NCBI RefSeq assembly: GCF_000010785.1 | Contig: NC_013799.1 | Span: 1,364,001 to 1,428,000 of the forward strand | From: Hydrogenobacter thermophilus TK-6 | GTDB lineage: Bacteria > Aquificota > Aquificia > Aquificales > Aquificaceae | Direction: 5' to 3' | DNA: 64,000 nucleotides | In this document: piece by piece, positions 1-64,000 of the stretch | Position numbering within the stretch: position 1 is the first letter of the stretch | Layout of the letters: every line of letters starts with the position of its first letter | Position numbers and translations under genes: made by a program | The notes under the pieces: model-generated | What the model was told of the DNA's origin: nothing | The model's database searches: none | Seen by the model: the letters and a program-made list of their open reading frames with translations, nothing else

Positions 1-156
1 TGGGATGTGTGTGCCGGCACCATCATAGTGCAAGAGGCTGGTGGGAGGGTTTATCTCACCAAAGGACTCTCAAAAGCCACGGATGTGATAGCAGGCACTC
101 CAGATGCATATCCTTACATAGAAAATGCAGTAAAATTTAGCTTAGAGGGTTTATAA
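1..156 (+). CDS. Inositol monophosphatase family protein, C-terminal fragment
   Basis: Frame 1 is open from the window edge to a TAA stop. The fragment starts with WDVCAGTIIVQEAGG, the conserved metal-binding WD-x-x-AG motif of the inositol monophosphatase/SuhB/CysQ superfamily, where the Asp binds the third Mg2+. It continues with the usual DVIAGTP strand near the C-terminus. The N-terminal metal site lies outside the window, so substrate (inositol phosphate, fructose-1,6-bisphosphate or PAP) cannot be told. The downstream stress gene starts one base after the stop, which suggests one transcript. Confidence 0.8.
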   Translation, partial: WDVCAGTIIVQEAGGRVYLTKGLSKATDVIAGTPDAYPYIENAVKFSLEGL

Positions 157-157
157 A

Positions 158-1051
158 ATGAGCGACCAAGGTATGAAGTTTCTTCTGCCGGTAGACTTTA
201 CCGAAATAACCAACGGGCTTTTGAGACTGGTAAAAGCCTTAGCTCAGCCCCATAAAGCCAGTGTGACGCTACTTCATGTGATATCACCCATACTTTACCT
301 TCCCTATCCGGAAAGCTTTGGCATGAGCGTTGTGGACCTTGAACTTCTCTCTGATATGGAGAAGAAGAAGGAGGAAGAGGCAACTCAAAAGCTTAAAGGA
401 CTTGCGGACTTCTTAAAACCAGTACCTGCCAATATGGTGGTGGATATAGGCGACCCAGCCGAGGTTATCCTTGAAAAGGAATCTTCTTATGACCTTCTCA
501 TCATGGGGAGCCACAGAAAGGGACTTATAGAAAAGATACTTGTGGGGTCCACCGCCGAGAAGGTGGCAAGATACACAAAAAGACCACTTCTCGTGATGAA
601 GGGCAAAGAGGTAGAAGACTTTAAAAAGGTAGTTGTGGCTCATGACCTTTCCAAGTATGCACAAGAGGCTTTTGAGTTTGCTCTGAAGCTTTTAAAACCC
701 TTCAAGTGCCACATCACCCTTCTGCACGCAGAAGAGACCATAGAGCTACCTGTAGTAGCTCATGTAAGGGATGTAATAAGTGAACGATACAAGGAAGAAA
801 AGTTAAAATACTTGGATAGTCTCAAAGAAAAAGCTCAAGGTGGTGGTTTTGAGTGTGATGTGAAGGTAGTGAAGGGAAGAAGCTCTGCGGAAGCTCTGCT
901 GGAATACTTAAAGGACAAGACGGATATTGATCTTATAGTGATGGGAAGCAGAGGACTCTCCACTCTTCAGAGAGTTCTTCTGGGAAGCACATCCTCAGAA
1001 GTGCTCAGGAAAGCTCAGCTACCCATACTTATACACAGGAGCCTTCAATGA
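158..1051 (+). CDS. Tandem universal stress protein (UspA x2)
   Basis: This 297-residue protein contains two UspA domains, roughly residues 6-148 and 152-297. Each ends with the ATP-binding pattern G-x2-G-x9-G-S/T: the first around MGSHRKGLIEKILVGST, the second around MGSRGLSTLQRVLLGST. It lacks a signal peptide and should be cytoplasmic. Family members bind ATP and help cells survive starvation or oxidative stress; the exact target is unknown. The ATG follows the preceding stop by one base, and the 3' end overlaps the next gene by 4 bases (ATGA), so it belongs to the same operon. Confidence 0.88.
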   Translation: MSDQGMKFLLPVDFTEITNGLLRLVKALAQPHKASVTLLHVISPILYLPYPESFGMSVVDLELLSDMEKKKEEEATQKLKGLADFLKPVPANMVVDIGDPAEVILEKESSYDLLIMGSHRKGLIEKILVGSTAEKVARYTKRPLLVMKGKEVEDFKKVVVAHDLSKYAQEAFEFALKLLKPFKCHITLLHAEETIELPVVAHVRDVISERYKEEKLKYLDSLKEKAQGGGFECDVKVVKGRSSAEALLEYLKDKTDIDLIVMGSRGLSTLQRVLLGSTSSEVLRKAQLPILIHRSLQ

Positions 1052-2685
1052 TACTAATACTTCTCCTTGTACTCCTCTCCCTTCCTTCCTTTGCTTACAA
1101 TCCTTACACAGATTACTTTTTTTGCAGATACTTTCAGCAGGAGAACCCAAAAAAGGCCGAAACTTACTGCATAAGAGCCTTGGAAAGGTTGCCCACGCCA
1201 ACGCTGTTTGTGGATACCATAAGACTTGAGCTCCTACTCAAAAGAAAGGAAAAGGCTCTTGAGCTTGCCAAAAGGATGAAGCACCTGTATCCTAAGGAGC
1301 AGGCATCTTATCTTACTTTGCACAGCGTGTATTCCTTAATGGGTCAGAAAGACAAAGCTCTTTCTGCGCTGGAGGAGGGTTATCGCTTACTGCCCAAGTC
1401 AAAAGAGATCATGCTATTCCTCGCAGACGAGTATTTAAGAAGTGGAGAGAATAAGAAAGCAAAGGCAGTAATTGAAAATTTAGCCAAGGAGAGTCCCGAC
1501 AACCCCTTGCCTTACTACATGCTGGCAAGAATATACCTTTCGGAAGGCAACAAAGAACTTGCCATACATTATCTGGAAAAGTCCCTCCAGATAAAGAGCT
1601 CCTTTGAGGCTGGATTTATAACTCTTGGTAGCATATACGAGGAGAGTGGAGAGTACACTAAGGCAGAGCAGTTATACAAGGATGTTTTAAAAACTTCGCC
1701 AGATAACAAGGTGGCTCTTGAGAGACTTGCCAATTTGTATGTTCTCACTAACAGGCTTGAGGAAGCACAGGACATTTATGAAAGACTCGCAAGACTCTAT
1801 CCGGAGGAAAACTACGCTTATCAGTATGCCCTCGTACTTATAAGAAGCTCAAAATACGACAAGGCAGAAAAAATACTCAGCGAGCTTTACAGTAAGTATC
1901 CTGACAACCTTGAAGTAGCCTATACTTACGGTCTTGTTTTGGAGATGGAAAAGAAGACGGATTTAGCTCGCCAAGTATACGAAAGACTTTATAAAAAGGA
2001 TCCTACCAACACAAAGGTTATAGAGAGGCTCGCAGGCATATACATAGATGCCAAAGATTATCAAAAGGCACACGAGATACTAAAAAAGGGTCTCTCACTG
2101 GACCCAAAAAGCTACCAGCTTAACCTGCTTATGGGGAGCCTCCTGAACGAGGAAGGAAAGTCTGAGCAAGCGCTCAGCTATGTAAATACAGCCATAAACC
2201 TAAATGCAAAGGACTATAGGGGGTATTTTCTAAGAGCCATAGTGCACGATAAACTTGGTCAAGTCATAAGTGCGGAGGCGGACCTAAAAAAGGCTCTTGA
2301 GTTAAATCCTGGTGATCCTGAGCTTTTAAACCATCTGGGATACTCGCTTCTTCTCTGGTACGGACCAGCGAGGGTAAAGGATGCAGAAAAGTTTATATTA
2401 GAGGCTCTTTCAAAGGATAAAGATAACCCTGCTTACATGGACAGCTATGCGTGGGTACTTTACTATAAGGAAGATTACAAAGGTGCTTACGAGTGGCTCA
2501 AAAAAGCTTACGAAAAGGAAAAGGAAGACCCTGTGATAAACGAACATATGGGTGATGTGCTTTTAAAACTTGGCAGAAAGGAAGATGCTAAAAGGTACTA
2601 CGAGAGAGCTATGGAGCTTATAAAAGCGGGTAAAAGAGGAGAGCCCGGACAGGAAGAGAGATTAAGAGAGAAGCTTAAAGATTGA
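1048..2685 (+). CDS. Exported tetratricopeptide-repeat protein
   Basis: This 545-residue protein begins with a hydrophobic signal sequence (about residues 1-16, ending SLPSFA before YNPY). The rest is an array of about a dozen TPR units with the A-x-x-x-Y/L-x-x-A/L signature, for example KAIEYLEKSL-like helices every 34 residues. Two cysteines (FFCRYF, ETYCIR) sit just after the cleavage site and could form a disulfide. TPR arrays are scaffolds for protein partners; a periplasmic or outer-membrane assembly role is inferred. The start overlaps the UspA stop by 4 bases, and the LptF/G-like gene follows with an overlap, so the two envelope genes are probably coupled. Confidence 0.85.
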   Translation: MILILLLVLLSLPSFAYNPYTDYFFCRYFQQENPKKAETYCIRALERLPTPTLFVDTIRLELLLKRKEKALELAKRMKHLYPKEQASYLTLHSVYSLMGQKDKALSALEEGYRLLPKSKEIMLFLADEYLRSGENKKAKAVIENLAKESPDNPLPYYMLARIYLSEGNKELAIHYLEKSLQIKSSFEAGFITLGSIYEESGEYTKAEQLYKDVLKTSPDNKVALERLANLYVLTNRLEEAQDIYERLARLYPEENYAYQYALVLIRSSKYDKAEKILSELYSKYPDNLEVAYTYGLVLEMEKKTDLARQVYERLYKKDPTNTKVIERLAGIYIDAKDYQKAHEILKKGLSLDPKSYQLNLLMGSLLNEEGKSEQALSYVNTAINLNAKDYRGYFLRAIVHDKLGQVISAEADLKKALELNPGDPELLNHLGYSLLLWYGPARVKDAEKFILEALSKDKDNPAYMDSYAWVLYYKEDYKGAYEWLKKAYEKEKEDPVINEHMGDVLLKLGRKEDAKRYYERAMELIKAGKRGEPGQEERLREKLKD

Positions 2686-3542
2686 TGCTTTGGAGCTTTT
2701 TAGCTTGGAAGGTGCTCAAACTGTCCCTCCTTATCAGCATCATACTCTCCCTTGCCTTTATGCTTTTCCAGCTTTTGAGGATTGACAAGATCCTCTTCTC
2801 CCTCCCTTTGGAAGAAACCTTACCCTTTCTCATGCTCTGGACTTCATATTCCCTCTTTTACTTTATGCCCACCTCCATGTTTATAAGCTCCTCCGTGGTG
2901 TTTTTTGAACTTAAAGACAGCAAAAAGCTCCATGTGATAGAATCTTTTGGTATAGCTCCCTACCTGGCATACTCCAGAGTGTTTGTAAGATGCATGCCCA
3001 TATTTATATCTCTGATAGCCATATCTTTCATGCTTCGTGAGGAAGATGTATCTTTTATGAGGAGATACTTAACTTACAAGTATTACATGAATATGGTTTA
3101 TTCGGTACCAGAAAAAACCTTCTTCACTCTGGGAGACATGACTTTTTATGTGAGCGAGCGAAATGGCAATGATGTAAGCGATGTGTTCTTTAAGAAGGGT
3201 GAAAGTTTGGTAATAGCAAAAGGTGCGCATTTGGACAGCGATGCTATAGTCTTTACAGATGGAAGCATCCTCGTAAAGGAAGGAGAGAAATTCTACCTTA
3301 CTGCCTTTTCCCAATACAGGATAAGCCTTGAGAAGTTCGTCAGCGTGGAAAGGCAGCAGAGGAATTTAAAAAGGGATCAGATACTCAATCTTGTAAATAC
3401 TGCTCTCTCTCCCCTCCTTATGACTTTTGGCTTTTTTATCTCAAGGGTGATAACGGATGCTGCTATAAAACTCTATTACTTGGTAGGTGTGCTATCCATC
3501 CTTTATCAGTTTTTTCTAATAATACTAAAGTCCCTACTTTGA
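2685..3542 (+). CDS. LptF/LptG-family permease (YjgP/YjgQ), short form
   Basis: The 285-residue membrane protein has an N-terminal helix at about 10-30, two more at about 47-62 and 95-115, a soluble middle part, and two to three helices at the C-terminus. This matches the LptF/LptG fold (DUF YjgP/YjgQ), which pulls lipopolysaccharide out of the inner membrane together with LptB2. Family members are usually about 350-370 residues, so the periplasmic jellyroll domain is short here. An ATG at 2685 overlaps the TPR stop (TGATG); a TTG three bases earlier is an alternative start. Its exact role as F or G cannot be assigned from this gene alone. Confidence 0.75.
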   Translation: MLWSFLAWKVLKLSLLISIILSLAFMLFQLLRIDKILFSLPLEETLPFLMLWTSYSLFYFMPTSMFISSSVVFFELKDSKKLHVIESFGIAPYLAYSRVFVRCMPIFISLIAISFMLREEDVSFMRRYLTYKYYMNMVYSVPEKTFFTLGDMTFYVSERNGNDVSDVFFKKGESLVIAKGAHLDSDAIVFTDGSILVKEGEKFYLTAFSQYRISLEKFVSVERQQRNLKRDQILNLVNTALSPLLMTFGFFISRVITDAAIKLYYLVGVLSILYQFFLIILKSLL

Positions 3543-3612
3543 AGTTTCATCAATTTTTCATTTTGTTCCTCATAGAATTATACACATCAATACTTTTATA
3601 GGAGGTAGAACC

Positions 3613-3834
3613 ATGAAGAAGTTTTTAGCAGCCCTATTAGCGGTAGCCTTTGCCGGTGCAGCTGTAGCCGCAGAAGCCCAAGCTCCTGAGAAGAAGGAGG
3701 AAAAGAAGGAGGAGCAAAAGAAAGAGGAGAAGCCTCACAAGAAGGCTCACAAAAAAGTTCACAAGAAGACCATGAAGAAAGAAGAAAAGAAGGAGGAGAA
3801 GAAGGAGGAAAAGAAGGAAGAGCAGAAGAAGTGA
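3613..3834 (+). CDS. Small exported Lys/Glu-rich low-complexity protein
   Basis: The 73-residue product has a clear signal peptide (MKKFLAALLAVAFAGAAVAA, cleavage near AAVAA/EAQA). The mature part is almost only Lys, Glu, Gln and His, with KKEEKKEE blocks on both sides of a basic His-Lys segment (HKKAHKKVHKK). I recognise no family. A perfect GGAGGT ribosome-binding site and a following terminator suggest a separately and strongly expressed gene. The charge pattern would suit polyanion or metal binding, or a disordered linker in the periplasm, but that is inference. Confidence 0.7.
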   Translation: MKKFLAALLAVAFAGAAVAAEAQAPEKKEEKKEEQKKEEKPHKKAHKKVHKKTMKKEEKKEEKKEEKKEEQKK

Positions 3835-3842
3835 GCCATCTG

Positions 3843-3863
3843 CGGGGGCTTCAGCCCCCCCCT
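3843..3863. terminator. GC hairpin between convergent genes
   Basis: GGGGGC-TTCA-GCCCCC is a perfect 6-bp stem with a 4-base loop, followed on the plus strand by CC and TTT. It lies 9 bases after the Lys/Glu-rich gene. The stop codon of the minus-strand regulator (TGA, 3851-3853) lies inside the loop, so the hairpin is shared by both convergent transcripts. Confidence 0.75.
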
Positions 3864-5197
3864 TTATCCATCTCTATGCCGTACTGCCTTATTTTCCTGT
3901 AAAGGTTAGAAAGGTCTAGGTTTATAGCTTTCGATACCTTTCTAAGGTCATAGCCATACTCTCTTAGCTTCCTCTCTATGAAAACTTTTTCAAACTCTCG
4001 CTTAGCACTTTTGAGGTCCTTTTGAAAGAGCCTCTCGTAGCTCTCTAATGGGTTAATACCAAGAAGGACTCTTATGTCTTCAGCCTTAATTTCCTCTCCC
4101 GCATGGAGAATTACCAGCCTCTCCATGAGGTTTTTAAGCTCTCGCACATTTCCTCTCCACTGGTGAGCCATCAGCAGAGCTTTGGCATCATCAGTGAGGC
4201 ACTTTTTAGGCTTTTTATACTCGACAGAAAACCTATCTAAAAAGTGCTGTGCAAGGAGGATAATGTCCTCACCCCTCTCTCTGAGGGGTGGTAAGTAAAG
4301 GACAAAAGCTGATATCCTGTAATAGAGATCCTCCCTGAAGCTTCCCTTCTTTATCTCCTCGCTTAGCTCCTTGTTGGATGCGGATACAAGCCTAAACTCG
4401 GAATGCACCACCTGAGTGCCACCAAGCCTCGTAAAGCTCTTGGTCTCAAGCACTCTCAGAAGCTTAGCCTGGGCTTTCAGGCTCATGTCACCTATCTCGT
4501 CCAGAAAGAGCGTCCCTCCATGCGCAAGCTCCAGTTTGCCCTGCTTTCTTGCTGATGCAGAAGTAAAGGCTCCCTTTTCGTAACCAAAAAGCTCTGCTTC
4601 TATAAGGTCATCGGGAAGGGATGCGCAGTTTATGTCCACAAAGGGAGCATCTTTTCTTTCAGAAAGGTGATGTATTGTTCTTGCCACCAGCTCCTTCCCC
4701 GTTCCACTTTCACCAAGTATAAGCACATTTATATTAGTCTTGGCTATCTTTGCTATGGTTTCCTTTAGTTCCAGCATGGGTTTGGAAGTTCCTATAAGTT
4801 CATCCTGATGAACCTTTTCACCCCTCCTCCTTAAAACCTCCTGAACAGCTCTTTCCACTGTCAGCAGGAGTCTCTCCATAGAAAAGGGTTTTTCTAAAAA
4901 GTCGTAGGCACCATCCTTTATAGCCCTAACTGCATGTTCCACCTTTCCGTGACCCGTTATAACTATGACGCTGGTGTCTGGAAGATAAGTTTTGAGATGG
5001 CTCAAGAAGGATATACCATCTCCGTCTGGCAACCACACATCCAGCAAAACCGTGTGGAAGTATTCGGACTGTATAAGCTTTTTGGTGCTTTCTATGCTGT
5101 CCGCTGTCTTTACATAGTATCCTTCCTCTTCAAGGAGATTTTTTAGCGTCTCCCTTATGTTCTTTTCATCGTCAACTACCAGCACTGTACCCTTCAT
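3851..5197 (-). CDS. Sigma-54-dependent response regulator, NtrC family
   Basis: This 448-residue protein has a receiver domain (about 1-120, phospho-acceptor Asp53 in LLDVWLPDGDG), a AAA+ ATPase (Walker A GESGTGKE at about 162-169, Walker B LFLDEIGD at about 230-237, arginine-finger segment LPPLRERGEDI), and a Fis-type helix-turn-helix at about 415-445. It should open sigma-54 promoters when phosphorylated. The sigma-54-contact loop reads GAFTSA instead of the usual GAFTGA (residues 209-214). No kinase gene is adjacent on the same strand. It is transcribed away from the two-component/efflux island, and the intergenic region of 78 bases holds a divergent control region. Confidence 0.93.
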   Translation of the reverse strand: MKGTVLVVDDEKNIRETLKNLLEEEGYYVKTADSIESTKKLIQSEYFHTVLLDVWLPDGDGISFLSHLKTYLPDTSVIVITGHGKVEHAVRAIKDGAYDFLEKPFSMERLLLTVERAVQEVLRRRGEKVHQDELIGTSKPMLELKETIAKIAKTNINVLILGESGTGKELVARTIHHLSERKDAPFVDINCASLPDDLIEAELFGYEKGAFTSASARKQGKLELAHGGTLFLDEIGDMSLKAQAKLLRVLETKSFTRLGGTQVVHSEFRLVSASNKELSEEIKKGSFREDLYYRISAFVLYLPPLRERGEDIILLAQHFLDRFSVEYKKPKKCLTDDAKALLMAHQWRGNVRELKNLMERLVILHAGEEIKAEDIRVLLGINPLESYERLFQKDLKSAKREFEKVFIERKLREYGYDLRKVSKAINLDLSNLYRKIRQYGIEMDKGGG

Positions 5198-5213
5198 GGT
5201 AAGATTTTACATC

Positions 5214-5230
5214 GTTCACCCACCGTTCAT
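5214..5230 (+). promoter_or_regulatory. CGTTCA direct repeat, candidate OmpR-type operator
   Basis: CGTTCA occurs at 5214-5219 and again at 5225-5230. The 11-base period matches the tandem half-site spacing used by OmpR/PhoB-family regulators. The site lies in the divergent region about 45 bases upstream of the small exported protein and the OmpR-type regulator it precedes, so autoregulation is a reasonable guess. Two copies of a hexamer can occur by chance. Confidence 0.4.
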
Positions 5231-5275
5231 AATGGGTAGTTAGACTTTAATTTAAATCCTGTAGGAGGTGAAAAG

Positions 5276-5572
5276 ATGAGAAAGTTAGCAATGCTTTTGG
5301 TGATCCTTTCGGGGAGTGTAATGGCTTATCCGAAGGGTGAGCAAGGTAAGATGCATATGTGGTGTGAGCAAAACTGGGAAAAGTGCAAAGAGTACAGACT
5401 GGAAGCGCTTAAGATAAGGGAAAAGTATATACCCAAGGAAAGGGAATGCGTAGAAAAAGCTAATACATTCCAAGACATGAGAAGCTGTATGATGGATGTA
5501 AGAGAGCAGATGCGTAGAGAATTTTACCAACTTCGTAAAAAGATGCTAATGGAGGTTAGCCCCCAACCTTGA
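5276..5572 (+). CDS. Small exported protein with four cysteines, possible envelope sensor
   Basis: The 98-residue product has a signal peptide (about 1-17, ending SVMA/YPKG). The mature part is highly charged, predicted helical, and has four Cys: the pair WCEQNWEKC, then REC and SC. It contains several Met and one His (MHMWC). Layout and size recall periplasmic CpxP/CnrX-type helical sensors, but I see no diagnostic motif. It has a good GGAGGTG ribosome-binding site, and its stop overlaps the start of the response regulator by 4 bases, so it is co-expressed with a two-component system. A metal- or thiol-sensing partner of that kinase is inferred. Confidence 0.72.
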   Translation: MRKLAMLLVILSGSVMAYPKGEQGKMHMWCEQNWEKCKEYRLEALKIREKYIPKERECVEKANTFQDMRSCMMDVREQMRREFYQLRKKMLMEVSPQP

Positions 5573-6225
5573 GACTCCTTCTTATAGAGGATGACGCATC
5601 TCTGGCTAAGGCACTCAAAGAAGTTCTTGAAAAGGAAGGCTATCATGTCAGTCTTGCCTTAGACGGAAGGAGAGGGTACGAGCTTGCCCTCTGCGAGGAG
5701 TTTGACCTCATAGTTCTTGACCTCCTCCTGCCCTCCATGGGTGGTGAGGAGGTGCTAAAAAGTCTTAGGGAATCTGGGGTAAAGACGCCAGTGCTCACGC
5801 TTACTGTAGTCTCCGACCTTTTTAAGAAGGTGGACCTCTTTGCCCTCGGTGCTGATGATTATCTGACAAAACCTTTTCACCTTGAAGAGCTTCTGGCAAG
5901 AGTAAGGGCTATTATAAGAAGAAGCTCGGGGAGTACTTCCGACATAATGGAGCTGGGGGAGGTCAGAATAGAGATGAACAAAAAGAGAGTGCTGGTTAAT
6001 GGGCAGGAAGTACCTTTGACTGCAACAGAGTACACAGTTCTTGAGTATCTCTGTCTTAATAGAGGTAGGTATGTGAGCAGGGAGGAGATTATTGAGAGAT
6101 GCCTCAGTTACAGATACGAGCCTGAGAGCAACACGGTGGAGGTGTTCATATCCAGAATAAGAAAAAAGCTCGGAATTAAGGATTTCATAAAGTCTTCGAG
6201 GGGTTTTGGCTACAGGGTGGGATGA
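5569..6225 (+). CDS. OmpR-family response regulator
   Basis: This 218-residue protein has an N-terminal receiver (acidic pocket IEDD at 6-9, phospho-acceptor Asp51 in VLDLLLP, Lys of LTKPF) and a C-terminal winged helix DNA-binding domain at about 125-218 (LTATEYTVLEYL, then SNTVEVFISRIRKKL and SSRGFGYRVG). The start is a TTG that overlaps the preceding TGA; no ATG is available without losing the first receiver strand. It overlaps the kinase start by 4 bases. Probable target: this operon and the efflux genes downstream. Confidence 0.92.
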   Translation: MRLLLIEDDASLAKALKEVLEKEGYHVSLALDGRRGYELALCEEFDLIVLDLLLPSMGGEEVLKSLRESGVKTPVLTLTVVSDLFKKVDLFALGADDYLTKPFHLEELLARVRAIIRRSSGSTSDIMELGEVRIEMNKKRVLVNGQEVPLTATEYTVLEYLCLNRGRYVSREEIIERCLSYRYEPESNTVEVFISRIRKKLGIKDFIKSSRGFGYRVG

Positions 6226-7481
6226 AAAAATCGCTTAAGTTACAACTTGTCTTACTGTTGGGCTTTTTGGTCCTTCTTCTCACAGCTTATCATGTACTGC
6301 TCTATCTGAGCGTAGAGAAAGTCCTCTTCTCTTCTGTAGATAGACACATGGCAGAAGATGCAAAAGCCTTTGAACTTTCCTATTTTTCGGGAAAAGGATA
6401 TGAGGATACGCACACCAACTACGAGGTTTATACCATAAGAACACCAGACGGTCTTGTTCTTGACAGTACGGAAAATGTCTTACTTCCCTTTGATGAAAGT
6501 TGGCACATGCCAGATATACGCACCGTCAAATACGGGGACAGTTTTTATAGGGTTTTGACCTACAGAAGAGGAGACGGTTTTTATGTGCAGTATGCGATTA
6601 ACTTCACTTCCGAAGCGGAATTCTTAAAGTCCCTCAAACTCTACATGTTTATCTCATGGAGCAGTATCTCCCTTTTGATAGTGCTGACCTATCTTCTGGT
6701 CCTTAGGTCCGTCATAACCTCCATAAGGTTTATCAGTGATGCAGTCGTCAAAGAGAGGCTAGAAGATAGTAAGGATATCTACCAAGAGCTAAAACCGCTT
6801 TTGGAGAAGATAAGGGATGCGCTCCATCGTTTAAAAGCTCTTTCCGAAAGACAGAAAAATGTGATACTTGGGCTTAGTCACTCAATAAAAACTCCTCTCT
6901 CCACCGCCATACTCATGCTTGAGGATACCATCAGGCATTCAGAAGATGTCAATTTGAAAGTGGTGAGAGATGAACTCTGGAGGTTGGAAAGGAATGTCAA
7001 TGCCTTTCTCAGAATGTCCAAGATGGAAAACCAACAAAATCTTGCGAGGATAGAAAAACATGAGCTTTTATCTCTCATGAAGCAGGTATTTCATCTGTAT
7101 GACGCAAAAAGTAGAAGGATAAGGTTTGAAAGCGCTGAAGAGAGTATTCATGTACTCTGCGACAGGGACATACTCTTAGAGGTCCTAAACATACTCATGG
7201 ACAACGCACTGACCCATAGCCTAAGAGATAGCTTTATAACTCTCAGAGTTGTGAAAGAAGACTTGTACACCTCCGTGTGCATTGAAAATCTCGCAGAAAG
7301 AGGTATAGACGAGGAAAAGCTCTTTAAGCCCTTTGAAGGGAGATACACTGGCATAGGTCTTTACATGGCGCACAAGCTTTCCCTTATCATGAACTGCAAG
7401 CTAAGAGTTTGCCAGGAAAAGGTGGATGATCATGTTTTGGTAAAGGTGTGCTTACATATCCCACTGAGCCAAGGCTCTTAA
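6222..7481 (+). CDS. Membrane sensor histidine kinase
   Basis: The 419-residue kinase has a membrane helix at about 8-30, a periplasmic sensor of roughly 110 residues, a second helix at about 142-165, then a HAMP-like linker, the H-box (LGLSHSIKTPLS, His220) and a HATPase domain. The N-box is DNALTH. The G-boxes are reduced: the DxGxG segment is replaced by ENLAERGI, and the lid ends in GIGLYMAHKLS. The G2 glycines are present, so ATP binding is still likely. It pairs with the OmpR-type regulator just upstream. The four-cysteine exported protein is a candidate modulator of its periplasmic domain. Confidence 0.9.
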   Translation: MKKSLKLQLVLLLGFLVLLLTAYHVLLYLSVEKVLFSSVDRHMAEDAKAFELSYFSGKGYEDTHTNYEVYTIRTPDGLVLDSTENVLLPFDESWHMPDIRTVKYGDSFYRVLTYRRGDGFYVQYAINFTSEAEFLKSLKLYMFISWSSISLLIVLTYLLVLRSVITSIRFISDAVVKERLEDSKDIYQELKPLLEKIRDALHRLKALSERQKNVILGLSHSIKTPLSTAILMLEDTIRHSEDVNLKVVRDELWRLERNVNAFLRMSKMENQQNLARIEKHELLSLMKQVFHLYDAKSRRIRFESAEESIHVLCDRDILLEVLNILMDNALTHSLRDSFITLRVVKEDLYTSVCIENLAERGIDEEKLFKPFEGRYTGIGLYMAHKLSLIMNCKLRVCQEKVDDHVLVKVCLHIPLSQGS

Positions 7482-7534
7482 CTGTTAATTTTGGATTAAT
7501 ATTAATTGCGTAGAATATAGACGGGGGTAGAGTT

Positions 7535-7960
7535 ATGGAGCTTGTTAAACTTCATCCACCGATGGTACATTTTGCCATAGCCTTTCCACTCTTTTTGCTT
7601 TTTACAGATATCTACTACAGATGGGTCAAGAAAAGTCCGGACGGCTTGCATGCTATGCTCACCTATGTAAGCGTTTTTGCGGTCTTGGGAGGGACAGCAT
7701 CGGGTATAATAGCTCACAAGCCTATAGAGGAAAAGCTACACCAAATTCCTGTCTTTGAGGCGCATGAAATCTTAGGTATCTCTTTATCCATACTCTTCCT
7801 GCTTTTGGGTGCTCTGAGGTTTTTCTTAGGTAGGTATAATGCAAGGTGGATAAGGGACGCGTACACTTCACTGCTTCTTTTAGGCGTTCTACTTCTTTTC
7901 CTGCAGGGAAGATGGGGAGGCATGATGGTTTATGATTACCTTTTAAAGACTGGACTATGA
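7535..7960 (+). CDS. DUF2231-type membrane protein
   Basis: The 141-residue integral membrane protein has four predicted helices (about 10-28, 42-62, 78-98, 108-128). It starts with LVKLHPPMVHFAIAFPLF, where the His-Pro and V-H-F-A pattern is typical of DUF2231/YtaF-like predicted membrane proteins that may bind heme or metal through these His residues. Function is unknown. An AT-rich palindrome (ATTAATATTAAT, near 7494-7505) precedes it. Its stop overlaps the start of the TolC-like gene, which ties it to the efflux operon. Confidence 0.75.
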   Translation: MELVKLHPPMVHFAIAFPLFLLFTDIYYRWVKKSPDGLHAMLTYVSVFAVLGGTASGIIAHKPIEEKLHQIPVFEAHEILGISLSILFLLLGALRFFLGRYNARWIRDAYTSLLLLGVLLLFLQGRWGGMMVYDYLLKTGL

Positions 7961-9126
7961 TGCTGTTTCTTCTTTTGCTGGTGGGGATTTCCCATGGTTT
8001 GGACCTGATGGGGGCTATAGAAAGGGCTGTATCCTTTTACCCGTCTTTGAAGGCTCTTGAAGAGGAAAGAAAGGGTATAGAGGGAAAGTCTCTCCTTTAC
8101 AAAAGCTACTTAAACCCCACCCTCGGCATTGAGGTGGGGAATTTTGGGACTTCAAAGGAGGGCGTTAGGTCAAATCCTATATACAGGCTCTCTTACTCTC
8201 AACCCATACTTATTTATCCCTTGGGCAGTTTTGTAAGAGAGGCAGTCAGGTACGAATCATCTGCCTTTGAGGAGAGGATAGCTCAGGAGAGAAATAGCCT
8301 TAAAGGCGAGGTGTACTTAGCTTTTTATTCAGCTCTCTACAGAAAGGATCTTCTCAGCATAGCTCAAGAAAACTACCAGATAAGCTATGATGTATATAGT
8401 TTTGTAAAAAAACTCTTTGACCTTGGGGAGGTCACAAAGCTTGAGCTTTTCAGAGCGGAGAGGGAACTGGACCTTGCAAAGACAGAGCTTGAACTTGCCA
8501 GAAGCGATTACCAGAACGCTCTCAAAAAACTCTCCCTCTTTGTAGGTGAAGAGGTAAAAGAGGTGGAGGGAAGCTTGGAGCATCTTAGGGATATGAAGGT
8601 TATAAAGGTAGAGGACCTTCCTCAGATAAGGCAGTATAACTACCTCATAAAGAGTGTAAAGACCAGCATTGAGGTGGAGAGAACTCTGGCAAAACCCCAG
8701 ATTAGCACGGAGGTGCTTGGTGAAAAAGTATCCGAGAGCGAGTATGGTTTTAGAATTGGTTTTTCTGCTACCTTACCTGTCTTTTACAGAAGGGAAGGAG
8801 AGATACTTCAGCTGTCTTCTTACGCAAGAAGCTTAGAGAGACTGAGAGACTTAGAGAGAATGAAGGCAGAAAGTGAGTACCACCGCTTACTCAAAAGGTA
8901 CCAAGCCATAAAGGATGAAGTAAGGAAGATAAATGATGAATTACTTACCAGATCCCGTGAGGAGCTGAGCTTAGCAATAAAGAGTTATAGACTCAGAACC
9001 ATCACTGCCCTTGAGCTTTCTGACACAAAAAGAAGGTACATACAGCTCCTGAGGTACAGGTCAGACCTTCTCATGCAGGCTCACGAGGAGTATGCCAAGT
9101 ACTTATCTTTGGGAGGTGAGCTGTGA
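7957..9126 (+). CDS. TolC-family outer-membrane efflux protein
   Basis: The 389-residue protein has a signal peptide (about 1-15, GISHG) and long alpha-helical stretches with the heptad-rich outer-membrane efflux protein pattern, in two similar halves (for example ELFRAERELDLAKTELELARSDYQNALKKL and the later LSLAIKSYRLRTITALELSDTKRRYIQL). It forms the exit duct of a tripartite pump with the two genes that follow. It overlaps both neighbours by 4 bases. The length is at the short end of the CzcC/CusC group. Confidence 0.88.
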   Translation: MMLFLLLLVGISHGLDLMGAIERAVSFYPSLKALEEERKGIEGKSLLYKSYLNPTLGIEVGNFGTSKEGVRSNPIYRLSYSQPILIYPLGSFVREAVRYESSAFEERIAQERNSLKGEVYLAFYSALYRKDLLSIAQENYQISYDVYSFVKKLFDLGEVTKLELFRAERELDLAKTELELARSDYQNALKKLSLFVGEEVKEVEGSLEHLRDMKVIKVEDLPQIRQYNYLIKSVKTSIEVERTLAKPQISTEVLGEKVSESEYGFRIGFSATLPVFYRREGEILQLSSYARSLERLRDLERMKAESEYHRLLKRYQAIKDEVRKINDELLTRSREELSLAIKSYRLRTITALELSDTKRRYIQLLRYRSDLLMQAHEEYAKYLSLGGEL

Positions 9127-10148
9127 GAGTGCTTTTTATTATCATGCTTCCCGTTCTGGTGTTTTCTGAGACTTTAAAGCTTGACCAGAATGTGATACAG
9201 AAGCTCGGCATAAAACTCCACACGGTCAAGATAGAAAGGGTGAAAGATAGCTTAACGCTTCCTTCAAAGGTGAGTGAGTACTCGGGTCTTGTAGCTGAGG
9301 TGTTTCCGCCCGTAAGTGGTGTAGTAAAAAAGGTTTTTGTAAAGGAGGGGGACAAGGTAAAGAAAGGTGCACCTCTTGCTCTGGTTTACTCACCCCAGAT
9401 AGCCGACCTTCAGGCTCAGATAAGGATGGCTAAGGTAAAACTCCAAACCGCACAGGAAACCCTCAAAAGGGAGGAGATGCTCTACAGAGAGGAGGTTATT
9501 CCCTACGCAAGGTATTACGGAGCAAAGATAGATTACGAAAGAGCAAAGGGGGAGTATGAAGCCCTTTTGGCTTCTTTGAGGTCTTTTGGTGAGGTGATAA
9601 ACGATACCGTCTTGATAAGGTCTCCCATAAGCGGATATGTGATAGAGCAAAAGGTATTTACTGGAAGCGGAGTTGACATCTCAAAAGAGATGTTTAAGGT
9701 CCACTCCCACGAAAAGCTGTGGGTTTACGCTTATGCAACGCCCGAAGATGCCACCAGGGTCAAGGTGGGGATGGTGGGATATGTCCTCTGGCAGGGTCAG
9801 AGATTGGAAGGTAAAGTGGACTATGTATCCCATGAGGTAGACCCAAATACCAAGAGAGTGCCTGTTAGATTGCTGGTAAATAATGTAAGAGACCTGCTCA
9901 GACCTGGACTTATGGTGCAGACAACTATTGAGCTGGGTAGCGTATCGGGAGTATGGCTTCCTCTGCAGGCAGTCCAGAAGGTCAATGGTAGAGATGTAGT
10001 TTTTGTAAAAATTCCCGAAGGCTTTAGTGTAAAGACAGTAAGAAAGATAAGGCAGGAGGGAGAGTGGGTGCTGGTGGAAGGTTTGAAAGAAGGTCAACAG
10101 GTAGCTACCAGCGGTCTTGTATTTTTAAAGTCCCAGGTGGAAAGATGA
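9123..10148 (+). CDS. RND efflux periplasmic adaptor (membrane fusion protein)
   Basis: This 341-residue protein begins at GTG (overlapping the previous stop) with a signal segment (MRVLFIIMLPVLVFS). It shows the biotinyl-lipoyl-like half-motif (VFPPVSGVVKKVFVKEGDKVKKGAPL), an alpha-hairpin (LQAQIRMAKVKLQTAQETL), the second lipoyl half (VLIRSPISGYVIEQKV) and beta-barrel parts (VDYVSHEVDPNTKRVPVRL). This is the CusB/CzcB-like adaptor architecture. No N-terminal Met-rich copper motif is visible, so the substrate is open. It links the inner-membrane pump to the TolC-like duct. Confidence 0.9.
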   Translation: MRVLFIIMLPVLVFSETLKLDQNVIQKLGIKLHTVKIERVKDSLTLPSKVSEYSGLVAEVFPPVSGVVKKVFVKEGDKVKKGAPLALVYSPQIADLQAQIRMAKVKLQTAQETLKREEMLYREEVIPYARYYGAKIDYERAKGEYEALLASLRSFGEVINDTVLIRSPISGYVIEQKVFTGSGVDISKEMFKVHSHEKLWVYAYATPEDATRVKVGMVGYVLWQGQRLEGKVDYVSHEVDPNTKRVPVRLLVNNVRDLLRPGLMVQTTIELGSVSGVWLPLQAVQKVNGRDVVFVKIPEGFSVKTVRKIRQEGEWVLVEGLKEGQQVATSGLVFLKSQVER

Positions 10149-13100
10149 GCAAAGTGCTAAGCTACAGGCTCTTAGTCTTGCTGCTCCTCTTTCTGAGTGT
10201 TGTGATAGGGGTTTGGAGCTTTCTAAAACTGCCCATAGACACCTTTCCTGACCCTACGCCCGTACAGGTGGTTATATACACAGAAACTCCTGGGCTTTCT
10301 GCAGAAGAGACGGAGATTTTGGTGACTCGCCCCATAGAGTCTGTTCTGGCTGGTATAAAGAATGTGGATTTGGTAAGGTCAGTGAGCTTGCCCGGGCTTT
10401 CTTATGTGACTGCCTTTTTCAAAGAAGGTACGGATGTGTATTTGGCAAGGAACCTTGTAGCTCAAAAGCTTCCAGAGGCTCAGGCGCAGATACCGCAAGG
10501 CTATGTACCAAGGATGGGTCCCAACACTTCAGGTCTTGGCAATGTGCTTTTTTATGCTCTTATTGACCAGAAAGGCAACTATTCTCTTGAGGACCTCAAA
10601 ACCATAGAGATGTGGAAGGTAAAGCCGTTAATAAAGTCGGTGGATGGTGTTGAAGAGATCTCCCAATGGGGACCAGAAAGAGCTTACCTGGTAAAGATAA
10701 ATCCCGATGCTATGGTGTTTTATGGCATAACTCTGATGGATGTTATCTCTTCCCTTGAGGAATACAATCAGATAGCAGGTGGCGGTTTTATGGTCTCTCC
10801 CTACGGAGATTTGGTGGTAAGAGGTCTTGGCAGGGTAAGAAGTATAGAAGAATTTGAAAACATACCTGTGAAGAAGTCCGAAGGTGTTCCTGTAAAGCTT
10901 GGTCAGATAGCTACTGTGGTACCTTCCGAGCTTCCTAACAGGAGAGGAGCTTTTACTTTAAACGGTGAAGAAGTGCAGGGAAACATAGTTCTCAAAAGGG
11001 TCAGCACCAACACTATGGAGCTTGTGGAAGAGCTAAGAAGAAAAATTGATGACATCCAGAAAATACTTCCCGATGGTATAAAGATAGAGGTTCTCTACGA
11101 CCAGGCTTACCTGACAAAGAAAGCCCTCTCCACAGTGGAGAAGGCTCTCTTGGAGGGAATAGTTTTAGTTTCCGTAGCCATAACTCTTTATCTTTGGAAC
11201 ATAAGAACAGCTCTGCTGGTGGTCCTTTCCATTCCGCTTACCATGCTTTATACCTTCATCTTTATGAAGCAGGCGGGTATGTCGGGTAATCTCATGTCTT
11301 TGGGGGGTCTTGCTATTGGGGTTGGGCTTTTTGCGGATGCGACTGTGGTGGTGGTGGAAAACATATACAGGCACATGTCCGAAAGCAGGGAAAAACACAA
11401 ATTTTCTCTTGTAGTGGACTCCGTGAGGGAGGTGATGCGCCCTGTGATATTTGCCGTAGGTATAATAGCGGTGGTGTTTCTGCCCATATTCACTCTGGAG
11501 TCGGTGGAAGGCAAGTACTACAAACCTTTAGCCATAACCATCATCTTTGCCCTTTTTTCCTCATTGCTGGTTGCTTTCCTTTTTATGCCCGTTTTGTCGT
11601 ATTATCTGCTCAAAGGTGGAAAGGAGGAAACTTATCTATTTGGCAAGATAAGGGAAGGATATATAAAGCTTTTGGAGAAAGCCTTTAAAGTAAGATGGGT
11701 ACTTATGGGTATCACTTTGGCTTCCTTTATCTTTTCCGTGTTTTTGCTATCAAGGGTAGGCACAGAGTTTGCCCCTCAGCTGGAGGAGGGTGCACTTCTG
11801 ATAAAGTCCTTTCTAAATCCCAATGTCTCGCTTGACGAAGCCAAAAGAGTTGCACGGCTGGTGGAAAGTACCGCTTTAGAGTATCCTGAAGTCGTCAGAA
11901 CCTTTTCCAACATAGGAAGAGCTGAGGTGGGAGAGCCAGAAGATGTAAACTACATAGAGACCTTTATTATGCTCAAACCCATGTCCGAGTGGAGAAGCTT
12001 TAAAAGTAGAGAGGAATTTGTAAACCTTCTTAGGGAAAAACTTAGGGATATTCCTGGTGTAGAGCTGAGCTTTACTCAACCTATACAGATGAGGATAGAC
12101 GAGCTACTCTCAGGTGTCAAGTCAACGGTAGCTATAAAGGTTTTTGGAGATGACCTCCAAAAGATAAACCAGATAGCTTACAAAATAGAGAATATAGTCA
12201 AAAACACCAGAGGAGCCGTTGATGTAGAGACGGAGGCACAATCTGGCAAATTACAACTGCGCATAATTCCCAAGATGGAGGAGCTAAAAAGGTATAACCT
12301 GACAACGGCTGACCTTATGCAGCTGGTCTCTTACGCCTTGGGAGGAAGGGAGGTTGGGTACTTTCAGCAAGAGACCATACTCTTTCCTGTGGTAATAGGT
12401 TTGAGTAAGAAGGACCTGGAGACTCTCAAAAATTTACCGTTGCTTTTAAAAGATGGTAGCATAGTAAATCTCTCTCAGGTAGCCCATTTGCAGATAGCCG
12501 AAGGTTTTCAGAAGATAAGAAGGGAAAACGGCATAAGGTTTGCTTTAGTCCAGTCAAACCTTTCGGGAAGAGACCTGGGCGGATTTGTAAAAGAGCTTAA
12601 GGAGAAAATATCCAAGGAGATAAAGCTTCCGCCAGGATACTTCATAGCTTTCGGTGGGCAGTTTGAAAATCAGGAAAGAGCTATGAAGAGACTCTCTATA
12701 GCGGTTCCCTTAGCTGTACTTCTCATCTTTGTGCTTCTGTATCTGAATTATAACTCTCTGAGGGATGCTCTCATTGTTATACTCAATGTGCCCTTCGCCA
12801 CCATAGGAGGTGTGTTTGCCCTCTACATTTCTGGTTATAACCTGTCTGTTCCTTCTGCCATAGGGTTTATAGCGGTTTTTGGCATAGCTACACTCAACGG
12901 CGTAGTCCTCATATCTTATATAAGGTCTCTTCTGGAAAATGGATATAACCTTAGGGAAGCTGTCCTTACAGGTGCAGGTAGAAGGCTAAGACCCATACTT
13001 ATAACAGCCACAGCCGCATCTTTGGGACTTCTTCCCATACTCTTTACCTCCGACATAGGCTCCGAGATCCAAAAACCTCTGGCTGTTGTGGTGATAGGTG

Positions 13101-13183
13101 GTATCTTTACATCCACCTTGCTTACCCTCGTAATACTTCCCCTCGTTTACGAGAAATTTGGTAAAATTTTACCTGATAAATGA
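10145..13183 (+). CDS. RND-family efflux pump, heavy-metal (CzcA/CusA)-like
   Basis: The 1012-residue inner-membrane pump has the RND layout: TM1 at about 8-28, a large periplasmic loop, TM2-6, TM7, a second loop, and TM8-12. The start PIDTFPDPTPVQVVIYTETPG resembles the heavy-metal CzcA/CusA branch. The TM4 motif reads GLFADATVVVVEN, with one Asp rather than the DD of drug pumps. I chose ATG 10145 because it begins right before the first helix and overlaps the previous stop as ATGA; an upstream in-frame start would add 27 unlikely residues. Proton-driven metal or organic export is expected; the substrate is not determined. Confidence 0.92.
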   Translation: MSKVLSYRLLVLLLLFLSVVIGVWSFLKLPIDTFPDPTPVQVVIYTETPGLSAEETEILVTRPIESVLAGIKNVDLVRSVSLPGLSYVTAFFKEGTDVYLARNLVAQKLPEAQAQIPQGYVPRMGPNTSGLGNVLFYALIDQKGNYSLEDLKTIEMWKVKPLIKSVDGVEEISQWGPERAYLVKINPDAMVFYGITLMDVISSLEEYNQIAGGGFMVSPYGDLVVRGLGRVRSIEEFENIPVKKSEGVPVKLGQIATVVPSELPNRRGAFTLNGEEVQGNIVLKRVSTNTMELVEELRRKIDDIQKILPDGIKIEVLYDQAYLTKKALSTVEKALLEGIVLVSVAITLYLWNIRTALLVVLSIPLTMLYTFIFMKQAGMSGNLMSLGGLAIGVGLFADATVVVVENIYRHMSESREKHKFSLVVDSVREVMRPVIFAVGIIAVVFLPIFTLESVEGKYYKPLAITIIFALFSSLLVAFLFMPVLSYYLLKGGKEETYLFGKIREGYIKLLEKAFKVRWVLMGITLASFIFSVFLLSRVGTEFAPQLEEGALLIKSFLNPNVSLDEAKRVARLVESTALEYPEVVRTFSNIGRAEVGEPEDVNYIETFIMLKPMSEWRSFKSREEFVNLLREKLRDIPGVELSFTQPIQMRIDELLSGVKSTVAIKVFGDDLQKINQIAYKIENIVKNTRGAVDVETEAQSGKLQLRIIPKMEELKRYNLTTADLMQLVSYALGGREVGYFQQETILFPVVIGLSKKDLETLKNLPLLLKDGSIVNLSQVAHLQIAEGFQKIRRENGIRFALVQSNLSGRDLGGFVKELKEKISKEIKLPPGYFIAFGGQFENQERAMKRLSIAVPLAVLLIFVLLYLNYNSLRDALIVILNVPFATIGGVFALYISGYNLSVPSAIGFIAVFGIATLNGVVLISYIRSLLENGYNLREAVLTGAGRRLRPILITATAASLGLLPILFTSDIGSEIQKPLAVVVIGGIFTSTLLTLVILPLVYEKFGKILPDK

Positions 13184-14961
13184 GGATTATCATATCCTTT
13201 GAAGTGGCTCCTTTTTTAAGGTGGTTCAAAGATTACGACCGCGATAAGTTTTTAAGAGATGCGATAGCAGGGCTTACCATTGCTGCTGTGCTGGTTCCTC
13301 AATCTATGGCTTATGCTCTCCTTGCAGGCATGCCACCCATATACGGGCTTTATGCCTCCTTTTTACCTACCATTCTGGCTGCCATGTTTGGAAGCTCAAG
13401 ATTTCTTGCAACAGGACCGGTTGCCATGACTGCTCTACTTTCTGCATCAGTACTTTACGGTTTTGCGGAACCCGGTTCTGAAAAGTGGATAAATCTTATG
13501 GGTGTTTTAGCCCTTATGGTGGGCTTTATAAGGCTTACTATAGGTCTTTTAAAGCTTGGTTTTGTGGTGGAACTCATATCCACCAGTGTAATAACTGGAT
13601 TTGTAAGTGCGGGTGCTCTCGTAATAGCTCTTAGTCAAACGGGACATCTGCTGGGCTTTAAGATAACGCAAAGCACCCTTATATATCAGGTAGTGGTAGA
13701 CATCTTCTCAAAGATAGAGAAAGTTAACCCCTATACGGTAGGGATAGGGATCTTAGCCTATGCCATCATATGGCTATCCAAAAAGATCCATCCTCTGGTG
13801 CCGGGAGCGCTCCTCAGTGTGATAATTACCTCTCTTCTCAATTACTTTTATGACCTTGAAAGATTTGGAGTAGCCATAGTAGGACAGGTACCGCAGGGCA
13901 TTCCTGTGCCTTCTTTACCCAGTGTAGATTATTCAACCATAGCCTCCCTTTGGGGTGGAGCTATGGTGGTGGCAGCTTTTGGGCTTATAGAAGCTGTCGC
14001 TATAGCTAAGCGCCTTGCAGTTCAATCGGGAGACAAGTGGGATGCCAACCAAGAACTTATAGGTCAAGGCATAGCCAATATAGTGGCGGGTATATTCAAG
14101 GGTTTTCCTGTGGGTGGTTCCTTCTCAAGGTCAGCCCTTAACTTCCAACTCAATGCGAAAACGCCCCTTGCAAGTTTTATAACTGGTAGCGTTGTAGGCA
14201 TTACTCTGATCATACTTGCCCCTGCCTTTTACTATCTTCCTAAGGCAACATTATCTTCTATAGTTCTTTCAGCTGTAATAAGTCTTATAAAACCTTACGA
14301 GATAGTAAAGCTCTACAAAGTAAACAAGGTGGACGGACTTGTAGCAGGTACCACCTTTGTAAGTGTGTTTTTTATGGAGCTTTGGGTTGCTCTAACGCTT
14401 GGGACTCTTATAGCTCTTGGGTCTTTTGTGTACAAGACCATGTACCCAAGGCTCGTAGTACTTACCAGAAATCCCCAATCTAACACTTTTGTAAATGCAG
14501 AGAGGGAAAGGCTTCCTGAATGTCCTCAGATACTTTACATAAGACCCAACATGCCCATTTACTTTGCTAATGCTGAGTATGTGTACGAGTATGTGCTTGA
14601 AAAGGTGAGGGAAAGGAAAGAGAGGGGTGGTTTGAAGTTCCTTCTCTTTGATATGGAGGCAGTTCAATACATGGACGCCACAGGTGCGTATACTCTTATA
14701 AGACTTTTTGACGAACTAAGGAGACAAAAAGTTGAGCCTGCAATGGCAAATATAGCTTGCGATGTGTATCCTATACTTGAGAGGATAGGATTTGAAAGAC
14801 ACATAGATACGGACCTTATCTTTGACTCAAAGGGTCACTCTATAGTGGAGCTTTTCAAAAGGCTTGACCACGAATACTGTGCAAAGAAGTGTCCTTATGC
14901 AGTCTTCAGAGAGTGCTACAGTGTAAAACCCACCGAATTTAAGCCCGTAGTTGCTCTTTAG
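13180..14961 (+). CDS. SulP-family anion transporter with STAS domain and Cys-rich tail
   Basis: This 593-residue SLC26/SulP transporter has about 10-12 membrane helices (residues about 25-420, with the family signature GLTIAAVLVPQSMAYALLAGMPPIYGLY) and a C-terminal STAS domain (about 445-560, DMEAVQYMDATGAYTL). The family moves sulfate, bicarbonate or other anions. The last 30 residues contain CAKKCPYAVFREC, a CX3CX7C arrangement not part of the usual STAS fold. The gene overlaps the RND stop by 4 bases and ends 23 bases inside the convergent nadD. In a sulfur oxidiser, sulfate export or import or bicarbonate uptake are both possible. Confidence 0.9.
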   Translation: MRIIISFEVAPFLRWFKDYDRDKFLRDAIAGLTIAAVLVPQSMAYALLAGMPPIYGLYASFLPTILAAMFGSSRFLATGPVAMTALLSASVLYGFAEPGSEKWINLMGVLALMVGFIRLTIGLLKLGFVVELISTSVITGFVSAGALVIALSQTGHLLGFKITQSTLIYQVVVDIFSKIEKVNPYTVGIGILAYAIIWLSKKIHPLVPGALLSVIITSLLNYFYDLERFGVAIVGQVPQGIPVPSLPSVDYSTIASLWGGAMVVAAFGLIEAVAIAKRLAVQSGDKWDANQELIGQGIANIVAGIFKGFPVGGSFSRSALNFQLNAKTPLASFITGSVVGITLIILAPAFYYLPKATLSSIVLSAVISLIKPYEIVKLYKVNKVDGLVAGTTFVSVFFMELWVALTLGTLIALGSFVYKTMYPRLVVLTRNPQSNTFVNAERERLPECPQILYIRPNMPIYFANAEYVYEYVLEKVRERKERGGLKFLLFDMEAVQYMDATGAYTLIRLFDELRRQKVEPAMANIACDVYPILERIGFERHIDTDLIFDSKGHSIVELFKRLDHEYCAKKCPYAVFRECYSVKPTEFKPVVAL

Positions 14962-15553
14962 TGTAAAGCCCTTTTTCAAGTATGTAGCTCTCTACACTTT
15001 CTGGAACAAGCCACTTTATGCTTTTACCTACCTTTACCCTGTTTCTTATCTCCGTTGAGGATACATCTATGTTTCTAGTTTTTAAGATGTAAAAGTCCCT
15101 TTCCTCTTTAAGCTCTGGGAAGTTTGCCCTTAGGTAGTTTCTGACATCTTCTGCCCTTTTGTTTCTGTCCGCTATTATAAACACAGCCAGCCTAATGAGC
15201 TTTTGCGGCTGTTTCCACATGTGAAGAGATAGTATGCTATCAGCGCCCACCAGAAAGGTAGGTCTTTCTCCAAAATTAATAAAGAGTTCTTGCGCAGTAT
15301 CAACAGTATAGGATATTCCACCCCTTTTTATTTCCATATGGCTTACCTCAAAGCCTTTCACCCCTTCTGTAGCTATAGAGAGCATTTCAAACCTCTCTTG
15401 AGGTGTTGCCTGATGGGGTTCCTTAAGAGGTGCTTGAAAGGCAGGTACAAAAATGATCTTGTCTGGTTTTAGCTCTTCTAACACATCCCTTGCCACCACA
15501 AGATGCCCTATGTGTACGGGATCAAAGCTACCACCAAAGAATATTTTACGCAT
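14939..15553 (-). CDS. nadD: Nicotinate-nucleotide adenylyltransferase
   Basis: The protein from MRKIFFGGSFDPVHIGHL (204 residues) carries the nucleotidyltransferase signature GSFDPVHxGH and the C-terminal VSSTEIRNR variant of the ISSTxIR motif. It joins nicotinate mononucleotide to AMP in NAD synthesis. An in-frame ATG 33 bases upstream would add 11 residues before the conserved first beta strand, so I prefer 15553. The 3' end overlaps the SulP gene by 23 bases on the opposite strand, and the 5' end overlaps the FAD oxidoreductase stop by 8 bases. Confidence 0.93.
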   Translation of the reverse strand: MRKIFFGGSFDPVHIGHLVVARDVLEELKPDKIIFVPAFQAPLKEPHQATPQERFEMLSIATEGVKGFEVSHMEIKRGGISYTVDTAQELFINFGERPTFLVGADSILSLHMWKQPQKLIRLAVFIIADRNKRAEDVRNYLRANFPELKEERDFYILKTRNIDVSSTEIRNRVKVGKSIKWLVPESVESYILEKGLYTKEQLRA

Positions 15554-16937
15554 GGAATATGGGAATTTCGTATTTTGGGTTGGCAAGAGCTCTTAGCATA
15601 CCCATCTTCATAGCCTTAATGACCTCCCTTGAGAGCTTTCTCTCTTTGAACCTCATAAAGTGATGGAAAAGGACGCCCGAAGCTTCAAGCCCCAAACCCC
15701 TGTCTTTGATTACCCTTTTCAAAAACTCCAGAGCTTCCTCCTTTTTTAAAAACACATTTTTTGTGTTTGGTTCAAACTTTTTGGGAATGCCTACAAATTG
15801 GTATCCACAAACCACATCCTCTTTGAGAAAGACCTTTATGAGGTAATTTTCGTACTCCGCTGTGAAGGCATCTTCTGCATCTTCAAAGGTTCCTCCGCTA
15901 CCTGCAGTTACCCATCTGGTCTTTACAGCATTGTAATCCACCAAACCCGGGTTTTCTACTCTTAGTCCCGCCATGTTATAACCTGCTATAGCCCCCCCCT
16001 GCTGAGCTGCAGGGAAGAGAGCTATCCACCTGCAGTTGCCCCACGCATCTCTTCCCGAACATATGTCTCCCGCTGCATACACATCTGGGTCAGAAGTTTG
16101 CTGATACTCGTTTACCAGCACGCCACCAATCAACCTTCCCCTGCTTTCGTCTATGTGAAGCTTTATGTCTGTGTCCTGCACCAAATGCGTCCTTGGTCTT
16201 ACGCCAGTTGAGAGTATCACCATATCTACCTGTATAAACTTACTTTTGTCCGAATCTATATGCTTTACTTCCACAGCTTCCACCCAGTTGTCCTCTCCGT
16301 GAATGGCTATAACTTGGTGATTCAGGTAAAACTTAACTCCCTCCTCCTCAAGAACCCTCATGTATCTATCTGCCATAAACTTATCCAACATGCGAGGAAG
16401 AACCCTATCAAAGAACTCTATCACATGCACCTCCATACCCATGTGCCTAAGAGTTTCTGCATCTTCCACGCCTATAGGTCCGGCACCCACAATGGCAACC
16501 CTCTTTACCCTTCCCGATACAACCCAATCTCTTATCCTCTTGGCATCGTCCAAATTTTTTGCTGTGGTAACGCCCTCTAAGGTAGCTCCAGGTATGGGTG
16601 GCACAAAACTGTAAGCTCCGGCAGCCAAAAGACATTTATCATAGCGCACCTCTTCACCACCCTTTACTATCACCACCTTTCTCTTGTTATCAATACCAAC
16701 CACCTCTTTCTTAGGTCTAAAGTCCACATTATACCTTTCGTAAAAGGCATATCCTCCCTTGTAAAAAAGCGCCTCTGGAGATATGTCCCCCCTTATGACA
16801 TTCTCCATACAGTTAGGTGCATAAGTTGGGTACTCCTCATCAGAAAGCATAATAATTTCCGAATCCTTGTCAATGCTTCTAAAGGCTTCCACAGCGCTTG
16901 CGGCCGCAGGTCCATTTCCTACTATAACCACTCTCAT
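15546..16937 (-). CDS. FAD-dependent pyridine nucleotide-disulfide oxidoreductase
   Basis: The 463-residue protein starts MRVVIVGNGPAAASAVEAF, the FAD-binding GxGPA variant, and has a second nucleotide fold (VAIVGAGPIGVEDAETL, NADH site) plus the DVYAAGDIC FAD pocket motif. No CxxxxC redox disulfide is seen near the FAD site; a single Cys in PTYAPNCMENV sits where NADH oxidase or CoA-disulfide reductase-type enzymes keep their active cysteine. It is close to the nitrite reductase NirB/NADH oxidase-like group. Start at 16937 gives the FAD motif at residue 3 and a TATAAT-like box 9 bases upstream, so it may be leaderless. Partner and substrate are unknown. Confidence 0.85.
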   Translation of the reverse strand: MRVVIVGNGPAAASAVEAFRSIDKDSEIIMLSDEEYPTYAPNCMENVIRGDISPEALFYKGGYAFYERYNVDFRPKKEVVGIDNKRKVVIVKGGEEVRYDKCLLAAGAYSFVPPIPGATLEGVTTAKNLDDAKRIRDWVVSGRVKRVAIVGAGPIGVEDAETLRHMGMEVHVIEFFDRVLPRMLDKFMADRYMRVLEEEGVKFYLNHQVIAIHGEDNWVEAVEVKHIDSDKSKFIQVDMVILSTGVRPRTHLVQDTDIKLHIDESRGRLIGGVLVNEYQQTSDPDVYAAGDICSGRDAWGNCRWIALFPAAQQGGAIAGYNMAGLRVENPGLVDYNAVKTRWVTAGSGGTFEDAEDAFTAEYENYLIKVFLKEDVVCGYQFVGIPKKFEPNTKNVFLKKEEALEFLKRVIKDRGLGLEASGVLFHHFMRFKERKLSREVIKAMKMGMLRALANPKYEIPIFHA

Positions 16938-16971
16938 GGAATGTTTATTATATAATACGCCGTGTGAGAAA

Positions 16972-17340
16972 CTAAGCATGATAAAGCACCTCCTCATAGC
17001 TCCCTCTGAAAAAGCTATAGCCAATAACATAACCATAAAGCAAAGCAGGTAGTGTTATGCCCTTCCTCCAGCCACTCACGCTTATGAGCCTTAAGGCTTT
17101 CACCTCATGATAACTCCCAGGATGAAACCAAAGGTCATAAACTCTGCCCTCTGTATCGCACACCACCATAACCAGCACTCCATAGTAAAGCTCCTCAGAC
17201 TCTACCTTCTTATCTTCTTGTCAAGTAGCAACTTTACCAGAAGCAAGAGTGATGAGTTTAGGTTTTCTGCCTGCTGTGGATTAAGGGCTTTTTACTCAGA
17301 AACTACAGGCTCTTTGAATTTCTCACCCAACGTATGTTTA
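16972..17340 (-). pseudogene. Decayed DDE-type transposase
   Basis: On the minus strand, the frame from about 17220 to 16972 gives SEELYYGVLVMVVCDTEG then RVYDLWFHPGSYHEVKALRLI, a typical core of DDE transposases (substrate strand followed by PGSYHE and AL). A stop sits at 17221-17223 before it, and the preceding frame (ALNPQQAEN) with another stop looks like its N-terminal part. There is no long ORF and no clear terminal inverted repeats. I read it as the remnant of an insertion sequence between the oxidoreductase and the sox cluster. Family is not assigned. Confidence 0.5.
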
Positions 17341-17355
17341 TATTCTTAAATAGAT

Positions 17356-17419
17356 ATACCTTATGGTATCATAAGCAAAATTTATAGCCAAGTTTAGTAT
17401 CTTGAATTAACATAATTCA
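17356..17419 (+). promoter_or_regulatory. Two palindromes upstream of the sox cluster
   Basis: ATACC-TTAT-GGTAT lies at 17356-17369 and TGAATTA-ACA-TAATTCA at 17403-17419, the second ending four bases before the ATG at 17423. Both are perfect. Such sites near a start codon often bind dimeric repressors (for example ArsR-type SoxR), but no regulator gene is adjacent. The second is AT-rich and could be chance. Confidence 0.4.
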
Positions 17420-17422
17420 GGC

Positions 17423-17833
17423 ATGAGGAAGTTGCTGCTTGTAATAGTGCTTTCCCTTGGTTTTGGATGGGGTGGAGAATGGTGGAGCGATCCTGTTGGT
17501 GGACTTGAGGAGGCAAAAAAGGATAGCAAACCAGTAATGTTTTATTTTCATTCGGAACACTGTCCCTACTGCTTGCAGATGGAGACCTTTGTTTTTAGTG
17601 ATGAGAAGGTGTCTAAGTATATGGATAAGTTTGTGGTTATATCCTTAGATATCTACACCCCAACGGGTAGAGCTTGGGCAAGGCGCTTTAATGTATTTGG
17701 CACGCCCACTTTTGTTTTTTATGATCCAAAGAAGGATGCTGTTATAAGTATATCCTTTGGCAGTAAAAGTAAGGAGGATTTTATCAACCTGCTAATGAAA
17801 ACTTGTGAAAAAGCAAACACAAAAAAGTGTTAA
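17423..17833 (+). CDS. Periplasmic thioredoxin-like protein (SoxW-like)
   Basis: The 136-residue protein has a signal peptide (about 1-17, ending GFGWG). Its thioredoxin fold carries the active site CPYC (about residues 48-51 in SEHCPYCLQM) and the cis-proline segment FGTPTFVFYD. This is the DsbD-gamma/SoxW-type pattern. In sox clusters such proteins keep the SoxY/SoxA thiols reduced. It is the first gene of the sox cluster and lies 77 bases upstream of soxY. Gene name is not certain. Confidence 0.82.
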   Translation: MRKLLLVIVLSLGFGWGGEWWSDPVGGLEEAKKDSKPVMFYFHSEHCPYCLQMETFVFSDEKVSKYMDKFVVISLDIYTPTGRAWARRFNVFGTPTFVFYDPKKDAVISISFGSKSKEDFINLLMKTCEKANTKKC

Positions 17834-17910
17834 CAGTCAAGGGAGAGAAAGTAAGGGCTTGTCAGTAATGATGTATTATATTGGTAAGATTTTTTTAAGG
17901 AGGTATAAAG

Positions 17911-18357
17911 ATGGACAGAAGGAGGTTTTTACAGCTCTCCACGGTAAGTATTCTCAGCTTAACCTTCGCACCCGGACTGCTAAAGCAGTCCTTTGGAGCG
18001 TCCAAGCTGGATGAAGAGCTTCAGAAGAGGCTCGGTGTTTCTCTATCCCAGATTAAGGAGTCTCCGGAGGTTAAGCTTCAGGCACCCACCATTGCAGAAT
18101 CCGGTGCCAATGTGCCAGTCAGCGTAGAGTCCGACATACCTGTGGATAAGGTGGACAGTGTGTGGATATTTGTGGACAACAACCCCGTTCCCTGGATAAC
18201 TGACATTAAACTCAGTCCTATGAACGGAAGAGTTTACTTTGCCACTAGAATAAAGATGGGTCAGACTTCCAATGTGAGGGCAATACTCAAAATGAAGGAC
18301 GGCTCTTATCTTATGGCTACCAAAGAGGTCAAAGTCACAGTTGGCGGTTGTGGATAA
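17911..18357 (+). CDS. soxY: Sulfur-carrier protein SoxY
   Basis: This 148-residue protein begins with a twin-arginine signal (MDRRRFLQLSTVSILSLTF) and ends VTVGGCG. The C-terminal GGCG swinging arm carries the cysteine to which sulfur intermediates are bound during thiosulfate oxidation. The SoxY middle domain is the Ig-like fold (VSVESDIPVDKVDSVWIFVDNNP). It has a GGAGGT ribosome-binding site. It forms a complex with SoxZ, encoded 31 bases downstream. Confidence 0.95.
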   Translation: MDRRRFLQLSTVSILSLTFAPGLLKQSFGASKLDEELQKRLGVSLSQIKESPEVKLQAPTIAESGANVPVSVESDIPVDKVDSVWIFVDNNPVPWITDIKLSPMNGRVYFATRIKMGQTSNVRAILKMKDGSYLMATKEVKVTVGGCG

Positions 18358-18388
18358 TAATTTGGTAAAAACTTAAAGGAGGTTAAGC

Positions 18389-18718
18389 ATGGCTGTAGGA
18401 GCTGGAATACTTAGAGTTCCAAAGGAAGCCAAGAAGGGGGAAATAGTCAAAGTGCAGATGGTGATCACTCACCCTATGGAACCCGGCACTAGAAAGGACC
18501 CACAGACGGGTCAGATCATCCCTGCCTACCACCTTACCAAGCTGGAGGTTCTGTTTAATGACAAAACAGTTTCAGTAGTTGATATGGGTGGGGGTGTGAG
18601 CGCCAATCCTTTCATAGGACTCACTTTAAAGGTTGATGAGAGCGGTATAGTAAAGATCGCTTACGAAGACAACAAAGGTGGAAAATGGGAAAAGACTGCA
18701 GAGATAAGAGTTGTTTGA
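18389..18718 (+). CDS. soxZ: SoxZ, partner of SoxY
   Basis: The 109-residue protein matches SoxZ in length and pattern: VITHPMEPGTRKDPQTGQIIPAYHL early and an Ig-like beta sandwich after (ANPFIGLTLKV). It has no signal peptide, as expected since SoxYZ is exported as a complex on the SoxY Tat signal. A GGAGG site lies before ATG 18389. The following soxA starts 15 bases after the stop. Confidence 0.95.
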   Translation: MAVGAGILRVPKEAKKGEIVKVQMVITHPMEPGTRKDPQTGQIIPAYHLTKLEVLFNDKTVSVVDMGGGVSANPFIGLTLKVDESGIVKIAYEDNKGGKWEKTAEIRVV

Positions 18719-18733
18719 TATGGGACCAAAACC

Positions 18734-19495
18734 ATGGGGAAGTGGGTAACAATTATTTTTGTGTTATTTCTTTATGCCATAGCCCAGCAGGAGAATCCGG
18801 CGGAGGAGGTAAAGAAGCAAAAAGAGCTCCTGCTCAAAGAGATGGGCATACTTCCCGGAGATGTTTATGCGGAGCAGGGCAGAGACATGTTTAACAAACC
18901 TATGGGAAATGCAGGCAAGTCGTGCTCTTCCTGCCATGGTCAGGACGGCAGGTATCTGAGGGGAGCTTACGCGCACATGCCCAGGTATTACAAAGACATG
19001 GATGCCGTGGCAGACCTGGATACTAGAATCAAGTACTGCATGGAAAAGTACATGGGTGTGGGTAATGTAAAGCACGACCTTAACTTTAAGAGTATAGCCA
19101 CCTACGTGGCTACCCTTTCCAACGGCATGAAAATGGATGTAAAGCTCACTCATCCAAAAGAGAGGGAGATGTACGAAAAGGGCAGAGAGCTATGGTATGC
19201 AAGAGTGGGTAAGATGGACTTTTCCTGCGCCATATGCCATGACAGTGAAGCAGGTAAAAGGGTTTTCTTGCAAACCGTTGTTGCTGTTAAAGAAGACAAG
19301 GTAGCCACCCACTGGCCTGCCTACAGGTTCTCCAACGACCAGCTCTGGACTATGGAAGACAGAATCAGAGGATGTTTTGGTGACATGAGGGTAGCTCCGC
19401 CGGAGCACTTCCATTGGGCTGTTGTAGCTTTGAATTTGTATCTATCTTACAAGGCAAAGGGGGGTGTAGTAAGGGTTCCCGGATTTATCTACTAA
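18734..19495 (+). CDS. soxA: SoxA-type c cytochrome, copy 1
   Basis: The 253-residue protein has a short signal peptide (about 1-17), two heme c sites (CSSCH at 64-68 and CAICH at 165-169) and the RIRGC segment near 214, where SoxA carries the persulfide-forming cysteine. With SoxX it attaches thiosulfate to SoxY. Between about residues 14 and 169 it is identical to the next gene's product. The ribosome-binding site is weak (GGGA), unlike the GGAGGG of copy 2. Its C-terminal region and one internal patch (170-185) differ from copy 2. Retention of both hemes and the Cys suggests it is functional. Confidence 0.9.
   Translation: MGKWVTIIFVLFLYAIAQQENPAEEVKKQKELLLKEMGILPGDVYAEQGRDMFNKPMGNAGKSCSSCHGQDGRYLRGAYAHMPRYYKDMDAVADLDTRIKYCMEKYMGVGNVKHDLNFKSIATYVATLSNGMKMDVKLTHPKEREMYEKGRELWYARVGKMDFSCAICHDSEAGKRVFLQTVVAVKEDKVATHWPAYRFSNDQLWTMEDRIRGCFGDMRVAPPEHFHWAVVALNLYLSYKAKGGVVRVPGFIY
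18773..19242 (+). repeat. Near-identical soxA block, copy A
   Basis: This 470-base block matches 19574-20043 at a constant offset of 801 bases. The only difference I found is T at 18937 versus C at 19738, a silent His codon change in the first heme motif. A second identical patch spans 19289-19374 against 20090-20175. The 46 bases between them differ completely. Confidence 0.9.
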
Positions 19496-19516
19496 CTGAA
19501 TCAGGAGGGTAAAGGC

Positions 19517-20296
19517 ATGAGAAAGCTTTGGTTCTTGCCCATTTTGCTGGGAGCGGTGGGAGGCGTGAGTCTCTATGCCATAGCCCAGCAGGAGAATCCG
19601 GCGGAGGAGGTAAAGAAGCAAAAAGAGCTCCTGCTCAAAGAGATGGGCATACTTCCCGGAGATGTTTATGCGGAGCAGGGCAGAGACATGTTTAACAAAC
19701 CTATGGGAAATGCAGGCAAGTCGTGCTCTTCCTGCCACGGTCAGGACGGCAGGTATCTGAGGGGAGCTTACGCGCACATGCCCAGGTATTACAAAGACAT
19801 GGATGCCGTGGCAGACCTGGATACTAGAATCAAGTACTGCATGGAAAAGTACATGGGTGTGGGTAATGTAAAGCACGACCTTAACTTTAAGAGTATAGCC
19901 ACCTACGTGGCTACCCTTTCCAACGGCATGAAAATGGATGTAAAGCTCACTCATCCAAAAGAGAGGGAGATGTACGAAAAGGGCAGAGAGCTATGGTATG
20001 CAAGAGTGGGTAAGATGGACTTTTCCTGCGCCATATGCCATGATACCTTTGGAGGACAGAGGATAAGACTCCAAACCCTTGCAAAGGTGAAAGAAGACAA
20101 GGTAGCCACCCACTGGCCTGCCTACAGGTTCTCCAACGACCAGCTCTGGACTATGGAAGACAGAATCAGAGGATGCTACAACCAGATAAGAGTGACCCCT
20201 CCACCCCACTTTAGCTGGCCACAGATCGCCCTTAGCCTTTATATGGCTTATGAGTCCAAAGGTGGCACCATAGAAACGCCGGGATTTGTCAGATGA
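19517..20296 (+). CDS. soxA: SoxA-type c cytochrome, copy 2
   Basis: This 259-residue protein has a longer, better signal peptide (about 1-23, LPILLGAVGGVSLYAIA) and two heme c sites (CSSCH at 70-74 and CAICH at 171-175). The persulfide cysteine is at about 220 (RIRGC). It is expected to act with SoxX as the SoxAX thiosulfate-oxidising cytochrome. It has a good GGAGGG ribosome-binding site. Compared with copy 1 it differs in the signal peptide, in a 16-residue patch after the second heme and in the C-terminal end from residue 221. Which copy pairs with SoxX is not clear from sequence. Confidence 0.92.
   Translation: MRKLWFLPILLGAVGGVSLYAIAQQENPAEEVKKQKELLLKEMGILPGDVYAEQGRDMFNKPMGNAGKSCSSCHGQDGRYLRGAYAHMPRYYKDMDAVADLDTRIKYCMEKYMGVGNVKHDLNFKSIATYVATLSNGMKMDVKLTHPKEREMYEKGRELWYARVGKMDFSCAICHDTFGGQRIRLQTLAKVKEDKVATHWPAYRFSNDQLWTMEDRIRGCYNQIRVTPPPHFSWPQIALSLYMAYESKGGTIETPGFVR
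19574..20043 (+). repeat. Near-identical soxA block, copy B
   Basis: This is the counterpart of 18773-19242, in direct orientation and the same reading frame. The pattern of long identity broken by a divergent patch, with divergent ends, is typical of gene conversion between older tandem paralogues. Confidence 0.9.
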
Positions 20297-20309
20297 GGAG
20301 GGTAGAGAC

Positions 20310-20870
20310 ATGAAGAGGTATCTTGTCCTTTTGGGAAGTTTGGCTCTCTTTGCCTGCGCACCCACACAGCAGGAAAAGCCAAAACCTACACAAGCACCTA
20401 AACCTCCAGCTCAAGCCAAAGCGGAGAGGAAACACACCTTTGAGGAAGACATAAAACAGGATGAAGCGCAGAAGCTATGTTCAAACCCTCAAGGAACAGT
20501 CTCTGCTGATATGGTTTCCAAGTTTTTTGAAGAGCAGAAGAAGCTCATCAAATACCCTGCCAACGGGAAACTGGTGGGGGACTGGAAAAAGGGAGAGCAG
20601 CTTTTTGCCAACACCAGGAAGGGCAACTGCTATGCCTGTCATTGCGCGGACCCCAAAGAGCTTGCCTGTGGCAACATAGGACCTATCCTCAGACACTACG
20701 GCAAGACCCACAACGATGTCAAATACACCTACGAAAAGATATACAACTCCTGGGCTTTTGTACCCTGTAGCATAATGTACAGAGCAGGGGTTCATGGCAT
20801 ACTGACCCCTGAGGAGATAGCGGACATAGTAGCATACCTCCACAGTCCAGAGTCTCCTGTGAATAGGTAA
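20310..20870 (+). CDS. soxX: SoxX, probable lipoprotein c-type cytochrome
   Basis: From ATG 20310 the 186-residue protein starts with a lipoprotein-type signal (MKRYLVLLGSLALFAC, Cys16), then a Pro/Lys-rich linker (about 20-45). The cytochrome domain has the heme site CYACH and SoxX marks: GNIGPILRHYG, YEKIYNSW, PCSIM (heme-ligand Met), GILTPEEIADIVAYLHSPESPVN. Two extra Cys follow the heme motif (CHCADPKELAC). An upstream start at 20286 would put eight residues before the signal and overlaps soxA, so 20310 is preferred. It pairs with one or both SoxA copies. Confidence 0.9.
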   Translation: MKRYLVLLGSLALFACAPTQQEKPKPTQAPKPPAQAKAERKHTFEEDIKQDEAQKLCSNPQGTVSADMVSKFFEEQKKLIKYPANGKLVGDWKKGEQLFANTRKGNCYACHCADPKELACGNIGPILRHYGKTHNDVKYTYEKIYNSWAFVPCSIMYRAGVHGILTPEEIADIVAYLHSPESPVNR

Positions 20871-20884
20871 TATGGAGGTGTAAA

Positions 20885-22642
20885 ATGCAACTTACCAGAA
20901 GGGACTTTCTTGAGCTGGCTATAGTGACAGGAGCTTACCTGAGTATGGACCCTGTTTCCGCTCTGGCAAAGCTAAGAGCAGAAGACCTCATGTCTTTTAA
21001 AAGCCTTGGAAATGTTACCCTGGTGTTCACCACAGACATGCACGCGCATTTAAAACCCCTTTACTTTTCAGAGCCTGTAAACCTAGTCCCACCCAAAGGA
21101 CTTGAGGGGCTTCCCGGATATGTGGCGGGCAGAGACTTTCTGAGAATGTACAAAATAGCTCCCAACACCCTTGAGGCTTACTTTGACAGCTGTGTAAACT
21201 TCCCCGAGCTTGCCAGAAAGTTTGGCAAGATGGGAGGTGGCGAGCACATCACCTGGATAATAAAGTCCATCGTAAACGAGCGTGGCAGGGACAAAGTGCT
21301 TGTCCTTGATGGAGGAGACACTTGGGTCACCACAGCCATAGGTCTCTTTACCGACGGCAAGGCTGTGGTGGACTGGATGAACTACACAGGCTACGACCTT
21401 ATGGTGGGACACTGGGACTTTACCCTCGGAAAGGAGAAGTTCCTGCAAAGGCTCAAAGAGCTCAAGGCTGAGTTCATATCCCAGAATGTGGTGGATGCGG
21501 ACTTTGGAGACCTGATTTTCAAACCTTACTCCATTAGAGAGGTAGGAGGGGTAAAGCTCGGCATAATAGGAAACTCCTTCCCCTTCACACCCATAGCAAA
21601 CCCCAGAGAGTTTGTGGAAGGCTGGAGCTTTGGCGTAAGGGAAGAGCAGATGCAAAAGTTTGTGAATGAGCTAAGAGAAAAGCACAAAGTGGACGCGGTG
21701 ATACTCCTCTCCCACGATGGGCTACCTCTTGATATAGCCTTAGCTAAGAAGGTAAGGGGTATAGACATCATCATCTCAGGACACACCCACGATGTAACGC
21801 CAAGACCGTACTTTGTGGGCAACACCATGATAGTGATAGCTGGATCCCACGGCAAGTATGTGGGTAGGCTGGACCTGGACATAAGGAACGGGAAGATAAG
21901 GAATTACAGGTTTAAGCTCATACCAGTAGCCAGCAACCTTCTGCCCGCGGACAAGGGTGCAAAAGAGCTTATAGAGAAGTGGTATAAACCATACGAGAAA
22001 AAGCTCTCGGAGGAGATAGGTGTGGCGGAAGTGCTCCTCTACAAGAGAGACACCTTCTTCAGCACCTTTGACAGGCTTGTAGGCATGGCAATAGCGGACT
22101 ACTTCCATGGAGTTGACATAGTCACATCCCCCGGCTACAGATGGGGTACTACTGTGCTGCCAGGGCAGAAAATCACGGTGGATGATGTATACGACTTTAC
22201 AGCAATAACTTATCCTAATGTTTACCTGATGAAAAGAACGGGAGAGCAGTTAAAAGCGGTTTGGGAGGATGTGGCAGACAATGTGTTTAACCCAGACCCC
22301 TTCTACCAGCAGGGCGGAGACATGTCAAGGCTTTATAATGTTGAGTACGAAATAGAGATAGGTGCCAAGCAGGGACAGAGAATAAAGAGAGCTTGGATAA
22401 AAGGTAAAGAGCTGGACCCCAAGAAGGAGTATACAGTGGCAGTTTACGGAGGACCAACACCACCACCAGAGACGCTCCTGCCCGATGTCAAACCCATCCC
22501 TGTCTATGACATAGTCATTGATTACATAAGGAAGAAAAGGCACATATATGTTGACCCCACACCTAATGTGAAGGTGCTTGATGCCAAGTATGTGTCTCCG
22601 CTGGAAGGCTTTGGAAAAGGCATGATAAGGAGGAAGGCATGA
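20885..22642 (+). CDS. soxB: SoxB, thiosulfohydrolase
   Basis: The 585-residue protein has a Tat signal (LTRRDFLELAIVTG) and the 5'-nucleotidase/metallophosphatase core: TTDMHAHLKPLY, DGGDTW, GHWDFTLG, LLSHDG and SGHTHD provide the ligands of the dimanganese site. SoxB releases sulfate from the SoxY-bound thiosulfonate. The C-terminal half is the substrate-recognition domain. Length and order of motifs fit SoxB. It has a GGAGG site just upstream and overlaps the next gene by 4 bases. Confidence 0.96.
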   Translation: MQLTRRDFLELAIVTGAYLSMDPVSALAKLRAEDLMSFKSLGNVTLVFTTDMHAHLKPLYFSEPVNLVPPKGLEGLPGYVAGRDFLRMYKIAPNTLEAYFDSCVNFPELARKFGKMGGGEHITWIIKSIVNERGRDKVLVLDGGDTWVTTAIGLFTDGKAVVDWMNYTGYDLMVGHWDFTLGKEKFLQRLKELKAEFISQNVVDADFGDLIFKPYSIREVGGVKLGIIGNSFPFTPIANPREFVEGWSFGVREEQMQKFVNELREKHKVDAVILLSHDGLPLDIALAKKVRGIDIIISGHTHDVTPRPYFVGNTMIVIAGSHGKYVGRLDLDIRNGKIRNYRFKLIPVASNLLPADKGAKELIEKWYKPYEKKLSEEIGVAEVLLYKRDTFFSTFDRLVGMAIADYFHGVDIVTSPGYRWGTTVLPGQKITVDDVYDFTAITYPNVYLMKRTGEQLKAVWEDVADNVFNPDPFYQQGGDMSRLYNVEYEIEIGAKQGQRIKRAWIKGKELDPKKEYTVAVYGGPTPPPETLLPDVKPIPVYDIVIDYIRKKRHIYVDPTPNVKVLDAKYVSPLEGFGKGMIRRKA

Positions 22643-23544
22643 AGATCCTTCCCATTCTTCTTTTCCTTTTGACGCTTTCCTTTGCCGGTGACATTACCAG
22701 CCTGATGTTTCAGACCTACAGGGTAGAGGGTAAAGACTTTCAAAGCGTTGTGGAAGAGCTAAAAGAGAAGCTAAACCAAAGTGATCTTAAGGTTTTGCGC
22801 ACTCTTACCATATCGGAAGCTATAAAAGCCCGAGGAGTGAAGGACTTTCCCAACTACACGGTTCTTCTGGCGTGCGACAGGAAAGAAAAGGAGGACCTGC
22901 TCATAAAAGTGCCCTTCATGAGCAACCTTATCCCATGCTCCGTTGCAGTTTATGAAAACAAAGATGGTAGTGTGTCCATCACTGCAATAAACGAAAAGCC
23001 TTATCTTGAGGCTTTTTCCAAAGAACTATCAAAGGATGATAGAAGACTTATAAGCAAAACCTACATGGAGCTCAGAAGGGTCCTTTCAAGTGTAGGTAAA
23101 TACAAAAAGGCTCACATAAGTAAGGCGCAGATAAGAAAGATAATGTCTCAACTCAAAGGCGTCTTCTTTGAAACTTCAGATACTATAAAGGGTATGAGCT
23201 TTGAAGATGCAAAAACTCTTCTCAAGACAGCTCTTGACGGAGTAAACATGAACATACTGGGTGTTGAAGACATAAGAAAAGAGACTCCTAAGTACTCTTT
23301 CATGCTTGCATGCAACCTCACTTACGGAGAGAAAATCTTAAGAGAGTTTCCCCACTTTGGAACCTTAGCACCTTGCAGGGTCTACCTGTATGAGAAACCC
23401 GACGGTAGCGTGGGTGTAGGCTACATAAACATTCAAACACTTATAAAACTTTACGGAAAGCATCTTCACAGAGATGCGGTGGAAGTCTTTGAAAAGGCAG
23501 ATAGAGACATAAAGTCCGCCATAAAGGAAGTCAAGGGAGAGTAG
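22639..23544 (+). CDS. Exported protein with two DUF302 domains
   Basis: This 301-residue protein has a signal peptide (about 1-16, LLTLSFAG). Its two halves repeat the same pattern: NYTVLLACD...PFMSNLIPCSVAVYENKDGSVSI and KYSFMLACN...PHFGTLAPCRVYLYEKPDGSVGV. This matches DUF302, whose members sit in sulfur-oxidation gene clusters and may bind sulfur compounds. Each half keeps a Cys in LAC and another in the PC segment. It overlaps soxB by 4 bases and is followed by the metallo-hydrolase, so a role in thiosulfate metabolism is likely but untested. Confidence 0.8.
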   Translation: MKILPILLFLLTLSFAGDITSLMFQTYRVEGKDFQSVVEELKEKLNQSDLKVLRTLTISEAIKARGVKDFPNYTVLLACDRKEKEDLLIKVPFMSNLIPCSVAVYENKDGSVSITAINEKPYLEAFSKELSKDDRRLISKTYMELRRVLSSVGKYKKAHISKAQIRKIMSQLKGVFFETSDTIKGMSFEDAKTLLKTALDGVNMNILGVEDIRKETPKYSFMLACNLTYGEKILREFPHFGTLAPCRVYLYEKPDGSVGVGYINIQTLIKLYGKHLHRDAVEVFEKADRDIKSAIKEVKGE

Positions 23545-23546
23545 GG

Positions 23547-24509
23547 ATGGCTCTCTTACTGAGCCTGATACTTATCTTTTCCTTTAGCTTTTCGCAGGTC
23601 AGTGTTAGACAAACCTTGAAAGAAATACAGCCGGGTATTTATGGTGTTTTTGGCACATACGAGCAGGTGAGTAAGAAGAACAGGGGTTTTATCTCCAACG
23701 CCTACTTTGTGGTTACAAAAGACGGTGTGATAGTTTTTGACGCTCTTAGCACCTACAGGCTGGGTAGGGAGCTTATTGAAAGTATAAGGAGCATAACCAA
23801 AAAACCAATAAAGTACCTTGTAGTGTCTCACTACCATACGGACCACTTTTATGGAGCCAAAGCTCTCAAAGATGCTGGAGCTATCTTAGTTGCTCATCCC
23901 TGGTCTTACGAGTATCTATCCGGTGAAGAGAGCCAGAGGATGTTTATGGCGAGGAAAGAGCTCCTTGGCAGAGAGCTTGAAGGCACAAAACTTTTGCCAC
24001 CTGACATAACAACCTCTTCATCTTTGACCATACATCTGGGGAGTGAAAAGTTTGAGGTTCACCACTGGTGCAGGGCACACACCAACGGAGATATAGTTAT
24101 GTACATGCCATCAAAGAGGGTACTCTTTGCGGGCGACCTGGTATTTGGAGGAAGAGTGCCTTTTCTTGGCTCTGGCAACTCAAAAACATGGCTGGAGTGT
24201 CTTGACAGGATTATACAGATAAAGCCACAGATTCTTCTTCCCGGTCATGGTCCCTATCTGAGAGGAGAGAAAGAGATAGAAAAACAGGTTATGTGGACAA
24301 GACAGTACATACAGGACATAAGAAGCGTTGTGAAGAAGCTTTACGAAGAGGGGCTTAGCGTGGAGGAGGTCAGAAACAGAGCCAACGAGGAGATGCTTAG
24401 GATAAACCCCGAGTATGCACAGGTGGGAGCCTTCTTTGATGTGAACCCTGTAAATGCCTACTATGTATACTTTGAGGTAGAAAGGGAGCTTTTGGAAAAT
24501 TCCAGGTAA
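23547..24509 (+). CDS. Metallo-beta-lactamase-fold hydrolase (SoxH-like)
   Basis: The 320-residue protein has a signal peptide (about 1-16) and the metallo-beta-lactamase zinc motif HYHTDHFYG (residues about 92-100). Further ligands appear in WCRAHTNGD (His), FAGDLVF (Asp) and LPGHGPY (His). Homologues called SoxH are found at the end of sox clusters, where their substrate is unknown. It starts two bases after the DUF302 gene stop, so it belongs to the same transcript. Confidence 0.87.
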   Translation: MALLLSLILIFSFSFSQVSVRQTLKEIQPGIYGVFGTYEQVSKKNRGFISNAYFVVTKDGVIVFDALSTYRLGRELIESIRSITKKPIKYLVVSHYHTDHFYGAKALKDAGAILVAHPWSYEYLSGEESQRMFMARKELLGRELEGTKLLPPDITTSSSLTIHLGSEKFEVHHWCRAHTNGDIVMYMPSKRVLFAGDLVFGGRVPFLGSGNSKTWLECLDRIIQIKPQILLPGHGPYLRGEKEIEKQVMWTRQYIQDIRSVVKKLYEEGLSVEEVRNRANEEMLRINPEYAQVGAFFDVNPVNAYYVYFEVERELLENSR

Positions 24510-24527
24510 TTCTCTATAATATTGGTT

Positions 24528-24887
24528 ATGCAGGACTGCATCTTTTGTAAGATAGTTGCTAAAGAGATACCGTCAAAGGGCGTTTATGAGGATGAGCTGG
24601 TTTATGCCTTTCATGACATTAACCCTGTAGCTCCTGTCCATATACTCATCGTTCCCAAGAGGCACATACTGGGCATTCAGGAGATGGAGCAAGAGCATGA
24701 GAAAGAAGTGGGCCATATGTTCTATGTGGCAAAACTCATAGCTCAAAAGCTGGGACTTGCACCGGATGAGAACCTAAACAGAGGCTACAGGCTTGTTTTT
24801 AATGTGGGAAAAGACGCAGGACAGAGCGTCTTTCACCTTCACCTTCACCTCATAGGCGGTAGGCACATGAGCTGGCCACCTGGATGA
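24528..24887 (+). CDS. HIT-family nucleotide-binding protein
   Basis: The 119-residue protein begins QDCIFCKIVAKEIPS and ends with the histidine triad HLHLHLIGG, the hallmark of HINT/HIT hydrolases that cleave AMP from amides. An upstream TTG would add two residues; ATG 24528 is preferred. A TATAAT box lies at 24515-24520, only 7 bases before the ATG, and no Shine-Dalgarno site is seen, so it may be leaderless. Confidence 0.9.
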   Translation: MQDCIFCKIVAKEIPSKGVYEDELVYAFHDINPVAPVHILIVPKRHILGIQEMEQEHEKEVGHMFYVAKLIAQKLGLAPDENLNRGYRLVFNVGKDAGQSVFHLHLHLIGGRHMSWPPG

Positions 24888-25831
24888 AAAGTTTTAGAGA
24901 TTTTATGGAGGAGCGCGTCAGGGAGTATTACCTTCAAAGAAAGGTAGGGGATGACTTTTTTACAGCGCCTGAGCTGGACAGATCCTTTGGAAGAGCTCTT
25001 TCGGACCACCTTTACCAATTTGTAAGGCACGCGGATAATCCCCTAATCTTAGAACTGGGGGGTGGCAACGGGAGTCTTGCCTACGATATTCTAAGCTTTT
25101 TTAGAGAAAAAGATAACAAGTTATACGGGAAACTGACTTACTATATATACGAAGAGAGTCCTACATTGGTCAGCTTGCAAAAAAATAGATTAAGAGAGTT
25201 TGAGGGGAAGGTCTTTTGGACGCAGGAGCTCATCACCGAGGCAGACATTGTCCTCTCCAATGAATTCTTTGATTGCTTGCCAGTCCATGTTATCAAAGGG
25301 AGAAAGGAGCTTTATGTGGATGATGGTAGAGCCATATGGGAAGATATAACAGATGAAAGAACACTCACCTTTTTGGATAGGATGGGGTACAGTGCTTTGG
25401 GTCAGGTGATAGAGGTGTGCCTTGACTGTATAGATTTGCTCAGGCGTCTTTCAAATATAGTGAGAGGATACCACATAGTCATAGATTACGGGTATACTTC
25501 AGAAGAGATAGCTAAGTATCCAAACGGCACGGTTGTGGGCTACAAGGCTCACAGAGTAGTTATGGATGTATTAAAGGAAGCACCACCTTTTGATATGAGT
25601 GCCATGGTGAACTTTTCCGCTCTTGTTGAGTACGGTAAGGATTTTGGGCTTTTAAGTGTGTCCTTTCAGAATATGAGAGAGTTTTTACTGTCTTCGTCTA
25701 CCTTTTTGGAAGAGTTAGAAAAACTGAGTTTATCCGAAAAAGCCGAAGACATAGAGAGGCTTTCCCGCCTAAAAACTATGCTGATCAGTATGGGAGAGAG
25801 GTTTAAGGTGCTCATTCAGAAAAAGCTCTGA
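24884..25831 (+). CDS. SAM-dependent methyltransferase, MidA/NDUFAF7-like
   Basis: The 315-residue protein has the MidA start pattern (FRDFMEERVREYYLQRKVGDDFFTAPEL), a SAM site (ELGGGNGSLAYDI) and the SNEFFDCLPVHV motif of the family. The mitochondrial member methylates an Arg of a complex I subunit; bacterial targets are not established. A complex I-type NuoH is encoded in this window at 51050-52060, which is suggestive only. It overlaps the HIT gene by 4 bases and abuts the convergent gene stop exactly (25831/25832). Confidence 0.83.
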   Translation: MKSFRDFMEERVREYYLQRKVGDDFFTAPELDRSFGRALSDHLYQFVRHADNPLILELGGGNGSLAYDILSFFREKDNKLYGKLTYYIYEESPTLVSLQKNRLREFEGKVFWTQELITEADIVLSNEFFDCLPVHVIKGRKELYVDDGRAIWEDITDERTLTFLDRMGYSALGQVIEVCLDCIDLLRRLSNIVRGYHIVIDYGYTSEEIAKYPNGTVVGYKAHRVVMDVLKEAPPFDMSAMVNFSALVEYGKDFGLLSVSFQNMREFLLSSSTFLEELEKLSLSEKAEDIERLSRLKTMLISMGERFKVLIQKKL

Positions 25832-27346
25832 TTAAAGGACCCTTATTTCAACTTGGTAAAGTTCTCCCTTGTTCTGTATAGGGATGGTGCCTGTCCTACC
25901 AGTAAGTACGAGAAGCCTCCCGTCTTTTGTGAATACTACCGACTGAATAGCCTCCTCCAAATTGCCTCCTACAAGCTGTTTGAGAAGTATCACATCCTTT
26001 CTCTGTTCATCAAGAAGAAAGATGTCACCTCTTGAGTATTTTACTATATCAAGAAATCTCTGAACCATCCCCGTAGTGTTTTTGACCACATATGCCACTT
26101 TAAAGTCCAGCACATCACCTACAGCACCTTTTGGATTGAAGATGTAATTTATCTTACCAGCGGAACCTACGCTCACCTCCACATAAGAGTACGAGCCGCC
26201 AAAACCTTCATCGGAGGAAAAGACCTCATTGTCACCGTCAAAAACCCTAACCCTACCTGAGCTATCGGTAAAGACAAGATAGTTTTTGTAGTAAAAGGCG
26301 CTGTCTACTCTAAAACCTCTTGGGGCTTTAAGAACACCCGCTTCTTTTATATTTTCTCCGTCAAAGGAGAGTCTGACAGCTTGGCCAAACTTGTTGTCAA
26401 AATCAAACTTCTGCCCTACAAAGGTATCCTTAGGTTTGCTTTTGTCAAGCACCCCCATAATGTAGGGTATGTCTGTTTTTAGGGGTATAAGACTGTCGCC
26501 TACCATTTTGAGTATCAGGGAGCTTGCTCTGTCGCCTGAGATCATGTTGACTATTATGTAATCTTTTTCCTCCTTTCCTATCTTACCTACACAGACATTA
26601 ACGGCGGTACCGGCCGGCAGAGAGTAAGCAGACCTTTTCACTATGTCGTTTTTTAGCAGCTCATAAACCTCTAACCTCCCAGAATACAATATTACCAAAT
26701 AATCTCGCCCATTTCCCATAACATCCCCTACATCCGCCGAGATGGGTATAGAAGGTAAAGCCTTTATGAGTTTGCTCCTTGCAAGAAGTTTAAGGTCTTG
26801 CAAACTTGCTCTCTGCACACCTTCTGCTGCTACTTGAGGCAAAGGATAAAAAGCCACAGCAGACCCGTTGAACTCTATACCGTAACCATCCTTAAACTCT
26901 TTTATCGTGTAGGTGCATCCGCTACCCTTCCTTACACCTTCTACAGCGGAGCTTACTTTAAAAAAACCCTCGTCGCTGCCTTCGTAACACACATCTGTGT
27001 AAGACAGTACTACCCTCTGGCCAACTTTTGGCTTTTCTCCCTTTATTAGCTTAGCTTCTGAGAAGTTATCATACACCTTCTCTACTTTGACCTCACCAAC
27101 TTGCTTGATTTCCTTACCCAGGATCTTGCCAGTGATGGGATGGATTATTGGTTTGCCCTCCTCCACAACAGAAAACATCTCACCCTCTTTTACACCGCCC
27201 TTGCCCAGGTCCAGCAGAACCTTTCCATCCTCCAACTTTATTATGTATCCTTCTCTTGAAAAGAACTTCTTTATGTTTTCTGTGGGACTTTCTGCAAAGC
27301 CATAGGATACAAAAAAGAAAAGTATTATTAGGCAGACCTTTCGCAT
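25832..27346 (-). CDS. Exported protein: FlgT-like N-terminal part plus beta-propeller-like region
   Basis: This 504-residue protein has a signal peptide (about 1-18, ending SYGFA/ESP). Residues about 30-115 resemble the C-terminal domain of flagellar FlgT ([29 protein letters not shown]). The long remainder has repeated beta blades of the FG-GAP/VCBS kind ([26 protein letters not shown]). No flagellar gene is nearby. A secreted surface or adhesion-related role is inferred. The start overlaps the leuB stop by 19 bases. Confidence 0.6.
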
Positions 27347-28422
27347 AGCTCCTCCAGTAGGGATATTATAACTTCGGTCATCTCCTGAGTGCCTACCTTC
27401 TTTGTGCCTTCCGCGTATATGTCAGGAGTTCTATAACCTCTTTCAAGGGCGAGTTCTACAGCTCTGTCTATGGCGTCGGATGCTTCTTTGAGGTTAAAAG
27501 AGTATCTTAGCATCATGCTGGCAGAGAGTATTGTAGCAATTGGGTTTGCCACACCTTTACCTGCTATGTCTGGTGCAGAACCGTGAACGGGTTCATACAG
27601 AGCATACCTCTCTCCCAAACTTGCGGAAGGAAGCATACCAAGACTACCTGTTATAACCGCAGCCTCATCTGAGAGAATGTCACCAAAAATGTTACCTGTT
27701 ACTATAACATCAAAGGAAGATGGGCGTCTTATCATCTGCATGGCACAGTTGTCTACATAAAGGTGTTCCACCTGTACATCTGGATAGCTCTTACTCTCTT
27801 CTTCCACAATTTCCCTCCAAAGGGCGCTAACTTCCAGCACATTGGATTTGTCCACACTGGTGAGCTTTTTTCTCCTACCTCTTGCTATCTCAAAAGCCTT
27901 CTTTACCACCCTCCTTATTTCGTCTTCTGTATACCTCATGGTGTTTATTCCCACCCTTCTTTCACCTTCCTTGAATATCCCTCTTGGCTCTCCGTAATAA
28001 ACATCACCTGTTAGCTCTCTCACCACAATAAAATCCGTGCCCATTACCACATGGTCCTTAAGAGGTGATGATGGCACCAATGGTTTGTAAACTTTGGCAG
28101 GTCTCAGGTTGGCGTAAAGGTCAAGGGCTTTTCTTATGCCAAGAAGACCTCTCTCCGGCCTTTTGTGAGTGGGAAGGTCATCCCACTTGGGACCACCTAC
28201 AGCACCCAAAAGTACAGCATCCGAAGAAAGGCAAAGCTCCAGCGTTTCCTGTGGCAGAGGCTCACCTGTTTTGTCTATGGCTATGCCACCTATAAGACCT
28301 TCTTCAAGGATAAAATCATACCCAAATAGCTTCCCTACCTTTTGGAGAACTTTTACAGCACTCTCTACTATCTCGGGACCTATCCCGTCTCCCTTTAAAA
28401 GCGCTATCTTGAAGGATGGCAT
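27328..28422 (-). CDS. leuB: 3-Isopropylmalate dehydrogenase
   Basis: The 364-residue protein starts [19 protein letters not shown] and has the family signature [24 protein letters not shown]. Metal and substrate residues are present ([21 protein letters not shown] near the end). It oxidises and decarboxylates 3-isopropylmalate in leucine synthesis. Other leucine genes are not adjacent. Its 3' end overlaps the start of the downstream exported protein, while the HdrD/GlpC-like gene is upstream on the same strand. Confidence 0.96.
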
Positions 28423-28434
28423 TCTTTTATTGTA

Positions 28435-29727
28435 TCACAACTCTTCTCCGTAAGCCTTGCATAGCGCCTCTATAGGATGTAGGGGCTTTTTTCCTGTGCC
28501 GAGCTCTATCTGATTGCTGGCCAGTGGACAGTCCGAGACAAAAGTGTCTGCAGAGCTCGCATTTAGCTCCTCAAAGAGTTTTGACCCTACTCTGTAGGCC
28601 ATGTCAAAGGTGCTTTTCTTTACGCCAAAAGTCCCATCGTGTCCAGAGCACCTTTCTACTATTTTCACCTTAGTGTTGGGTATAAGCCTCATAAGAGCTG
28701 CAGCCTTGTATCCTACATTGAGAGACTTCAGATGACAGGGTATGTGATAGGCTATGTTGCCCATTGATACTTTAAAGTCCCTGCTGAATTTGCCCTGCTG
28801 GTGAAGATTCCACAGGTATTCGTGAACATCGTAAACTCTCTGTGCCACCACTTTTGCATCTGGATCATCAGGTAGCAGAAGGGGATACTCATACTTAATC
28901 TGGAGGGCACAGGTAGGTATGGGGACAACTATGTCGTAGCCTCTGTCTACGTAAGCTTTTAGAGCTTTCACATTGAGCTTTGCCTTCTGCACAACAGTGT
29001 CTATATCTCCCACATCAAAGAAGGGAATACCGCAGCACTGCTGAGGAGGAAGCTCTATGTGTATGTCGTTTTTCTCAAAGACTCTGACAAGTGCTTTACC
29101 TTTATCAAGGTAATTGTAGTTTAAAAGACAGGTGTAAAAGAGAGCCACTTTACCATTTTCACCTTTTACCTCTCTCCTGTTTTTATTAAACCAGCTTTGG
29201 AAGGTTTGAGTATTAAAGGACGGAAGCTTTGCTCTTCTGTCTATCCCCATAAAGTTTTCCAAAAGGACCCTTACTGGCTTTGAATCTTTCACAGCATTTA
29301 CAAAAGGTGCAAAAGGCACAGACATCTTACCCATAAGGTCCGTATTTACAAGCAGCTTGTCTGTTAATTTGGCTCCTTGCTTTTTAAACTTCCATATTTT
29401 GTATCTTAGAGAAAGATGAGGAAAGTCTATCTTCCACTCATGGGGTGGAGTGTAAGGACACTTAAAATAGCACTGTTTGCAGTGAAAGCAAAGGTCCAGA
29501 GGTGTGGCAAGCTCTTCTTTACTGAGGGCATTTATATCGTCATCGTGTCTATCCACAGCGTCAAAGAGTGCAGGGAAGGAAGGACAGTAAGGCAAACACA
29601 TCCTGCAGTCCTTACACTTGGAGAAAACTCTCTTTGCCTCCTCCCAGAGGGCATCCTCATCCAAAAACTTTGGGTCCCTAAGGTCAAAGTTAAAATCCTT
29701 TACACCGCCTAATGACACCTCTTGCAT
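28435..29727 (-). CDS. HdrD/GlpC-like iron-sulfur protein
   Basis: The 430-residue protein has two 4Fe-4S motifs near the N-terminus (CKDCRMCLPYCP and CFHCKQCYFKCP, about residues 38-95) and two CCG-type cysteine domains (QQCCGIPFFD and ERCSGHDGTFG). This layout is shared by GlpC, LutA and HdrD. Such subunits pass electrons between a flavoprotein dehydrogenase and quinone or disulfide. No partner dehydrogenase is adjacent. It is preceded by a perfect consensus promoter, so expression is probably high and independent. Its exact reaction cannot be assigned. Confidence 0.82.
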   Translation of the reverse strand: MQEVSLGGVKDFNFDLRDPKFLDEDALWEEAKRVFSKCKDCRMCLPYCPSFPALFDAVDRHDDDINALSKEELATPLDLCFHCKQCYFKCPYTPPHEWKIDFPHLSLRYKIWKFKKQGAKLTDKLLVNTDLMGKMSVPFAPFVNAVKDSKPVRVLLENFMGIDRRAKLPSFNTQTFQSWFNKNRREVKGENGKVALFYTCLLNYNYLDKGKALVRVFEKNDIHIELPPQQCCGIPFFDVGDIDTVVQKAKLNVKALKAYVDRGYDIVVPIPTCALQIKYEYPLLLPDDPDAKVVAQRVYDVHEYLWNLHQQGKFSRDFKVSMGNIAYHIPCHLKSLNVGYKAAALMRLIPNTKVKIVERCSGHDGTFGVKKSTFDMAYRVGSKLFEELNASSADTFVSDCPLASNQIELGTGKKPLHPIEALCKAYGEEL

Positions 29728-29759
29728 GGCTCACTCCTTTTAAAGAATTTACATCTATT

Positions 29760-29788
29760 ATTATATGCAAATTTTTTGCAATTGTCAA
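29760..29788 (-). promoter_or_regulatory. Consensus sigma-70 promoter
   Basis: On the minus strand TTGACA (29788-29783) is followed after exactly 17 bases by TATAAT (29765-29760). Both hexamers are perfect. Transcription would start near 29753 and drive the iron-sulfur protein gene at 29727. The -35 box overlaps the hisC stop codon. Confidence 0.8.
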
Positions 29789-30843
29789 GGGGTGAAGTTC
29801 TTCAAGGAGTCTTCCAACGCTTCAAGAAAAGCGTCGTTTTCTTCCGGAAGCCCCACGCTCACCCTTAAACATCCCTCCAGTCCAGCCATGTAAGATACAT
29901 TCCTTACCAGAACGCCTCTCCTCAAAAGCTCTACATGGAGCCTGTCTGCGGGTACAGAGGACCTAAAGAGTATAAAGTTGGCATCGGAAGGGTAAGGTTT
30001 TACTCCTTCCATTTGGGAAAGGACTTGGAAAAGCCTATCCCTTTCCTTTATAACCGTGCTTACACACTCCTCTATAAGCGGGTAAAACTCTGTAAGCATA
30101 AGCTTGGCTATCACCTGGGAGGGATAAGTTATATTAAAGGGCAGTCTCATCTTGTTTATCTCGTAAGCTACATCTTCTTTAGCTATAAGTATGCCTACTC
30201 TCAAACCTGCCATGCCTATCTTTGAGAGAGTTCTCAAAACCACCGTGTCCTCTCTGCTCAATGCATCTTTCAAAAAGCTTTTTTTTGAAAAGTGAAAGTA
30301 AGCCTCGTCAATAACCGTAAAGAGACCTTCCTCTCTTATCCTCTCTATCTTCTCTCTGCTAAAGCATGCGCCTGTGGGATTGTTGGGGTAAGATAAAAAG
30401 GCTAGGATGGGGGAAGAGTCTTTTATGGCTCTCAAAGACGCTTCCAAGTCTATGTCCATGTCCTGATTTAGCGGAACTTCTATCCTCTTCCTGCCAAGCA
30501 TCCTGGCTGATATTTGGTACATGGGGAAGCTGGGAATAGGATAGAAAACACCACTGTCAAACTCGCCTATTGCTATGCTAAGGTAATAGATGAGCTCATC
30601 CGAGCCGTTGCCTAAAACCAAATTTTCCCTCTTTACACCAAAGTGTTCAGATAACACATCTTTGAGTTCTTCTGCCTCTGGGTCCGGATATTTATTTATG
30701 GGAATCTTGGCAACCTCCTGAGCTATCTTCTGCTTTGCTTCCTCTGGCAAGCGAAGGGGAAGTTCATTAGAAGAAAGTCTTACCTTAGCCTGTGTTGTCT
30801 CCGTTTTGTAAGGAGATAGGTTCTTTATCCTAATACTTATCAC
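29785..30843 (-). CDS. hisC: Histidinol-phosphate aminotransferase
   Basis: This 352-residue PLP enzyme contains the class I/II aminotransferase marks: NGSDELIY, SYPNNPTG, VIDEAYFHF, and the PLP lysine in RTLSKIGMAGLRVG. It transfers an amino group to imidazole acetol phosphate in histidine synthesis. Length fits HisC. It overlaps the next upstream small gene by 4 bases. Phenylalanine or tyrosine aminotransferase activity is a possible extra role. Confidence 0.92.
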   Translation of the reverse strand: MISIRIKNLSPYKTETTQAKVRLSSNELPLRLPEEAKQKIAQEVAKIPINKYPDPEAEELKDVLSEHFGVKRENLVLGNGSDELIYYLSIAIGEFDSGVFYPIPSFPMYQISARMLGRKRIEVPLNQDMDIDLEASLRAIKDSSPILAFLSYPNNPTGACFSREKIERIREEGLFTVIDEAYFHFSKKSFLKDALSREDTVVLRTLSKIGMAGLRVGILIAKEDVAYEINKMRLPFNITYPSQVIAKLMLTEFYPLIEECVSTVIKERDRLFQVLSQMEGVKPYPSDANFILFRSSVPADRLHVELLRRGVLVRNVSYMAGLEGCLRVSVGLPEENDAFLEALEDSLKNFTP

Positions 30844-31091
30844 GCTTGTGGGTGTTCCTCCTCTTGAATTGCTTCCTTTTCTTCTTCTTCTTCTGCTCTG
30901 CCTAAGTAAAGTTCAAGCTCACCAACAGTGGATTCCATGAGTTTGTCCTCAAGGATGCCCTTTATGAGTCTGTTGAGCTTTCTCTCGTCACCCATTGCTA
31001 TACCGTTAAGCACATAATAAAGCCTTTTGGGGAGAGAAAGCACTACCCTTTTGTATCTTGGACCACCTTTTTTCCTACCTCTTCTTGCCAT
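30840..31091 (-). CDS. Small ribbon-helix-helix-like protein
   Basis: The 83-residue product has a basic N-terminus (MARRGRKKGGPRYKR), a short strand with LSLPKRLYYVLNGIA and a helix (RKLNRLIKGILEDKLM), the pattern of ribbon-helix-helix DNA-binding proteins. The tail is acidic (EEEEEKEAIQEEE). It has a GGAGGAG ribosome-binding site. It overlaps hisC, so both are made from one transcript; regulation of the his gene is possible but not shown. Confidence 0.65.
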   Translation of the reverse strand: MARRGRKKGGPRYKRVVLSLPKRLYYVLNGIAMGDERKLNRLIKGILEDKLMESTVGELELYLGRAEEEEEKEAIQEEEHPQA

Positions 31092-31129
31092 CTTTCTCCT
31101 CCTTTTTAGATTTATAATTCTATTTTAGC

Positions 31130-31918
31130 ATGTTTTTTAAAATTTTAGCACTTTTCTTAATGTCTTATCTCATAGCTTTCAATGGTAGTCTTGAAGACTC
31201 AATAGAGAGTGCCGATGTTATATACCTTCCAGAGGAACACACTAACAGAGAGGATCATGTTTTTCAGCTTAAGGTTATTAAATACATGCAAAATAAAGAT
31301 TACAAGTTTGTTATAGGTATGGAGATGTTTCAGCAAAATTTTCAGAGATACTTGGACGAGTATATAAATTGTAAACTATCTGAAGAAGATATGCTTGAAA
31401 AAACTCAGTACAGAAAAAGGTGGGGCTTTGACCCCTCCCTTTACTCACCCATTTGGCGCTTTGCCAAGGAGAAGGGGATAGGGCTTTATGCTCTCAATGT
31501 ACCCTCTGAGCTTCTTACAGAGATAAGGCAGGTTGGTCTTGATAATGTGGAAAGTCCGCTTTTACCAAAACCCATCATAGACCAGACTCCTCAAGAGAAA
31601 GAGTATCTTCTGAGTATACTCAGGTCCCATCCTAAGGCAGACGAAAAGTCCTTCTTTGAAGTTCAAAACGCATGGGACAATGTAATGGCTTATGCCATAA
31701 TTAGGATACTTAAGGAAAATCCTGGTATAAAGGTGGTAGCCCTTGTGGGTAAAGGGCATGCACACAATTTAAAAGCTGGTATTCCCTACAGGGTTGAAAA
31801 GTTAGATCCCCAGGTCAGACAGGTGATACTCACCAAGGATCACTTTCTGTTTTCTATGGACTTTTCTAAGGATAGCTCGTCCGCAAACTCTATGAGGGTC
31901 CCAAACTGCAGTCCGTAA
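31130..31918 (+). CDS. ChaN-like (DUF399) exported protein
   Basis: The 262-residue protein has a signal-like N-terminus (about 1-20) and the ChaN/DUF399 pattern: VIYLPEEHTNREDH, FVIGMEMFQQNFQ, and KGHAHNL near the end. ChaN proteins bind heme dimers in the periplasm or lipid membrane and are linked to iron use. A TATAAT box ends 11 bases before the ATG, with no clear ribosome-binding site. The 3' end runs 79 bases into the convergent recR. Confidence 0.8.
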   Translation: MFFKILALFLMSYLIAFNGSLEDSIESADVIYLPEEHTNREDHVFQLKVIKYMQNKDYKFVIGMEMFQQNFQRYLDEYINCKLSEEDMLEKTQYRKRWGFDPSLYSPIWRFAKEKGIGLYALNVPSELLTEIRQVGLDNVESPLLPKPIIDQTPQEKEYLLSILRSHPKADEKSFFEVQNAWDNVMAYAIIRILKENPGIKVVALVGKGHAHNLKAGIPYRVEKLDPQVRQVILTKDHFLFSMDFSKDSSSANSMRVPNCSP

Positions 31919-32460
31919 GACATTCTCGTTATCTTGAGATTTGGAAATCTTCTCTTGAGGAGCTTTATAAGGTAATTGGCTGTTGCCTCACCCTCCACAT
32001 TGGGATTTGTTGCTACTATGACCTCTTTGGGTTTGTACCTCTCTATTCTTTGTATTAAGCTATCAATGCTAAGGTCCTGTGGAGATATGCCCTCCAGCGG
32101 TGCTATCCTGCCACCCAAGACATGATACACACCCGTATACCTTTCCAGTCTTTCTATGGCGTAAGCGTCCTGAGATTCTTCAACGATGCAAATGAACTTT
32201 TTGCTTCGCTTTTCATCAGAGCATATGGAACATACTTCTCTATCGGTGAGCAGTCCGCATTCGGCACACTTTTTAATGCTTTGCGCCAAATTTTGTAAAG
32301 TATTCACTATGATGATCCTTTCCTCCTGTGGGAGCTTAAGAAGGTTGTAAATAAACCTGCTTGCACCTCTCTCACCGTAGGTGGGTATCTTGATAATGCT
32401 TTCTATTGCTTCCTTCATAGCTTTTGGGAAGACATCTTCAAAAGCCAAGAATGCCTCCAA
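31840..32460 (-). CDS. recR: Recombination mediator RecR
   Basis: This 206-residue protein has an N-terminal helix-hairpin part, a zinc finger (CAECGLLTDREVCSIC) and a Toprim domain (FICIVEESQDAYAIE, YHVLGGRIAPLEG, VIVATNPNVEGEATA). RecR works with RecO to load RecA on gapped DNA. It overlaps the YbaB/EbfC gene by 23 bases, the classical dnaX-ybaB-recR type neighbourhood. The 3' end overlaps the ChaN-like gene on the other strand. Confidence 0.96.
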   Translation of the reverse strand: MEAFLAFEDVFPKAMKEAIESIIKIPTYGERGASRFIYNLLKLPQEERIIIVNTLQNLAQSIKKCAECGLLTDREVCSICSDEKRSKKFICIVEESQDAYAIERLERYTGVYHVLGGRIAPLEGISPQDLSIDSLIQRIERYKPKEVIVATNPNVEGEATANYLIKLLKRRFPNLKITRMSYGLQFGTLIEFADELSLEKSIENRK

Positions 32461-32719
32461 ATCTCTTTTTGATGGCTTGCATCATCATATCCCTTGATAT
32501 GTCTTGTGCTTGATTGAGGAGTTCCATAAGCGTATTCCTTATGTCGCCGAATTTCACATCTTGGCTACACTTTATCTCAAGCACCTCACCAAGACCATTA
32601 AAGACGATGGTAAGGTCATCTTTTTGAATCATCTCCCTTCTCTGTCTTAGCTCATCCTTAAGGCTTTCCAGCAAACCCTCAAAGCCTTTAAGGCTTTTTA
32701 TAAGCTCTGCTATGTTCAT
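32438..32719 (-). CDS. YbaB/EbfC nucleoid-associated protein
   Basis: The 93-residue protein has the YbaB pattern: N-terminal helix, then beta strands LTIVFNGLGEVLEIKCSQDV, and a C-terminal helix (NQAQDISRDMMMQAIKKRFGG). Family members bind DNA as dimers. It lies upstream of recR with an overlap of 23 bases, as in many bacteria, and overlaps the inositol-phosphate synthase gene by 4 bases. Confidence 0.88.
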   Translation of the reverse strand: MNIAELIKSLKGFEGLLESLKDELRQRREMIQKDDLTIVFNGLGEVLEIKCSQDVKFGDIRNTLMELLNQAQDISRDMMMQAIKKRFGGILGF

Positions 32720-33822
32720 CTTTCTCTCTCCCCCCTTATGAACTCCTCCACCATCTTTCTTGCCTGCCAGTCGGGGTACTGGATGGGTGGATGTTTCATA
32801 GTGTAGGCACTTATAGAATAAAGAGGTCCGCCTACGCCTCTGTCTCTTGCCAGCTTACAGCATCTTATGGCGTCCATCATGGACCCTGCACTGTTGGGAG
32901 AGTCCTCCACATCAAGCTTTAACTCCACATACATAGGTACATCTCCAAACTGCCTGCCCTCCATTCTTATGTAAGCTATCTTCCTGTCTTTTAGCCACGG
33001 CACCCAGTCAGAGGGTCCTATGTGTATGTTGTGCTCTCCTATGGGATATGGTATAAGAGAAGACACAGCCTGAGTTTTTGACACTTTCTTAGTCTTTAGC
33101 CTCTCTCTCTCTAACATATTTAGAAAATCCGTATTGCCCCCAAAGTTGAGCTGATATGTTCTTTCTATCTTCACACCCCTGTCTGTAAAAAGCTGGACGA
33201 GGGTCCTGTGAAGTATGGTAGCCCCCACCTGAGACTTTATGTCATCACCAACTACGGGAATGCCTTCCTTTTCAAACTTCTGCGCCCATTCTGGGTCGGA
33301 CACTATAAAGGTAGGCATACCGTTTATAAAGGACACTCCTGCCCTTAGACAAGCTTCTGCATAAAACCTCGCTGCCTGCTCTGAACCTACAGGTACATAA
33401 TTTACGAGGATATCCGCCTCTGTTTCTTTTAGCACCTTCACCACATCCTCCAGCTCATCCTCCCTCTCTTCTGAAAGTACAAAACTCCTCTCAGGTGGAT
33501 AGTACTTCATATGCTGAGCAAAACCGTCCAGCACTTTACCCATCCTCACTTTAACATTCATCTTAGGCACGTCAGGTTCAAAAACCGCAGTACAGTTGGG
33601 AGGTGAAAAAATAGCTTCAGAAACATCTTTACCTACCTTACGGGCATCAATGTCCCATGCGGCAACCACTTCTATGTCCCAAGGCTTATACCCTCCCACA
33701 TCCTCAAACATAAGACCGTTAACTTGAGCGTCCCGATTTTTCCTATAATAGTAAATGCCCTGCACTAAGGAGCTTGCGCAATTGCCAACACCAGCTATGG
33801 CAACCCTTATTTTCTTAGACAT
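32716..33822 (-). CDS. Inositol-3-phosphate synthase (Ino1-type)
   Basis: From ATG 33822 the 368-residue protein starts with a Rossmann motif (AIAGVGNCASSLVQGI) and shows the Ino1 patterns NGMPTFIVSDPEW, GDDIKSQVGATI, LNFGGNTDFLNM and LDVEDSPNSAGSMMDAIRCCKLA. It makes myo-inositol 3-phosphate from glucose 6-phosphate using NAD. In hyperthermophiles this supplies inositol lipids or di-inositol phosphate. An upstream ATG adds MEVK but lies on the AGGTT ribosome-binding site, so it is rejected. Confidence 0.93.
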   Translation of the reverse strand: MSKKIRVAIAGVGNCASSLVQGIYYYRKNRDAQVNGLMFEDVGGYKPWDIEVVAAWDIDARKVGKDVSEAIFSPPNCTAVFEPDVPKMNVKVRMGKVLDGFAQHMKYYPPERSFVLSEEREDELEDVVKVLKETEADILVNYVPVGSEQAARFYAEACLRAGVSFINGMPTFIVSDPEWAQKFEKEGIPVVGDDIKSQVGATILHRTLVQLFTDRGVKIERTYQLNFGGNTDFLNMLERERLKTKKVSKTQAVSSLIPYPIGEHNIHIGPSDWVPWLKDRKIAYIRMEGRQFGDVPMYVELKLDVEDSPNSAGSMMDAIRCCKLARDRGVGGPLYSISAYTMKHPPIQYPDWQARKMVEEFIRGERER

Positions 33823-33865
33823 TTTAACCTCCACAAAATGAGCAAACTTTATAATATTATACCTG

Positions 33866-34351
33866 ATGATGAAGGTGCTTATCGTTCTTTACTCAAAGCT
33901 GACAGAAGATAGCCAGTTGGTGGAAAAGCTGGAAGAGAAGGTAAGCTTACTGAAAAAGCTGGTAGGTCCCGACAGTCTTTATGCGGTTATAACTTCAAAT
34001 ATGAAACACCTATTTGATAAGTTTCCCGAATTGGTGTTTTTAAGGAATGATGAGGAAACGCTCCTTTACGGCATATACAAAGGACTTAGAAAGCTAAGGG
34101 GAAATGATGTGCTCCTTCTTGACGGCAAGGAGACCATCACAAAGGAGAGGATAATAAACTTTATAAGCCAGAGGAGGAAAAATCTGCTGTCAGTGGCACA
34201 GAATGGCTGGAGAGGTGTGGCTGTTTTAAAGATGATAGACCTGGATTATATAATTAGAACTATGGAAAGGTTTATAAAGGAAGACACGGACTTTTTGCAG
34301 ATAATGAAGCTGGTAAAAGAAGATTACGGTATAGAATACGAAGCCTTATAG
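33866..34351 (+). CDS. Unknown protein, possible nucleotidyltransferase-like fold
   Basis: This 161-residue protein (ATG 33866 or 33869) has no motif I recognise. The alternation of strands and helices (VLIVLYSKL, SLYAVITSN, NDVLLLDGKETIT, RGVAVLKMIDLDYI) resembles a small GT-A/MobA-like fold but lacks the N-terminal GxGTR loop. It is transcribed divergently from the inositol-phosphate synthase, only 43 bases away, and is 10 bases upstream of gcvH. A TATAAT box lies about 10 bases before the ATG. Confidence 0.6.
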   Translation: MMKVLIVLYSKLTEDSQLVEKLEEKVSLLKKLVGPDSLYAVITSNMKHLFDKFPELVFLRNDEETLLYGIYKGLRKLRGNDVLLLDGKETITKERIINFISQRRKNLLSVAQNGWRGVAVLKMIDLDYIIRTMERFIKEDTDFLQIMKLVKEDYGIEYEAL

Positions 34352-34361
34352 GAGGTTAAAC

Positions 34362-34892
34362 ATGGACGAGATAACTGTAGGAAAGTACACAGTAAGAACG
34401 GACAGATACTACACAAAGGAGCATGAGTGGGCTCTTATTAGGGGAAACAAGGCTTGGATAGGTATAACAGACTATGCGCAAAAGGAGTTGGGGGATATAG
34501 TTTATGTAGACCTTCCTTCCGTAGGACAAACTTACGAGAGTGCTGACACTATAGCTAATGTGGAATCTGTTAAGAATGTGGCACCCATATACTCGCCTCT
34601 GTCGGGTACTGTTGTAGAAGTTAACCAGCAGCTGATAGATGAGCCTCATCTTATTAACGAGTCGCCTTACGATGATGGATGGATAGCGGTGATAGAACTT
34701 TCCGACCCTATGGAGGTAGAAGACCTCATGCCAGCTCAAGATTATGCTGAACTGCTTGTTGAAATTATAAAGGATGAAAAGGGAGAGAGCATATCTCTTG
34801 AACTTCCAGAAGAGGAAATAACACCATCTGTAGAAGAATCCCTTGATGCTCTGCCAGAGGAGGAGCTTCCTTACGAGGAGAAGGAAAGGTAA
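34362..34892 (+). CDS. gcvH: Glycine cleavage H protein with acidic tail
   Basis: The 176-residue protein has the lipoyl domain: HEWALIRGNKAWIGITDYAQKELGDIVYVDLPSVG and NVESVKNVAPIYSPLSG, where Lys71 would carry lipoate. GcvH shuttles the aminomethyl group from P to T protein. The usual length is about 125-130; about 45 extra residues form a Glu-rich tail (EEEITPSVEESLDALPEEE). It has a GGAGGT ribosome-binding site and overlaps gcvPA by one base. Confidence 0.92.
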   Translation: MDEITVGKYTVRTDRYYTKEHEWALIRGNKAWIGITDYAQKELGDIVYVDLPSVGQTYESADTIANVESVKNVAPIYSPLSGTVVEVNQQLIDEPHLINESPYDDGWIAVIELSDPMEVEDLMPAQDYAELLVEIIKDEKGESISLELPEEEITPSVEESLDALPEEELPYEEKER

Positions 34893-36220
34893 TGTACATA
34901 CCCCATTCGTGGGATGACACAGAGGTTATTCTTAAGGAGCTGGGTATCTCCTCTCTGGAAGAGCTTTTTTCCCACATACATCCTTCTCTCCTGAGTTCCT
35001 CCAGCATCGGAAAGCCCATGTCCGAGGAAGAGCTGAGGAGATTCTTTAAGGGCATTGCAAGGAAGAACACAAAACTTATCTCCTTTGCCGGTTTTGGAGC
35101 TTACGATAGGATAATTCCATCCGCTATATGGCAGCTGTTAAGCAGAGGAGAGTTTTTAACAGCCTATACGCCATATCAGGCAGAAGCTTCTCAAGGCACA
35201 CTACAGGCTATTTTTGAGTATCAGACGCTCATATGCGAGCTTACCGGTATGGATGTAGCCAATGCAAGCATGTACGATGGAGCTTCCGCCTTAGCACAAG
35301 CGGTACTTATGGCAAAGTCCATAAAAGACACAGGCAAGAAGGTGTTACTCTCAGAAGGTATAAATCCCATGTACAGAGAGGTAGTCAAAACCTATCTTAA
35401 AGGTTATCAGGATGAAATAATCTTACTACCGCTCAATGAGGAAGGCACCACAGACGTTAATGTGCTGGAGAGCCTCATAAAGGAGGGTGATGCTTATGCA
35501 GTGGTGGTCCAGCAGCCCAACTTTCTCGGTTTTATTGAACCTGTCCAACATGTGGGAGATATTACGAAAAAGTACGGAGTGCCTTTTGTGGTTGTAGCAG
35601 ACCCCATAGCCCTTTCTATACTTAGACCTCCGGGTGACTGCGGAGCAGACATAGTGGTGGGTGAAGGACAGCAGATGGGAGTGCCACTAAACTTTGGAGG
35701 ACCTTACGCTGGCTTCTTTGCCACAAAAACTCAGTACGTTAGAAAAATGCCCGGAAGGCTTGTTGGGCTTGGGGAGGACATGGAAGGAAATAGAGCGTTT
35801 ACTCTTGTGCTTCAAACGAGAGAACAGCACATAAGAAGAGAGAAAGCCACTTCAAACATATGCACAAACCAAAACCTCATAGCCATTGCCAATCTTATGT
35901 ATATGGTATTTTTAGGAAGGGAAGGCATAAGGCAGGTGGCAAAGCAAAGCCTCTCAAAAGCCATTTACTTAAAAAATCATCTGCTTTCCTTGGGATTTGA
36001 AGAAATTTACACAGGTAAGCACCTTTGGGAGTTTCCCCTCAGAATAAATAATGCGCTAAAGCTACACAAAGAGCTTCTCAAAGAGGGTTTCCTCTTTGGT
36101 GTACCCTTAGAAAAATTTGGCTACAAAGACACAATTCTTCTTGCATTAACAGAAAAAAGAACCAGGGAGGAGATGGACAGACTCATAAGTACCATCAAAA
36201 GGATCACATCTGCCCCTTGA
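34892..36220 (+). CDS. gcvPA: Glycine dehydrogenase subunit 1 (P-protein alpha)
   Basis: This 442-residue protein matches the N-terminal half of P-protein: PHSWDDTEVILKELG, FIEPVQHVGDI, EGQQMGVPLNFGGPYAGFFATK and LVLQTREQHIRREKATSNICTNQ. The split enzyme needs the PLP-binding subunit GcvPB, which is not in this window, as is GcvT. With gcvH upstream it handles glycine decarboxylation or, in reverse, glycine synthesis. Confidence 0.95.
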   Translation: MYIPHSWDDTEVILKELGISSLEELFSHIHPSLLSSSSIGKPMSEEELRRFFKGIARKNTKLISFAGFGAYDRIIPSAIWQLLSRGEFLTAYTPYQAEASQGTLQAIFEYQTLICELTGMDVANASMYDGASALAQAVLMAKSIKDTGKKVLLSEGINPMYREVVKTYLKGYQDEIILLPLNEEGTTDVNVLESLIKEGDAYAVVVQQPNFLGFIEPVQHVGDITKKYGVPFVVVADPIALSILRPPGDCGADIVVGEGQQMGVPLNFGGPYAGFFATKTQYVRKMPGRLVGLGEDMEGNRAFTLVLQTREQHIRREKATSNICTNQNLIAIANLMYMVFLGREGIRQVAKQSLSKAIYLKNHLLSLGFEEIYTGKHLWEFPLRINNALKLHKELLKEGFLFGVPLEKFGYKDTILLALTEKRTREEMDRLISTIKRITSAP

Positions 36221-36251
36221 GAACACCCTGCATTATAATTTAGTGTAAGTT

Positions 36252-36818
36252 ATGGAACTTATAAGCATTCTGAAAGAAAACTTGAGGGTAGGGAATATAA
36301 CCTTAAGAAATTTTATTAACCTAAATCCTGATGAGCTTGAATTGGTGAGGACATGGAGAAATCATCCAGAGGTGAGAAAATGGATGTACAACGACCAAGA
36401 GATAAGTAAGGAGGAGCATTTCAGATTCGTGGAAAGGCTAAAGGAAGATAGTAAAAACTTCTATCACCTTGCTGTAAAGGATAACGCTTACATAGGCGTT
36501 GTAAACTTGGTAAGGGTTGATCTGAGGAACAGAAATGCTTACTTTGGAATTTACGCAAATCCAGAGAATAGGATTCAGGGAGCAGGTTTCATACTTGGAA
36601 AGGCTCTTTTAAAACTCGCCTTTGAAATTGCACTTCTGCATACCCTAAGGTTGGAAGTTCTTGAAAATAACATAAAAGCATTGAATCTTTACAGAAAGCT
36701 TGGTTTTAAGGAGGAAGGAATACTGAGGGAGTTTGTTTTAAAGGAAGGTAAGTGGTTTGATGTTATAGTTATGGGCATGACGGAGGAGGAATACAGAAAT
36801 GCACACGGTGAAGATTGA
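36252..36818 (+). CDS. GNAT acetyltransferase, PseH-like
   Basis: The 188-residue protein is a GNAT-fold acetyltransferase (acetyl-CoA loop in GIYANPENRIQGAGFILGKAL, C-terminal NIKALNLYRKLGFKEEG). It is close to PseH, which acetylates the 4-amino group of a UDP-dideoxy sugar in pseudaminic acid synthesis. A TATAAT box (36234-36239) ends 12 bases upstream of the ATG. The 3' end overlaps the pseI-like gene by 20 bases. Confidence 0.82.
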   Translation: MELISILKENLRVGNITLRNFINLNPDELELVRTWRNHPEVRKWMYNDQEISKEEHFRFVERLKEDSKNFYHLAVKDNAYIGVVNLVRVDLRNRNAYFGIYANPENRIQGAGFILGKALLKLAFEIALLHTLRLEVLENNIKALNLYRKLGFKEEGILREFVLKEGKWFDVIVMGMTEEEYRNAHGED

Positions 36819-37848
36819 AGATAAATTCGTAGGTGATGGACAACCCGTTTTTATAGTCGCCGAGCTTTCTGCAAACCACCTGCAGAACCTGGATTTAGCG
36901 CTGAAAACCATAGAAGCCATAAAGGAGTGCGGTGCGGATGCGGTAAAGCTCCAGACCTACACGCCCGATACCATAACCATTGATGTCAAAAACGAATACT
37001 TTATGATAAAGCAGGGGACTCTGTGGGATGGAAAGTATCTTTACGACCTTTACAAAGAGGCATACACGCCCTGGGAGTGGCACTATAAACTTTTTGAGTT
37101 TGCAAAAGAGCTGGGACTTATAGTATTTTCTTCACCTTTTGATAAAACTGCGGTGGATTTCCTTGAGGAATTAAATACTCCCTGTTATAAAGTGGCGTCC
37201 TTTGAGATAACCGACATACCCCTCATTGAGTACATAGCCAGCAAAGGAAAGCCGGTAATTATCTCCACAGGTATTGCCACCCTCTCGGATATAGAATTAG
37301 CTCTACAAACATGTAAGAGTGTAGGAAACCATCAGGTTATTCTCCTAAAATGCGTTTCTGAATATCCAACACCTTTTGAAGATGCCAATTTGAGAACCAT
37401 ACCCAACATGAAGGAAACCTTTAAAGTTCTTGTGGGTCTTTCTGATCACACTCTTGGTATATCTGTGCCTATTGCTGCAGTGGCTTTAGGAGCGGTTCTT
37501 GTAGAAAAGCACTTTATACTTGACAGGAGTATGGGGGGTCCAGATAGTGCCTTTTCATTAGAGCCTGATGAGTTCAAAGCTATGGTAAAAGCAATAAGAG
37601 AGGTGGAAAAAGCTTTAGGTCAGGTGAGCTACCAATTAACGGAAAGACAGGAAGAGATGCGCAAGTTTGCAAGAAGCCTGTTTGCCGTAAAGGATATAAA
37701 GGCGGGGGAAGTGATAAATGAGGAGAACATAAAAAGCGTAAGACCGGGTTATGGCTTGCATCCAAAACATCTCAAGGATGTCTTAGGTAAAAGGGCGAGG
37801 GTTGACATACCAAAGGGAACACCATTAAAATGGGAGTTTTTAGAATGA
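36799..37848 (+). CDS. pseI: Pseudaminic acid synthase-like (NeuB family)
   Basis: This 349-residue protein starts with PVFIVAELSANHLQNLDLAL and has a TIM barrel followed by an antifreeze-like SAF domain (about 285-349, FAVKDIKAGEVINEENIKSVRPG). NeuB/PseI enzymes condense an amino sugar with phosphoenolpyruvate to a nonulosonic acid. The surrounding PseH-, PseB- and PseC-like genes favour PseI over sialic acid synthase. It overlaps both neighbours. Confidence 0.88.
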   Translation: MHTVKIEDKFVGDGQPVFIVAELSANHLQNLDLALKTIEAIKECGADAVKLQTYTPDTITIDVKNEYFMIKQGTLWDGKYLYDLYKEAYTPWEWHYKLFEFAKELGLIVFSSPFDKTAVDFLEELNTPCYKVASFEITDIPLIEYIASKGKPVIISTGIATLSDIELALQTCKSVGNHQVILLKCVSEYPTPFEDANLRTIPNMKETFKVLVGLSDHTLGISVPIAAVALGAVLVEKHFILDRSMGGPDSAFSLEPDEFKAMVKAIREVEKALGQVSYQLTERQEEMRKFARSLFAVKDIKAGEVINEENIKSVRPGYGLHPKHLKDVLGKRARVDIPKGTPLKWEFLE

Positions 37849-38891
37849 GATTTTTAGAAGGCAAGTCCATCCTTATCACGGGAGGTACTGGCTCTTTTGG
37901 TAGAGCTTTTGTGAAGTTTGTCCTGCGTCATGCAAACCCTAAAAGGTTGATAATTTTTAGCAGAGACGAGTTTAAACAGTGGCAGCTTCAGAAGGAATTT
38001 CCCGAAAGTGATTACCCTCAAATGAGATTCTTCCTTGGGGACATAAGGGACAAAGATAGGCTGAGGCTTGCTTTTGAAGGCGTAGATTATGTGGTACACG
38101 CTGCTGCTCTCAAGCATGTTCCTACGCTTGAATACAATCCCTTTGAGGCTGTAAAGACCAACATCCTTGGAGCCCAGAACATTATAGAGGTGGCTATAGA
38201 AAAGGGGGTTAAGAAGGTGGTGGCTCTCTCCACCGACAAGGCTGTGAGTCCAGTAAACCTTTACGGAGCTACCAAGCTTACAATGGAGAAGCTTTTGGTA
38301 GCAGGTAACGCCTATGTAGGCACAAAAGACACTTCCTTTAGCATAGTCAGATACGGTAATGTGGTAGGCAGCAGGGGAAGCGTGGTGCCTCTTTTTCTGA
38401 AACTTGTATCTGAAGGATGCAGAGAACTGCCCATAACTGACGAGAGGATGACACGCTTTTGGATAACTCTTGAAGAGGGTGTAAGACTTGTTCTTTTTGC
38501 TCTTGAGGAGTCTATTGGTGGTGAAGTCTTTGTTCCAAAACTTCCCAGCGTGAAGGTGGTAGACTTGGCAAAAGCCATATGCCCAGACTGCGTTTTTAAA
38601 ATCATAGGCATAAGACCTGGAGAAAAACTTCACGAAAGTCTTATAGCTGAAGACGAAGCAAGGGATGTGAGGCTGGTGCAGCACCAAGGTAGAACTTACT
38701 ATGTATTACTTCCCACCTTTTCCTTTGAGAGTAAAAAAGCCATAGAGAAATGGAGGGGATACTCCAAGATGCCTGAAGGCTTTTTTTACAGAAGTGATAA
38801 AAATGACTGGTGGCTGAGTGCTGAAGAAATTAGAGAGCTTTTAGAAAAAGCTAAAGAGGATATAGCTTACTCCAATGATTCCTTACGGTAG
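37845..38891 (+). CDS. pseB: UDP-GlcNAc 4,6-dehydratase/5-epimerase-like
   Basis: The 348-residue short-chain dehydrogenase-type enzyme has the Rossmann motif GGTGSFGRAF, DxD region SRDEFKQWQLQKEF and HAAALKHVPTLEYNP. The catalytic Tyr-to-Met region is typical of PseB (LSTDKAVSPVNLYGATKLTMEKL). PseB starts pseudaminic acid synthesis. Start at 37845 overlaps the previous stop as ATGA and avoids five unlikely residues. The following gene overlaps by 17 bases. Confidence 0.92.
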   Translation: MRFLEGKSILITGGTGSFGRAFVKFVLRHANPKRLIIFSRDEFKQWQLQKEFPESDYPQMRFFLGDIRDKDRLRLAFEGVDYVVHAAALKHVPTLEYNPFEAVKTNILGAQNIIEVAIEKGVKKVVALSTDKAVSPVNLYGATKLTMEKLLVAGNAYVGTKDTSFSIVRYGNVVGSRGSVVPLFLKLVSEGCRELPITDERMTRFWITLEEGVRLVLFALEESIGGEVFVPKLPSVKVVDLAKAICPDCVFKIIGIRPGEKLHESLIAEDEARDVRLVQHQGRTYYVLLPTFSFESKKAIEKWRGYSKMPEGFFYRSDKNDWWLSAEEIRELLEKAKEDIAYSNDSLR

Positions 38892-39975
38892 GCAATACAT
38901 AGATGAGGAAGATATAAGGTCGGTAATAGAGATACTACGCTCGGATTTTATAACGCAGGGTCCAAAAGTAGAGGAGTTTGAGAGGGCATTAGCCGAGTAT
39001 TGCGGTGCCACATACGCAGTAGCTTTCAACTCTGGTACATCTGCGCTATACTGTGCATACAGAGCATTGGGCATAAAGGAAGGAGACAGCTTTATAACCA
39101 CACCCATAACCTTTACGGCAACAGTTTCTATGGGTGTTATGCTTGGAGCAAAACCCATCTTTTGCGATGTAGAAGAAGATACTGGTAATATGGATGTAAA
39201 CTTACTGGAAGAATTAATTACCCAAAATACAAAGCTTGTGGTACCAGTTCACTACGCAGGACATCCTGTGAATATGCAAAAGCTATGGGAGATAGCACAA
39301 AGGCACAACCTATGGGTGGTAGAGGATGCCTGCCACGCCTTAGGCTCAAGTTATAAAGGATACAAGACTGGTTCTTGCAAGTATTCTCACATAACCGTAT
39401 TTAGCTTCCATCCTGTAAAACACATAACTACCGGAGAGGGTGGAGCAGCACTTACCAACGACAGAGACCTTTACGAGAAACTCCTTCAGTGCAGGAATCA
39501 TGGCATAAGGAGAGGTGAGGATTGGGAATACTCGGTGGAGTTTCCCTCTTTTAACTTCAGAATTACGGATATACAGTGTGCCTTAGGGCTTTCTCAGCTT
39601 AAAAAGCTAAGCACATTTGTAGAAAGAAGGAGGAAGGTGGCAGAGTTTTACAAAAGCAGACTGTCAAACAATCCTCACCTGGACCTTCCTGTTGAAAAAC
39701 CTTACGCTTTCCACTCTTACCATCTTTTTCCTATAAGACTGAGAGATGAAAAAAGGCGCAGAGAAGTCTTTAGAAGACTGAGGCAGTCAGGCATTTTTGT
39801 CCAGGTGCATTACATACCTGTCTATTGGCATCCCTTTCTGAACTATCCAAAAGGGCTTTGTCCTGTAGCAGAGAGATTTTACTCAAAGGAGGTCAGTTTA
39901 CCCATCTACCCGTCAATAAAAGATGAAGAGCTTTATTATGTGGTGGAAAAACTGGAGGAGATTTTGAGTGATTGA
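38875..39975 (+). CDS. pseC: UDP-sugar aminotransferase, PseC-like
   Basis: This 366-residue DegT/DnrJ/EryC1-family PLP aminotransferase begins MIPYGRQYIDEEDI and has FNSGTSALYCAYRAL, VEDACHALGSSYKG and the PLP lysine in SFHPVKHITTGEGGA. It adds the 4-amino group to the PseB product. It overlaps the preceding gene by 17 and the following by 8 bases. Confidence 0.92.
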   Translation: MIPYGRQYIDEEDIRSVIEILRSDFITQGPKVEEFERALAEYCGATYAVAFNSGTSALYCAYRALGIKEGDSFITTPITFTATVSMGVMLGAKPIFCDVEEDTGNMDVNLLEELITQNTKLVVPVHYAGHPVNMQKLWEIAQRHNLWVVEDACHALGSSYKGYKTGSCKYSHITVFSFHPVKHITTGEGGAALTNDRDLYEKLLQCRNHGIRRGEDWEYSVEFPSFNFRITDIQCALGLSQLKKLSTFVERRRKVAEFYKSRLSNNPHLDLPVEKPYAFHSYHLFPIRLRDEKRRREVFRRLRQSGIFVQVHYIPVYWHPFLNYPKGLCPVAERFYSKEVSLPIYPSIKDEELYYVVEKLEEILSD

Positions 39976-40822
39976 AAAGTTTGTATTGGGAACGGCCAAT
40001 TTTGGCATGAAGTACGGTATAGCTTTTAAAGGCAGAGTAGAACACGGCGAAGCTATGAGAATACTGGAAAGATCCCAAGAGGCAGGTATATGGGGTGTAG
40101 ATACTGCTATGGTGTATGGGTCTGCGGAGGAGGTCCTGGGAGAATTTTTTGAGAGAAAAGGCAAGACTTTCCGTATCATAAATAAACTTCCCCACAAAAA
40201 TTACACAAGTGAGGCTCAAATATACAGCACTGTTAAAGAAAGTTTAAAAAAGTTAAAAGTGGATCACATTGATTTTTTACTTCTACACTCTTATAAAACT
40301 TTTAAAAGCCATCCAAAACTTGTGATTGACGCCTTAAGAAACTTAAAAAATGAAGGAATTATAAAACATTACGGCATATCTGTATACCATCCTCAGGAAT
40401 TTATAGATTTTTACACCTTTTGTGGTGAATCTGTAGCCGTAGAATTTCCTCTTAATGCGTTTGATAGGAGATTCACCAAGTATCTTAGAGAATGGAAATC
40501 AGAGGGCTTTATCCTCTTTGCAAGGTCGGTGTTCCTGCAGGGTCTTTTTTTCCTCAAAAGATTTGAGGGGAACTTTAAAAAGGTGGAGAGTAAGGTTAAA
40601 GCTTTAAAAAAGCTTGCAGAAGGTCTTGGTATGGACCTTCCCTGCTTACTCCTTTCTTTCGTTGCGAGTTTTGAAGAGCTGGACGGTATAGTGGTGGGTG
40701 TTGATGGACTTTCTCAGCTTGAAATGAACATCAGATGTTTAAGAGAGCTTACCAAGCTGAACCTTGAAGGCTTCGAGGTTGATGATGAAGACATAATACT
40801 CCCCTACATGTGGGATAGTTGA
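39968..40822 (+). CDS. Aldo/keto reductase family protein
   Basis: The 284-residue protein starts at GTG and shows the aldo/keto reductase barrel: LGTANFGMKYGI, GVDTAMVYGSAEEVLG (Asp-Tyr pair), VDHIDFLLLHSYK and KHYGISVYHPQE. It is the last gene of the nonulosonate set and overlaps pseC by 8 bases. In some organisms such reductases modify nonulosonic acids or their precursors. Its NADPH-binding loop near the C-terminus is short. Substrate is unknown. Confidence 0.82.
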   Translation: MIEKFVLGTANFGMKYGIAFKGRVEHGEAMRILERSQEAGIWGVDTAMVYGSAEEVLGEFFERKGKTFRIINKLPHKNYTSEAQIYSTVKESLKKLKVDHIDFLLLHSYKTFKSHPKLVIDALRNLKNEGIIKHYGISVYHPQEFIDFYTFCGESVAVEFPLNAFDRRFTKYLREWKSEGFILFARSVFLQGLFFLKRFEGNFKKVESKVKALKKLAEGLGMDLPCLLLSFVASFEELDGIVVGVDGLSQLEMNIRCLRELTKLNLEGFEVDDEDIILPYMWDS

Positions 40823-40847
40823 CAAAAACACACTAAAGAAATATTAT
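40819..40847 (+). promoter_or_regulatory. Sigma-70 promoter of clpB
   Basis: TTGACA (40819-40824) and TATTAT (40842-40847) are separated by 17 bases. The -35 box overlaps the stop codon of the aldo/keto reductase. It would drive clpB, whose ATG is about 30 bases further and has a GGAGGT site. Confidence 0.75.
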
Positions 40848-40877
40848 AAAAATGATTTAAGTTTGGAGGTAAGGGAC

Positions 40878-43832
40878 ATGTTCAGCGAAAACCTTCTTTC
40901 TGCAAGGTCTCTTGAGTACCTAAAAAAGGCTAAGGAGATAGCCAGGTCTTACAAAGACAGCAGAGTGGATACTGACCATCTCATGCTGGCTCTTTTATCG
41001 GATGAAAACTCACCTCTTTCTAAGTACTTAGAGAAGATGGGAATAGATAGGAAGGAGTTTTACAGGAGGGTTTCTGAGTATTTGGGAAAACTTAGGGAGC
41101 AGGTGGAAAAGGCTTCACAGCAAGAAGCACAGCATCTTATTGACCTCAGAAGCAAGATTATGCAGATAAAGTCCGATATAGGCACCCTTCAGGTGGAGCT
41201 TGAAAAAATAAAAAGGTCAAAGGAAGAGCTGCAGAGGGAGATGGAGAGGGCAAGAAGGTACGGAGATTACTGGGGCTTGCAGAGCCTTCAGGTGGAGTAT
41301 GCAAGGCTGGAAAGCATAGAAAGGCAGTATAGAAGCCAGCTTGAAAGCGTAGAGAGAAGCCTCTCTACAGTATTTAAACAGGGAGATGTTAAAGCTTTTC
41401 TTGATAACAAGCTTACCATAGACGGGCTAATAAGGAAAGCCTTGGAGGATAGCGCACTTTTAAAACAGGTAAAAGAGCTTGGTCTTTCTCCAGACAGGGT
41501 AAAGGATATGATTGCCAAGAGAGTGTTTGGGAAGGAGCCTACCTTTGACTATTCGGAGAACTTGGTAAAGGTTATAGAAAATGCCCAAAACAAGGCTCTG
41601 CAAGAAGGGTTAGCTCAGGTGGAGCCTTATCACATAACTTCTTCACTCATAGAAGCAAAGGAAACCATAGGAGGTAAATTATTAGAAGATGTAATAGGAG
41701 GTGAAAAGATGAAGGATGTTACGGAGCAGCTAAAAGAAGAAGAAAAATCGCCTCTGGAGAGGTTTGGGGTGAGTTTGACCAACATGGCAAGGGAGGGGAA
41801 ACTGGACCCTGTTGTGGGAAGGGAGAAGGAGATCAATCAGGTGATTGAGGTGCTTTTGAGAAGAACTAAGAACAATCCCGTGCTTGTAGGTGATCCTGGT
41901 GTAGGTAAAACCGCTATAGTGGAGGGCTTGGCTCAGAGGATAGTGGCAAAGGAAGTGCCTGTAGAGCTTCAGGATAAGGAGATCATCGCCATAGATATGG
42001 CTTCTTTGTTGGCAGGGTCTAAGTATCGCGGAGAGTTTGAGGAAAGGCTTAAAAAGCTTCTTGAAGAGATAAAGCAGAAGGGGAATATTATCCTCTTTAT
42101 AGACGAGATACACACAGTGGTAGGTGCAGGAAAGGCAGAGGGTGCGGTGGATGCCAGCAACATGTTAAAACCTCCCCTTGCAAGAGGTGAGATAAGAGTC
42201 ATAGGAGCAACAACGGTGGACGAGTACAGAAGATACATAGAGAAAGACCCAGCTTTGGAAAGGCGCTTTCAACCCATATATGTGGATGAGCCTACGGAAG
42301 AAGAGACCATAGAGATCCTCAAAGGATTGAGAGCTAAACTTGAACAGCACCACAAAGTAAAAGTGTCAGACGAGGCTATAGAGGCTGCGGTCAAGCTTAC
42401 CAAAAGGTATGTGACCTTTAGAAAGCTTCCTGACAAAGCCATAGATGCCCTTGATCAGGCAAGTGCAAGGAAAAAGCTATCAGTTGTTTCTGTGCCTCCA
42501 GAGGTGCAGGAACTGGAAAGAAGGATAAAGGCGTTGGATGAGGAGGTGCAAAAAGCATACCTTGAAGGCAACTACGAAAAAGAAGCACAGCTAAAAATAA
42601 AAAAGGTGCAACTTGAGAAAGAAAAGCAGGATTTGCTAAGCAGGCTTGGTAGCACGGACCTAAAAATTCAGGAGATAAAGAGGCGGATAGAAGAGCTTGA
42701 ACAGGAGATCCTGAGGCATTCCGAAAGGGGTGATTACGAAAAAGAGGCACAGCTTAAGATAGAAAAGGTAAAGCTGGAAAAGGAACTAAAGGAGCTAGAG
42801 AGCAAAAAGGCTCAGGCTCTGGTGGTAGATTGGGACGATGTAGCTCAGGTAGTATCCGATTGGACGGGAATTCCTGTGTCTAAACTTAAAGAGGAGGAGA
42901 TGCAAAAACTCCTGAGGCTTGAGGAGGAGCTTCACAGAAGGGTTATAGACCAAGAGCACGCTGTAAAGGCTGTGGCAGAAGCCATAAGAAGGGCAAGGGC
43001 TGGACTCAAAGACCCCAAAAGACCCATAGCCACCTTTCTCTTCTTGGGACCTACGGGAGTAGGAAAAACGGAGCTTTCCAAGGCTTTGGCAGAGCTTCTC
43101 TTTGGAGACGAGGAGGCTCTCATAAGGCTTGATATGTCGGAGTTTAAAGAAGAGCACAGCGTTGCAAAACTCATAGGTGCACCACCTGGCTATGTAGGCT
43201 ATGAAGAAGGCGGAAAGCTAACAGAAGCAGTAAGGAGAAAGCCTTACTCGGTGATCCTGCTGGACGAGATAGAAAAGGCTCATCCTAGGGTTTTTGACCT
43301 CTTTCTGCAGGTATTTGATGATGGAAGACTAACAGACTCTCACGGAAGGACCGTTGATTTTAGGAACACTGTCATAATAATGACCTCCAACATAGGCTCT
43401 CAGTATCTTTTAGGCATATCTGTTGATGGTGACGAAGAGTTTTTGCAGAGCGAGTTTGAAAGAGCAAAAACAAAGGTGCTGGAAGAGTTAAAGTACTTCT
43501 TCAGACCGGAGTTTTTAAACAGGATAGATGAAGTGATAGTTTTTAAGCCTCTCACCATGAAGGAGCTTCTCCAGATAGTGGACCTTCTGGTGGCATCGGT
43601 AAACAAGCGTCTGGAGGAGAGAAACATAAAACTTATCCTTAGCCAAGAGGCAAAGAGAGAGCTGGCAAGGTTAGGGTATGACCCTGCCTACGGCGCAAGA
43701 CCCCTGAAAAGGGTGCTGCAGAGGTACTTAGAAACACCCTTAGCGGATAAAATCATAAAGGGTGAAATAAAGGACGGCTCCACTGTGAAGGTGGAATATA
43801 ACGAAAATGGGTTTTCTTTTGTAAGCGTTTAA
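40878..43832 (+). CDS. clpB: ClpB disaggregase with split N domain
   Basis: This 984-residue Hsp100 has two AAA+ domains (Walker A GDPGVGKT at about 338-345 and GPTGVGKT) and a coiled-coil middle domain between them. The middle domain repeats the block GNYEKEAQLKI/GDYEKEAQLKI. The N-terminal repeats at about 11-70 and 226-275 are separated by about 150 residues; of these, 72-165 are strongly coiled-coil in character. Usual ClpB is about 860 residues. ATG 40878 follows GGAGGT by 7 bases. It ends in four bases of overlap with convergent der. It rescues aggregated protein with DnaK. Confidence 0.94.
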   Translation: MFSENLLSARSLEYLKKAKEIARSYKDSRVDTDHLMLALLSDENSPLSKYLEKMGIDRKEFYRRVSEYLGKLREQVEKASQQEAQHLIDLRSKIMQIKSDIGTLQVELEKIKRSKEELQREMERARRYGDYWGLQSLQVEYARLESIERQYRSQLESVERSLSTVFKQGDVKAFLDNKLTIDGLIRKALEDSALLKQVKELGLSPDRVKDMIAKRVFGKEPTFDYSENLVKVIENAQNKALQEGLAQVEPYHITSSLIEAKETIGGKLLEDVIGGEKMKDVTEQLKEEEKSPLERFGVSLTNMAREGKLDPVVGREKEINQVIEVLLRRTKNNPVLVGDPGVGKTAIVEGLAQRIVAKEVPVELQDKEIIAIDMASLLAGSKYRGEFEERLKKLLEEIKQKGNIILFIDEIHTVVGAGKAEGAVDASNMLKPPLARGEIRVIGATTVDEYRRYIEKDPALERRFQPIYVDEPTEEETIEILKGLRAKLEQHHKVKVSDEAIEAAVKLTKRYVTFRKLPDKAIDALDQASARKKLSVVSVPPEVQELERRIKALDEEVQKAYLEGNYEKEAQLKIKKVQLEKEKQDLLSRLGSTDLKIQEIKRRIEELEQEILRHSERGDYEKEAQLKIEKVKLEKELKELESKKAQALVVDWDDVAQVVSDWTGIPVSKLKEEEMQKLLRLEEELHRRVIDQEHAVKAVAEAIRRARAGLKDPKRPIATFLFLGPTGVGKTELSKALAELLFGDEEALIRLDMSEFKEEHSVAKLIGAPPGYVGYEEGGKLTEAVRRKPYSVILLDEIEKAHPRVFDLFLQVFDDGRLTDSHGRTVDFRNTVIIMTSNIGSQYLLGISVDGDEEFLQSEFERAKTKVLEELKYFFRPEFLNRIDEVIVFKPLTMKELLQIVDLLVASVNKRLEERNIKLILSQEAKRELARLGYDPAYGARPLKRVLQRYLETPLADKIIKGEIKDGSTVKVEYNENGFSFVSV

Positions 43833-45127
43833 TCTTCTCTACCTCGCACTATGAGCTTTAGAGGGGAGTACCTGATGCCCAGATACTCCCTCAGCCTCCT
43901 TACAAAGAATGTTCTATAGCTCTCCCTCCAGCCGTCTGGATAGTTGGTTATTATGGCTATCGTGGGAGGTTTTGCCTCCTCCTGATGAGCGTAATAGACT
44001 TTAACTTCTCTCCCTTTGTGCAAAGGCGGTGCCTTCTCTTTGAGTACTTTTTGAACAGCTCTGTTTATAAAAGATGTTTTGTGTTGCTTAGTGTAGTCCT
44101 GATAAACCAAGATGGCGTTGTCAAGTATGTCTTGAATTCCCTCTTGCCTTATGGCAGAGGTAAACACAATGGGAGCAAAATCAAGAAAGTGAAGCTCTTT
44201 CCTTATGTAATCCTGCGCCTGCTCTTTGGTTGCCTTCACAAGGTCAAACTTATTTGCCACTATCACGCATCCCTTAAACCTTCTCTCTATCAGTCCGGCT
44301 ATTTTTTTATCCTGGTTTGTTATACCTTCTGATATGTCCAGCACCAAGCACACCACATCCGACATCTCTATTGCCTTTATGGACCTGCCTACCGCAAAAA
44401 ACTCAACACCATACTCTACCTTTGGTCTCCTTCTTATACCTGCAGTATCTATAAGAACAAACTCCTTACCTTTATACTCAAAAGGCACCTCCACCGCATC
44501 CCTTGTAGTACCTGCCACCTCAGACACTATAACCCTTTCGCTCCCCAGAATAGCGTTTATCAGAGAGGATTTGCCCACATTAGGTCTTCCTACAAAGGAT
44601 ACCTTTATACCACTATACTCAAGCTTTACAGGCTCGTCTGGGAGAAGAGAATGCAGAGCATCCAGAAGTTCAGCCACACCTATCCCATGCTGTGCGGATA
44701 CGGGGAAAACCTTTTCAAAACCCAATGCGTAAAAGTCATAAACATTCTTTTGAAGCTTTTCACTGTCTATTTTATTGACTACGAGAAATACCTTTTCTCT
44801 GTAAGGATAAAGCATTCTGGCTATGTATTCATCTCCTGCTGTTATACCTTCCCTTCCATCTACAACAAAGAGGATCACCTGAGCCTCGGAAAGTGCCTTC
44901 TTGACTTGTTTTTCCACCTTTTCTGACATTTCTTCACCCCCTTCAAAAATGCCACCTGTGTCTGCCACCATAAACTTCTTGTCCTTCCAGGAAGCTTCGG
45001 ACTCTATAATGTCTCGCGTAACGCCAGGGATGCCGTGTACTATACTCTTCCTCCTGCCTACTATCCTGTTAAAGAGGGTGGATTTACCCACATTTGGTCT
45101 TCCAACTATAAGAACCTGGTTTTTCAT
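43829..45127 (-). CDS. der: Ribosome-assembly GTPase Der (EngA)
   Basis: The 432-residue protein has two GTPase domains (GRPNVGKSTLFNRI with DTGG, NKID, and GRPNVGKSSLINAI with DTAG, NKFD) and a C-terminal KH-like domain (AIITNYPDGWRESYRTFFVRRLREYLG). This is the unique tandem-G architecture of Der, needed for 50S subunit maturation. It is followed by the clpB convergent overlap. Confidence 0.97.
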   Translation of the reverse strand: MKNQVLIVGRPNVGKSTLFNRIVGRRKSIVHGIPGVTRDIIESEASWKDKKFMVADTGGIFEGGEEMSEKVEKQVKKALSEAQVILFVVDGREGITAGDEYIARMLYPYREKVFLVVNKIDSEKLQKNVYDFYALGFEKVFPVSAQHGIGVAELLDALHSLLPDEPVKLEYSGIKVSFVGRPNVGKSSLINAILGSERVIVSEVAGTTRDAVEVPFEYKGKEFVLIDTAGIRRRPKVEYGVEFFAVGRSIKAIEMSDVVCLVLDISEGITNQDKKIAGLIERRFKGCVIVANKFDLVKATKEQAQDYIRKELHFLDFAPIVFTSAIRQEGIQDILDNAILVYQDYTKQHKTSFINRAVQKVLKEKAPPLHKGREVKVYYAHQEEAKPPTIAIITNYPDGWRESYRTFFVRRLREYLGIRYSPLKLIVRGRED

Positions 45128-45133
45128 CTTTCT

Positions 45134-45880
45134 TTAAAGAGCGCTCAGCAACTCTTTGGTGTAGGGATGGTCAGGATAGTCAAAGATGCTAAAGACATCT
45201 TTCTGCTCCACCACCTGCCCATCTTTTAAAACTATCACCCTATCTGCCACTTCAGCCACAACACCAAAGTCGTGTGTCACTATTATCACAGCCTTTCCTC
45301 TCTCTCTGAGACGCCTAAAAAGGGCAAGTATCTTCTCCTGCACCGATACATCAAGCGCGGTAGTCGGCTCATCAGCCAGCACTACCTCTGGGTCGCATAC
45401 GGTAGCTATTGCTATGCAAACTCTCTGTTTCATACCACCAGAGAGGTGATGAGGATACAGGCGATAAACTCTCTCTGCATCCTCTATGCCTGCATCTTTT
45501 AGTGCCTGCAAAGACTTTTGTTTAGCTCCTTTCTTTCCAAAGTGGGCAATGTAAGCCTCCTCTATCTGAGTGCCTATCTTAAAAAGAGGGTCAAGGTAAG
45601 CGGAAGGCTCTTGAAAAACGGTAGAGATGTATCTTCCCCTTAGCTTTCTATATTCTGATTCTGCAAGTCCCAGAATTTCTTTACCTTTGAACTTTACGCT
45701 CCCAGAAACCTTAGCGTACTTTGGCAAAAGACCCATTATTGAGGCAAGAATGGAGGATTTTCCAGAGCCAGACTCTCCCACTATACACAGAACTTCCCCA
45801 GCATCAATGCCAAAGCTCACATCCTTTAAAATGTGTTTTTCACCATACCAAAGGTTTAGGCTCTCCACTTCAAGTAGCAT
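45134..45880 (-). CDS. ABC transporter ATP-binding protein, oligopeptide type
   Basis: The 248-residue ATPase has Walker A GESGSGKSS, signature LSGGMKQR, Walker B VVLADEPT and the H-loop in VIIVTHDFG. The IYRLYPHHLSGGMKQR segment is the OppD/DppD subgroup pattern. No permease or binding-protein gene is in reach. It abuts the upstream HIT gene (overlap of 11 bases) and the downstream der gene. Substrate is unknown. Confidence 0.9.
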   Translation of the reverse strand: MLLEVESLNLWYGEKHILKDVSFGIDAGEVLCIVGESGSGKSSILASIMGLLPKYAKVSGSVKFKGKEILGLAESEYRKLRGRYISTVFQEPSAYLDPLFKIGTQIEEAYIAHFGKKGAKQKSLQALKDAGIEDAERVYRLYPHHLSGGMKQRVCIAIATVCDPEVVLADEPTTALDVSVQEKILALFRRLRERGKAVIIVTHDFGVVAEVADRVIVLKDGQVVEQKDVFSIFDYPDHPYTKELLSAL

Positions 45881-46373
45881 TTATCACACTTTCAAAAACA
45901 GGTTTTATCCTGTCATAAAGTTCATAAAGGTCCTGAGAAATAACCTTGGTCTCGGAAAGTACAGGCATAAAGTTAGTATCACCGTTCCATCTTGGCACTA
46001 TGTGGAGGTGTATGTGGTCTTCAAGCCCAGCTCCAGCAGACCTCCCAAGATTGTATCCTAAGTTAAAACCGTGCGGTTTTATGCATATCCGAAGAGTCCT
46101 TATGCACGCCTTTGTAAGCTTGTGCATCTCCAAAACAGTTTCATCATCAAGAGAGAGTATATCACCCATGTGCTCTATAGGTGATACCATAAGGTGTCCG
46201 GCATTATAAGGATACTTGTTAAATATTACAAAAGCCCTCCTCCCCCTGTGTAAAACTAAGAACTCTCTCCATCTTTCCTCAGGTTGCCTTACAGCCTCGC
46301 ATAGGAAACACTGGGTAATTTGATCTATGTTTTCCACATACTTGGTTCTCCAAGGTGCCCAAAGCATCTTCAC
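45870..46373 (-). CDS. HIT-family Ap4A phosphorylase-like protein
   Basis: The 167-residue protein starts MLWAPWRTKYVENI and carries two Cys (CFLCEA) as a possible zinc site, AFVIFNKYPYNAGHLMVSP and the triad DHIHLHIVPRW. It resembles the HIT subgroup of Ap4A phosphorylase/FHIT-like proteins. It overlaps the thioredoxin-like gene upstream by 4 bases. Confidence 0.9.
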   Translation of the reverse strand: MKMLWAPWRTKYVENIDQITQCFLCEAVRQPEERWREFLVLHRGRRAFVIFNKYPYNAGHLMVSPIEHMGDILSLDDETVLEMHKLTKACIRTLRICIKPHGFNLGYNLGRSAGAGLEDHIHLHIVPRWNGDTNFMPVLSETKVISQDLYELYDRIKPVFESVINAT

Positions 46374-46699
46374 AGCCTTAAGAGCCTCCTTATAGCTTTT
46401 TCCACATCCTCTTCAGAAGGAAGATAGTCATGTCTTTCCAGCTCCATGGTGTCTCTGAAGTAAAGCACAGTGGGAAAGGCATAAACTCCTAAGTCTTCCG
46501 CACTAGTATTTTTTGTCGCATCCATATAGTAAAAGTTAATCTTGTCTCCATACAGCTTTTGAAACTTTGACAGCACATGATAAAAGGTCTCGTTTTGACT
46601 GCTATCAGGCTTTGTAAAGATGACTACAGCGGGCTTATCTCCTGCAACAGCCTTATCGTAAAGCTCCTTGTCAGTTATCTCCTCAAATCCTTCAAACAT
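46370..46699 (-). CDS. Thioredoxin-fold protein without CxxC
   Basis: The 109-residue protein has the thioredoxin fold (VVIFTKPDSSQNETFYHVLSKFQ, INFYYMDATKN and cis-Pro AFPTVLYF), but the active-site CxxC is replaced by DSSQ. It cannot be a normal disulfide reductase. A GGGAGG ribosome-binding site is present. It is the first of a small minus-strand operon with a HIT protein, an ABC ATPase and der; the TonB receptor gene lies upstream. Confidence 0.75.
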   Translation of the reverse strand: MFEGFEEITDKELYDKAVAGDKPAVVIFTKPDSSQNETFYHVLSKFQKLYGDKINFYYMDATKNTSAEDLGVYAFPTVLYFRDTMELERHDYLPSEEDVEKAIRRLLRL

Positions 46700-46729
46700 A
46701 CCAAACCTCCCACTTATATTTTACTCCAT

Positions 46730-49078
46730 TCAGAAGGAGTAATTAAAGCCTACGAGGAAACTTCTTGGCATGCCAGGGGCTAAGGCTCTTGAACTATCCC
46801 TTTGCGGGTCTACAGGTACTGGCAGAAATGGGTTCAGTTTTGCTGCATCTTCCAAAGATACATATCTGCCGGTTGTTTCGTACTTTTTGTCAAATACATT
46901 TTCAACCCTTGCAAAAAGAGTCAGATTTCCAAGCCTGTAATTGGCTGTAAGGTTCACCAGAGTGTAACTGTTGGTTTTTCTGTCAAGGTTTGCCTCATCA
47001 CCCAAAAGATACACACCCGATGTATAGAGTATGTCCGTTCCTACACTCAAACCCTTTAAAAGTTCATAGCTCATTCCGAGTTTAATGCTATGCTTAGGTA
47101 TACCAGGTATTTTGTCCCCAGGATTTACCACCAAAGCTCTCAGATCACAGTTGACTCTTGGGTTGCTACCACCACTGTTGCATACTTCGCGTATCAAGGG
47201 ATGATTTGGGCTACTGAAAAGCTCCTGAGTTCTAAACTCCGCATCCAGAAGAGTATATCCTGCAAAGACCTCCAACTTTCCCATCTTGCCTTCAAGTCCT
47301 AATTCCAAACCCCTTCTTCTTGTCTTACTCACATTTTTAAAGTAAATCTGTCCAAGGCTCCCGCCTGCAACAGGAAGTATGTCATCCTTGAGGTCCGTAT
47401 TAAAGAGAGATAAGTACCAATAAATGTTTCCTGCCATGATGCCCTTTATTCCAGTTTCATGCGTTTTTGCCACAACCTGCCTGAGGGGTGGGTCCTGCAC
47501 AAAAGCGGAGGGGAGTCTGCAGGGCTCGTTGGGGTCAGAACATGTAATTTCTACAGGTGTGGGAGCCCTTGAAGACTCAAAGTAGGAGGCATAAACAAAT
47601 GTATTGTGCAGAACCTCATAAGAAGCCCCCACAGCAGGGTTAAATCTTGAGTAGGAATTGGTACCGTTTATATCTGGAAACAGCCCTGTCCTATCCTCTA
47701 ATTTCACCCTAATGTGATTGAACCTTCCACCTAGAAAGAGGTCAAGAGGCTTGAAGGGAGAGAGAATATCAAGGAAGTAAAGGCTATAAACTGCATTTCT
47801 GTTTTTGACATCCCTGAAGAAAACTTCATCTCCAGCGGAGCCTAAAAGTATGCCAAAGCCTGACACCTCTCTGTTGGGTTTGAAGGCTCCAACCTCGCGA
47901 TCAAATATATACTTCGCATCAGATACATCTACCCCCGCACCTATCGTTAAGCTATTTTTTATACCTCTTATACCTCCCTTCAGTGTTGTCTGAATAGTAC
48001 CACCATAAACATTTTGTTTTATTACCGTCCTGTTTACCACGCCAGGTATTAGTCCCTCGGGAAATGGTATAGGATTACCCCTTTTATCCAATACAGGTTG
48101 TTCATCTTCTGTAACGAGTATGCTATCCTCTACCTCAAAATCTGTCATATCACCGCTGTCAAAACTGAACCTGCTCTTTTTGTAATAGAGGTTCCAGTCA
48201 AGGTTTATATGATCGCTTAGTTCATAACTACCACGGTGAGTAAAGATGTAGGTATTATTTTTGTATATATCCCTTGCTGTGAAAGCCATCTTTCTGTCAA
48301 TGCCCAAAAACTTTTCCAATAGCACATCTGTGCTCTGTATGCTGTTATCCGCAGCAATTATGGAGAAGTCAAGAAAACCTCTATCAAGCAGGTAAGAGAG
48401 CTTACCCAAACCTCTTTTTATATCCGTATCCGAAAAATCCCTCCATCCCTTTCCCTTAAACCAATCACCGGTAAGGTAAAGTCCAAGATTTTCTCTAAGC
48501 TTATAACTCGTTTGAAACCAGCCGGATCTTCTCTCAAAGGAACCCACATAGGCACCCACCTCGCTTCCCGAAAAGCTAAAAGCGTTCTTTGTCTCTATGG
48601 AAAGGGAGCCGCCAAGGGTATTAAGACCAAAAATTGGATTAGAGCCGGGTATCAAATTTACGCTGTTTATGGCTTTATCAGGTATTATGTCCCAATTTAC
48701 CACATCCCCAAAAGGCTCGTTCATACGCACACCGTCAAGATATACAGAAAGACCCTGAGGCTGGCCTATCATCCAAGAAGATGTAAATCCTCTGTACATA
48801 AGCGTATTCTGAAAGGGATTACTCCTATCTGTTGAAAGGTGGATACTGCTGAACCTTAGGTTTAAGAAGTCACTTAAGTTCACAGTTCTCTGCTTTTCAA
48901 TCTCTTTATATGTTTCCGTTTCCACAGAGGATGGGAACCTCTCTTTTGAGACATCCACACCATGTAAAGGTGAGATCCCTATTACCTCAATAGGTTCAAG
49001 CTCCCTCTCTTTCTCTTGGGCAAAGGATGTTAAAACCAGAGAAATTAAAAAAAGTATCCCCTTTGAAAGTCCTCTCAT
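46730..49078 (-). CDS. TonB-dependent outer-membrane receptor
   Basis: This 782-residue receptor has a signal peptide (about 1-20), a TonB-box-like segment (LEPIEVIGI), a plug domain (about 40-150; NPFQNTLMYRGFTSS, LYLDGVRMNEPFGDV, GLNTLGGSLSIETK) and a 22-strand beta-barrel ending in NYSF with the terminal Phe. Substrate may be a siderophore, heme, vitamin B12 or a metal complex. The HdrD/heme-related genes nearby do not settle this. No TonB/ExbBD genes are in the window. Confidence 0.93.
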   Translation of the reverse strand: MRGLSKGILFLISLVLTSFAQEKERELEPIEVIGISPLHGVDVSKERFPSSVETETYKEIEKQRTVNLSDFLNLRFSSIHLSTDRSNPFQNTLMYRGFTSSWMIGQPQGLSVYLDGVRMNEPFGDVVNWDIIPDKAINSVNLIPGSNPIFGLNTLGGSLSIETKNAFSFSGSEVGAYVGSFERRSGWFQTSYKLRENLGLYLTGDWFKGKGWRDFSDTDIKRGLGKLSYLLDRGFLDFSIIAADNSIQSTDVLLEKFLGIDRKMAFTARDIYKNNTYIFTHRGSYELSDHINLDWNLYYKKSRFSFDSGDMTDFEVEDSILVTEDEQPVLDKRGNPIPFPEGLIPGVVNRTVIKQNVYGGTIQTTLKGGIRGIKNSLTIGAGVDVSDAKYIFDREVGAFKPNREVSGFGILLGSAGDEVFFRDVKNRNAVYSLYFLDILSPFKPLDLFLGGRFNHIRVKLEDRTGLFPDINGTNSYSRFNPAVGASYEVLHNTFVYASYFESSRAPTPVEITCSDPNEPCRLPSAFVQDPPLRQVVAKTHETGIKGIMAGNIYWYLSLFNTDLKDDILPVAGGSLGQIYFKNVSKTRRRGLELGLEGKMGKLEVFAGYTLLDAEFRTQELFSSPNHPLIREVCNSGGSNPRVNCDLRALVVNPGDKIPGIPKHSIKLGMSYELLKGLSVGTDILYTSGVYLLGDEANLDRKTNSYTLVNLTANYRLGNLTLFARVENVFDKKYETTGRYVSLEDAAKLNPFLPVPVDPQRDSSRALAPGMPRSFLVGFNYSF

Positions 49079-49134
49079 AGCACACCTCCAAAATGTGTTT
49101 TTAAAGAGCTTACCAAAAAGTTATAATATTTACA

Positions 49135-49148
49135 ATGATATAAATCAT
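49135..49148. promoter_or_regulatory. FNR/CRP-like dyad
   Basis: ATGATATAAATCAT has perfect TGAT-N4-ATCA half sites. It lies 57-70 bases upstream of the TonB receptor start on the minus strand, and overlaps the stop codon of the response regulator. Several minus-strand -10 candidates follow. FNR-type sites read TTGAT-N4-ATCAA, so the outer bases differ. Confidence 0.4.
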
Positions 49149-49789
49149 ATATTCTCTTCGTAAGCTAAGTCCTTTGAGAGTCTATAGTAGTTTTCCCTTC
49201 CGCTTTTTAATATTTCCACATACCCTTTTTTACACAGGGATCTTATGGCTCTTGATACATTACCTATATCGCTGTTGACTTCCTTTGCTATCTTGTGCAA
49301 AGGTATGTGTATCCAGCTGTCTGTGCTGCATGTAGTTACGAAGAAGAGTAGAATTTTAAGTTCGTCCTTATTCAAAGAACCTAAGACGCGGCGAAGGGGT
49401 TTTTTTAGCATCTTTTTGGTTCTGCGCTTATGCATGGCAAGCTCAACGGATACATATATGTCCTTATCGTCAAAAGGTTTTACCAGATAGCCAAGGTAAT
49501 CCGTGTCCTTAACCCTTGATAGTGTTTCTTCATCAGTATAAGCGGTCACATACACAACTGGTATGCCTAAAGTGGTGTTAAGGTAACGGGCAGTCTCTAT
49601 CCCGTCTATACTCCCCTTTAAAACTATGTCCACAAAAGCTAAGTCAGGATGGAACTCCTTCACCAGTTTTATAGCTTCTTCACCGGAAGGGCAGGCAACT
49701 ACATAATAACCAAAGGATTCTAATATATCCTTCATATACCTTGCTACTATCACCTCGTCCTCAATTATGAGAAGCCTTCCCTTAAGCAT
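49145..49789 (-). CDS. Response regulator with winged-helix output
   Basis: From ATG 49789 (214 residues) the protein has a receiver (acidic IIEDE, Asp54 in AFVDIVLKG, Lys in LVKPFDDKD) and a C-terminal winged-helix domain (about 130-210; IHIPLHKIAKEVNSDIGNVSRAIRSLCKKGYVEI) of the MarR/CRP-like type. An earlier ATG at 49858 would add 23 residues and overlap the kinase gene. It is divergent to the kinase at 49803, likely its cognate. Confidence 0.85.
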   Translation of the reverse strand: MLKGRLLIIEDEVIVARYMKDILESFGYYVVACPSGEEAIKLVKEFHPDLAFVDIVLKGSIDGIETARYLNTTLGIPVVYVTAYTDEETLSRVKDTDYLGYLVKPFDDKDIYVSVELAMHKRRTKKMLKKPLRRVLGSLNKDELKILLFFVTTCSTDSWIHIPLHKIAKEVNSDIGNVSRAIRSLCKKGYVEILKSGRENYYRLSKDLAYEENI

Positions 49790-49802
49790 ATTATTAAAAA
49801 TT

Positions 49803-50855
49803 ATGTACCTACACGTGCTGTTGCTGGAGCTTTTTAGCACTCTCTTACTTTTAATCATACTTCTTTACCTCTTTTGGGCAGGTAGAAGGGAAAGCATAAA
49901 TAAGCAGGAAGGCTGGAATTACATACTTTTGGGCTTTTTCTTAGTCTTTGTAGGTACGCTTTTAGACTTTGGCGACAACTTTCCTGAATTGAATAGCTAC
50001 TTTATTTTGGGTAAAATCTCACATAAACCTTTTTTTGAGTTATTTGAGAGATTTTTCGGTTATTTTTTAGGCTTTTTTTTGCTAGCTATTGGACTCAAAA
50101 AGTGGATGCCCACGATAATAAAGCTAAAAGAGTTTCAAAGGGAGCTGGAGAAATCCCACGAAGAACTTGAAAGAAAGGTAAGAGAAAGAACAGAACACCT
50201 ACTTTCTGAAATAGCACATCGTAAGCGTGTTGAAGAAAAGCTGTTGGCTTCACTTGAAGAAAGGAACATACTTTTGAGAGAGGTGCACCATCGCGTGAAG
50301 AATAACTTACAGATAGTGCTTAGCTTGATAGGCATGAGGCTCAGAACCATTAAAAATGCATCATCAAGGGCAGTACTTGAGGACTTACATCAGCGCATAA
50401 TGGCTATCTCCCTTATACACGAAAGCCTCTACAAGTCCGAAAGTATAACCAGCATAGATGCAGGCATCTACATAGAGAATTTGCTCAATAATCTGTACAT
50501 GTTTTACGGTAAAGATGTACGCATCCATAGTGAGATTAGCAATACACTCTTAAGTATAGACATAGCAACCTCAGTAGGGATAATATTGAGCGAACTTGTG
50601 GTGAATGCACTAAAGCATGCCTTTCCGCACGGTCACGGTGGTAATATCTATGTACACTTTAAAGATACGGATGATTGTATACTACTTGAGGTGTGGGATG
50701 ATGGTGTAGGGTTGAGAGACAAGGGAAAGGATGAAAAACTTGGACTTAAGCTCATAGGTATGTTCCTTGAACACTTAAAGGGGAGCATGGAGATGGAAGG
50801 AGGAAAAGGTACTCGCTTCAAAATTCGCATACCGAAAGTGTATGATATAAAATAA
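49803..50855 (+). CDS. Sensor histidine kinase of the HisKA_2 type
   Basis: The 350-residue kinase has two to three N-terminal helices (about 5-25, 40-58 and 85-98), a coiled-coil linker (about 108-150) and the HisKA_2 box REVHHRVKNNLQIVLSLIGMR (His162). The ATPase domain has the N-box ELVVNALKHAF and WDDGVGL. An upstream ATG at 49767 gives 12 more residues; I prefer 49803, which leaves 13 bases to the divergent regulator. The regulator is the likely partner. Confidence 0.85.
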   Translation: MYLHVLLLELFSTLLLLIILLYLFWAGRRESINKQEGWNYILLGFFLVFVGTLLDFGDNFPELNSYFILGKISHKPFFELFERFFGYFLGFFLLAIGLKKWMPTIIKLKEFQRELEKSHEELERKVRERTEHLLSEIAHRKRVEEKLLASLEERNILLREVHHRVKNNLQIVLSLIGMRLRTIKNASSRAVLEDLHQRIMAISLIHESLYKSESITSIDAGIYIENLLNNLYMFYGKDVRIHSEISNTLLSIDIATSVGIILSELVVNALKHAFPHGHGGNIYVHFKDTDDCILLEVWDDGVGLRDKGKDEKLGLKLIGMFLEHLKGSMEMEGGKGTRFKIRIPKVYDIK

Positions 50856-50870
50856 AATTCCTGGGAACTC

Positions 50871-50899
50871 TTGACAGGATATAGTCAAACGGTTATACT
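50871..50899 (+). promoter_or_regulatory. Sigma-70 promoter upstream of nuoH
   Basis: TTGACA (50871-50876) and TATACT (50894-50899) are separated by 17 bases. Transcription would begin near 50906, giving a leader of about 145 bases before nuoH. Confidence 0.75.
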
Positions 50900-51034
50900 T
50901 TAAGGACACTATTGAGGGTATCCGCTAAGCGGATTAAAATGAAATTTTATGAGAACCTTAAAGTATCCCCCGAGTTCTTGTGGATAGGGGGTAGTAGGCA
51001 GGAGGTTTTGGACTCCTGCAGGGTGGAATGTTAG
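50885..51034 (+). other. Hairpin-rich leader; possible TnpB C-terminal relic
   Basis: This stretch has three perfect hairpins: ATCCGC-TAA-GCGGAT, TAAAAT-GAA-ATTTTA and GCAGGAG-N8-CTCCTGC, plus an outer inverted repeat ATACTTTAAGG (50895-50905) and CCTTAAAGTAT (50956-50966). One frame is open for about 49 codons and ends GSRQEVLDSCRVEC before tandem stops. A hairpin encoding RQEV...SC near the end, with a structured RNA region, recalls the 3' end of IS605-type tnpB. It could equally be a regulatory leader for nuoH. Confidence 0.35.
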
Positions 51035-51049
51035 TAAAGGAGTTTAATT

Positions 51050-52060
51050 ATGGCGCAGGTGAGCCTTGATCTTATTGTGACTCTTATTAAGGTGCTTTTG
51101 CTTTTGGGCATTTTGCTTGGGCTTGGTGCTTATCTTACTTGGTTTGAAAGAAAATTGGCTGGACATATTCAGGCGCGCATGGGTCCCAAGTTGGTGGGTC
51201 CTTTTGGTCTTTTGCAACCTCTTGCTGATGGCATAAAGCTTCTCACTAAGGAGTCTATCATACCCAGAGGCGCAGATAGACCGGTTTACTACCTTGCCAT
51301 AGTTTTATCCTTGGCACCTGCTTTACTGCTTTTTTCCGTAATACCTTTCGGACCGGGCTTTAATCTCTTCGGTTATGAGGTAAAACCTGTCATATCTGAT
51401 GTAAACATCGCTCTGATTTTTATATTTGCCATGGGTTCTCTTGCGGTTTATGGGACCATATTCTCAGGATGGGCTTCTAACTCCAAGTACGCCTTTATAG
51501 GTTCTCTGAGAAAGAGTGCGGTCATGATAGCTTACGAGGTGATACTGGGTTTTTCAGTTTTAGGTGTTGTGCTTTTGGCGGGCACTTTGAGCACTGTAGG
51601 TATAGTGGAAGCCCAGATAAAGAGCGGTGTTTGGTATATACTCTACCAACCTGTCGCTTTCCTTCTGTATCTCTTTTGCATGCTGGCAGAGTCGGGGAGA
51701 GTTCCCTTTGACATTCAGGAGGCTGAGGCGGAGCTGGTAACCGGATACAATGTAGAATACGGTGGCATGCGTTTTGGAGTTTTCCCCCTTGCCGAGTGGT
51801 ATCTGAATGTTATGGCTCTTTCCGCACTTGCGGTTATTCTTTTCTTCGGTGGTTGGTCTGGACCAAACATTTTTGGACCTTTCTCGCCTTACTTGTGGTT
51901 TCTTATAAAAACCTTTTCCTTAGTCTTCTTTGTTCTCTGGCTACACTGGACTTTGCCCAGATTTCAGGCAAGGGACATAACCGAGATAGCTTGGAAGGTG
52001 CTTCTTCCTTTAGCTCTTGCCAACGTTGTCTTAACCGCAGTGGTTTTATATGTTCTATGA
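51050..52060 (+). CDS. nuoH: NADH-quinone oxidoreductase subunit H
   Basis: The 336-residue integral membrane protein has eight predicted helices and the complex I ND1 pattern: TWFERKLAGHIQARMGP, GLLQPLADGIKLLTKE, RVPFDIQEAEAELVTGYNVEYGGM. It helps form the quinone chamber. No other nuo gene is near, so it may be a second or relocated copy. It has a good AAGGAG ribosome-binding site. Confidence 0.95.
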   Translation: MAQVSLDLIVTLIKVLLLLGILLGLGAYLTWFERKLAGHIQARMGPKLVGPFGLLQPLADGIKLLTKESIIPRGADRPVYYLAIVLSLAPALLLFSVIPFGPGFNLFGYEVKPVISDVNIALIFIFAMGSLAVYGTIFSGWASNSKYAFIGSLRKSAVMIAYEVILGFSVLGVVLLAGTLSTVGIVEAQIKSGVWYILYQPVAFLLYLFCMLAESGRVPFDIQEAEAELVTGYNVEYGGMRFGVFPLAEWYLNVMALSALAVILFFGGWSGPNIFGPFSPYLWFLIKTFSLVFFVLWLHWTLPRFQARDITEIAWKVLLPLALANVVLTAVVLYVL

Positions 52061-52086
52061 TGTAGGGTGCCAGGAGGCACCCCACA
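52061..52086. terminator. Hairpin between convergent nuoH and porG, no U-tract
   Basis: GGGTGCC-AGGA-GGCACCC (52065-52082) is a perfect 7-bp stem, extended by TGT and ACA with one mismatch. It lies between the nuoH and porG stops. There is no T-run on either side, so it may be a terminator of the U-less kind or a transcript-end stabiliser. Confidence 0.5.
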
Positions 52087-52090
52087 GAAT

Positions 52091-52804
52091 TTACTCAGTT
52101 AGCGCTTCCTGAGGCTTGGGTAAGAAAGGCTCTAAGCCTTGCTCCTGTGCCCACCTTCTTCCCAGCTCGTAGGCAGCTTTGGCTGTGCTGAGGTTCTTCT
52201 CTATGAGTTCCAGCTTCTTTTTGAACTTTCTCTCCAGTGCCGAGTCAAGGGATGCGGTACCACCAGAGGCTACAAACTTCTTCAGAAACCTTGATTTTAT
52301 ACCATGCTCTATGGCTTCCAGCCCCACGCACCCAACAGCACCAAAGAGCGCACCTATCATAGCCATGTTGGTAGAAAGCTCAGTGCCAGCTATATCAATG
52401 GCAAACTTGGTGGCAGAGAAGTTAAGGACCTTGACATTTAAAGACTCAAGAAACTCCTTGTCCTCGTCGGTAAGCAGGTCCTCTTCCGAATTGATGATGA
52501 TAAGCCCGTTTTTCTTTATACCCGAGTAAAAGGGCATGGTGTAGGACTTGCCCATAGTGATGACCTGAGGGTGGAAGACCATTATCACATCGGGGTAGAC
52601 CACCTCGCCTCTGTCGTATATAGGCTCTATACCTATACGCGCGTAGCTCTCCGCAGGTGCCATCCTCTTTTCCGCGCCAAAAAAGGGGTTGGAAACGGCA
52701 TAATAGCCCTCGTAGTCCGCTGCGGTGGCTATGATGTGCGCAGCGGTAACTGCACCCTGACCGCCTAAAGCAGGCATCCTTATGTTCACCCTTCTCCTTT
52801 TCAT
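52091..52804 (-). CDS. porG: 2-Oxoacid:ferredoxin oxidoreductase gamma subunit
   Basis: The 237-residue subunit has the gamma pattern: NIRMPALGGQGAVTAAHIIATAA, then NPFFGAEKRMAPAESYARIG. It binds CoA and contributes to the oxidoreductase interface. It overlaps porB by 4 bases and is the last gene of the operon. The substrate is most likely pyruvate from gene order. Confidence 0.88.
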   Translation of the reverse strand: MKRRRVNIRMPALGGQGAVTAAHIIATAADYEGYYAVSNPFFGAEKRMAPAESYARIGIEPIYDRGEVVYPDVIMVFHPQVITMGKSYTMPFYSGIKKNGLIIINSEEDLLTDEDKEFLESLNVKVLNFSATKFAIDIAGTELSTNMAMIGALFGAVGCVGLEAIEHGIKSRFLKKFVASGGTASLDSALERKFKKKLELIEKNLSTAKAAYELGRRWAQEQGLEPFLPKPQEALTE

Positions 52805-53661
52805 AGCAGTCCTTCCTCCTTCACTCTGTTTATGACTTCCTCAGCCTGAGGCGTCATGTACTCAAAGAAGGAAAATCTCTCTTTGTCCCTTTGTCTCATC
52901 TCGTCAAGACCGTCGTCGGAGTTGAGACCTATCTCCAGTATGCATGGAGTGTAGAGGTGCACATAGGTAGGTCCTACTTCCCGCGCTACATATATAGCCT
53001 TCTTTATAACACTCTCTACTCTCTTGGGGGAAGACACGGTGAGCCTTGCCACATAGTGACATCCTGAGTCTATGGCTATCTGCCACATGGGTACTTTATC
53101 CCACTGCTTGCCCTTGGGTGCCATTTTAAACACATGTCCCTTGACCGTCATACCGCTCTCCTGCCCGCCTGTGTTGGCATAAACCTCGTTGTCAAAGCAT
53201 ATGGTGGTGATCTTCTCCTGCCTGAAGAAAGACTGGAGTGTGCAGTCAAGACCTATATCAACTATTGCACCATCACCTGCCAGCACCACCACATCCTTTA
53301 CCTTGTCTGGGAATCTCCACTCCAGCACTCTCTTTATGCCAGAAGCTACCGCATTCTGGTTTCCAAACAGGGAGTGGACCGTGTGGAGCGCTATGTGTGG
53401 GAAAACCAGAGATGTGCATCCTGTGGAGTTGACTATTATGGTATCTTCTGGATTGGGCAGGGAGGCAAGTATGTACCTGAGAGCCATAGACTCGGGACAT
53501 CCCGCGCACAGGGAGTGCTCTTCTATGAGCTCTTTAGTGTAGGGAAGGTCCATCACGCCCCTCTTGGGATTACCCCAGGTGGCTCTTTCTTCAAGGTCCA
53601 CTATCTCCTTTGGTATAAACTCTCTAAGAGCTTCGTTTATCTCGTATATTTTATATGACAT
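52801..53661 (-). CDS. porB: 2-Oxoacid:ferredoxin oxidoreductase beta subunit
   Basis: This 286-residue subunit binds thiamine diphosphate and a 4Fe-4S cluster. The TPP motif is GDGAIVDIGLDCTLQ...NEVYANTGGQESG, and cluster cysteines appear in HSLCAGCPESMALR and NSTGCTSLVF. It decarboxylates the 2-oxoacid, or in reverse makes it from acyl-CoA and CO2. It overlaps porA by 11 bases. Confidence 0.92.
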   Translation of the reverse strand: MSYKIYEINEALREFIPKEIVDLEERATWGNPKRGVMDLPYTKELIEEHSLCAGCPESMALRYILASLPNPEDTIIVNSTGCTSLVFPHIALHTVHSLFGNQNAVASGIKRVLEWRFPDKVKDVVVLAGDGAIVDIGLDCTLQSFFRQEKITTICFDNEVYANTGGQESGMTVKGHVFKMAPKGKQWDKVPMWQIAIDSGCHYVARLTVSSPKRVESVIKKAIYVAREVGPTYVHLYTPCILEIGLNSDDGLDEMRQRDKERFSFFEYMTPQAEEVINRVKEEGLL

Positions 53662-54853
53662 GCTTGACCTCCTTTCCGGTAAGTTTTAGCACCTCTCTCA
53701 CTATGACTTCTGCAGGCATGGTCATACCGCCAGCAACTCTGGGAGCACCTATGATCTCTGCGCTGGAGTGTCCGTATAGGTATCTTCTGACTTCCCTTTC
53801 AAGCCAGCCTACCACATTAAACTCAGGAACGAATATGTACTTGGCACCTTTTGTTGCCTCTCTTAATTCCTCAATGGGGAAGGGTCTTATAGTTTTGAGC
53901 TTGACCACCCTTGCAGAAATACCTTCATCTTCCAACATTCTTACCGCTTCCTTTGCTTGTGCGGATGCTGTACCGCAGGCAACAAAGACCAGGTCTGCCT
54001 CCGGATCCCCGAAATGCTCTATGAGACCTCTAAGATAGTGTTTGGCGTATGGTCTTGACCTTTCTATGGCAGCGCGCACTTCCCACTGCCAACTGGCGTG
54101 GGTTGCGTAAGATATGTAGTTGGACTTCATGACAAAGGGGTCTCTGAGGAACCTGCCGGGTGGGACTTCTGCATCTATTACGGGCATAGGTGCCCTGTAG
54201 GGGTTGTAAGGTGGCAGAGCTATGTCATCCGGTGGTAGCATTACCGTCTCTCTGGTGTGAGATACAAAAAATCCGTCCACCACAGTTATAACAGGCACGT
54301 GCACATCAGGCTGCTCCGCCACTACAAAGCCTGCCAGTATCATGTCAAAGAGGTCCTGGGCAGTTTCTGCATACCATATCATGCAACCTGTGTCCAGCAG
54401 GAAGGAGACCTCCAGGTTATCCGGCTGTATAGATAAAGGTGCGTTTACGCCTCTTGCCATAAGCACCAGCTGGACTGGTATGCGTGTACCAGCCCACATG
54501 GGGAAGTTTTCCATAGCCCTGAGGGTTCCAGGTCCTGAGGTGGTGGTTATGGTCCTTGCTCCAGCCAAAGCGCACCCTGCAATTTCCGACATGACACCAA
54601 ACTCGGACTCACCTCTGAAGTAAACGCCCACATAGCCCTCTACCCAAAGCTCACCGATGAGGTGTGCAGCCTCCGACTGAGGAGTTATAGGATAGGATAC
54701 GGAAGCATCAACGGAAGCCCTTTTTACCGCCTCCTTTACCGCTTCCGAGCCCGTCATAAAGTGCTTGGTCCTTGGAGCTTCAAAGAGAAGGTAATCTGGT
54801 GAGACAACTTTTTGTCCTGCCCTGTTATATAAAATGCTTTCTGTTGCTTGCAT
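53651..54853 (-). CDS. porA: 2-Oxoacid:ferredoxin oxidoreductase alpha subunit
   Basis: The 400-residue subunit has the alpha domain motifs: MTGSEAVKEAVKRASVDASVSYPITPQSEAAH and ALAGARTITTTSGPGTLRAMENF. This forms the pyrimidine-TPP fold domain and the substrate pocket. It has the PorA length and order. It sits 66 bases downstream of porD. Confidence 0.92.
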   Translation of the reverse strand: MQATESILYNRAGQKVVSPDYLLFEAPRTKHFMTGSEAVKEAVKRASVDASVSYPITPQSEAAHLIGELWVEGYVGVYFRGESEFGVMSEIAGCALAGARTITTTSGPGTLRAMENFPMWAGTRIPVQLVLMARGVNAPLSIQPDNLEVSFLLDTGCMIWYAETAQDLFDMILAGFVVAEQPDVHVPVITVVDGFFVSHTRETVMLPPDDIALPPYNPYRAPMPVIDAEVPPGRFLRDPFVMKSNYISYATHASWQWEVRAAIERSRPYAKHYLRGLIEHFGDPEADLVFVACGTASAQAKEAVRMLEDEGISARVVKLKTIRPFPIEELREATKGAKYIFVPEFNVVGWLEREVRRYLYGHSSAEIIGAPRVAGGMTMPAEVIVREVLKLTGKEVKHVI

Positions 54854-54919
54854 ATTACACCTCCTTACAAAGGGTTTTCTTAAATTTACTTAAAAAGTAT
54901 GCCAGTGGCATGATGTTGG

Positions 54920-55489
54920 TCATTTACCCAGATCCCTCTTCACTTCTTCTGCTATCTTTATGAACTTCTCCATCTCCTCCAAATGCTGATCCCTCAAAGT
55001 TATCATAGCATCCTCGTGTCCCGCCATACCGCACATGGCTATGGTAAAGCAGTCCGTCTCCGCTCTTATTATCTTGAGCGCCACATTGGCATAGTGGCAG
55101 TGAACTCCCACAAAGATGCATGCCTTTATCTTGTTGTGCCATATAGTGAGGTTGGGATGATTAGGGTTTATCTCCACTGCTGGGTTTATCTTGGGATACT
55201 TGGGTCTGTAATCGTACATGGGGATAATTTTTGCTCCGAGAACTTCAGCCATCTTTCTCACCAGCTTGGCTTTCTCCTTAGCCTCTTCGTTCCACGCATA
55301 GAGCACCTGAGGACCAGGAAAGATGGTAGGATTTTGTCTTGTGAGCATTGCCTTTGCCGCTTCCCTCATAGCTATATCTTCATCCACTATCTCGTTAAAC
55401 ATGAGAGCCTTACCTGGAGGTGGGTTTAAAACCCCTTCATAGACAGCTACAGGGTAGGGTGAAAAACCGCTTGGTCCAAGCGTTGCCAT
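54920..55489 (-). CDS. porD: Accessory subunit of the oxidoreductase (PorD-like)
   Basis: The 189-residue protein lacks iron-sulfur motifs, though it has several isolated Cys and His (KACIFVGVHCHYANVALKI, MCGMAGHEDA). It belongs to the small conserved family annotated as CO dehydrogenase beta-subunit-like in the Aquificales. It is encoded between porE and porA, as in the five-gene por operon of Hydrogenobacter, where it is an enzyme subunit. The name is by gene order. Confidence 0.7.
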   Translation of the reverse strand: MATLGPSGFSPYPVAVYEGVLNPPPGKALMFNEIVDEDIAMREAAKAMLTRQNPTIFPGPQVLYAWNEEAKEKAKLVRKMAEVLGAKIIPMYDYRPKYPKINPAVEINPNHPNLTIWHNKIKACIFVGVHCHYANVALKIIRAETDCFTIAMCGMAGHEDAMITLRDQHLEEMEKFIKIAEEVKRDLGK

Positions 55490-55511
55490 AATAAACCTCC
55501 TTTAAAAAGTT

Positions 55512-55742
55512 TTACTTTTCCGCATGCACTTCTGGCATGATCATGTGAATGGCATTGCGCTTAAGAAGATTTACACAAACATAGACACACAAAGCGCAGC
55601 CTTTGCATCTGTCTTGGATGACATACGCGTGATGTTCTTCATCCGTGTACATGAGAGTGTTGGGCTCTGGACAGAACAGTGTACACTGCTTGCAGTTGTA
55701 CTTACTGCACTCGTCGTTTATCACCTCCGCCACATAGTACAT
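55512..55742 (-). CDS. porE: Two-cluster ferredoxin subunit (PorE-like)
   Basis: This 76-residue protein contains cysteine-rich motifs CSKYNCKQCTLFCPEP and CKGCALCVYVCV, for two 4Fe-4S clusters. It would pass electrons from the oxidoreductase core to ferredoxin. It is the first gene of the operon and has a GGAGGC-type ribosome-binding site. The name follows operon order. Confidence 0.82.
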   Translation of the reverse strand: MYYVAEVINDECSKYNCKQCTLFCPEPNTLMYTDEEHHAYVIQDRCKGCALCVYVCVNLLKRNAIHMIMPEVHAEK

Positions 55743-55791
55743 GCCTTGCCTCCTAAAAAGGAATTTATCGGAGTTTATTAAGTTAAAGTTC

Positions 55792-55820
55792 TTGCAAAAA
55801 ATGTCAAGCTGTTTTATATT
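55792..55820 (+). promoter_or_regulatory. Sigma-70-like promoter of the S41 protease gene
   Basis: TTGCAA (55792-55797) and TATATT (55815-55820) are 17 bases apart. The start would be near 55827, about 10 bases before the ATG. A minus-strand TTGACA at 55807-55802 overlaps the spacer, and may serve the por operon. Confidence 0.6.
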
Positions 55821-55836
55821 CTTTTAACCTAAGAGT

Positions 55837-56955
55837 ATGAGTATTCCACTGCTTCTTCTGATCCTTCTTCTGCAGATAGTCTATGCTCAGGAAGTATGTT
55901 CCAAAGAGGAAGCCTTAAGTAGGTTTAAAGAGGTTCTTACTAAATATTATCTGTGGAAGGATAGAGTGGACGGTGTAGAGTGGGGAAGTCTTGACGAGGC
56001 TATCACATATCTGAGAAAAAAGGGGGACAGATGGACTGCCATAACAAAGCTTGAGGAGGACAGGCTCTGGTATTCAAAAGCCAAGATGTTGGGCGTAGGA
56101 ATTAGATGGGACGACGATGGGCAGATAAGGCGTGTTTTCAGAGGATCTCCTGCAGAGAAGTCTGGACTGAAGGAAGGAGACATAATAATTTCCGTCAACG
56201 GAGTAGAAGATAAAGAGCTTTGGAGTCAGACTATAAGGAGTGTGCCAGTAGGAAACATAATAAACATGGTTGTAAAGAGGGGGGAAAACACTATAAACTT
56301 TCGCATAATAAAAGGGGAATTTACCGTACCACCTATTGAAGATGTACGGGTGATCCTATTGGATCACAAAAGGATAGGCTACATTGCTATGACAAACTTT
56401 ACTAATCCTGCTATTGAGGACTTCAAGAAGACTTTAGAGTTTTTAAACTCCCAAAAGGTGGATGCCCTCTTGCTGGACCTTAGAAACAACGGCGGGGGAC
56501 TTATCTCCGTTGCTAAAGCTATAGCAGACATGTTAATAAGGGGGGAGGGTGTCATGTTTTACTTAGAATCAAGGAGCGGTGGACCAAGCATATACGAGTT
56601 TAAAAGTGGTGAGCCTCTCTTCAAAAAACCCATACTTGTCTTTGTAAATCGTTGGACCGCTTCAGCAGCTGAGCTTTTAACTGTGCTGCTTAGGACTTAT
56701 GCCAAAGCAGTTGTGGCAGGTGAGTTAACGGTGGGCAAGTATGTAGGTAGCAATATGTATCAACTGGACAGCTGCGGTAATGTTCTCAGATTGGTGACCT
56801 TTGAAATGAAACTTCCCAACGGGAGAAGCATAACAGATGATATGGGTATTCTCCCAGACTGCGTCATAAAAGCTAACGGTGATGATGGGCTCAGCATGGC
56901 TCTTGACTGTCTGATGCAGAAGGTATTCCAAGAACCTTCTGTAGCTCAGCCTTAA
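55837..56955 (+). CDS. S41-family C-terminal processing peptidase
   Basis: The 372-residue protein has a signal peptide (about 1-18), a PDZ domain (about 85-170; RRVFRGSPAEKSGLKEGDIIISVNG) and the tail-specific protease catalytic Ser in NRWTASAAELL and Lys in TVGKYVG. It cleaves exposed C-termini in the periplasm. Its last 65 bases overlap the convergent kinase-like gene. Confidence 0.93.
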   Translation: MSIPLLLLILLLQIVYAQEVCSKEEALSRFKEVLTKYYLWKDRVDGVEWGSLDEAITYLRKKGDRWTAITKLEEDRLWYSKAKMLGVGIRWDDDGQIRRVFRGSPAEKSGLKEGDIIISVNGVEDKELWSQTIRSVPVGNIINMVVKRGENTINFRIIKGEFTVPPIEDVRVILLDHKRIGYIAMTNFTNPAIEDFKKTLEFLNSQKVDALLLDLRNNGGGLISVAKAIADMLIRGEGVMFYLESRSGGPSIYEFKSGEPLFKKPILVFVNRWTASAAELLTVLLRTYAKAVVAGELTVGKYVGSNMYQLDSCGNVLRLVTFEMKLPNGRSITDDMGILPDCVIKANGDDGLSMALDCLMQKVFQEPSVAQP

Positions 56956-57430
56956 TTTCTTCTTTACTCCTCTGTGTATTTATTATCAGAGCCTTTTCGG
57001 GAGGTTCAAAAATCTCCTTCTGCTTTAAATAAACGCTAAAGTCAGCGTCCGATATGTCCTCTCTGCTATGTAGTCTTCTCTCTATCTCTTCTTCCTGAGC
57101 CTCTGCCATTAAAAATAAAACTTTATCAAAATACTCCTCTACCATCTTCCTCTGCCACTTCTTAAGAAAGGTTGCATCCAACACAACATCCTTCCCGGCG
57201 GCATGAGCCTTCTTTGCTCTCTCTATCATCTCCTGATAAACCCTCTTTGTCCACTCTTCCGAGTATATGCTCTCACCAAAACCTACCCTTACACGCTCTT
57301 CTTGCTTTAAACCTGCCAGCTCCTTCCTTATAACGTCGCTTCTTATCCACTCAAAACCAAAATCTTGGTGGAGTATGCTGGCTATAAAGGACTTGCCACT
57401 CCCAGAAAATCCCATAACCACCACTATCAT
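56891..57430 (-). CDS. P-loop kinase-like protein (AAA_33 type)
   Basis: The 179-residue protein starts MIVVVMGFSGSGKSFIASIL (Walker A) and has DVVLDATFLKKWQR, resembling small-molecule or polynucleotide kinases of the AAA_33/Zeta-like group. Substrate is unknown. It overlaps the DsbA/G-like gene by 4 bases. The 3' end overlaps the S41 protease gene by 65 bases on the opposite strand. Confidence 0.75.
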   Translation of the reverse strand: MIVVVMGFSGSGKSFIASILHQDFGFEWIRSDVIRKELAGLKQEERVRVGFGESIYSEEWTKRVYQEMIERAKKAHAAGKDVVLDATFLKKWQRKMVEEYFDKVLFLMAEAQEEEIERRLHSREDISDADFSVYLKQKEIFEPPEKALIINTQRSKEEIKAELQKVLGIPSASDSQEPC

Positions 57431-57924
57431 CTTACACCAAGGAGTTTAAGAAGCTCAGGATTGTATCCCTCTATGATTTTGTATTCTTTTAGCACTATGT
57501 TATAAGGTGTTGACCTAACGCCGAGTTTTTGCGCTATGTTTATATGTTCGTATACTAATGGACACTCCTTTACCTTAGGTGGATTGCCATCCAACTTGCC
57601 CGATAGCACCTCATCAAGGGCTTTTAGCTTATTCTTTGAGCATGCTATATAAAAGGCTTTGGGATAGCTTTCGGGAGCTGTTTTGAAGGGAAACAGGAAT
57701 ACATAAATCTTGATCCTATTAAGGTGGGGTTTTAGCTCCTCCCACTCTTTCCTACAATGAGGACAGTCTGGATTTATAAAGGTTATGAGCTTATTATTTC
57801 CATTTCCCACAACTATGGCTTTACTTAAGGGTATTTCTTTCACCTGCTCCCTTACAAATTCCGAGTATAAGTCTCCTCCAAAGGCAGGTATTAAAAGCAA
57901 AAATACCAATACAAGCATAAGCAT
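57427..57924 (-). CDS. Exported thioredoxin-fold protein (DsbG/DsbA-like)
   Basis: This 165-residue protein has a signal peptide (about 1-17) and the redox motif CPHC in FINPDCPHCRKEW. The cis-Pro segment reads GVRSTPYNIVLKE. This fits the DsbC/DsbG/DsbA-like oxidoreductase family. It probably handles disulfides in the periplasm. It is preceded by the exonuclease gene on the same strand. Confidence 0.8.
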   Translation of the reverse strand: MLMLVLVFLLLIPAFGGDLYSEFVREQVKEIPLSKAIVVGNGNNKLITFINPDCPHCRKEWEELKPHLNRIKIYVFLFPFKTAPESYPKAFYIACSKNKLKALDEVLSGKLDGNPPKVKECPLVYEHINIAQKLGVRSTPYNIVLKEYKIIEGYNPELLKLLGVR

Positions 57925-57942
57925 AGGTTTATTTTAGCATAC

Positions 57943-58596
57943 TTACCACACTTTTATAGGTAGGTCCTTTAGCCTCCTGTTTTCGTAAGGTTTTATCAGT
58001 TTAAGGAAGACAAGAGCCGTCATGTAGGCGTCTTCTAAGGCCGAGTGATGAGAGCTGGAAGGAAGGTCAAAAAGTGAGAGCATCTCGTCTAAGGAGATGT
58101 GCTTTTCGCTCTTGTAAAGATCAAGCACATCAAGAGAGTAAGGGACAAAGGGAACACTACAGAAGCTCTTTAAGAGTTTTTTAAGCATCACCAGGTCTAT
58201 GTAAAAGAAGTAGCCTACCAACAAACTTCCCCTTGAAAACTCCAAAAACTCTTTACTTACCTCCTCCCGCTCTTTGGCAATGTCAAGGTCAGATGGAGTT
58301 ATGCCGTGTACCTCTATGGATGACCTCTTGGGTGGTGTTTGGGGTTTTATAAGCCGATAAAAGCTCTGACTAAGATCAATGCATAGGTCCTTTACTTTCA
58401 AAGCTCCTATAGCTATAGGTTCATCCTTCTTTAGGTCAAGTCCAGTAGTTTCCGTATCGCATACTACAAAGGTGGTATCTTTAATCTTTGCCTTGATATC
58501 CACATCCCAATTACACGCATAAAACTTTTCCCCGTGTATATTTTTGTAAGCATGCCTTATACACCTGTTTAAAAAGTCCGGATAGTAAAACATCAC
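57943..58596 (-). CDS. DEDDh 3'-5' exonuclease (DnaQ-like)
   Basis: The 217-residue protein has exonuclease motifs: DTETTGLDL (Asp, Glu), VGYFFYIDLVML (Asp) and HHSALEDAYMTA (His, Asp). This is the DnaQ/epsilon-like DEDDh family. It overlaps the CNMP/CBS gene by 4 bases. Similar exonuclease genes sit next to DUF294 proteins in several bacteria, suggesting a linked function not yet understood. Confidence 0.88.
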   Translation of the reverse strand: MMFYYPDFLNRCIRHAYKNIHGEKFYACNWDVDIKAKIKDTTFVVCDTETTGLDLKKDEPIAIGALKVKDLCIDLSQSFYRLIKPQTPPKRSSIEVHGITPSDLDIAKEREEVSKEFLEFSRGSLLVGYFFYIDLVMLKKLLKSFCSVPFVPYSLDVLDLYKSEKHISLDEMLSLFDLPSSSHHSALEDAYMTALVFLKLIKPYENRRLKDLPIKVW

Positions 58597-60446
58597 ATGA
58601 AGTATCTCAGCTGGTATCTGTGGCGAAGAAGGTTCTGAAGCTCCTCTACTATCCCAAAAACATCCTTTAGTACAGATCTTTCAGCTCTTGAGAGAGCCTG
58701 AGGGTTTATGTAGTTGGTGGGTTCTTTGCCCTTTATAATCTCCTGAGCTTGGAACCTGAGGCGCAATCCCATTAAAAACTTGTAAGCATCCTCAAGGTCT
58801 CTTGAAAATCTTTCAGAGATAACACCTTCAGAAGAAAGCTCTCTTATCCTCTCAAAAGTGTTGGTGAGCCTTATTTTGTGTTCAAGAGCCAAAACTCTTA
58901 CACCTTGCACTATGGGAAGTACTCCTCCAGCTTTTATGTCAAACTCGCCTTTATGTTCTCCAGACTTTTCTACGACAAAACCCCTAAAAAAGCCCAGCGG
59001 TACCCTAAATCTCGCCGCCTGACTTGCCAAAAAGGCAAGAAAGACGGGGTTATCGCTCACTTTTTTAAGCACATGCTCACGTAGCTCTTCCACAAGGGAT
59101 TGGGACCCAAAAACGCCTCTGAAATCAAAGAATATGGATACATTAAGTGTGTGCTGACCTTTCGGATTTTCTATCCACATATCCACCTGTTTAATCCACT
59201 CCTCTAAGCTCTTTCTCCATACAGGGTTTGAGAGCATAACACCACCCGGACAGGGAGGAAAACCTATCTTGAGAAGGTTTTTTGTGTATCTACCTGAGAA
59301 TTCCTCAAAGTACTTTTTGGCAGATATATCCAGCATAGGTCTGTCTTCATATATAAGGGCATTGTCCTGATCAGTTTTGAGGCTTTGTTCCTTCCTCCCT
59401 TCACTTCCAAGCACAAGTATGCCAAAAGCTGTAGGTGGTTCGGCTCCCATCTCCTTTATGGTAAGAAACACTACTCTCTGCATGATTTTGTCGTTTATCT
59501 CGGATATATACCTGCCTACCAACTCTGGGTCCGCACCTTCTGTTATGTATTCAACGGCAACTTGGAATACAAGGGAGTATATGTAAGCAAGGTCTTCAAT
59601 GCTTTTTGCCCTACCTATATCCTTAATCAGGAATAAAAGATTCTTACTTTCGTAAGATATTATGTCTCTGTCTTCCAGCACGCCCACTATCTTTCCCCTG
59701 TCTCTTACTGCAAGCCTTCTTATGTTATGTTTTGCCATAAGTAGGAGAGCATCAAAGAGGAGAGCGTCCGCATCTATCTCTATGAGAGGAAAAGAGGCAA
59801 TATCCTTTGCCTTCCTTTGTTTTGGATCATGCCCTTCCGCCAACACTTTTCTGATTATGTCCCTCTCGGTAATTATGCCTACCGCATCACCATCACGCAC
59901 AAAAGCAAAGGTGAGCCCCTCCCTGACCATTTTCAGGATCACTTCCGAAAGGCTTTCTTCGCCCTCCACAAATAGTGGAGGGGATAGCTTTATTTTTCTA
60001 ACAGGTAAGTTGGCTAACCTCTCAAAGCCTATTCTGATGGTGGTTTTTTCTTTGCGTATTCTGTTGACAAGCTTGTTGGTATAAAAGTTTCTAAGGTCCT
60101 CATAATCCTTTACCAACCTTAAAAAGATGGGTTTGGGAATCATGAAAAGTATGGTATCTTCTGTCGCTACCGCAGTTGAGGAAGAAGTTGTATTTCCCAG
60201 AAGGGAAATATATCCAAAACTGTCTCCTTCGTGGAGGTAATCCACATTCTGCCTGTCTCTCTTTAATACAACAGCACCTTTTCTTATCACATACAGAAAC
60301 TCAAGAGGGGGACTACCTTCCGTAAAGATGGTCTCACCTTTAGAGTAGTATCTTACAAGCAGATTGGAACTGATGCGCTTTATCTCCTCCTCTGGGAGCC
60401 TATCAAAGGGATAGGTCTCTTTTAAAAACCTCTCAGGGTCAAGCAT
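58593..60446 (-). CDS. cNMP-binding/CBS/nucleotidyltransferase-like regulator (DUF294)
   Basis: This 617-residue protein has a cyclic-nucleotide-binding domain (about 10-125; GETIFTEGSPPLEFLYVIRKGAVVLKRD), a CBS pair (about 150-275; VGIITERDIIRK, VGVLEDRDIISY), a GlnD-like nucleotidyltransferase core (about 340-365; GSEGRKEQSLKTDQDNALIYED) and a DUF294 C-terminal part. It should sense nucleotides and modify or regulate a partner. It follows the acetate permease gene after a terminator-like hairpin and overlaps the exonuclease gene. Confidence 0.88.
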   Translation of the reverse strand: MLDPERFLKETYPFDRLPEEEIKRISSNLLVRYYSKGETIFTEGSPPLEFLYVIRKGAVVLKRDRQNVDYLHEGDSFGYISLLGNTTSSSTAVATEDTILFMIPKPIFLRLVKDYEDLRNFYTNKLVNRIRKEKTTIRIGFERLANLPVRKIKLSPPLFVEGEESLSEVILKMVREGLTFAFVRDGDAVGIITERDIIRKVLAEGHDPKQRKAKDIASFPLIEIDADALLFDALLLMAKHNIRRLAVRDRGKIVGVLEDRDIISYESKNLLFLIKDIGRAKSIEDLAYIYSLVFQVAVEYITEGADPELVGRYISEINDKIMQRVVFLTIKEMGAEPPTAFGILVLGSEGRKEQSLKTDQDNALIYEDRPMLDISAKKYFEEFSGRYTKNLLKIGFPPCPGGVMLSNPVWRKSLEEWIKQVDMWIENPKGQHTLNVSIFFDFRGVFGSQSLVEELREHVLKKVSDNPVFLAFLASQAARFRVPLGFFRGFVVEKSGEHKGEFDIKAGGVLPIVQGVRVLALEHKIRLTNTFERIRELSSEGVISERFSRDLEDAYKFLMGLRLRFQAQEIIKGKEPTNYINPQALSRAERSVLKDVFGIVEELQNLLRHRYQLRYFM

Positions 60447-60450
60447 ATCT

Positions 60451-60485
60451 TAAAAAAATAAAGCCCGCCGGAAGGCGAGCCTTTT
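60451..60485 (-). terminator. Rho-independent terminator or attenuator after actP
   Basis: On the minus strand GCTCGCC-TTCC-GGCGGGC (one G-U pair) is followed by TTTATTTTTTT. It lies between the permease stop (60489) and the ATG (60446) of the cNMP/CBS gene, whose start codon comes just after the T-run with no Shine-Dalgarno site. It may thus act as an attenuator. Confidence 0.75.
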
Positions 60486-60488
60486 TGT

Positions 60489-62030
60489 TCATTCCGCACC
60501 TATACCCAAGTAAGTCCTCACCTTTTCTTCTTCGTACTTTTTCTCCGCGCTTTCTTCTTTGGTAAGCAGGGAAACCAATATACCTACTAAGAAGGAGGCG
60601 CTCATGGACACCAGAGCAGGATTCTTCCAAGGAAATACGGGAGCTGAATTTTTAAGAATATCCACCCATACCGTAGGGCTGAGTATTATGAGAATCACAG
60701 CTAAGAAAGTTCCGGTCAGTATGCTGGCAACTGCGCCAGCTGTGGTGTACTTCTTCCAGAATATGGACATAACTAAGGATGGGAAGTTAGCACTCGCTGC
60801 TATGGCAAAGGCAAGACCCACCATAAAGGCTACATTTTGCCCCTTGAAGAGTATGCCAAGGATGATGGCGAGAATACCCAGCACAAGGGTTGCGACTCTG
60901 GCAACTTTGACCTCTTCCTCCTCCGAGGAATGGCCTCCCCTTACCACATTGACATATAGGTCATGGGAGAGAGTTGATGCTCCCGCCAATGTAAGACCTG
61001 CAACCACCGCCAGTATGGTGGCAAAGGCAACCGCCGCAATAAACCCCAAGAATACCGTTCCCCCCACAGCCTCCGCCAGCAGTGGTGCTGCCATGTTTCC
61101 ACCTTTATCTATCTTGGATATGACCTCCTGCCCCACCATTGCCGCAGCACCAAAGCCTATTATGAAGGTGAGTATATAAAAATATCCTATAAAACCTGTA
61201 GCATAGAAGACGGATTTCCTCGCCTCCTTTGCATCCGGAACGGTATAAAACCTCATGAGTATGTGGGGCAGTCCTGCTGTGCCGAACATGAGGGCAATAC
61301 CCAGAGAAACAGCATCCCACGGATTTGCCACGAGTCCACCTGGCATGAGCATCTTATCTCCGTAGTTTTGCACCACCTTTGAAAAGAGCGCAGTAGGGCT
61401 AAAACCAAACTGAGCAAGAGCAAGAAGAGCAAGAAGAGTTGCACCACCCAGAAGCAACACCGCTTTTATAATTTGAACCCAAGTGGTGGCAAGCATACCC
61501 CCAAACAGCACATAGGCTATCATAATAGTACCCACTATGACCACCGCCACTTCGTACGGAAGTCCAAACATCAGTTTTATGAGGCTACCAGAACCCACCA
61601 TCTGAGCTATCAGGTAGAGTATGACGGTGGACAGAGCCCCCAGAGATGCAGAAATTCTGACAGGTTTCTGAGATAGTCTGTAAGCTACTACATCCGCAAA
61701 GGTGTATTTACCGAGGTTCCTCAGCTGTTCCGCTATAAGAAACATAACTATAGGCCAGCCTACCAGAAAGCCTATGGAGTATATGAGTCCGTCATAGCCT
61801 TTTAGAGCTACCAGTCCAGCTATCCCCAAAAAGGATGCAGCGCTCATGTAATCGCCAGATATAGCAAGCCCGTTTTGAAGACCGGAGATACTCCTTCCCG
61901 CTGCGTAAAACTCGGTGGTAGTTCTCGTTCTCTTTGCCGCCCAGTAAGTTATACCCAGCGTTATCAGCACGAAAAGGAAGAAAAAGAATATAGCTACCAA
62001 GTTAGGTTGTCCAAGGGTTGTCTGCTGCAT
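60489..62030 (-). CDS. actP: Sodium:solute symporter, acetate permease-like
   Basis: The 513-residue membrane protein has about 13 helices and the SSS-family signatures [20 protein letters not shown] and [15 protein letters not shown]. It is closest in layout to ActP, which takes up acetate or other short carboxylates. The DUF485 gene just upstream (YjcH-like) is a known partner in the same operon. The assignment of acetate is inferred. Confidence 0.87.
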
Positions 62031-62033
62031 GGC

Positions 62034-62324
62034 TTACCTCCTGAGCCTGTCTTTTATTTCCTCAACAGCTCTGTCGTAAAAACCGTTTGCCCAGTAAACA
62101 TACACACCTGTAAGTATCCAGGAAATAACTATTATGGCTATCCCTATGGGTATTCCAACGGTTAAACCTTCGCCTATTTTTTGACTAAGTATTTCTTTCT
62201 TAAAAGCTAATACGAATATAAAACCAAAGTAAATGAGGAGCTGGAGGAATGTTAAAAATCCAGCTACTCGGTTTCTCTTTGACGCTAACTCCTTAAACTC
62301 TCTTGACTCCAATATTTCCTTCAT
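62034..62324 (-). CDS. DUF485 membrane protein (YjcH-like)
   Basis: This 96-residue protein has two hydrophobic helices (about 28-45 and 60-80) and the DUF485 start pattern (REFKELASKRNRVAGFLTFLQLLIYFGF). Family members are encoded next to actP in many bacteria. It has a GGAGGTGG ribosome-binding site and lies three bases from actP. Confidence 0.85.
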   Translation of the reverse strand: MKEILESREFKELASKRNRVAGFLTFLQLLIYFGFIFVLAFKKEILSQKIGEGLTVGIPIGIAIIVISWILTGVYVYWANGFYDRAVEEIKDRLRR

Positions 62325-62552
62325 GTTCCACCTCCTTTTAAATTGTATGATTTATTTTATAAACTCTCTGAATTTTGTAAAGAGTATAAGATTTTTTGCA
62401 TATAAATATGGTATATTCTCTGATTTTTCCAATCAATAATCCTTATTATCTCGCGCAAAAACCGTTGATAAACATCATATATTTTTGATATGAAAAGTTA
62501 TACAAGGTATAGACCACTTGATGAAGAAGTTCTAAGTTATATTTTTTTATCC

Positions 62553-62759
62553 ATGCTGGTTTATGTAAACGGCGAAGAGAAGGAGATAAGTGGGGATATG
62601 AACCTACACGAGCTTTTGGGGTACTTGGGCATAACGTACAGAGAAGTAGGTTTGGCTGTATCCGTAAACGGTGAGGTAGTTCCTAAGTCGGAGTACAAAA
62701 ATAGAAGGGTCAGTGAGGGTGATAGTATTGAGATCATACACATAGTAGGTGGTGGTTGA
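62553..62759 (+). CDS. thiS: Sulfur-carrier protein ThiS
   Basis: From ATG 62553 the product is 68 residues, starting LVYVNGEEKEISG and ending HIVGGG. The terminal Gly-Gly is the thiocarboxylate site in thiazole synthesis. An upstream in-frame start at 62490 would add 21 residues not typical of ThiS. TATATT lies 8 bases upstream and no ribosome-binding site is visible. Confidence 0.9.
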   Translation: MLVYVNGEEKEISGDMNLHELLGYLGITYREVGLAVSVNGEVVPKSEYKNRRVSEGDSIEIIHIVGGG

Positions 62760-62788
62760 GATAAAATTTAACTTCTTGGAGGTTTGGT

Positions 62789-63592
62789 ATGTTTGACCTG
62801 GAAAAGTTTCTGGAAGAGGACGCTCTGGAAATAGCGGGAAGGACTTTCAAGTCAAGGCTGATAATAGGCTCTGGGAAATTTAAGAGCTTTCAGCAAAACA
62901 AGGAGGTGCTTGAGGCAAGTGGTGCAGAAATAATAACGGTAGCGGTAAGAAGGGTGAATATAACTGATCCCAATAAAGAAAACCTGCTGGACTACATAGA
63001 CCCCAAGAAATATCTAATACTCCCCAACACTGCCGGATGCTACACTGCGGAAGAAGCCATAAAAACGGCTATGCTGGCAAGAGAGGCAACTGGTATAAAT
63101 TGGATAAAGCTTGAAGTGATAGGAGACCAGAAAACCCTTTTGCCGGATATGGAAGAGACACTAAAGGCTGCACAGTTTTTGGTGAAGGAAGGCTTTGTAG
63201 TTCTTCCTTACATATTTGATGACCCTGTGTATGCCAAAAAGTTTGAAGATGTGGGTTGTGCTGCAGTAATGCCACTTGCTGCACCTATAGGTTCAGGCCT
63301 TGGGCTTCAAAATCCATATAACATCATGTTTATAAAAGAGTCCGTTTCTGTGCCTGTGATCGTTGATGCAGGTATAGGAAGTGCTGCGGACATACCCCCA
63401 GTTATGGAGTTGGGCGTGGATGGAGTGCTTACCAACACAGCTCTTGCGGAAGCAAAGGATCCCATAAAGATGGCTATAGCTATGAGGCACGCGGTTATAG
63501 CGGGCAGGCTCTCTTACCTTGCCGGAAGAATGCCCAAGAGAACCTATGCAGTTCCCTCCTCTCCTCTCAAAGGCGTTCCCTACAAGTCATGA
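62789..63592 (+). CDS. thiG: Thiazole synthase
   Basis: The 267-residue TIM-barrel protein has the ThiG patterns [37 protein letters not shown] (active Lys) and [27 protein letters not shown]. It makes the thiazole of thiamine from deoxyxylulose phosphate, dehydroglycine and ThiS thiocarboxylate. It overlaps the next gene by 4 bases. Confidence 0.96.
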
Positions 63593-64000
63593 TAGATGTA
63601 GCGGTAGTAGGGGCAGGTATATCCGGGCTATCCATAGCCTATCACCTTAAAAAGGCTGGACTTGAGGTAAAGGTTTTTGAAAAAGAAGATGCCGTAGGTG
63701 GAAACATACAAACAGCATACATAGACGGTTATGTTTGCGAGCTTGGACCTCAGACCATTCTTGCGGACAGTAAAGTAGAAGAGTTTTTAAAAGATGCAGG
63801 TATAAAGCCCATATATGCCAATCCTTCTTCCAAAAAGAGATACATATACAGGAAGGGTAAGTTGGTGGCTCTTCCTCTATCACCCGTAGAATTTCTCTTA
63901 TCACCTTTTCTGTCCCTCGGCGGAAAGCTAAGAGTCCTCAAAGAGCCTTTTGTTCCAAGGTCTCCCAAGCAGGAAGAAAGTATAGCGGAGTTTGTCAGAA
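63589..64000 (+). CDS. Protoporphyrinogen oxidase-like flavoprotein, N-terminal part
   Basis: From ATG 63589 the frame is open to the window end (about 137 residues). It starts with the FAD motif [21 protein letters not shown] and continues [14 protein letters not shown] and CELGPQTI, the pattern of HemG/HemY-type protoporphyrinogen oxidases. It would oxidise protoporphyrinogen in heme synthesis. The C-terminal half lies outside. Confidence 0.82.

Follow-up and report, generated by a model that had tools for sequence, protein, structure and literature searches.

How have two adjacent genes for the same cytochrome come to be almost identical in two tracts and strongly different in three short segments, and what may the difference mean for the enzyme? 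This question is raised by the sox cluster of Hydrogenobacter thermophilus TK-6, located within the 64,000-nucleotide stretch of DNA analysed here (the window, positions 1,364,001 to 1,428,000 of NC_013799.1), itself inside one closed contig of 1,743,135 bases. The cluster is ordered soxW-like, soxY, soxZ, soxA1, soxA2, soxX, soxB, with the two soxA genes head to tail (Table 1). Both products, SoxA1 (253 aa) and SoxA2 (259 aa), belong to SoxA, as they exceed the equivalog cutoff of TIGR04484 (110 bits). The diheme motifs CSSCH and CAICH are present in both, and the context, with soxX, soxY, soxZ and soxB alongside (Y-Z-A1-A2-X-B), is that of SoxA. A predicted Cys heme ligand, placed by alignment to the SoxA structures 3OA8 and 1H31, lies in the motif RIRGC of both copies, which aligns with RFRGC of Rhodovulum sulfidophilum SoxA (1h31) and with the active-site Cys and an invariant Arg of solved SoxA. 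In complex with SoxX, a SoxA catalyses the oxidative conjugation of thiosulfate to SoxYZ.

Table 1. Genes of the sox cluster and segments of the two soxA copies (positions are those of the window).
Feature	Position	Strand	Basis
soxY (thiosulfate carrier)	17911..18357	+	TIGR04488 162 bits, cutoff 125; one match in genome
soxZ	18389..18718	+	TIGR04490 108 bits, cutoff 76; one match in genome
soxA1, diheme SoxA paralogue with derived tail	18734..19495	+	TIGR04484 242 bits, cutoff 110
soxA1 divergent segment 1: signal peptide, ending just before YAIAQQ	18734..18772	+	Codon comparison
soxA1 homogenised tract 1: N-terminal heme-1 domain to heme-2 CAICH	18773..19242	+	1 difference in 470 vs 19574-20043; dS 0.01
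soxA1 heme motifs CSSCH; CAICH	18923-18937; 19226-19240	+	
soxA1 divergent segment 2: patch after heme 2, with A1-specific Phe178	19243..19288	+	Codon comparison
soxA1 homogenised tract 2: WPAYR...RIRGC	19289..19374	+	Identical to 20090-20175
soxA1 divergent segment 3: C-terminal 39 codons	19375..19492	+	dN 0.56 vs A2
soxA2, ancestral-type diheme SoxA	19517..20296	+	TIGR04484 249 bits, cutoff 110
soxA2 homogenised tract 1	19574..20043	+	Copy comparison at offset 801
soxA2 divergent segment 2: TFGGQRIRLQTLAKV, as in relatives	20044..20089	+	Codon comparison
soxA2 homogenised tract 2	20090..20175	+	Copy comparison at offset 801
soxA2 divergent segment 3: C-terminus	20176..20293	+	Codon comparison
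soxX, with no second SoxX found in the genome	20286..20870 (listed ORF; search start 20313)	+	TIGR04485 99 bits, cutoff 61
soxB	20885..22642	+	TIGR04486 810 bits, cutoff 550

A preliminary description of this locus had reported a 470-base block repeated with one silent difference and a second, 86-base patch repeated exactly. Both are borne out at a fixed offset of 801: positions 18773-18936 equal 19574-19737, positions 18938-19242 equal 19739-20043, the sole difference in tract 1 (18937) is a silent one in the His codon of heme 1 (CAT/CAC, third base), and the shorter tract 2 is identical throughout. The chance expectation for an exact repeat of 86 bases is about 1e-42, and blastn of the 64-kb window against itself (E 1e-5) returns the soxA tracts and nothing else. 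In soxA1, tract 2 runs into the codon of the predicted heme-ligand Cys (19373-19375) and stops at its second base. Codon comparison of the two genes also confirms that signal peptides and C-termini differ. The further statement that no indels separate the copies holds from SoxA1 residue 14 to the stop codon and fails for the signal peptides, with a length difference of six residues. The 46 bases between the two tracts, previously called unrelated, agree at 22 of 46 positions (24 differences) and their codons align without gaps, which makes them diverged homologues.

Repeats as long as these, 470 and 86 bases, can lead an assembler astray, and a collapsed or chimeric repeat could in principle produce such a mosaic. 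The copies nevertheless lie in a single closed contig with different flanks and different tails, and two TK-6 genome projects using different methods have been described as syntenic (PMC3111988). Moreover, a second Hydrogenobacter genome (G028, an assembly of 60 contigs) shows the tandem pair and its mosaic again, with tract edges agreeing within 3 nt, the patch after heme 2 and the C-terminus being kept distinct there as well. As this arrangement recurs, with residual substitutions of its own, in an independent assembly of another species, an assembly or sequencing artefact is extremely improbable.

The pair is known from these two species only: among 64 genomes of the family searched, two adjacent soxA genes occur in the genome of the window and in G028. 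The other three congeners (G025-G027) have one A2-like soxA each, between soxZ and soxX, and the only Hydrogenobacter in the contig scan, two metagenome-assembled genomes (L032 and L033, matching G027 and G026, respectively), are likewise single-copy. Relatives with two uniformly divergent copies, the case that would have contradicted conversion, were not encountered. No further tandem pairs were found in a search of 136 Aquificota genomes, 77 of which gave a match; in two of the 136 (G013 and G035), second soxA matches lie elsewhere in the genome, not in tandem. Another Aquificota genome has an apparently broken soxA (G078:C11:304268-304899), its two matches being pieces of one gene with two in-frame TAG codons.

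Comparison of the two species reveals opposite relationships in the two kinds of segment. In the homogenised tracts, NG86 dS between the copies of one genome is 0.01 (window) and 0.07 (G028), with dN zero, and for tract 2 alone 0 and 0.06; between species it is 1.1-1.4. In the patch and C-terminus, silent sites are saturated between copies of one genome (dN 0.4-0.8), and dN falls to 0.06-0.10 for A1 against A1 and A2 against A2 across species. Phylogenies agree with these figures. In the core tree the copies pair within species, and a constraint uniting the A1 genes is rejected (p-AU 5.5e-9); the tree of the divergent segments unites the A1 genes with support 100/100, and both constraints that pair the copies by species fail the AU test (p-AU 2.3e-8 and 1.5e-3). 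At silent polymorphic codons the two copies agree in 107/108 and 101/108 cases inside the tracts, as against 6/21 and 4/21 outside, and the longest stretches of identity counted over polymorphic sites, 104 and 48, exceed the maxima of 29 and 32 obtained in 10,000 site shuffles. Strong codon constraint was considered as a cause of the identity and rejected, since between species these silent sites vary freely. The codon of the Cys ligand is TGT in A1 and TGC in A2 in both species, and this persistent difference fixes the right-hand edge of the tract to one base.

Clustering by copy in the patch and C-terminus means that the duplication predates the split of the two species, and clustering by species in the tracts means that conversion recurred independently in both lineages, a count of two. 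The pattern is that of concerted evolution, with paralogues within each of the two genomes closer than orthologues and silent sites homogenised, and the earlier proposal of gene conversion between older paralogues is accordingly upheld by the G028 mosaic, the dS values, the trees and the AU tests. The divergent segments have been conserved throughout. With dS taken as a clock, the latest conversion falls within the final few percent of the interval since the two species diverged.

Near-identity of the core copies within each species could also be explained by recent, independent tandem duplications, one per species, after which a common donor supplied new tails. This would require the same insertion point, edges within 3 nt and orthologous tails, all twice; the tail dS of 0.6-0.8 between species is, however, in keeping with vertical inheritance of the tails, and the 136 Aquificota genomes searched yielded no donor SoxA whose tail is A1-like. 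We regard such a history as highly unlikely. The between-species dS of the neighbouring soxY, soxZ, soxX and soxB genes, 1.4-2.4, fits vertical descent.

Which copy is the newcomer is suggested by the gene starts. The leader and Shine-Dalgarno sequence of soxA2 resemble those of the single-copy genes, with a strong Shine-Dalgarno (AGGAGGGTAAAGGC), and AGGAGG-like motifs precede soxY, soxZ, soxA2, soxX and soxB. A clear Shine-Dalgarno is lacking upstream of soxA1 in the genome of the window (18704-18733) and in G028 (L034). As it is A2, not A1, that has the start region of the single-copy genes, the derived copy, the one inserted, is most likely A1. Its translation may be lower, or may proceed via coupling to soxZ. 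In their divergent segments, the seven SoxA of Hydrogenobacter are united in a single clade apart from the sister genus (g10) and from other genera (98/100), and the stem leading to the two A1 sequences measures 1.14 amino acid changes per site, to which relaxed constraint could have contributed. The grouping of the two double-copy species obtains 58/88 on protein, and on DNA it is not rejected (p-AU 0.21). With species order so weakly defined, loss of A1 in G025-G027 and a later duplication both stand as options, and A1 may have branched before or after the single-copy lineage, the tree of divergent segments fitting either. Derivation of the single-copy genes by crossover between A1 and A2 was also considered and rejected, because recombination within the core would have kept the leader of A1, and theirs is A2-like, Shine-Dalgarno included.

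Taken together, these data lead us to favour strongly, as very probable, a history in which tandem duplication was followed by divergence of A1 and by recurrent conversion, with selection acting against overwrites because A1 and A2 differ in role. The duplication would date to the stem of Hydrogenobacter, when the sister genus had already separated and the two double-copy species had not yet parted. The upstream copy A1 would then have changed fast in its signal peptide, in the patch of 16 codons that follows heme 2 and in the last 39 codons, past the ligand Cys, and these parts would subsequently have become constrained. Intragenomic conversion would have repeatedly homogenised the remaining sequence, independently in each species, and overwrites of the divergent segments would have been purged by selection, as A1 and A2 presumably do different things. 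We infer many rounds of conversion, none of which fixed an overwrite of an island.

The role of selection deserves a closer look, since the islands are also the only mismatched segments of the two genes and the tract edges hug them in both species. The same conversion history could thus have left islands that persist mainly because mismatches block strand exchange, with A1 and A2 nearly redundant; a heterology barrier alone could indeed help to exclude conversion from the islands. Against this, a patch of 46 bases between 470 and 86 identical bases should sometimes be overwritten, and the 86-base tract, itself lying between divergent segments, is still homogenised (dS 0 and 0.06 in the two species). 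Furthermore, the A1 tails are constrained across species (dN about 0.09, dS about 0.6), as are those of A2. Near-redundant copies separated mainly by such a barrier are therefore considered unlikely, and the divergent segments are, by their substitution rates, under purifying selection. The earlier suggestion that selection keeps the segments distinct is in this way strengthened by the conservation of the islands across species; selection as a filter, and with it a functional difference between A1 and A2, is inferred from that conservation and not proved by it.

What the difference might be is indicated by its location. All differences between the mature proteins fall within the catalytic domain, at SoxA1 residues 170-185 and 215-253. 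Thirteen residues are fixed in both A1 proteins and absent from ten other SoxA; the A1-specific residues include R178F, V182, V183, M218, P224E, N234, K240, E247R and R253Y, and R178F, P224E, E247R and R253Y are charge changes. Position 178 is Arg in all aligned single-copy SoxA of the Aquificaceae and Phe in A1. The roles of the active-site Cys and of the invariant arginines of SoxA have been described (PMC4423706), and the second invariant Arg (Arg232 of R. sulfidophilum, PMC4423706) would correspond to that of WPAYR in tract 2. With CxxCH sites, Cys ligand and thiosulfate-binding arginines all kept, both copies are predicted to form the Cys-S-thiosulfonate. The cavity of SoxAX is formed by the catalytic domain and is enlarged for the arm of SoxY (PMC4423706), so that a change in the docking or release of the acceptor is the most economical functional reading of A1. 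The altered outer parts of the domain would probably shift these steps with respect to the SoxYZ arm, SoxX or another thiol. An AlphaFold2 model of A1 built with 26 relatives had a mean pLDDT of 63, below 50 over residues 158-195, too low to place the islands on it, and the structural reading is therefore based on sequence alignment.

The preliminary description had suggested that the two proteins may bind different partners around a shared heme core. Homology searches of both genomes turned up no additional SoxX, SoxY or SoxZ as a possible private partner of A1. With one of each per genome, two dedicated sets of these partners are not encoded, and both SoxA proteins would share the single SoxX, SoxY and SoxZ. 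The simplest reading is a neofunctionalised SoxA1. That it performs the same chemistry on a different acceptor, or joins SoxA2 in a mixed complex built on the one SoxX, is a tentative proposal that may well not hold; its expression might also be weak, given the lack of a clear Shine-Dalgarno. If the proposal is correct, two SoxA enzymes rely on a single SoxX and a single SoxYZ, with conversion keeping the thiosulfate and electron-transfer core matched and selection guarding the parts that face the acceptor.

Conversion with protected islands is already known from two eukaryotic studies. The mammalian TLR1/TLR6 genes (PMC2077338) are likewise tandem paralogues with independent conversions in each species, nearly identical edges and one region homogenised, others being kept distinct for different recognition. 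Nine species are involved there; soxA is a bacterial periplasmic diheme cytochrome studied in two, with three short islands of divergence, of which two lie in the catalytic domain. In GOT1p1/GOT1p2 of the copepod Tigriopus californicus (PMC3728101), divergent islands amid ongoing conversion were read as selection for new function, in a eukaryote and between populations, whereas soxA is compared between bacterial species. In prokaryotes, long-lasting recurrent concerted evolution has been described for 26 genes, including nuoL (Aquificales) and tuf (PMC6053082). These cases resemble soxA in the recurrent conversion of paralogues in related species, often in complexes of energy metabolism; homogenisation of soxA differs in being partial and stopping at fixed edges, and the word sox is absent from the main text of that paper. 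No prior account of tandem soxA genes or of soxA conversion was found in the literature searched, which included few subscription papers, so that an earlier mention is possible.

Among sox systems, SoxA1 and SoxA2 resemble SoxA of known SoxAX/SoxXA complexes (3OA8, 1H31, 2C1D) in TIGR04484 match, diheme layout and predicted Cys ligand, and differ from them in the presence of two tandem SoxA for one SoxX and, in A1, in a derived C-terminus and a Phe at the second Arg of "RIRLQ". Plasmid pMESIL01 of Allomeiothermus silvanus also has two soxA genes in one sox cluster (L052, 2369-3148 and 6001-6792), but each adjoins its own soxX, and the two are uniformly divergent (65% nucleotide identity, longest identical run 14) with no mosaic. 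The Hydrogenobacter pair thus provides a clean bacterial example of conversion halting at the same edges in two species. As SoxAX catalysis has been called "highly recalcitrant" to mechanistic analysis (PMC4423706), it may also serve as a natural domain swap run twice, in which the heme-1 domain and the Cys/Arg core are identical and only mapped parts of the catalytic domain differ; residues 172, 177, 178, 182, 183, 218, 224, 234, 240, 247 and 253 of A1 are candidates for acceptor docking.

A further observation concerns the gene 3' of soxB (22639-23541 of the window), which consists of two fused DUF302 domains. In a relative of another genus (L041), two DUF302 domains are encoded by separate adjacent genes (reverse complement, 9656-10144 and 10141-10575), and two short open reading frames are found at the position after soxB in other genera too.
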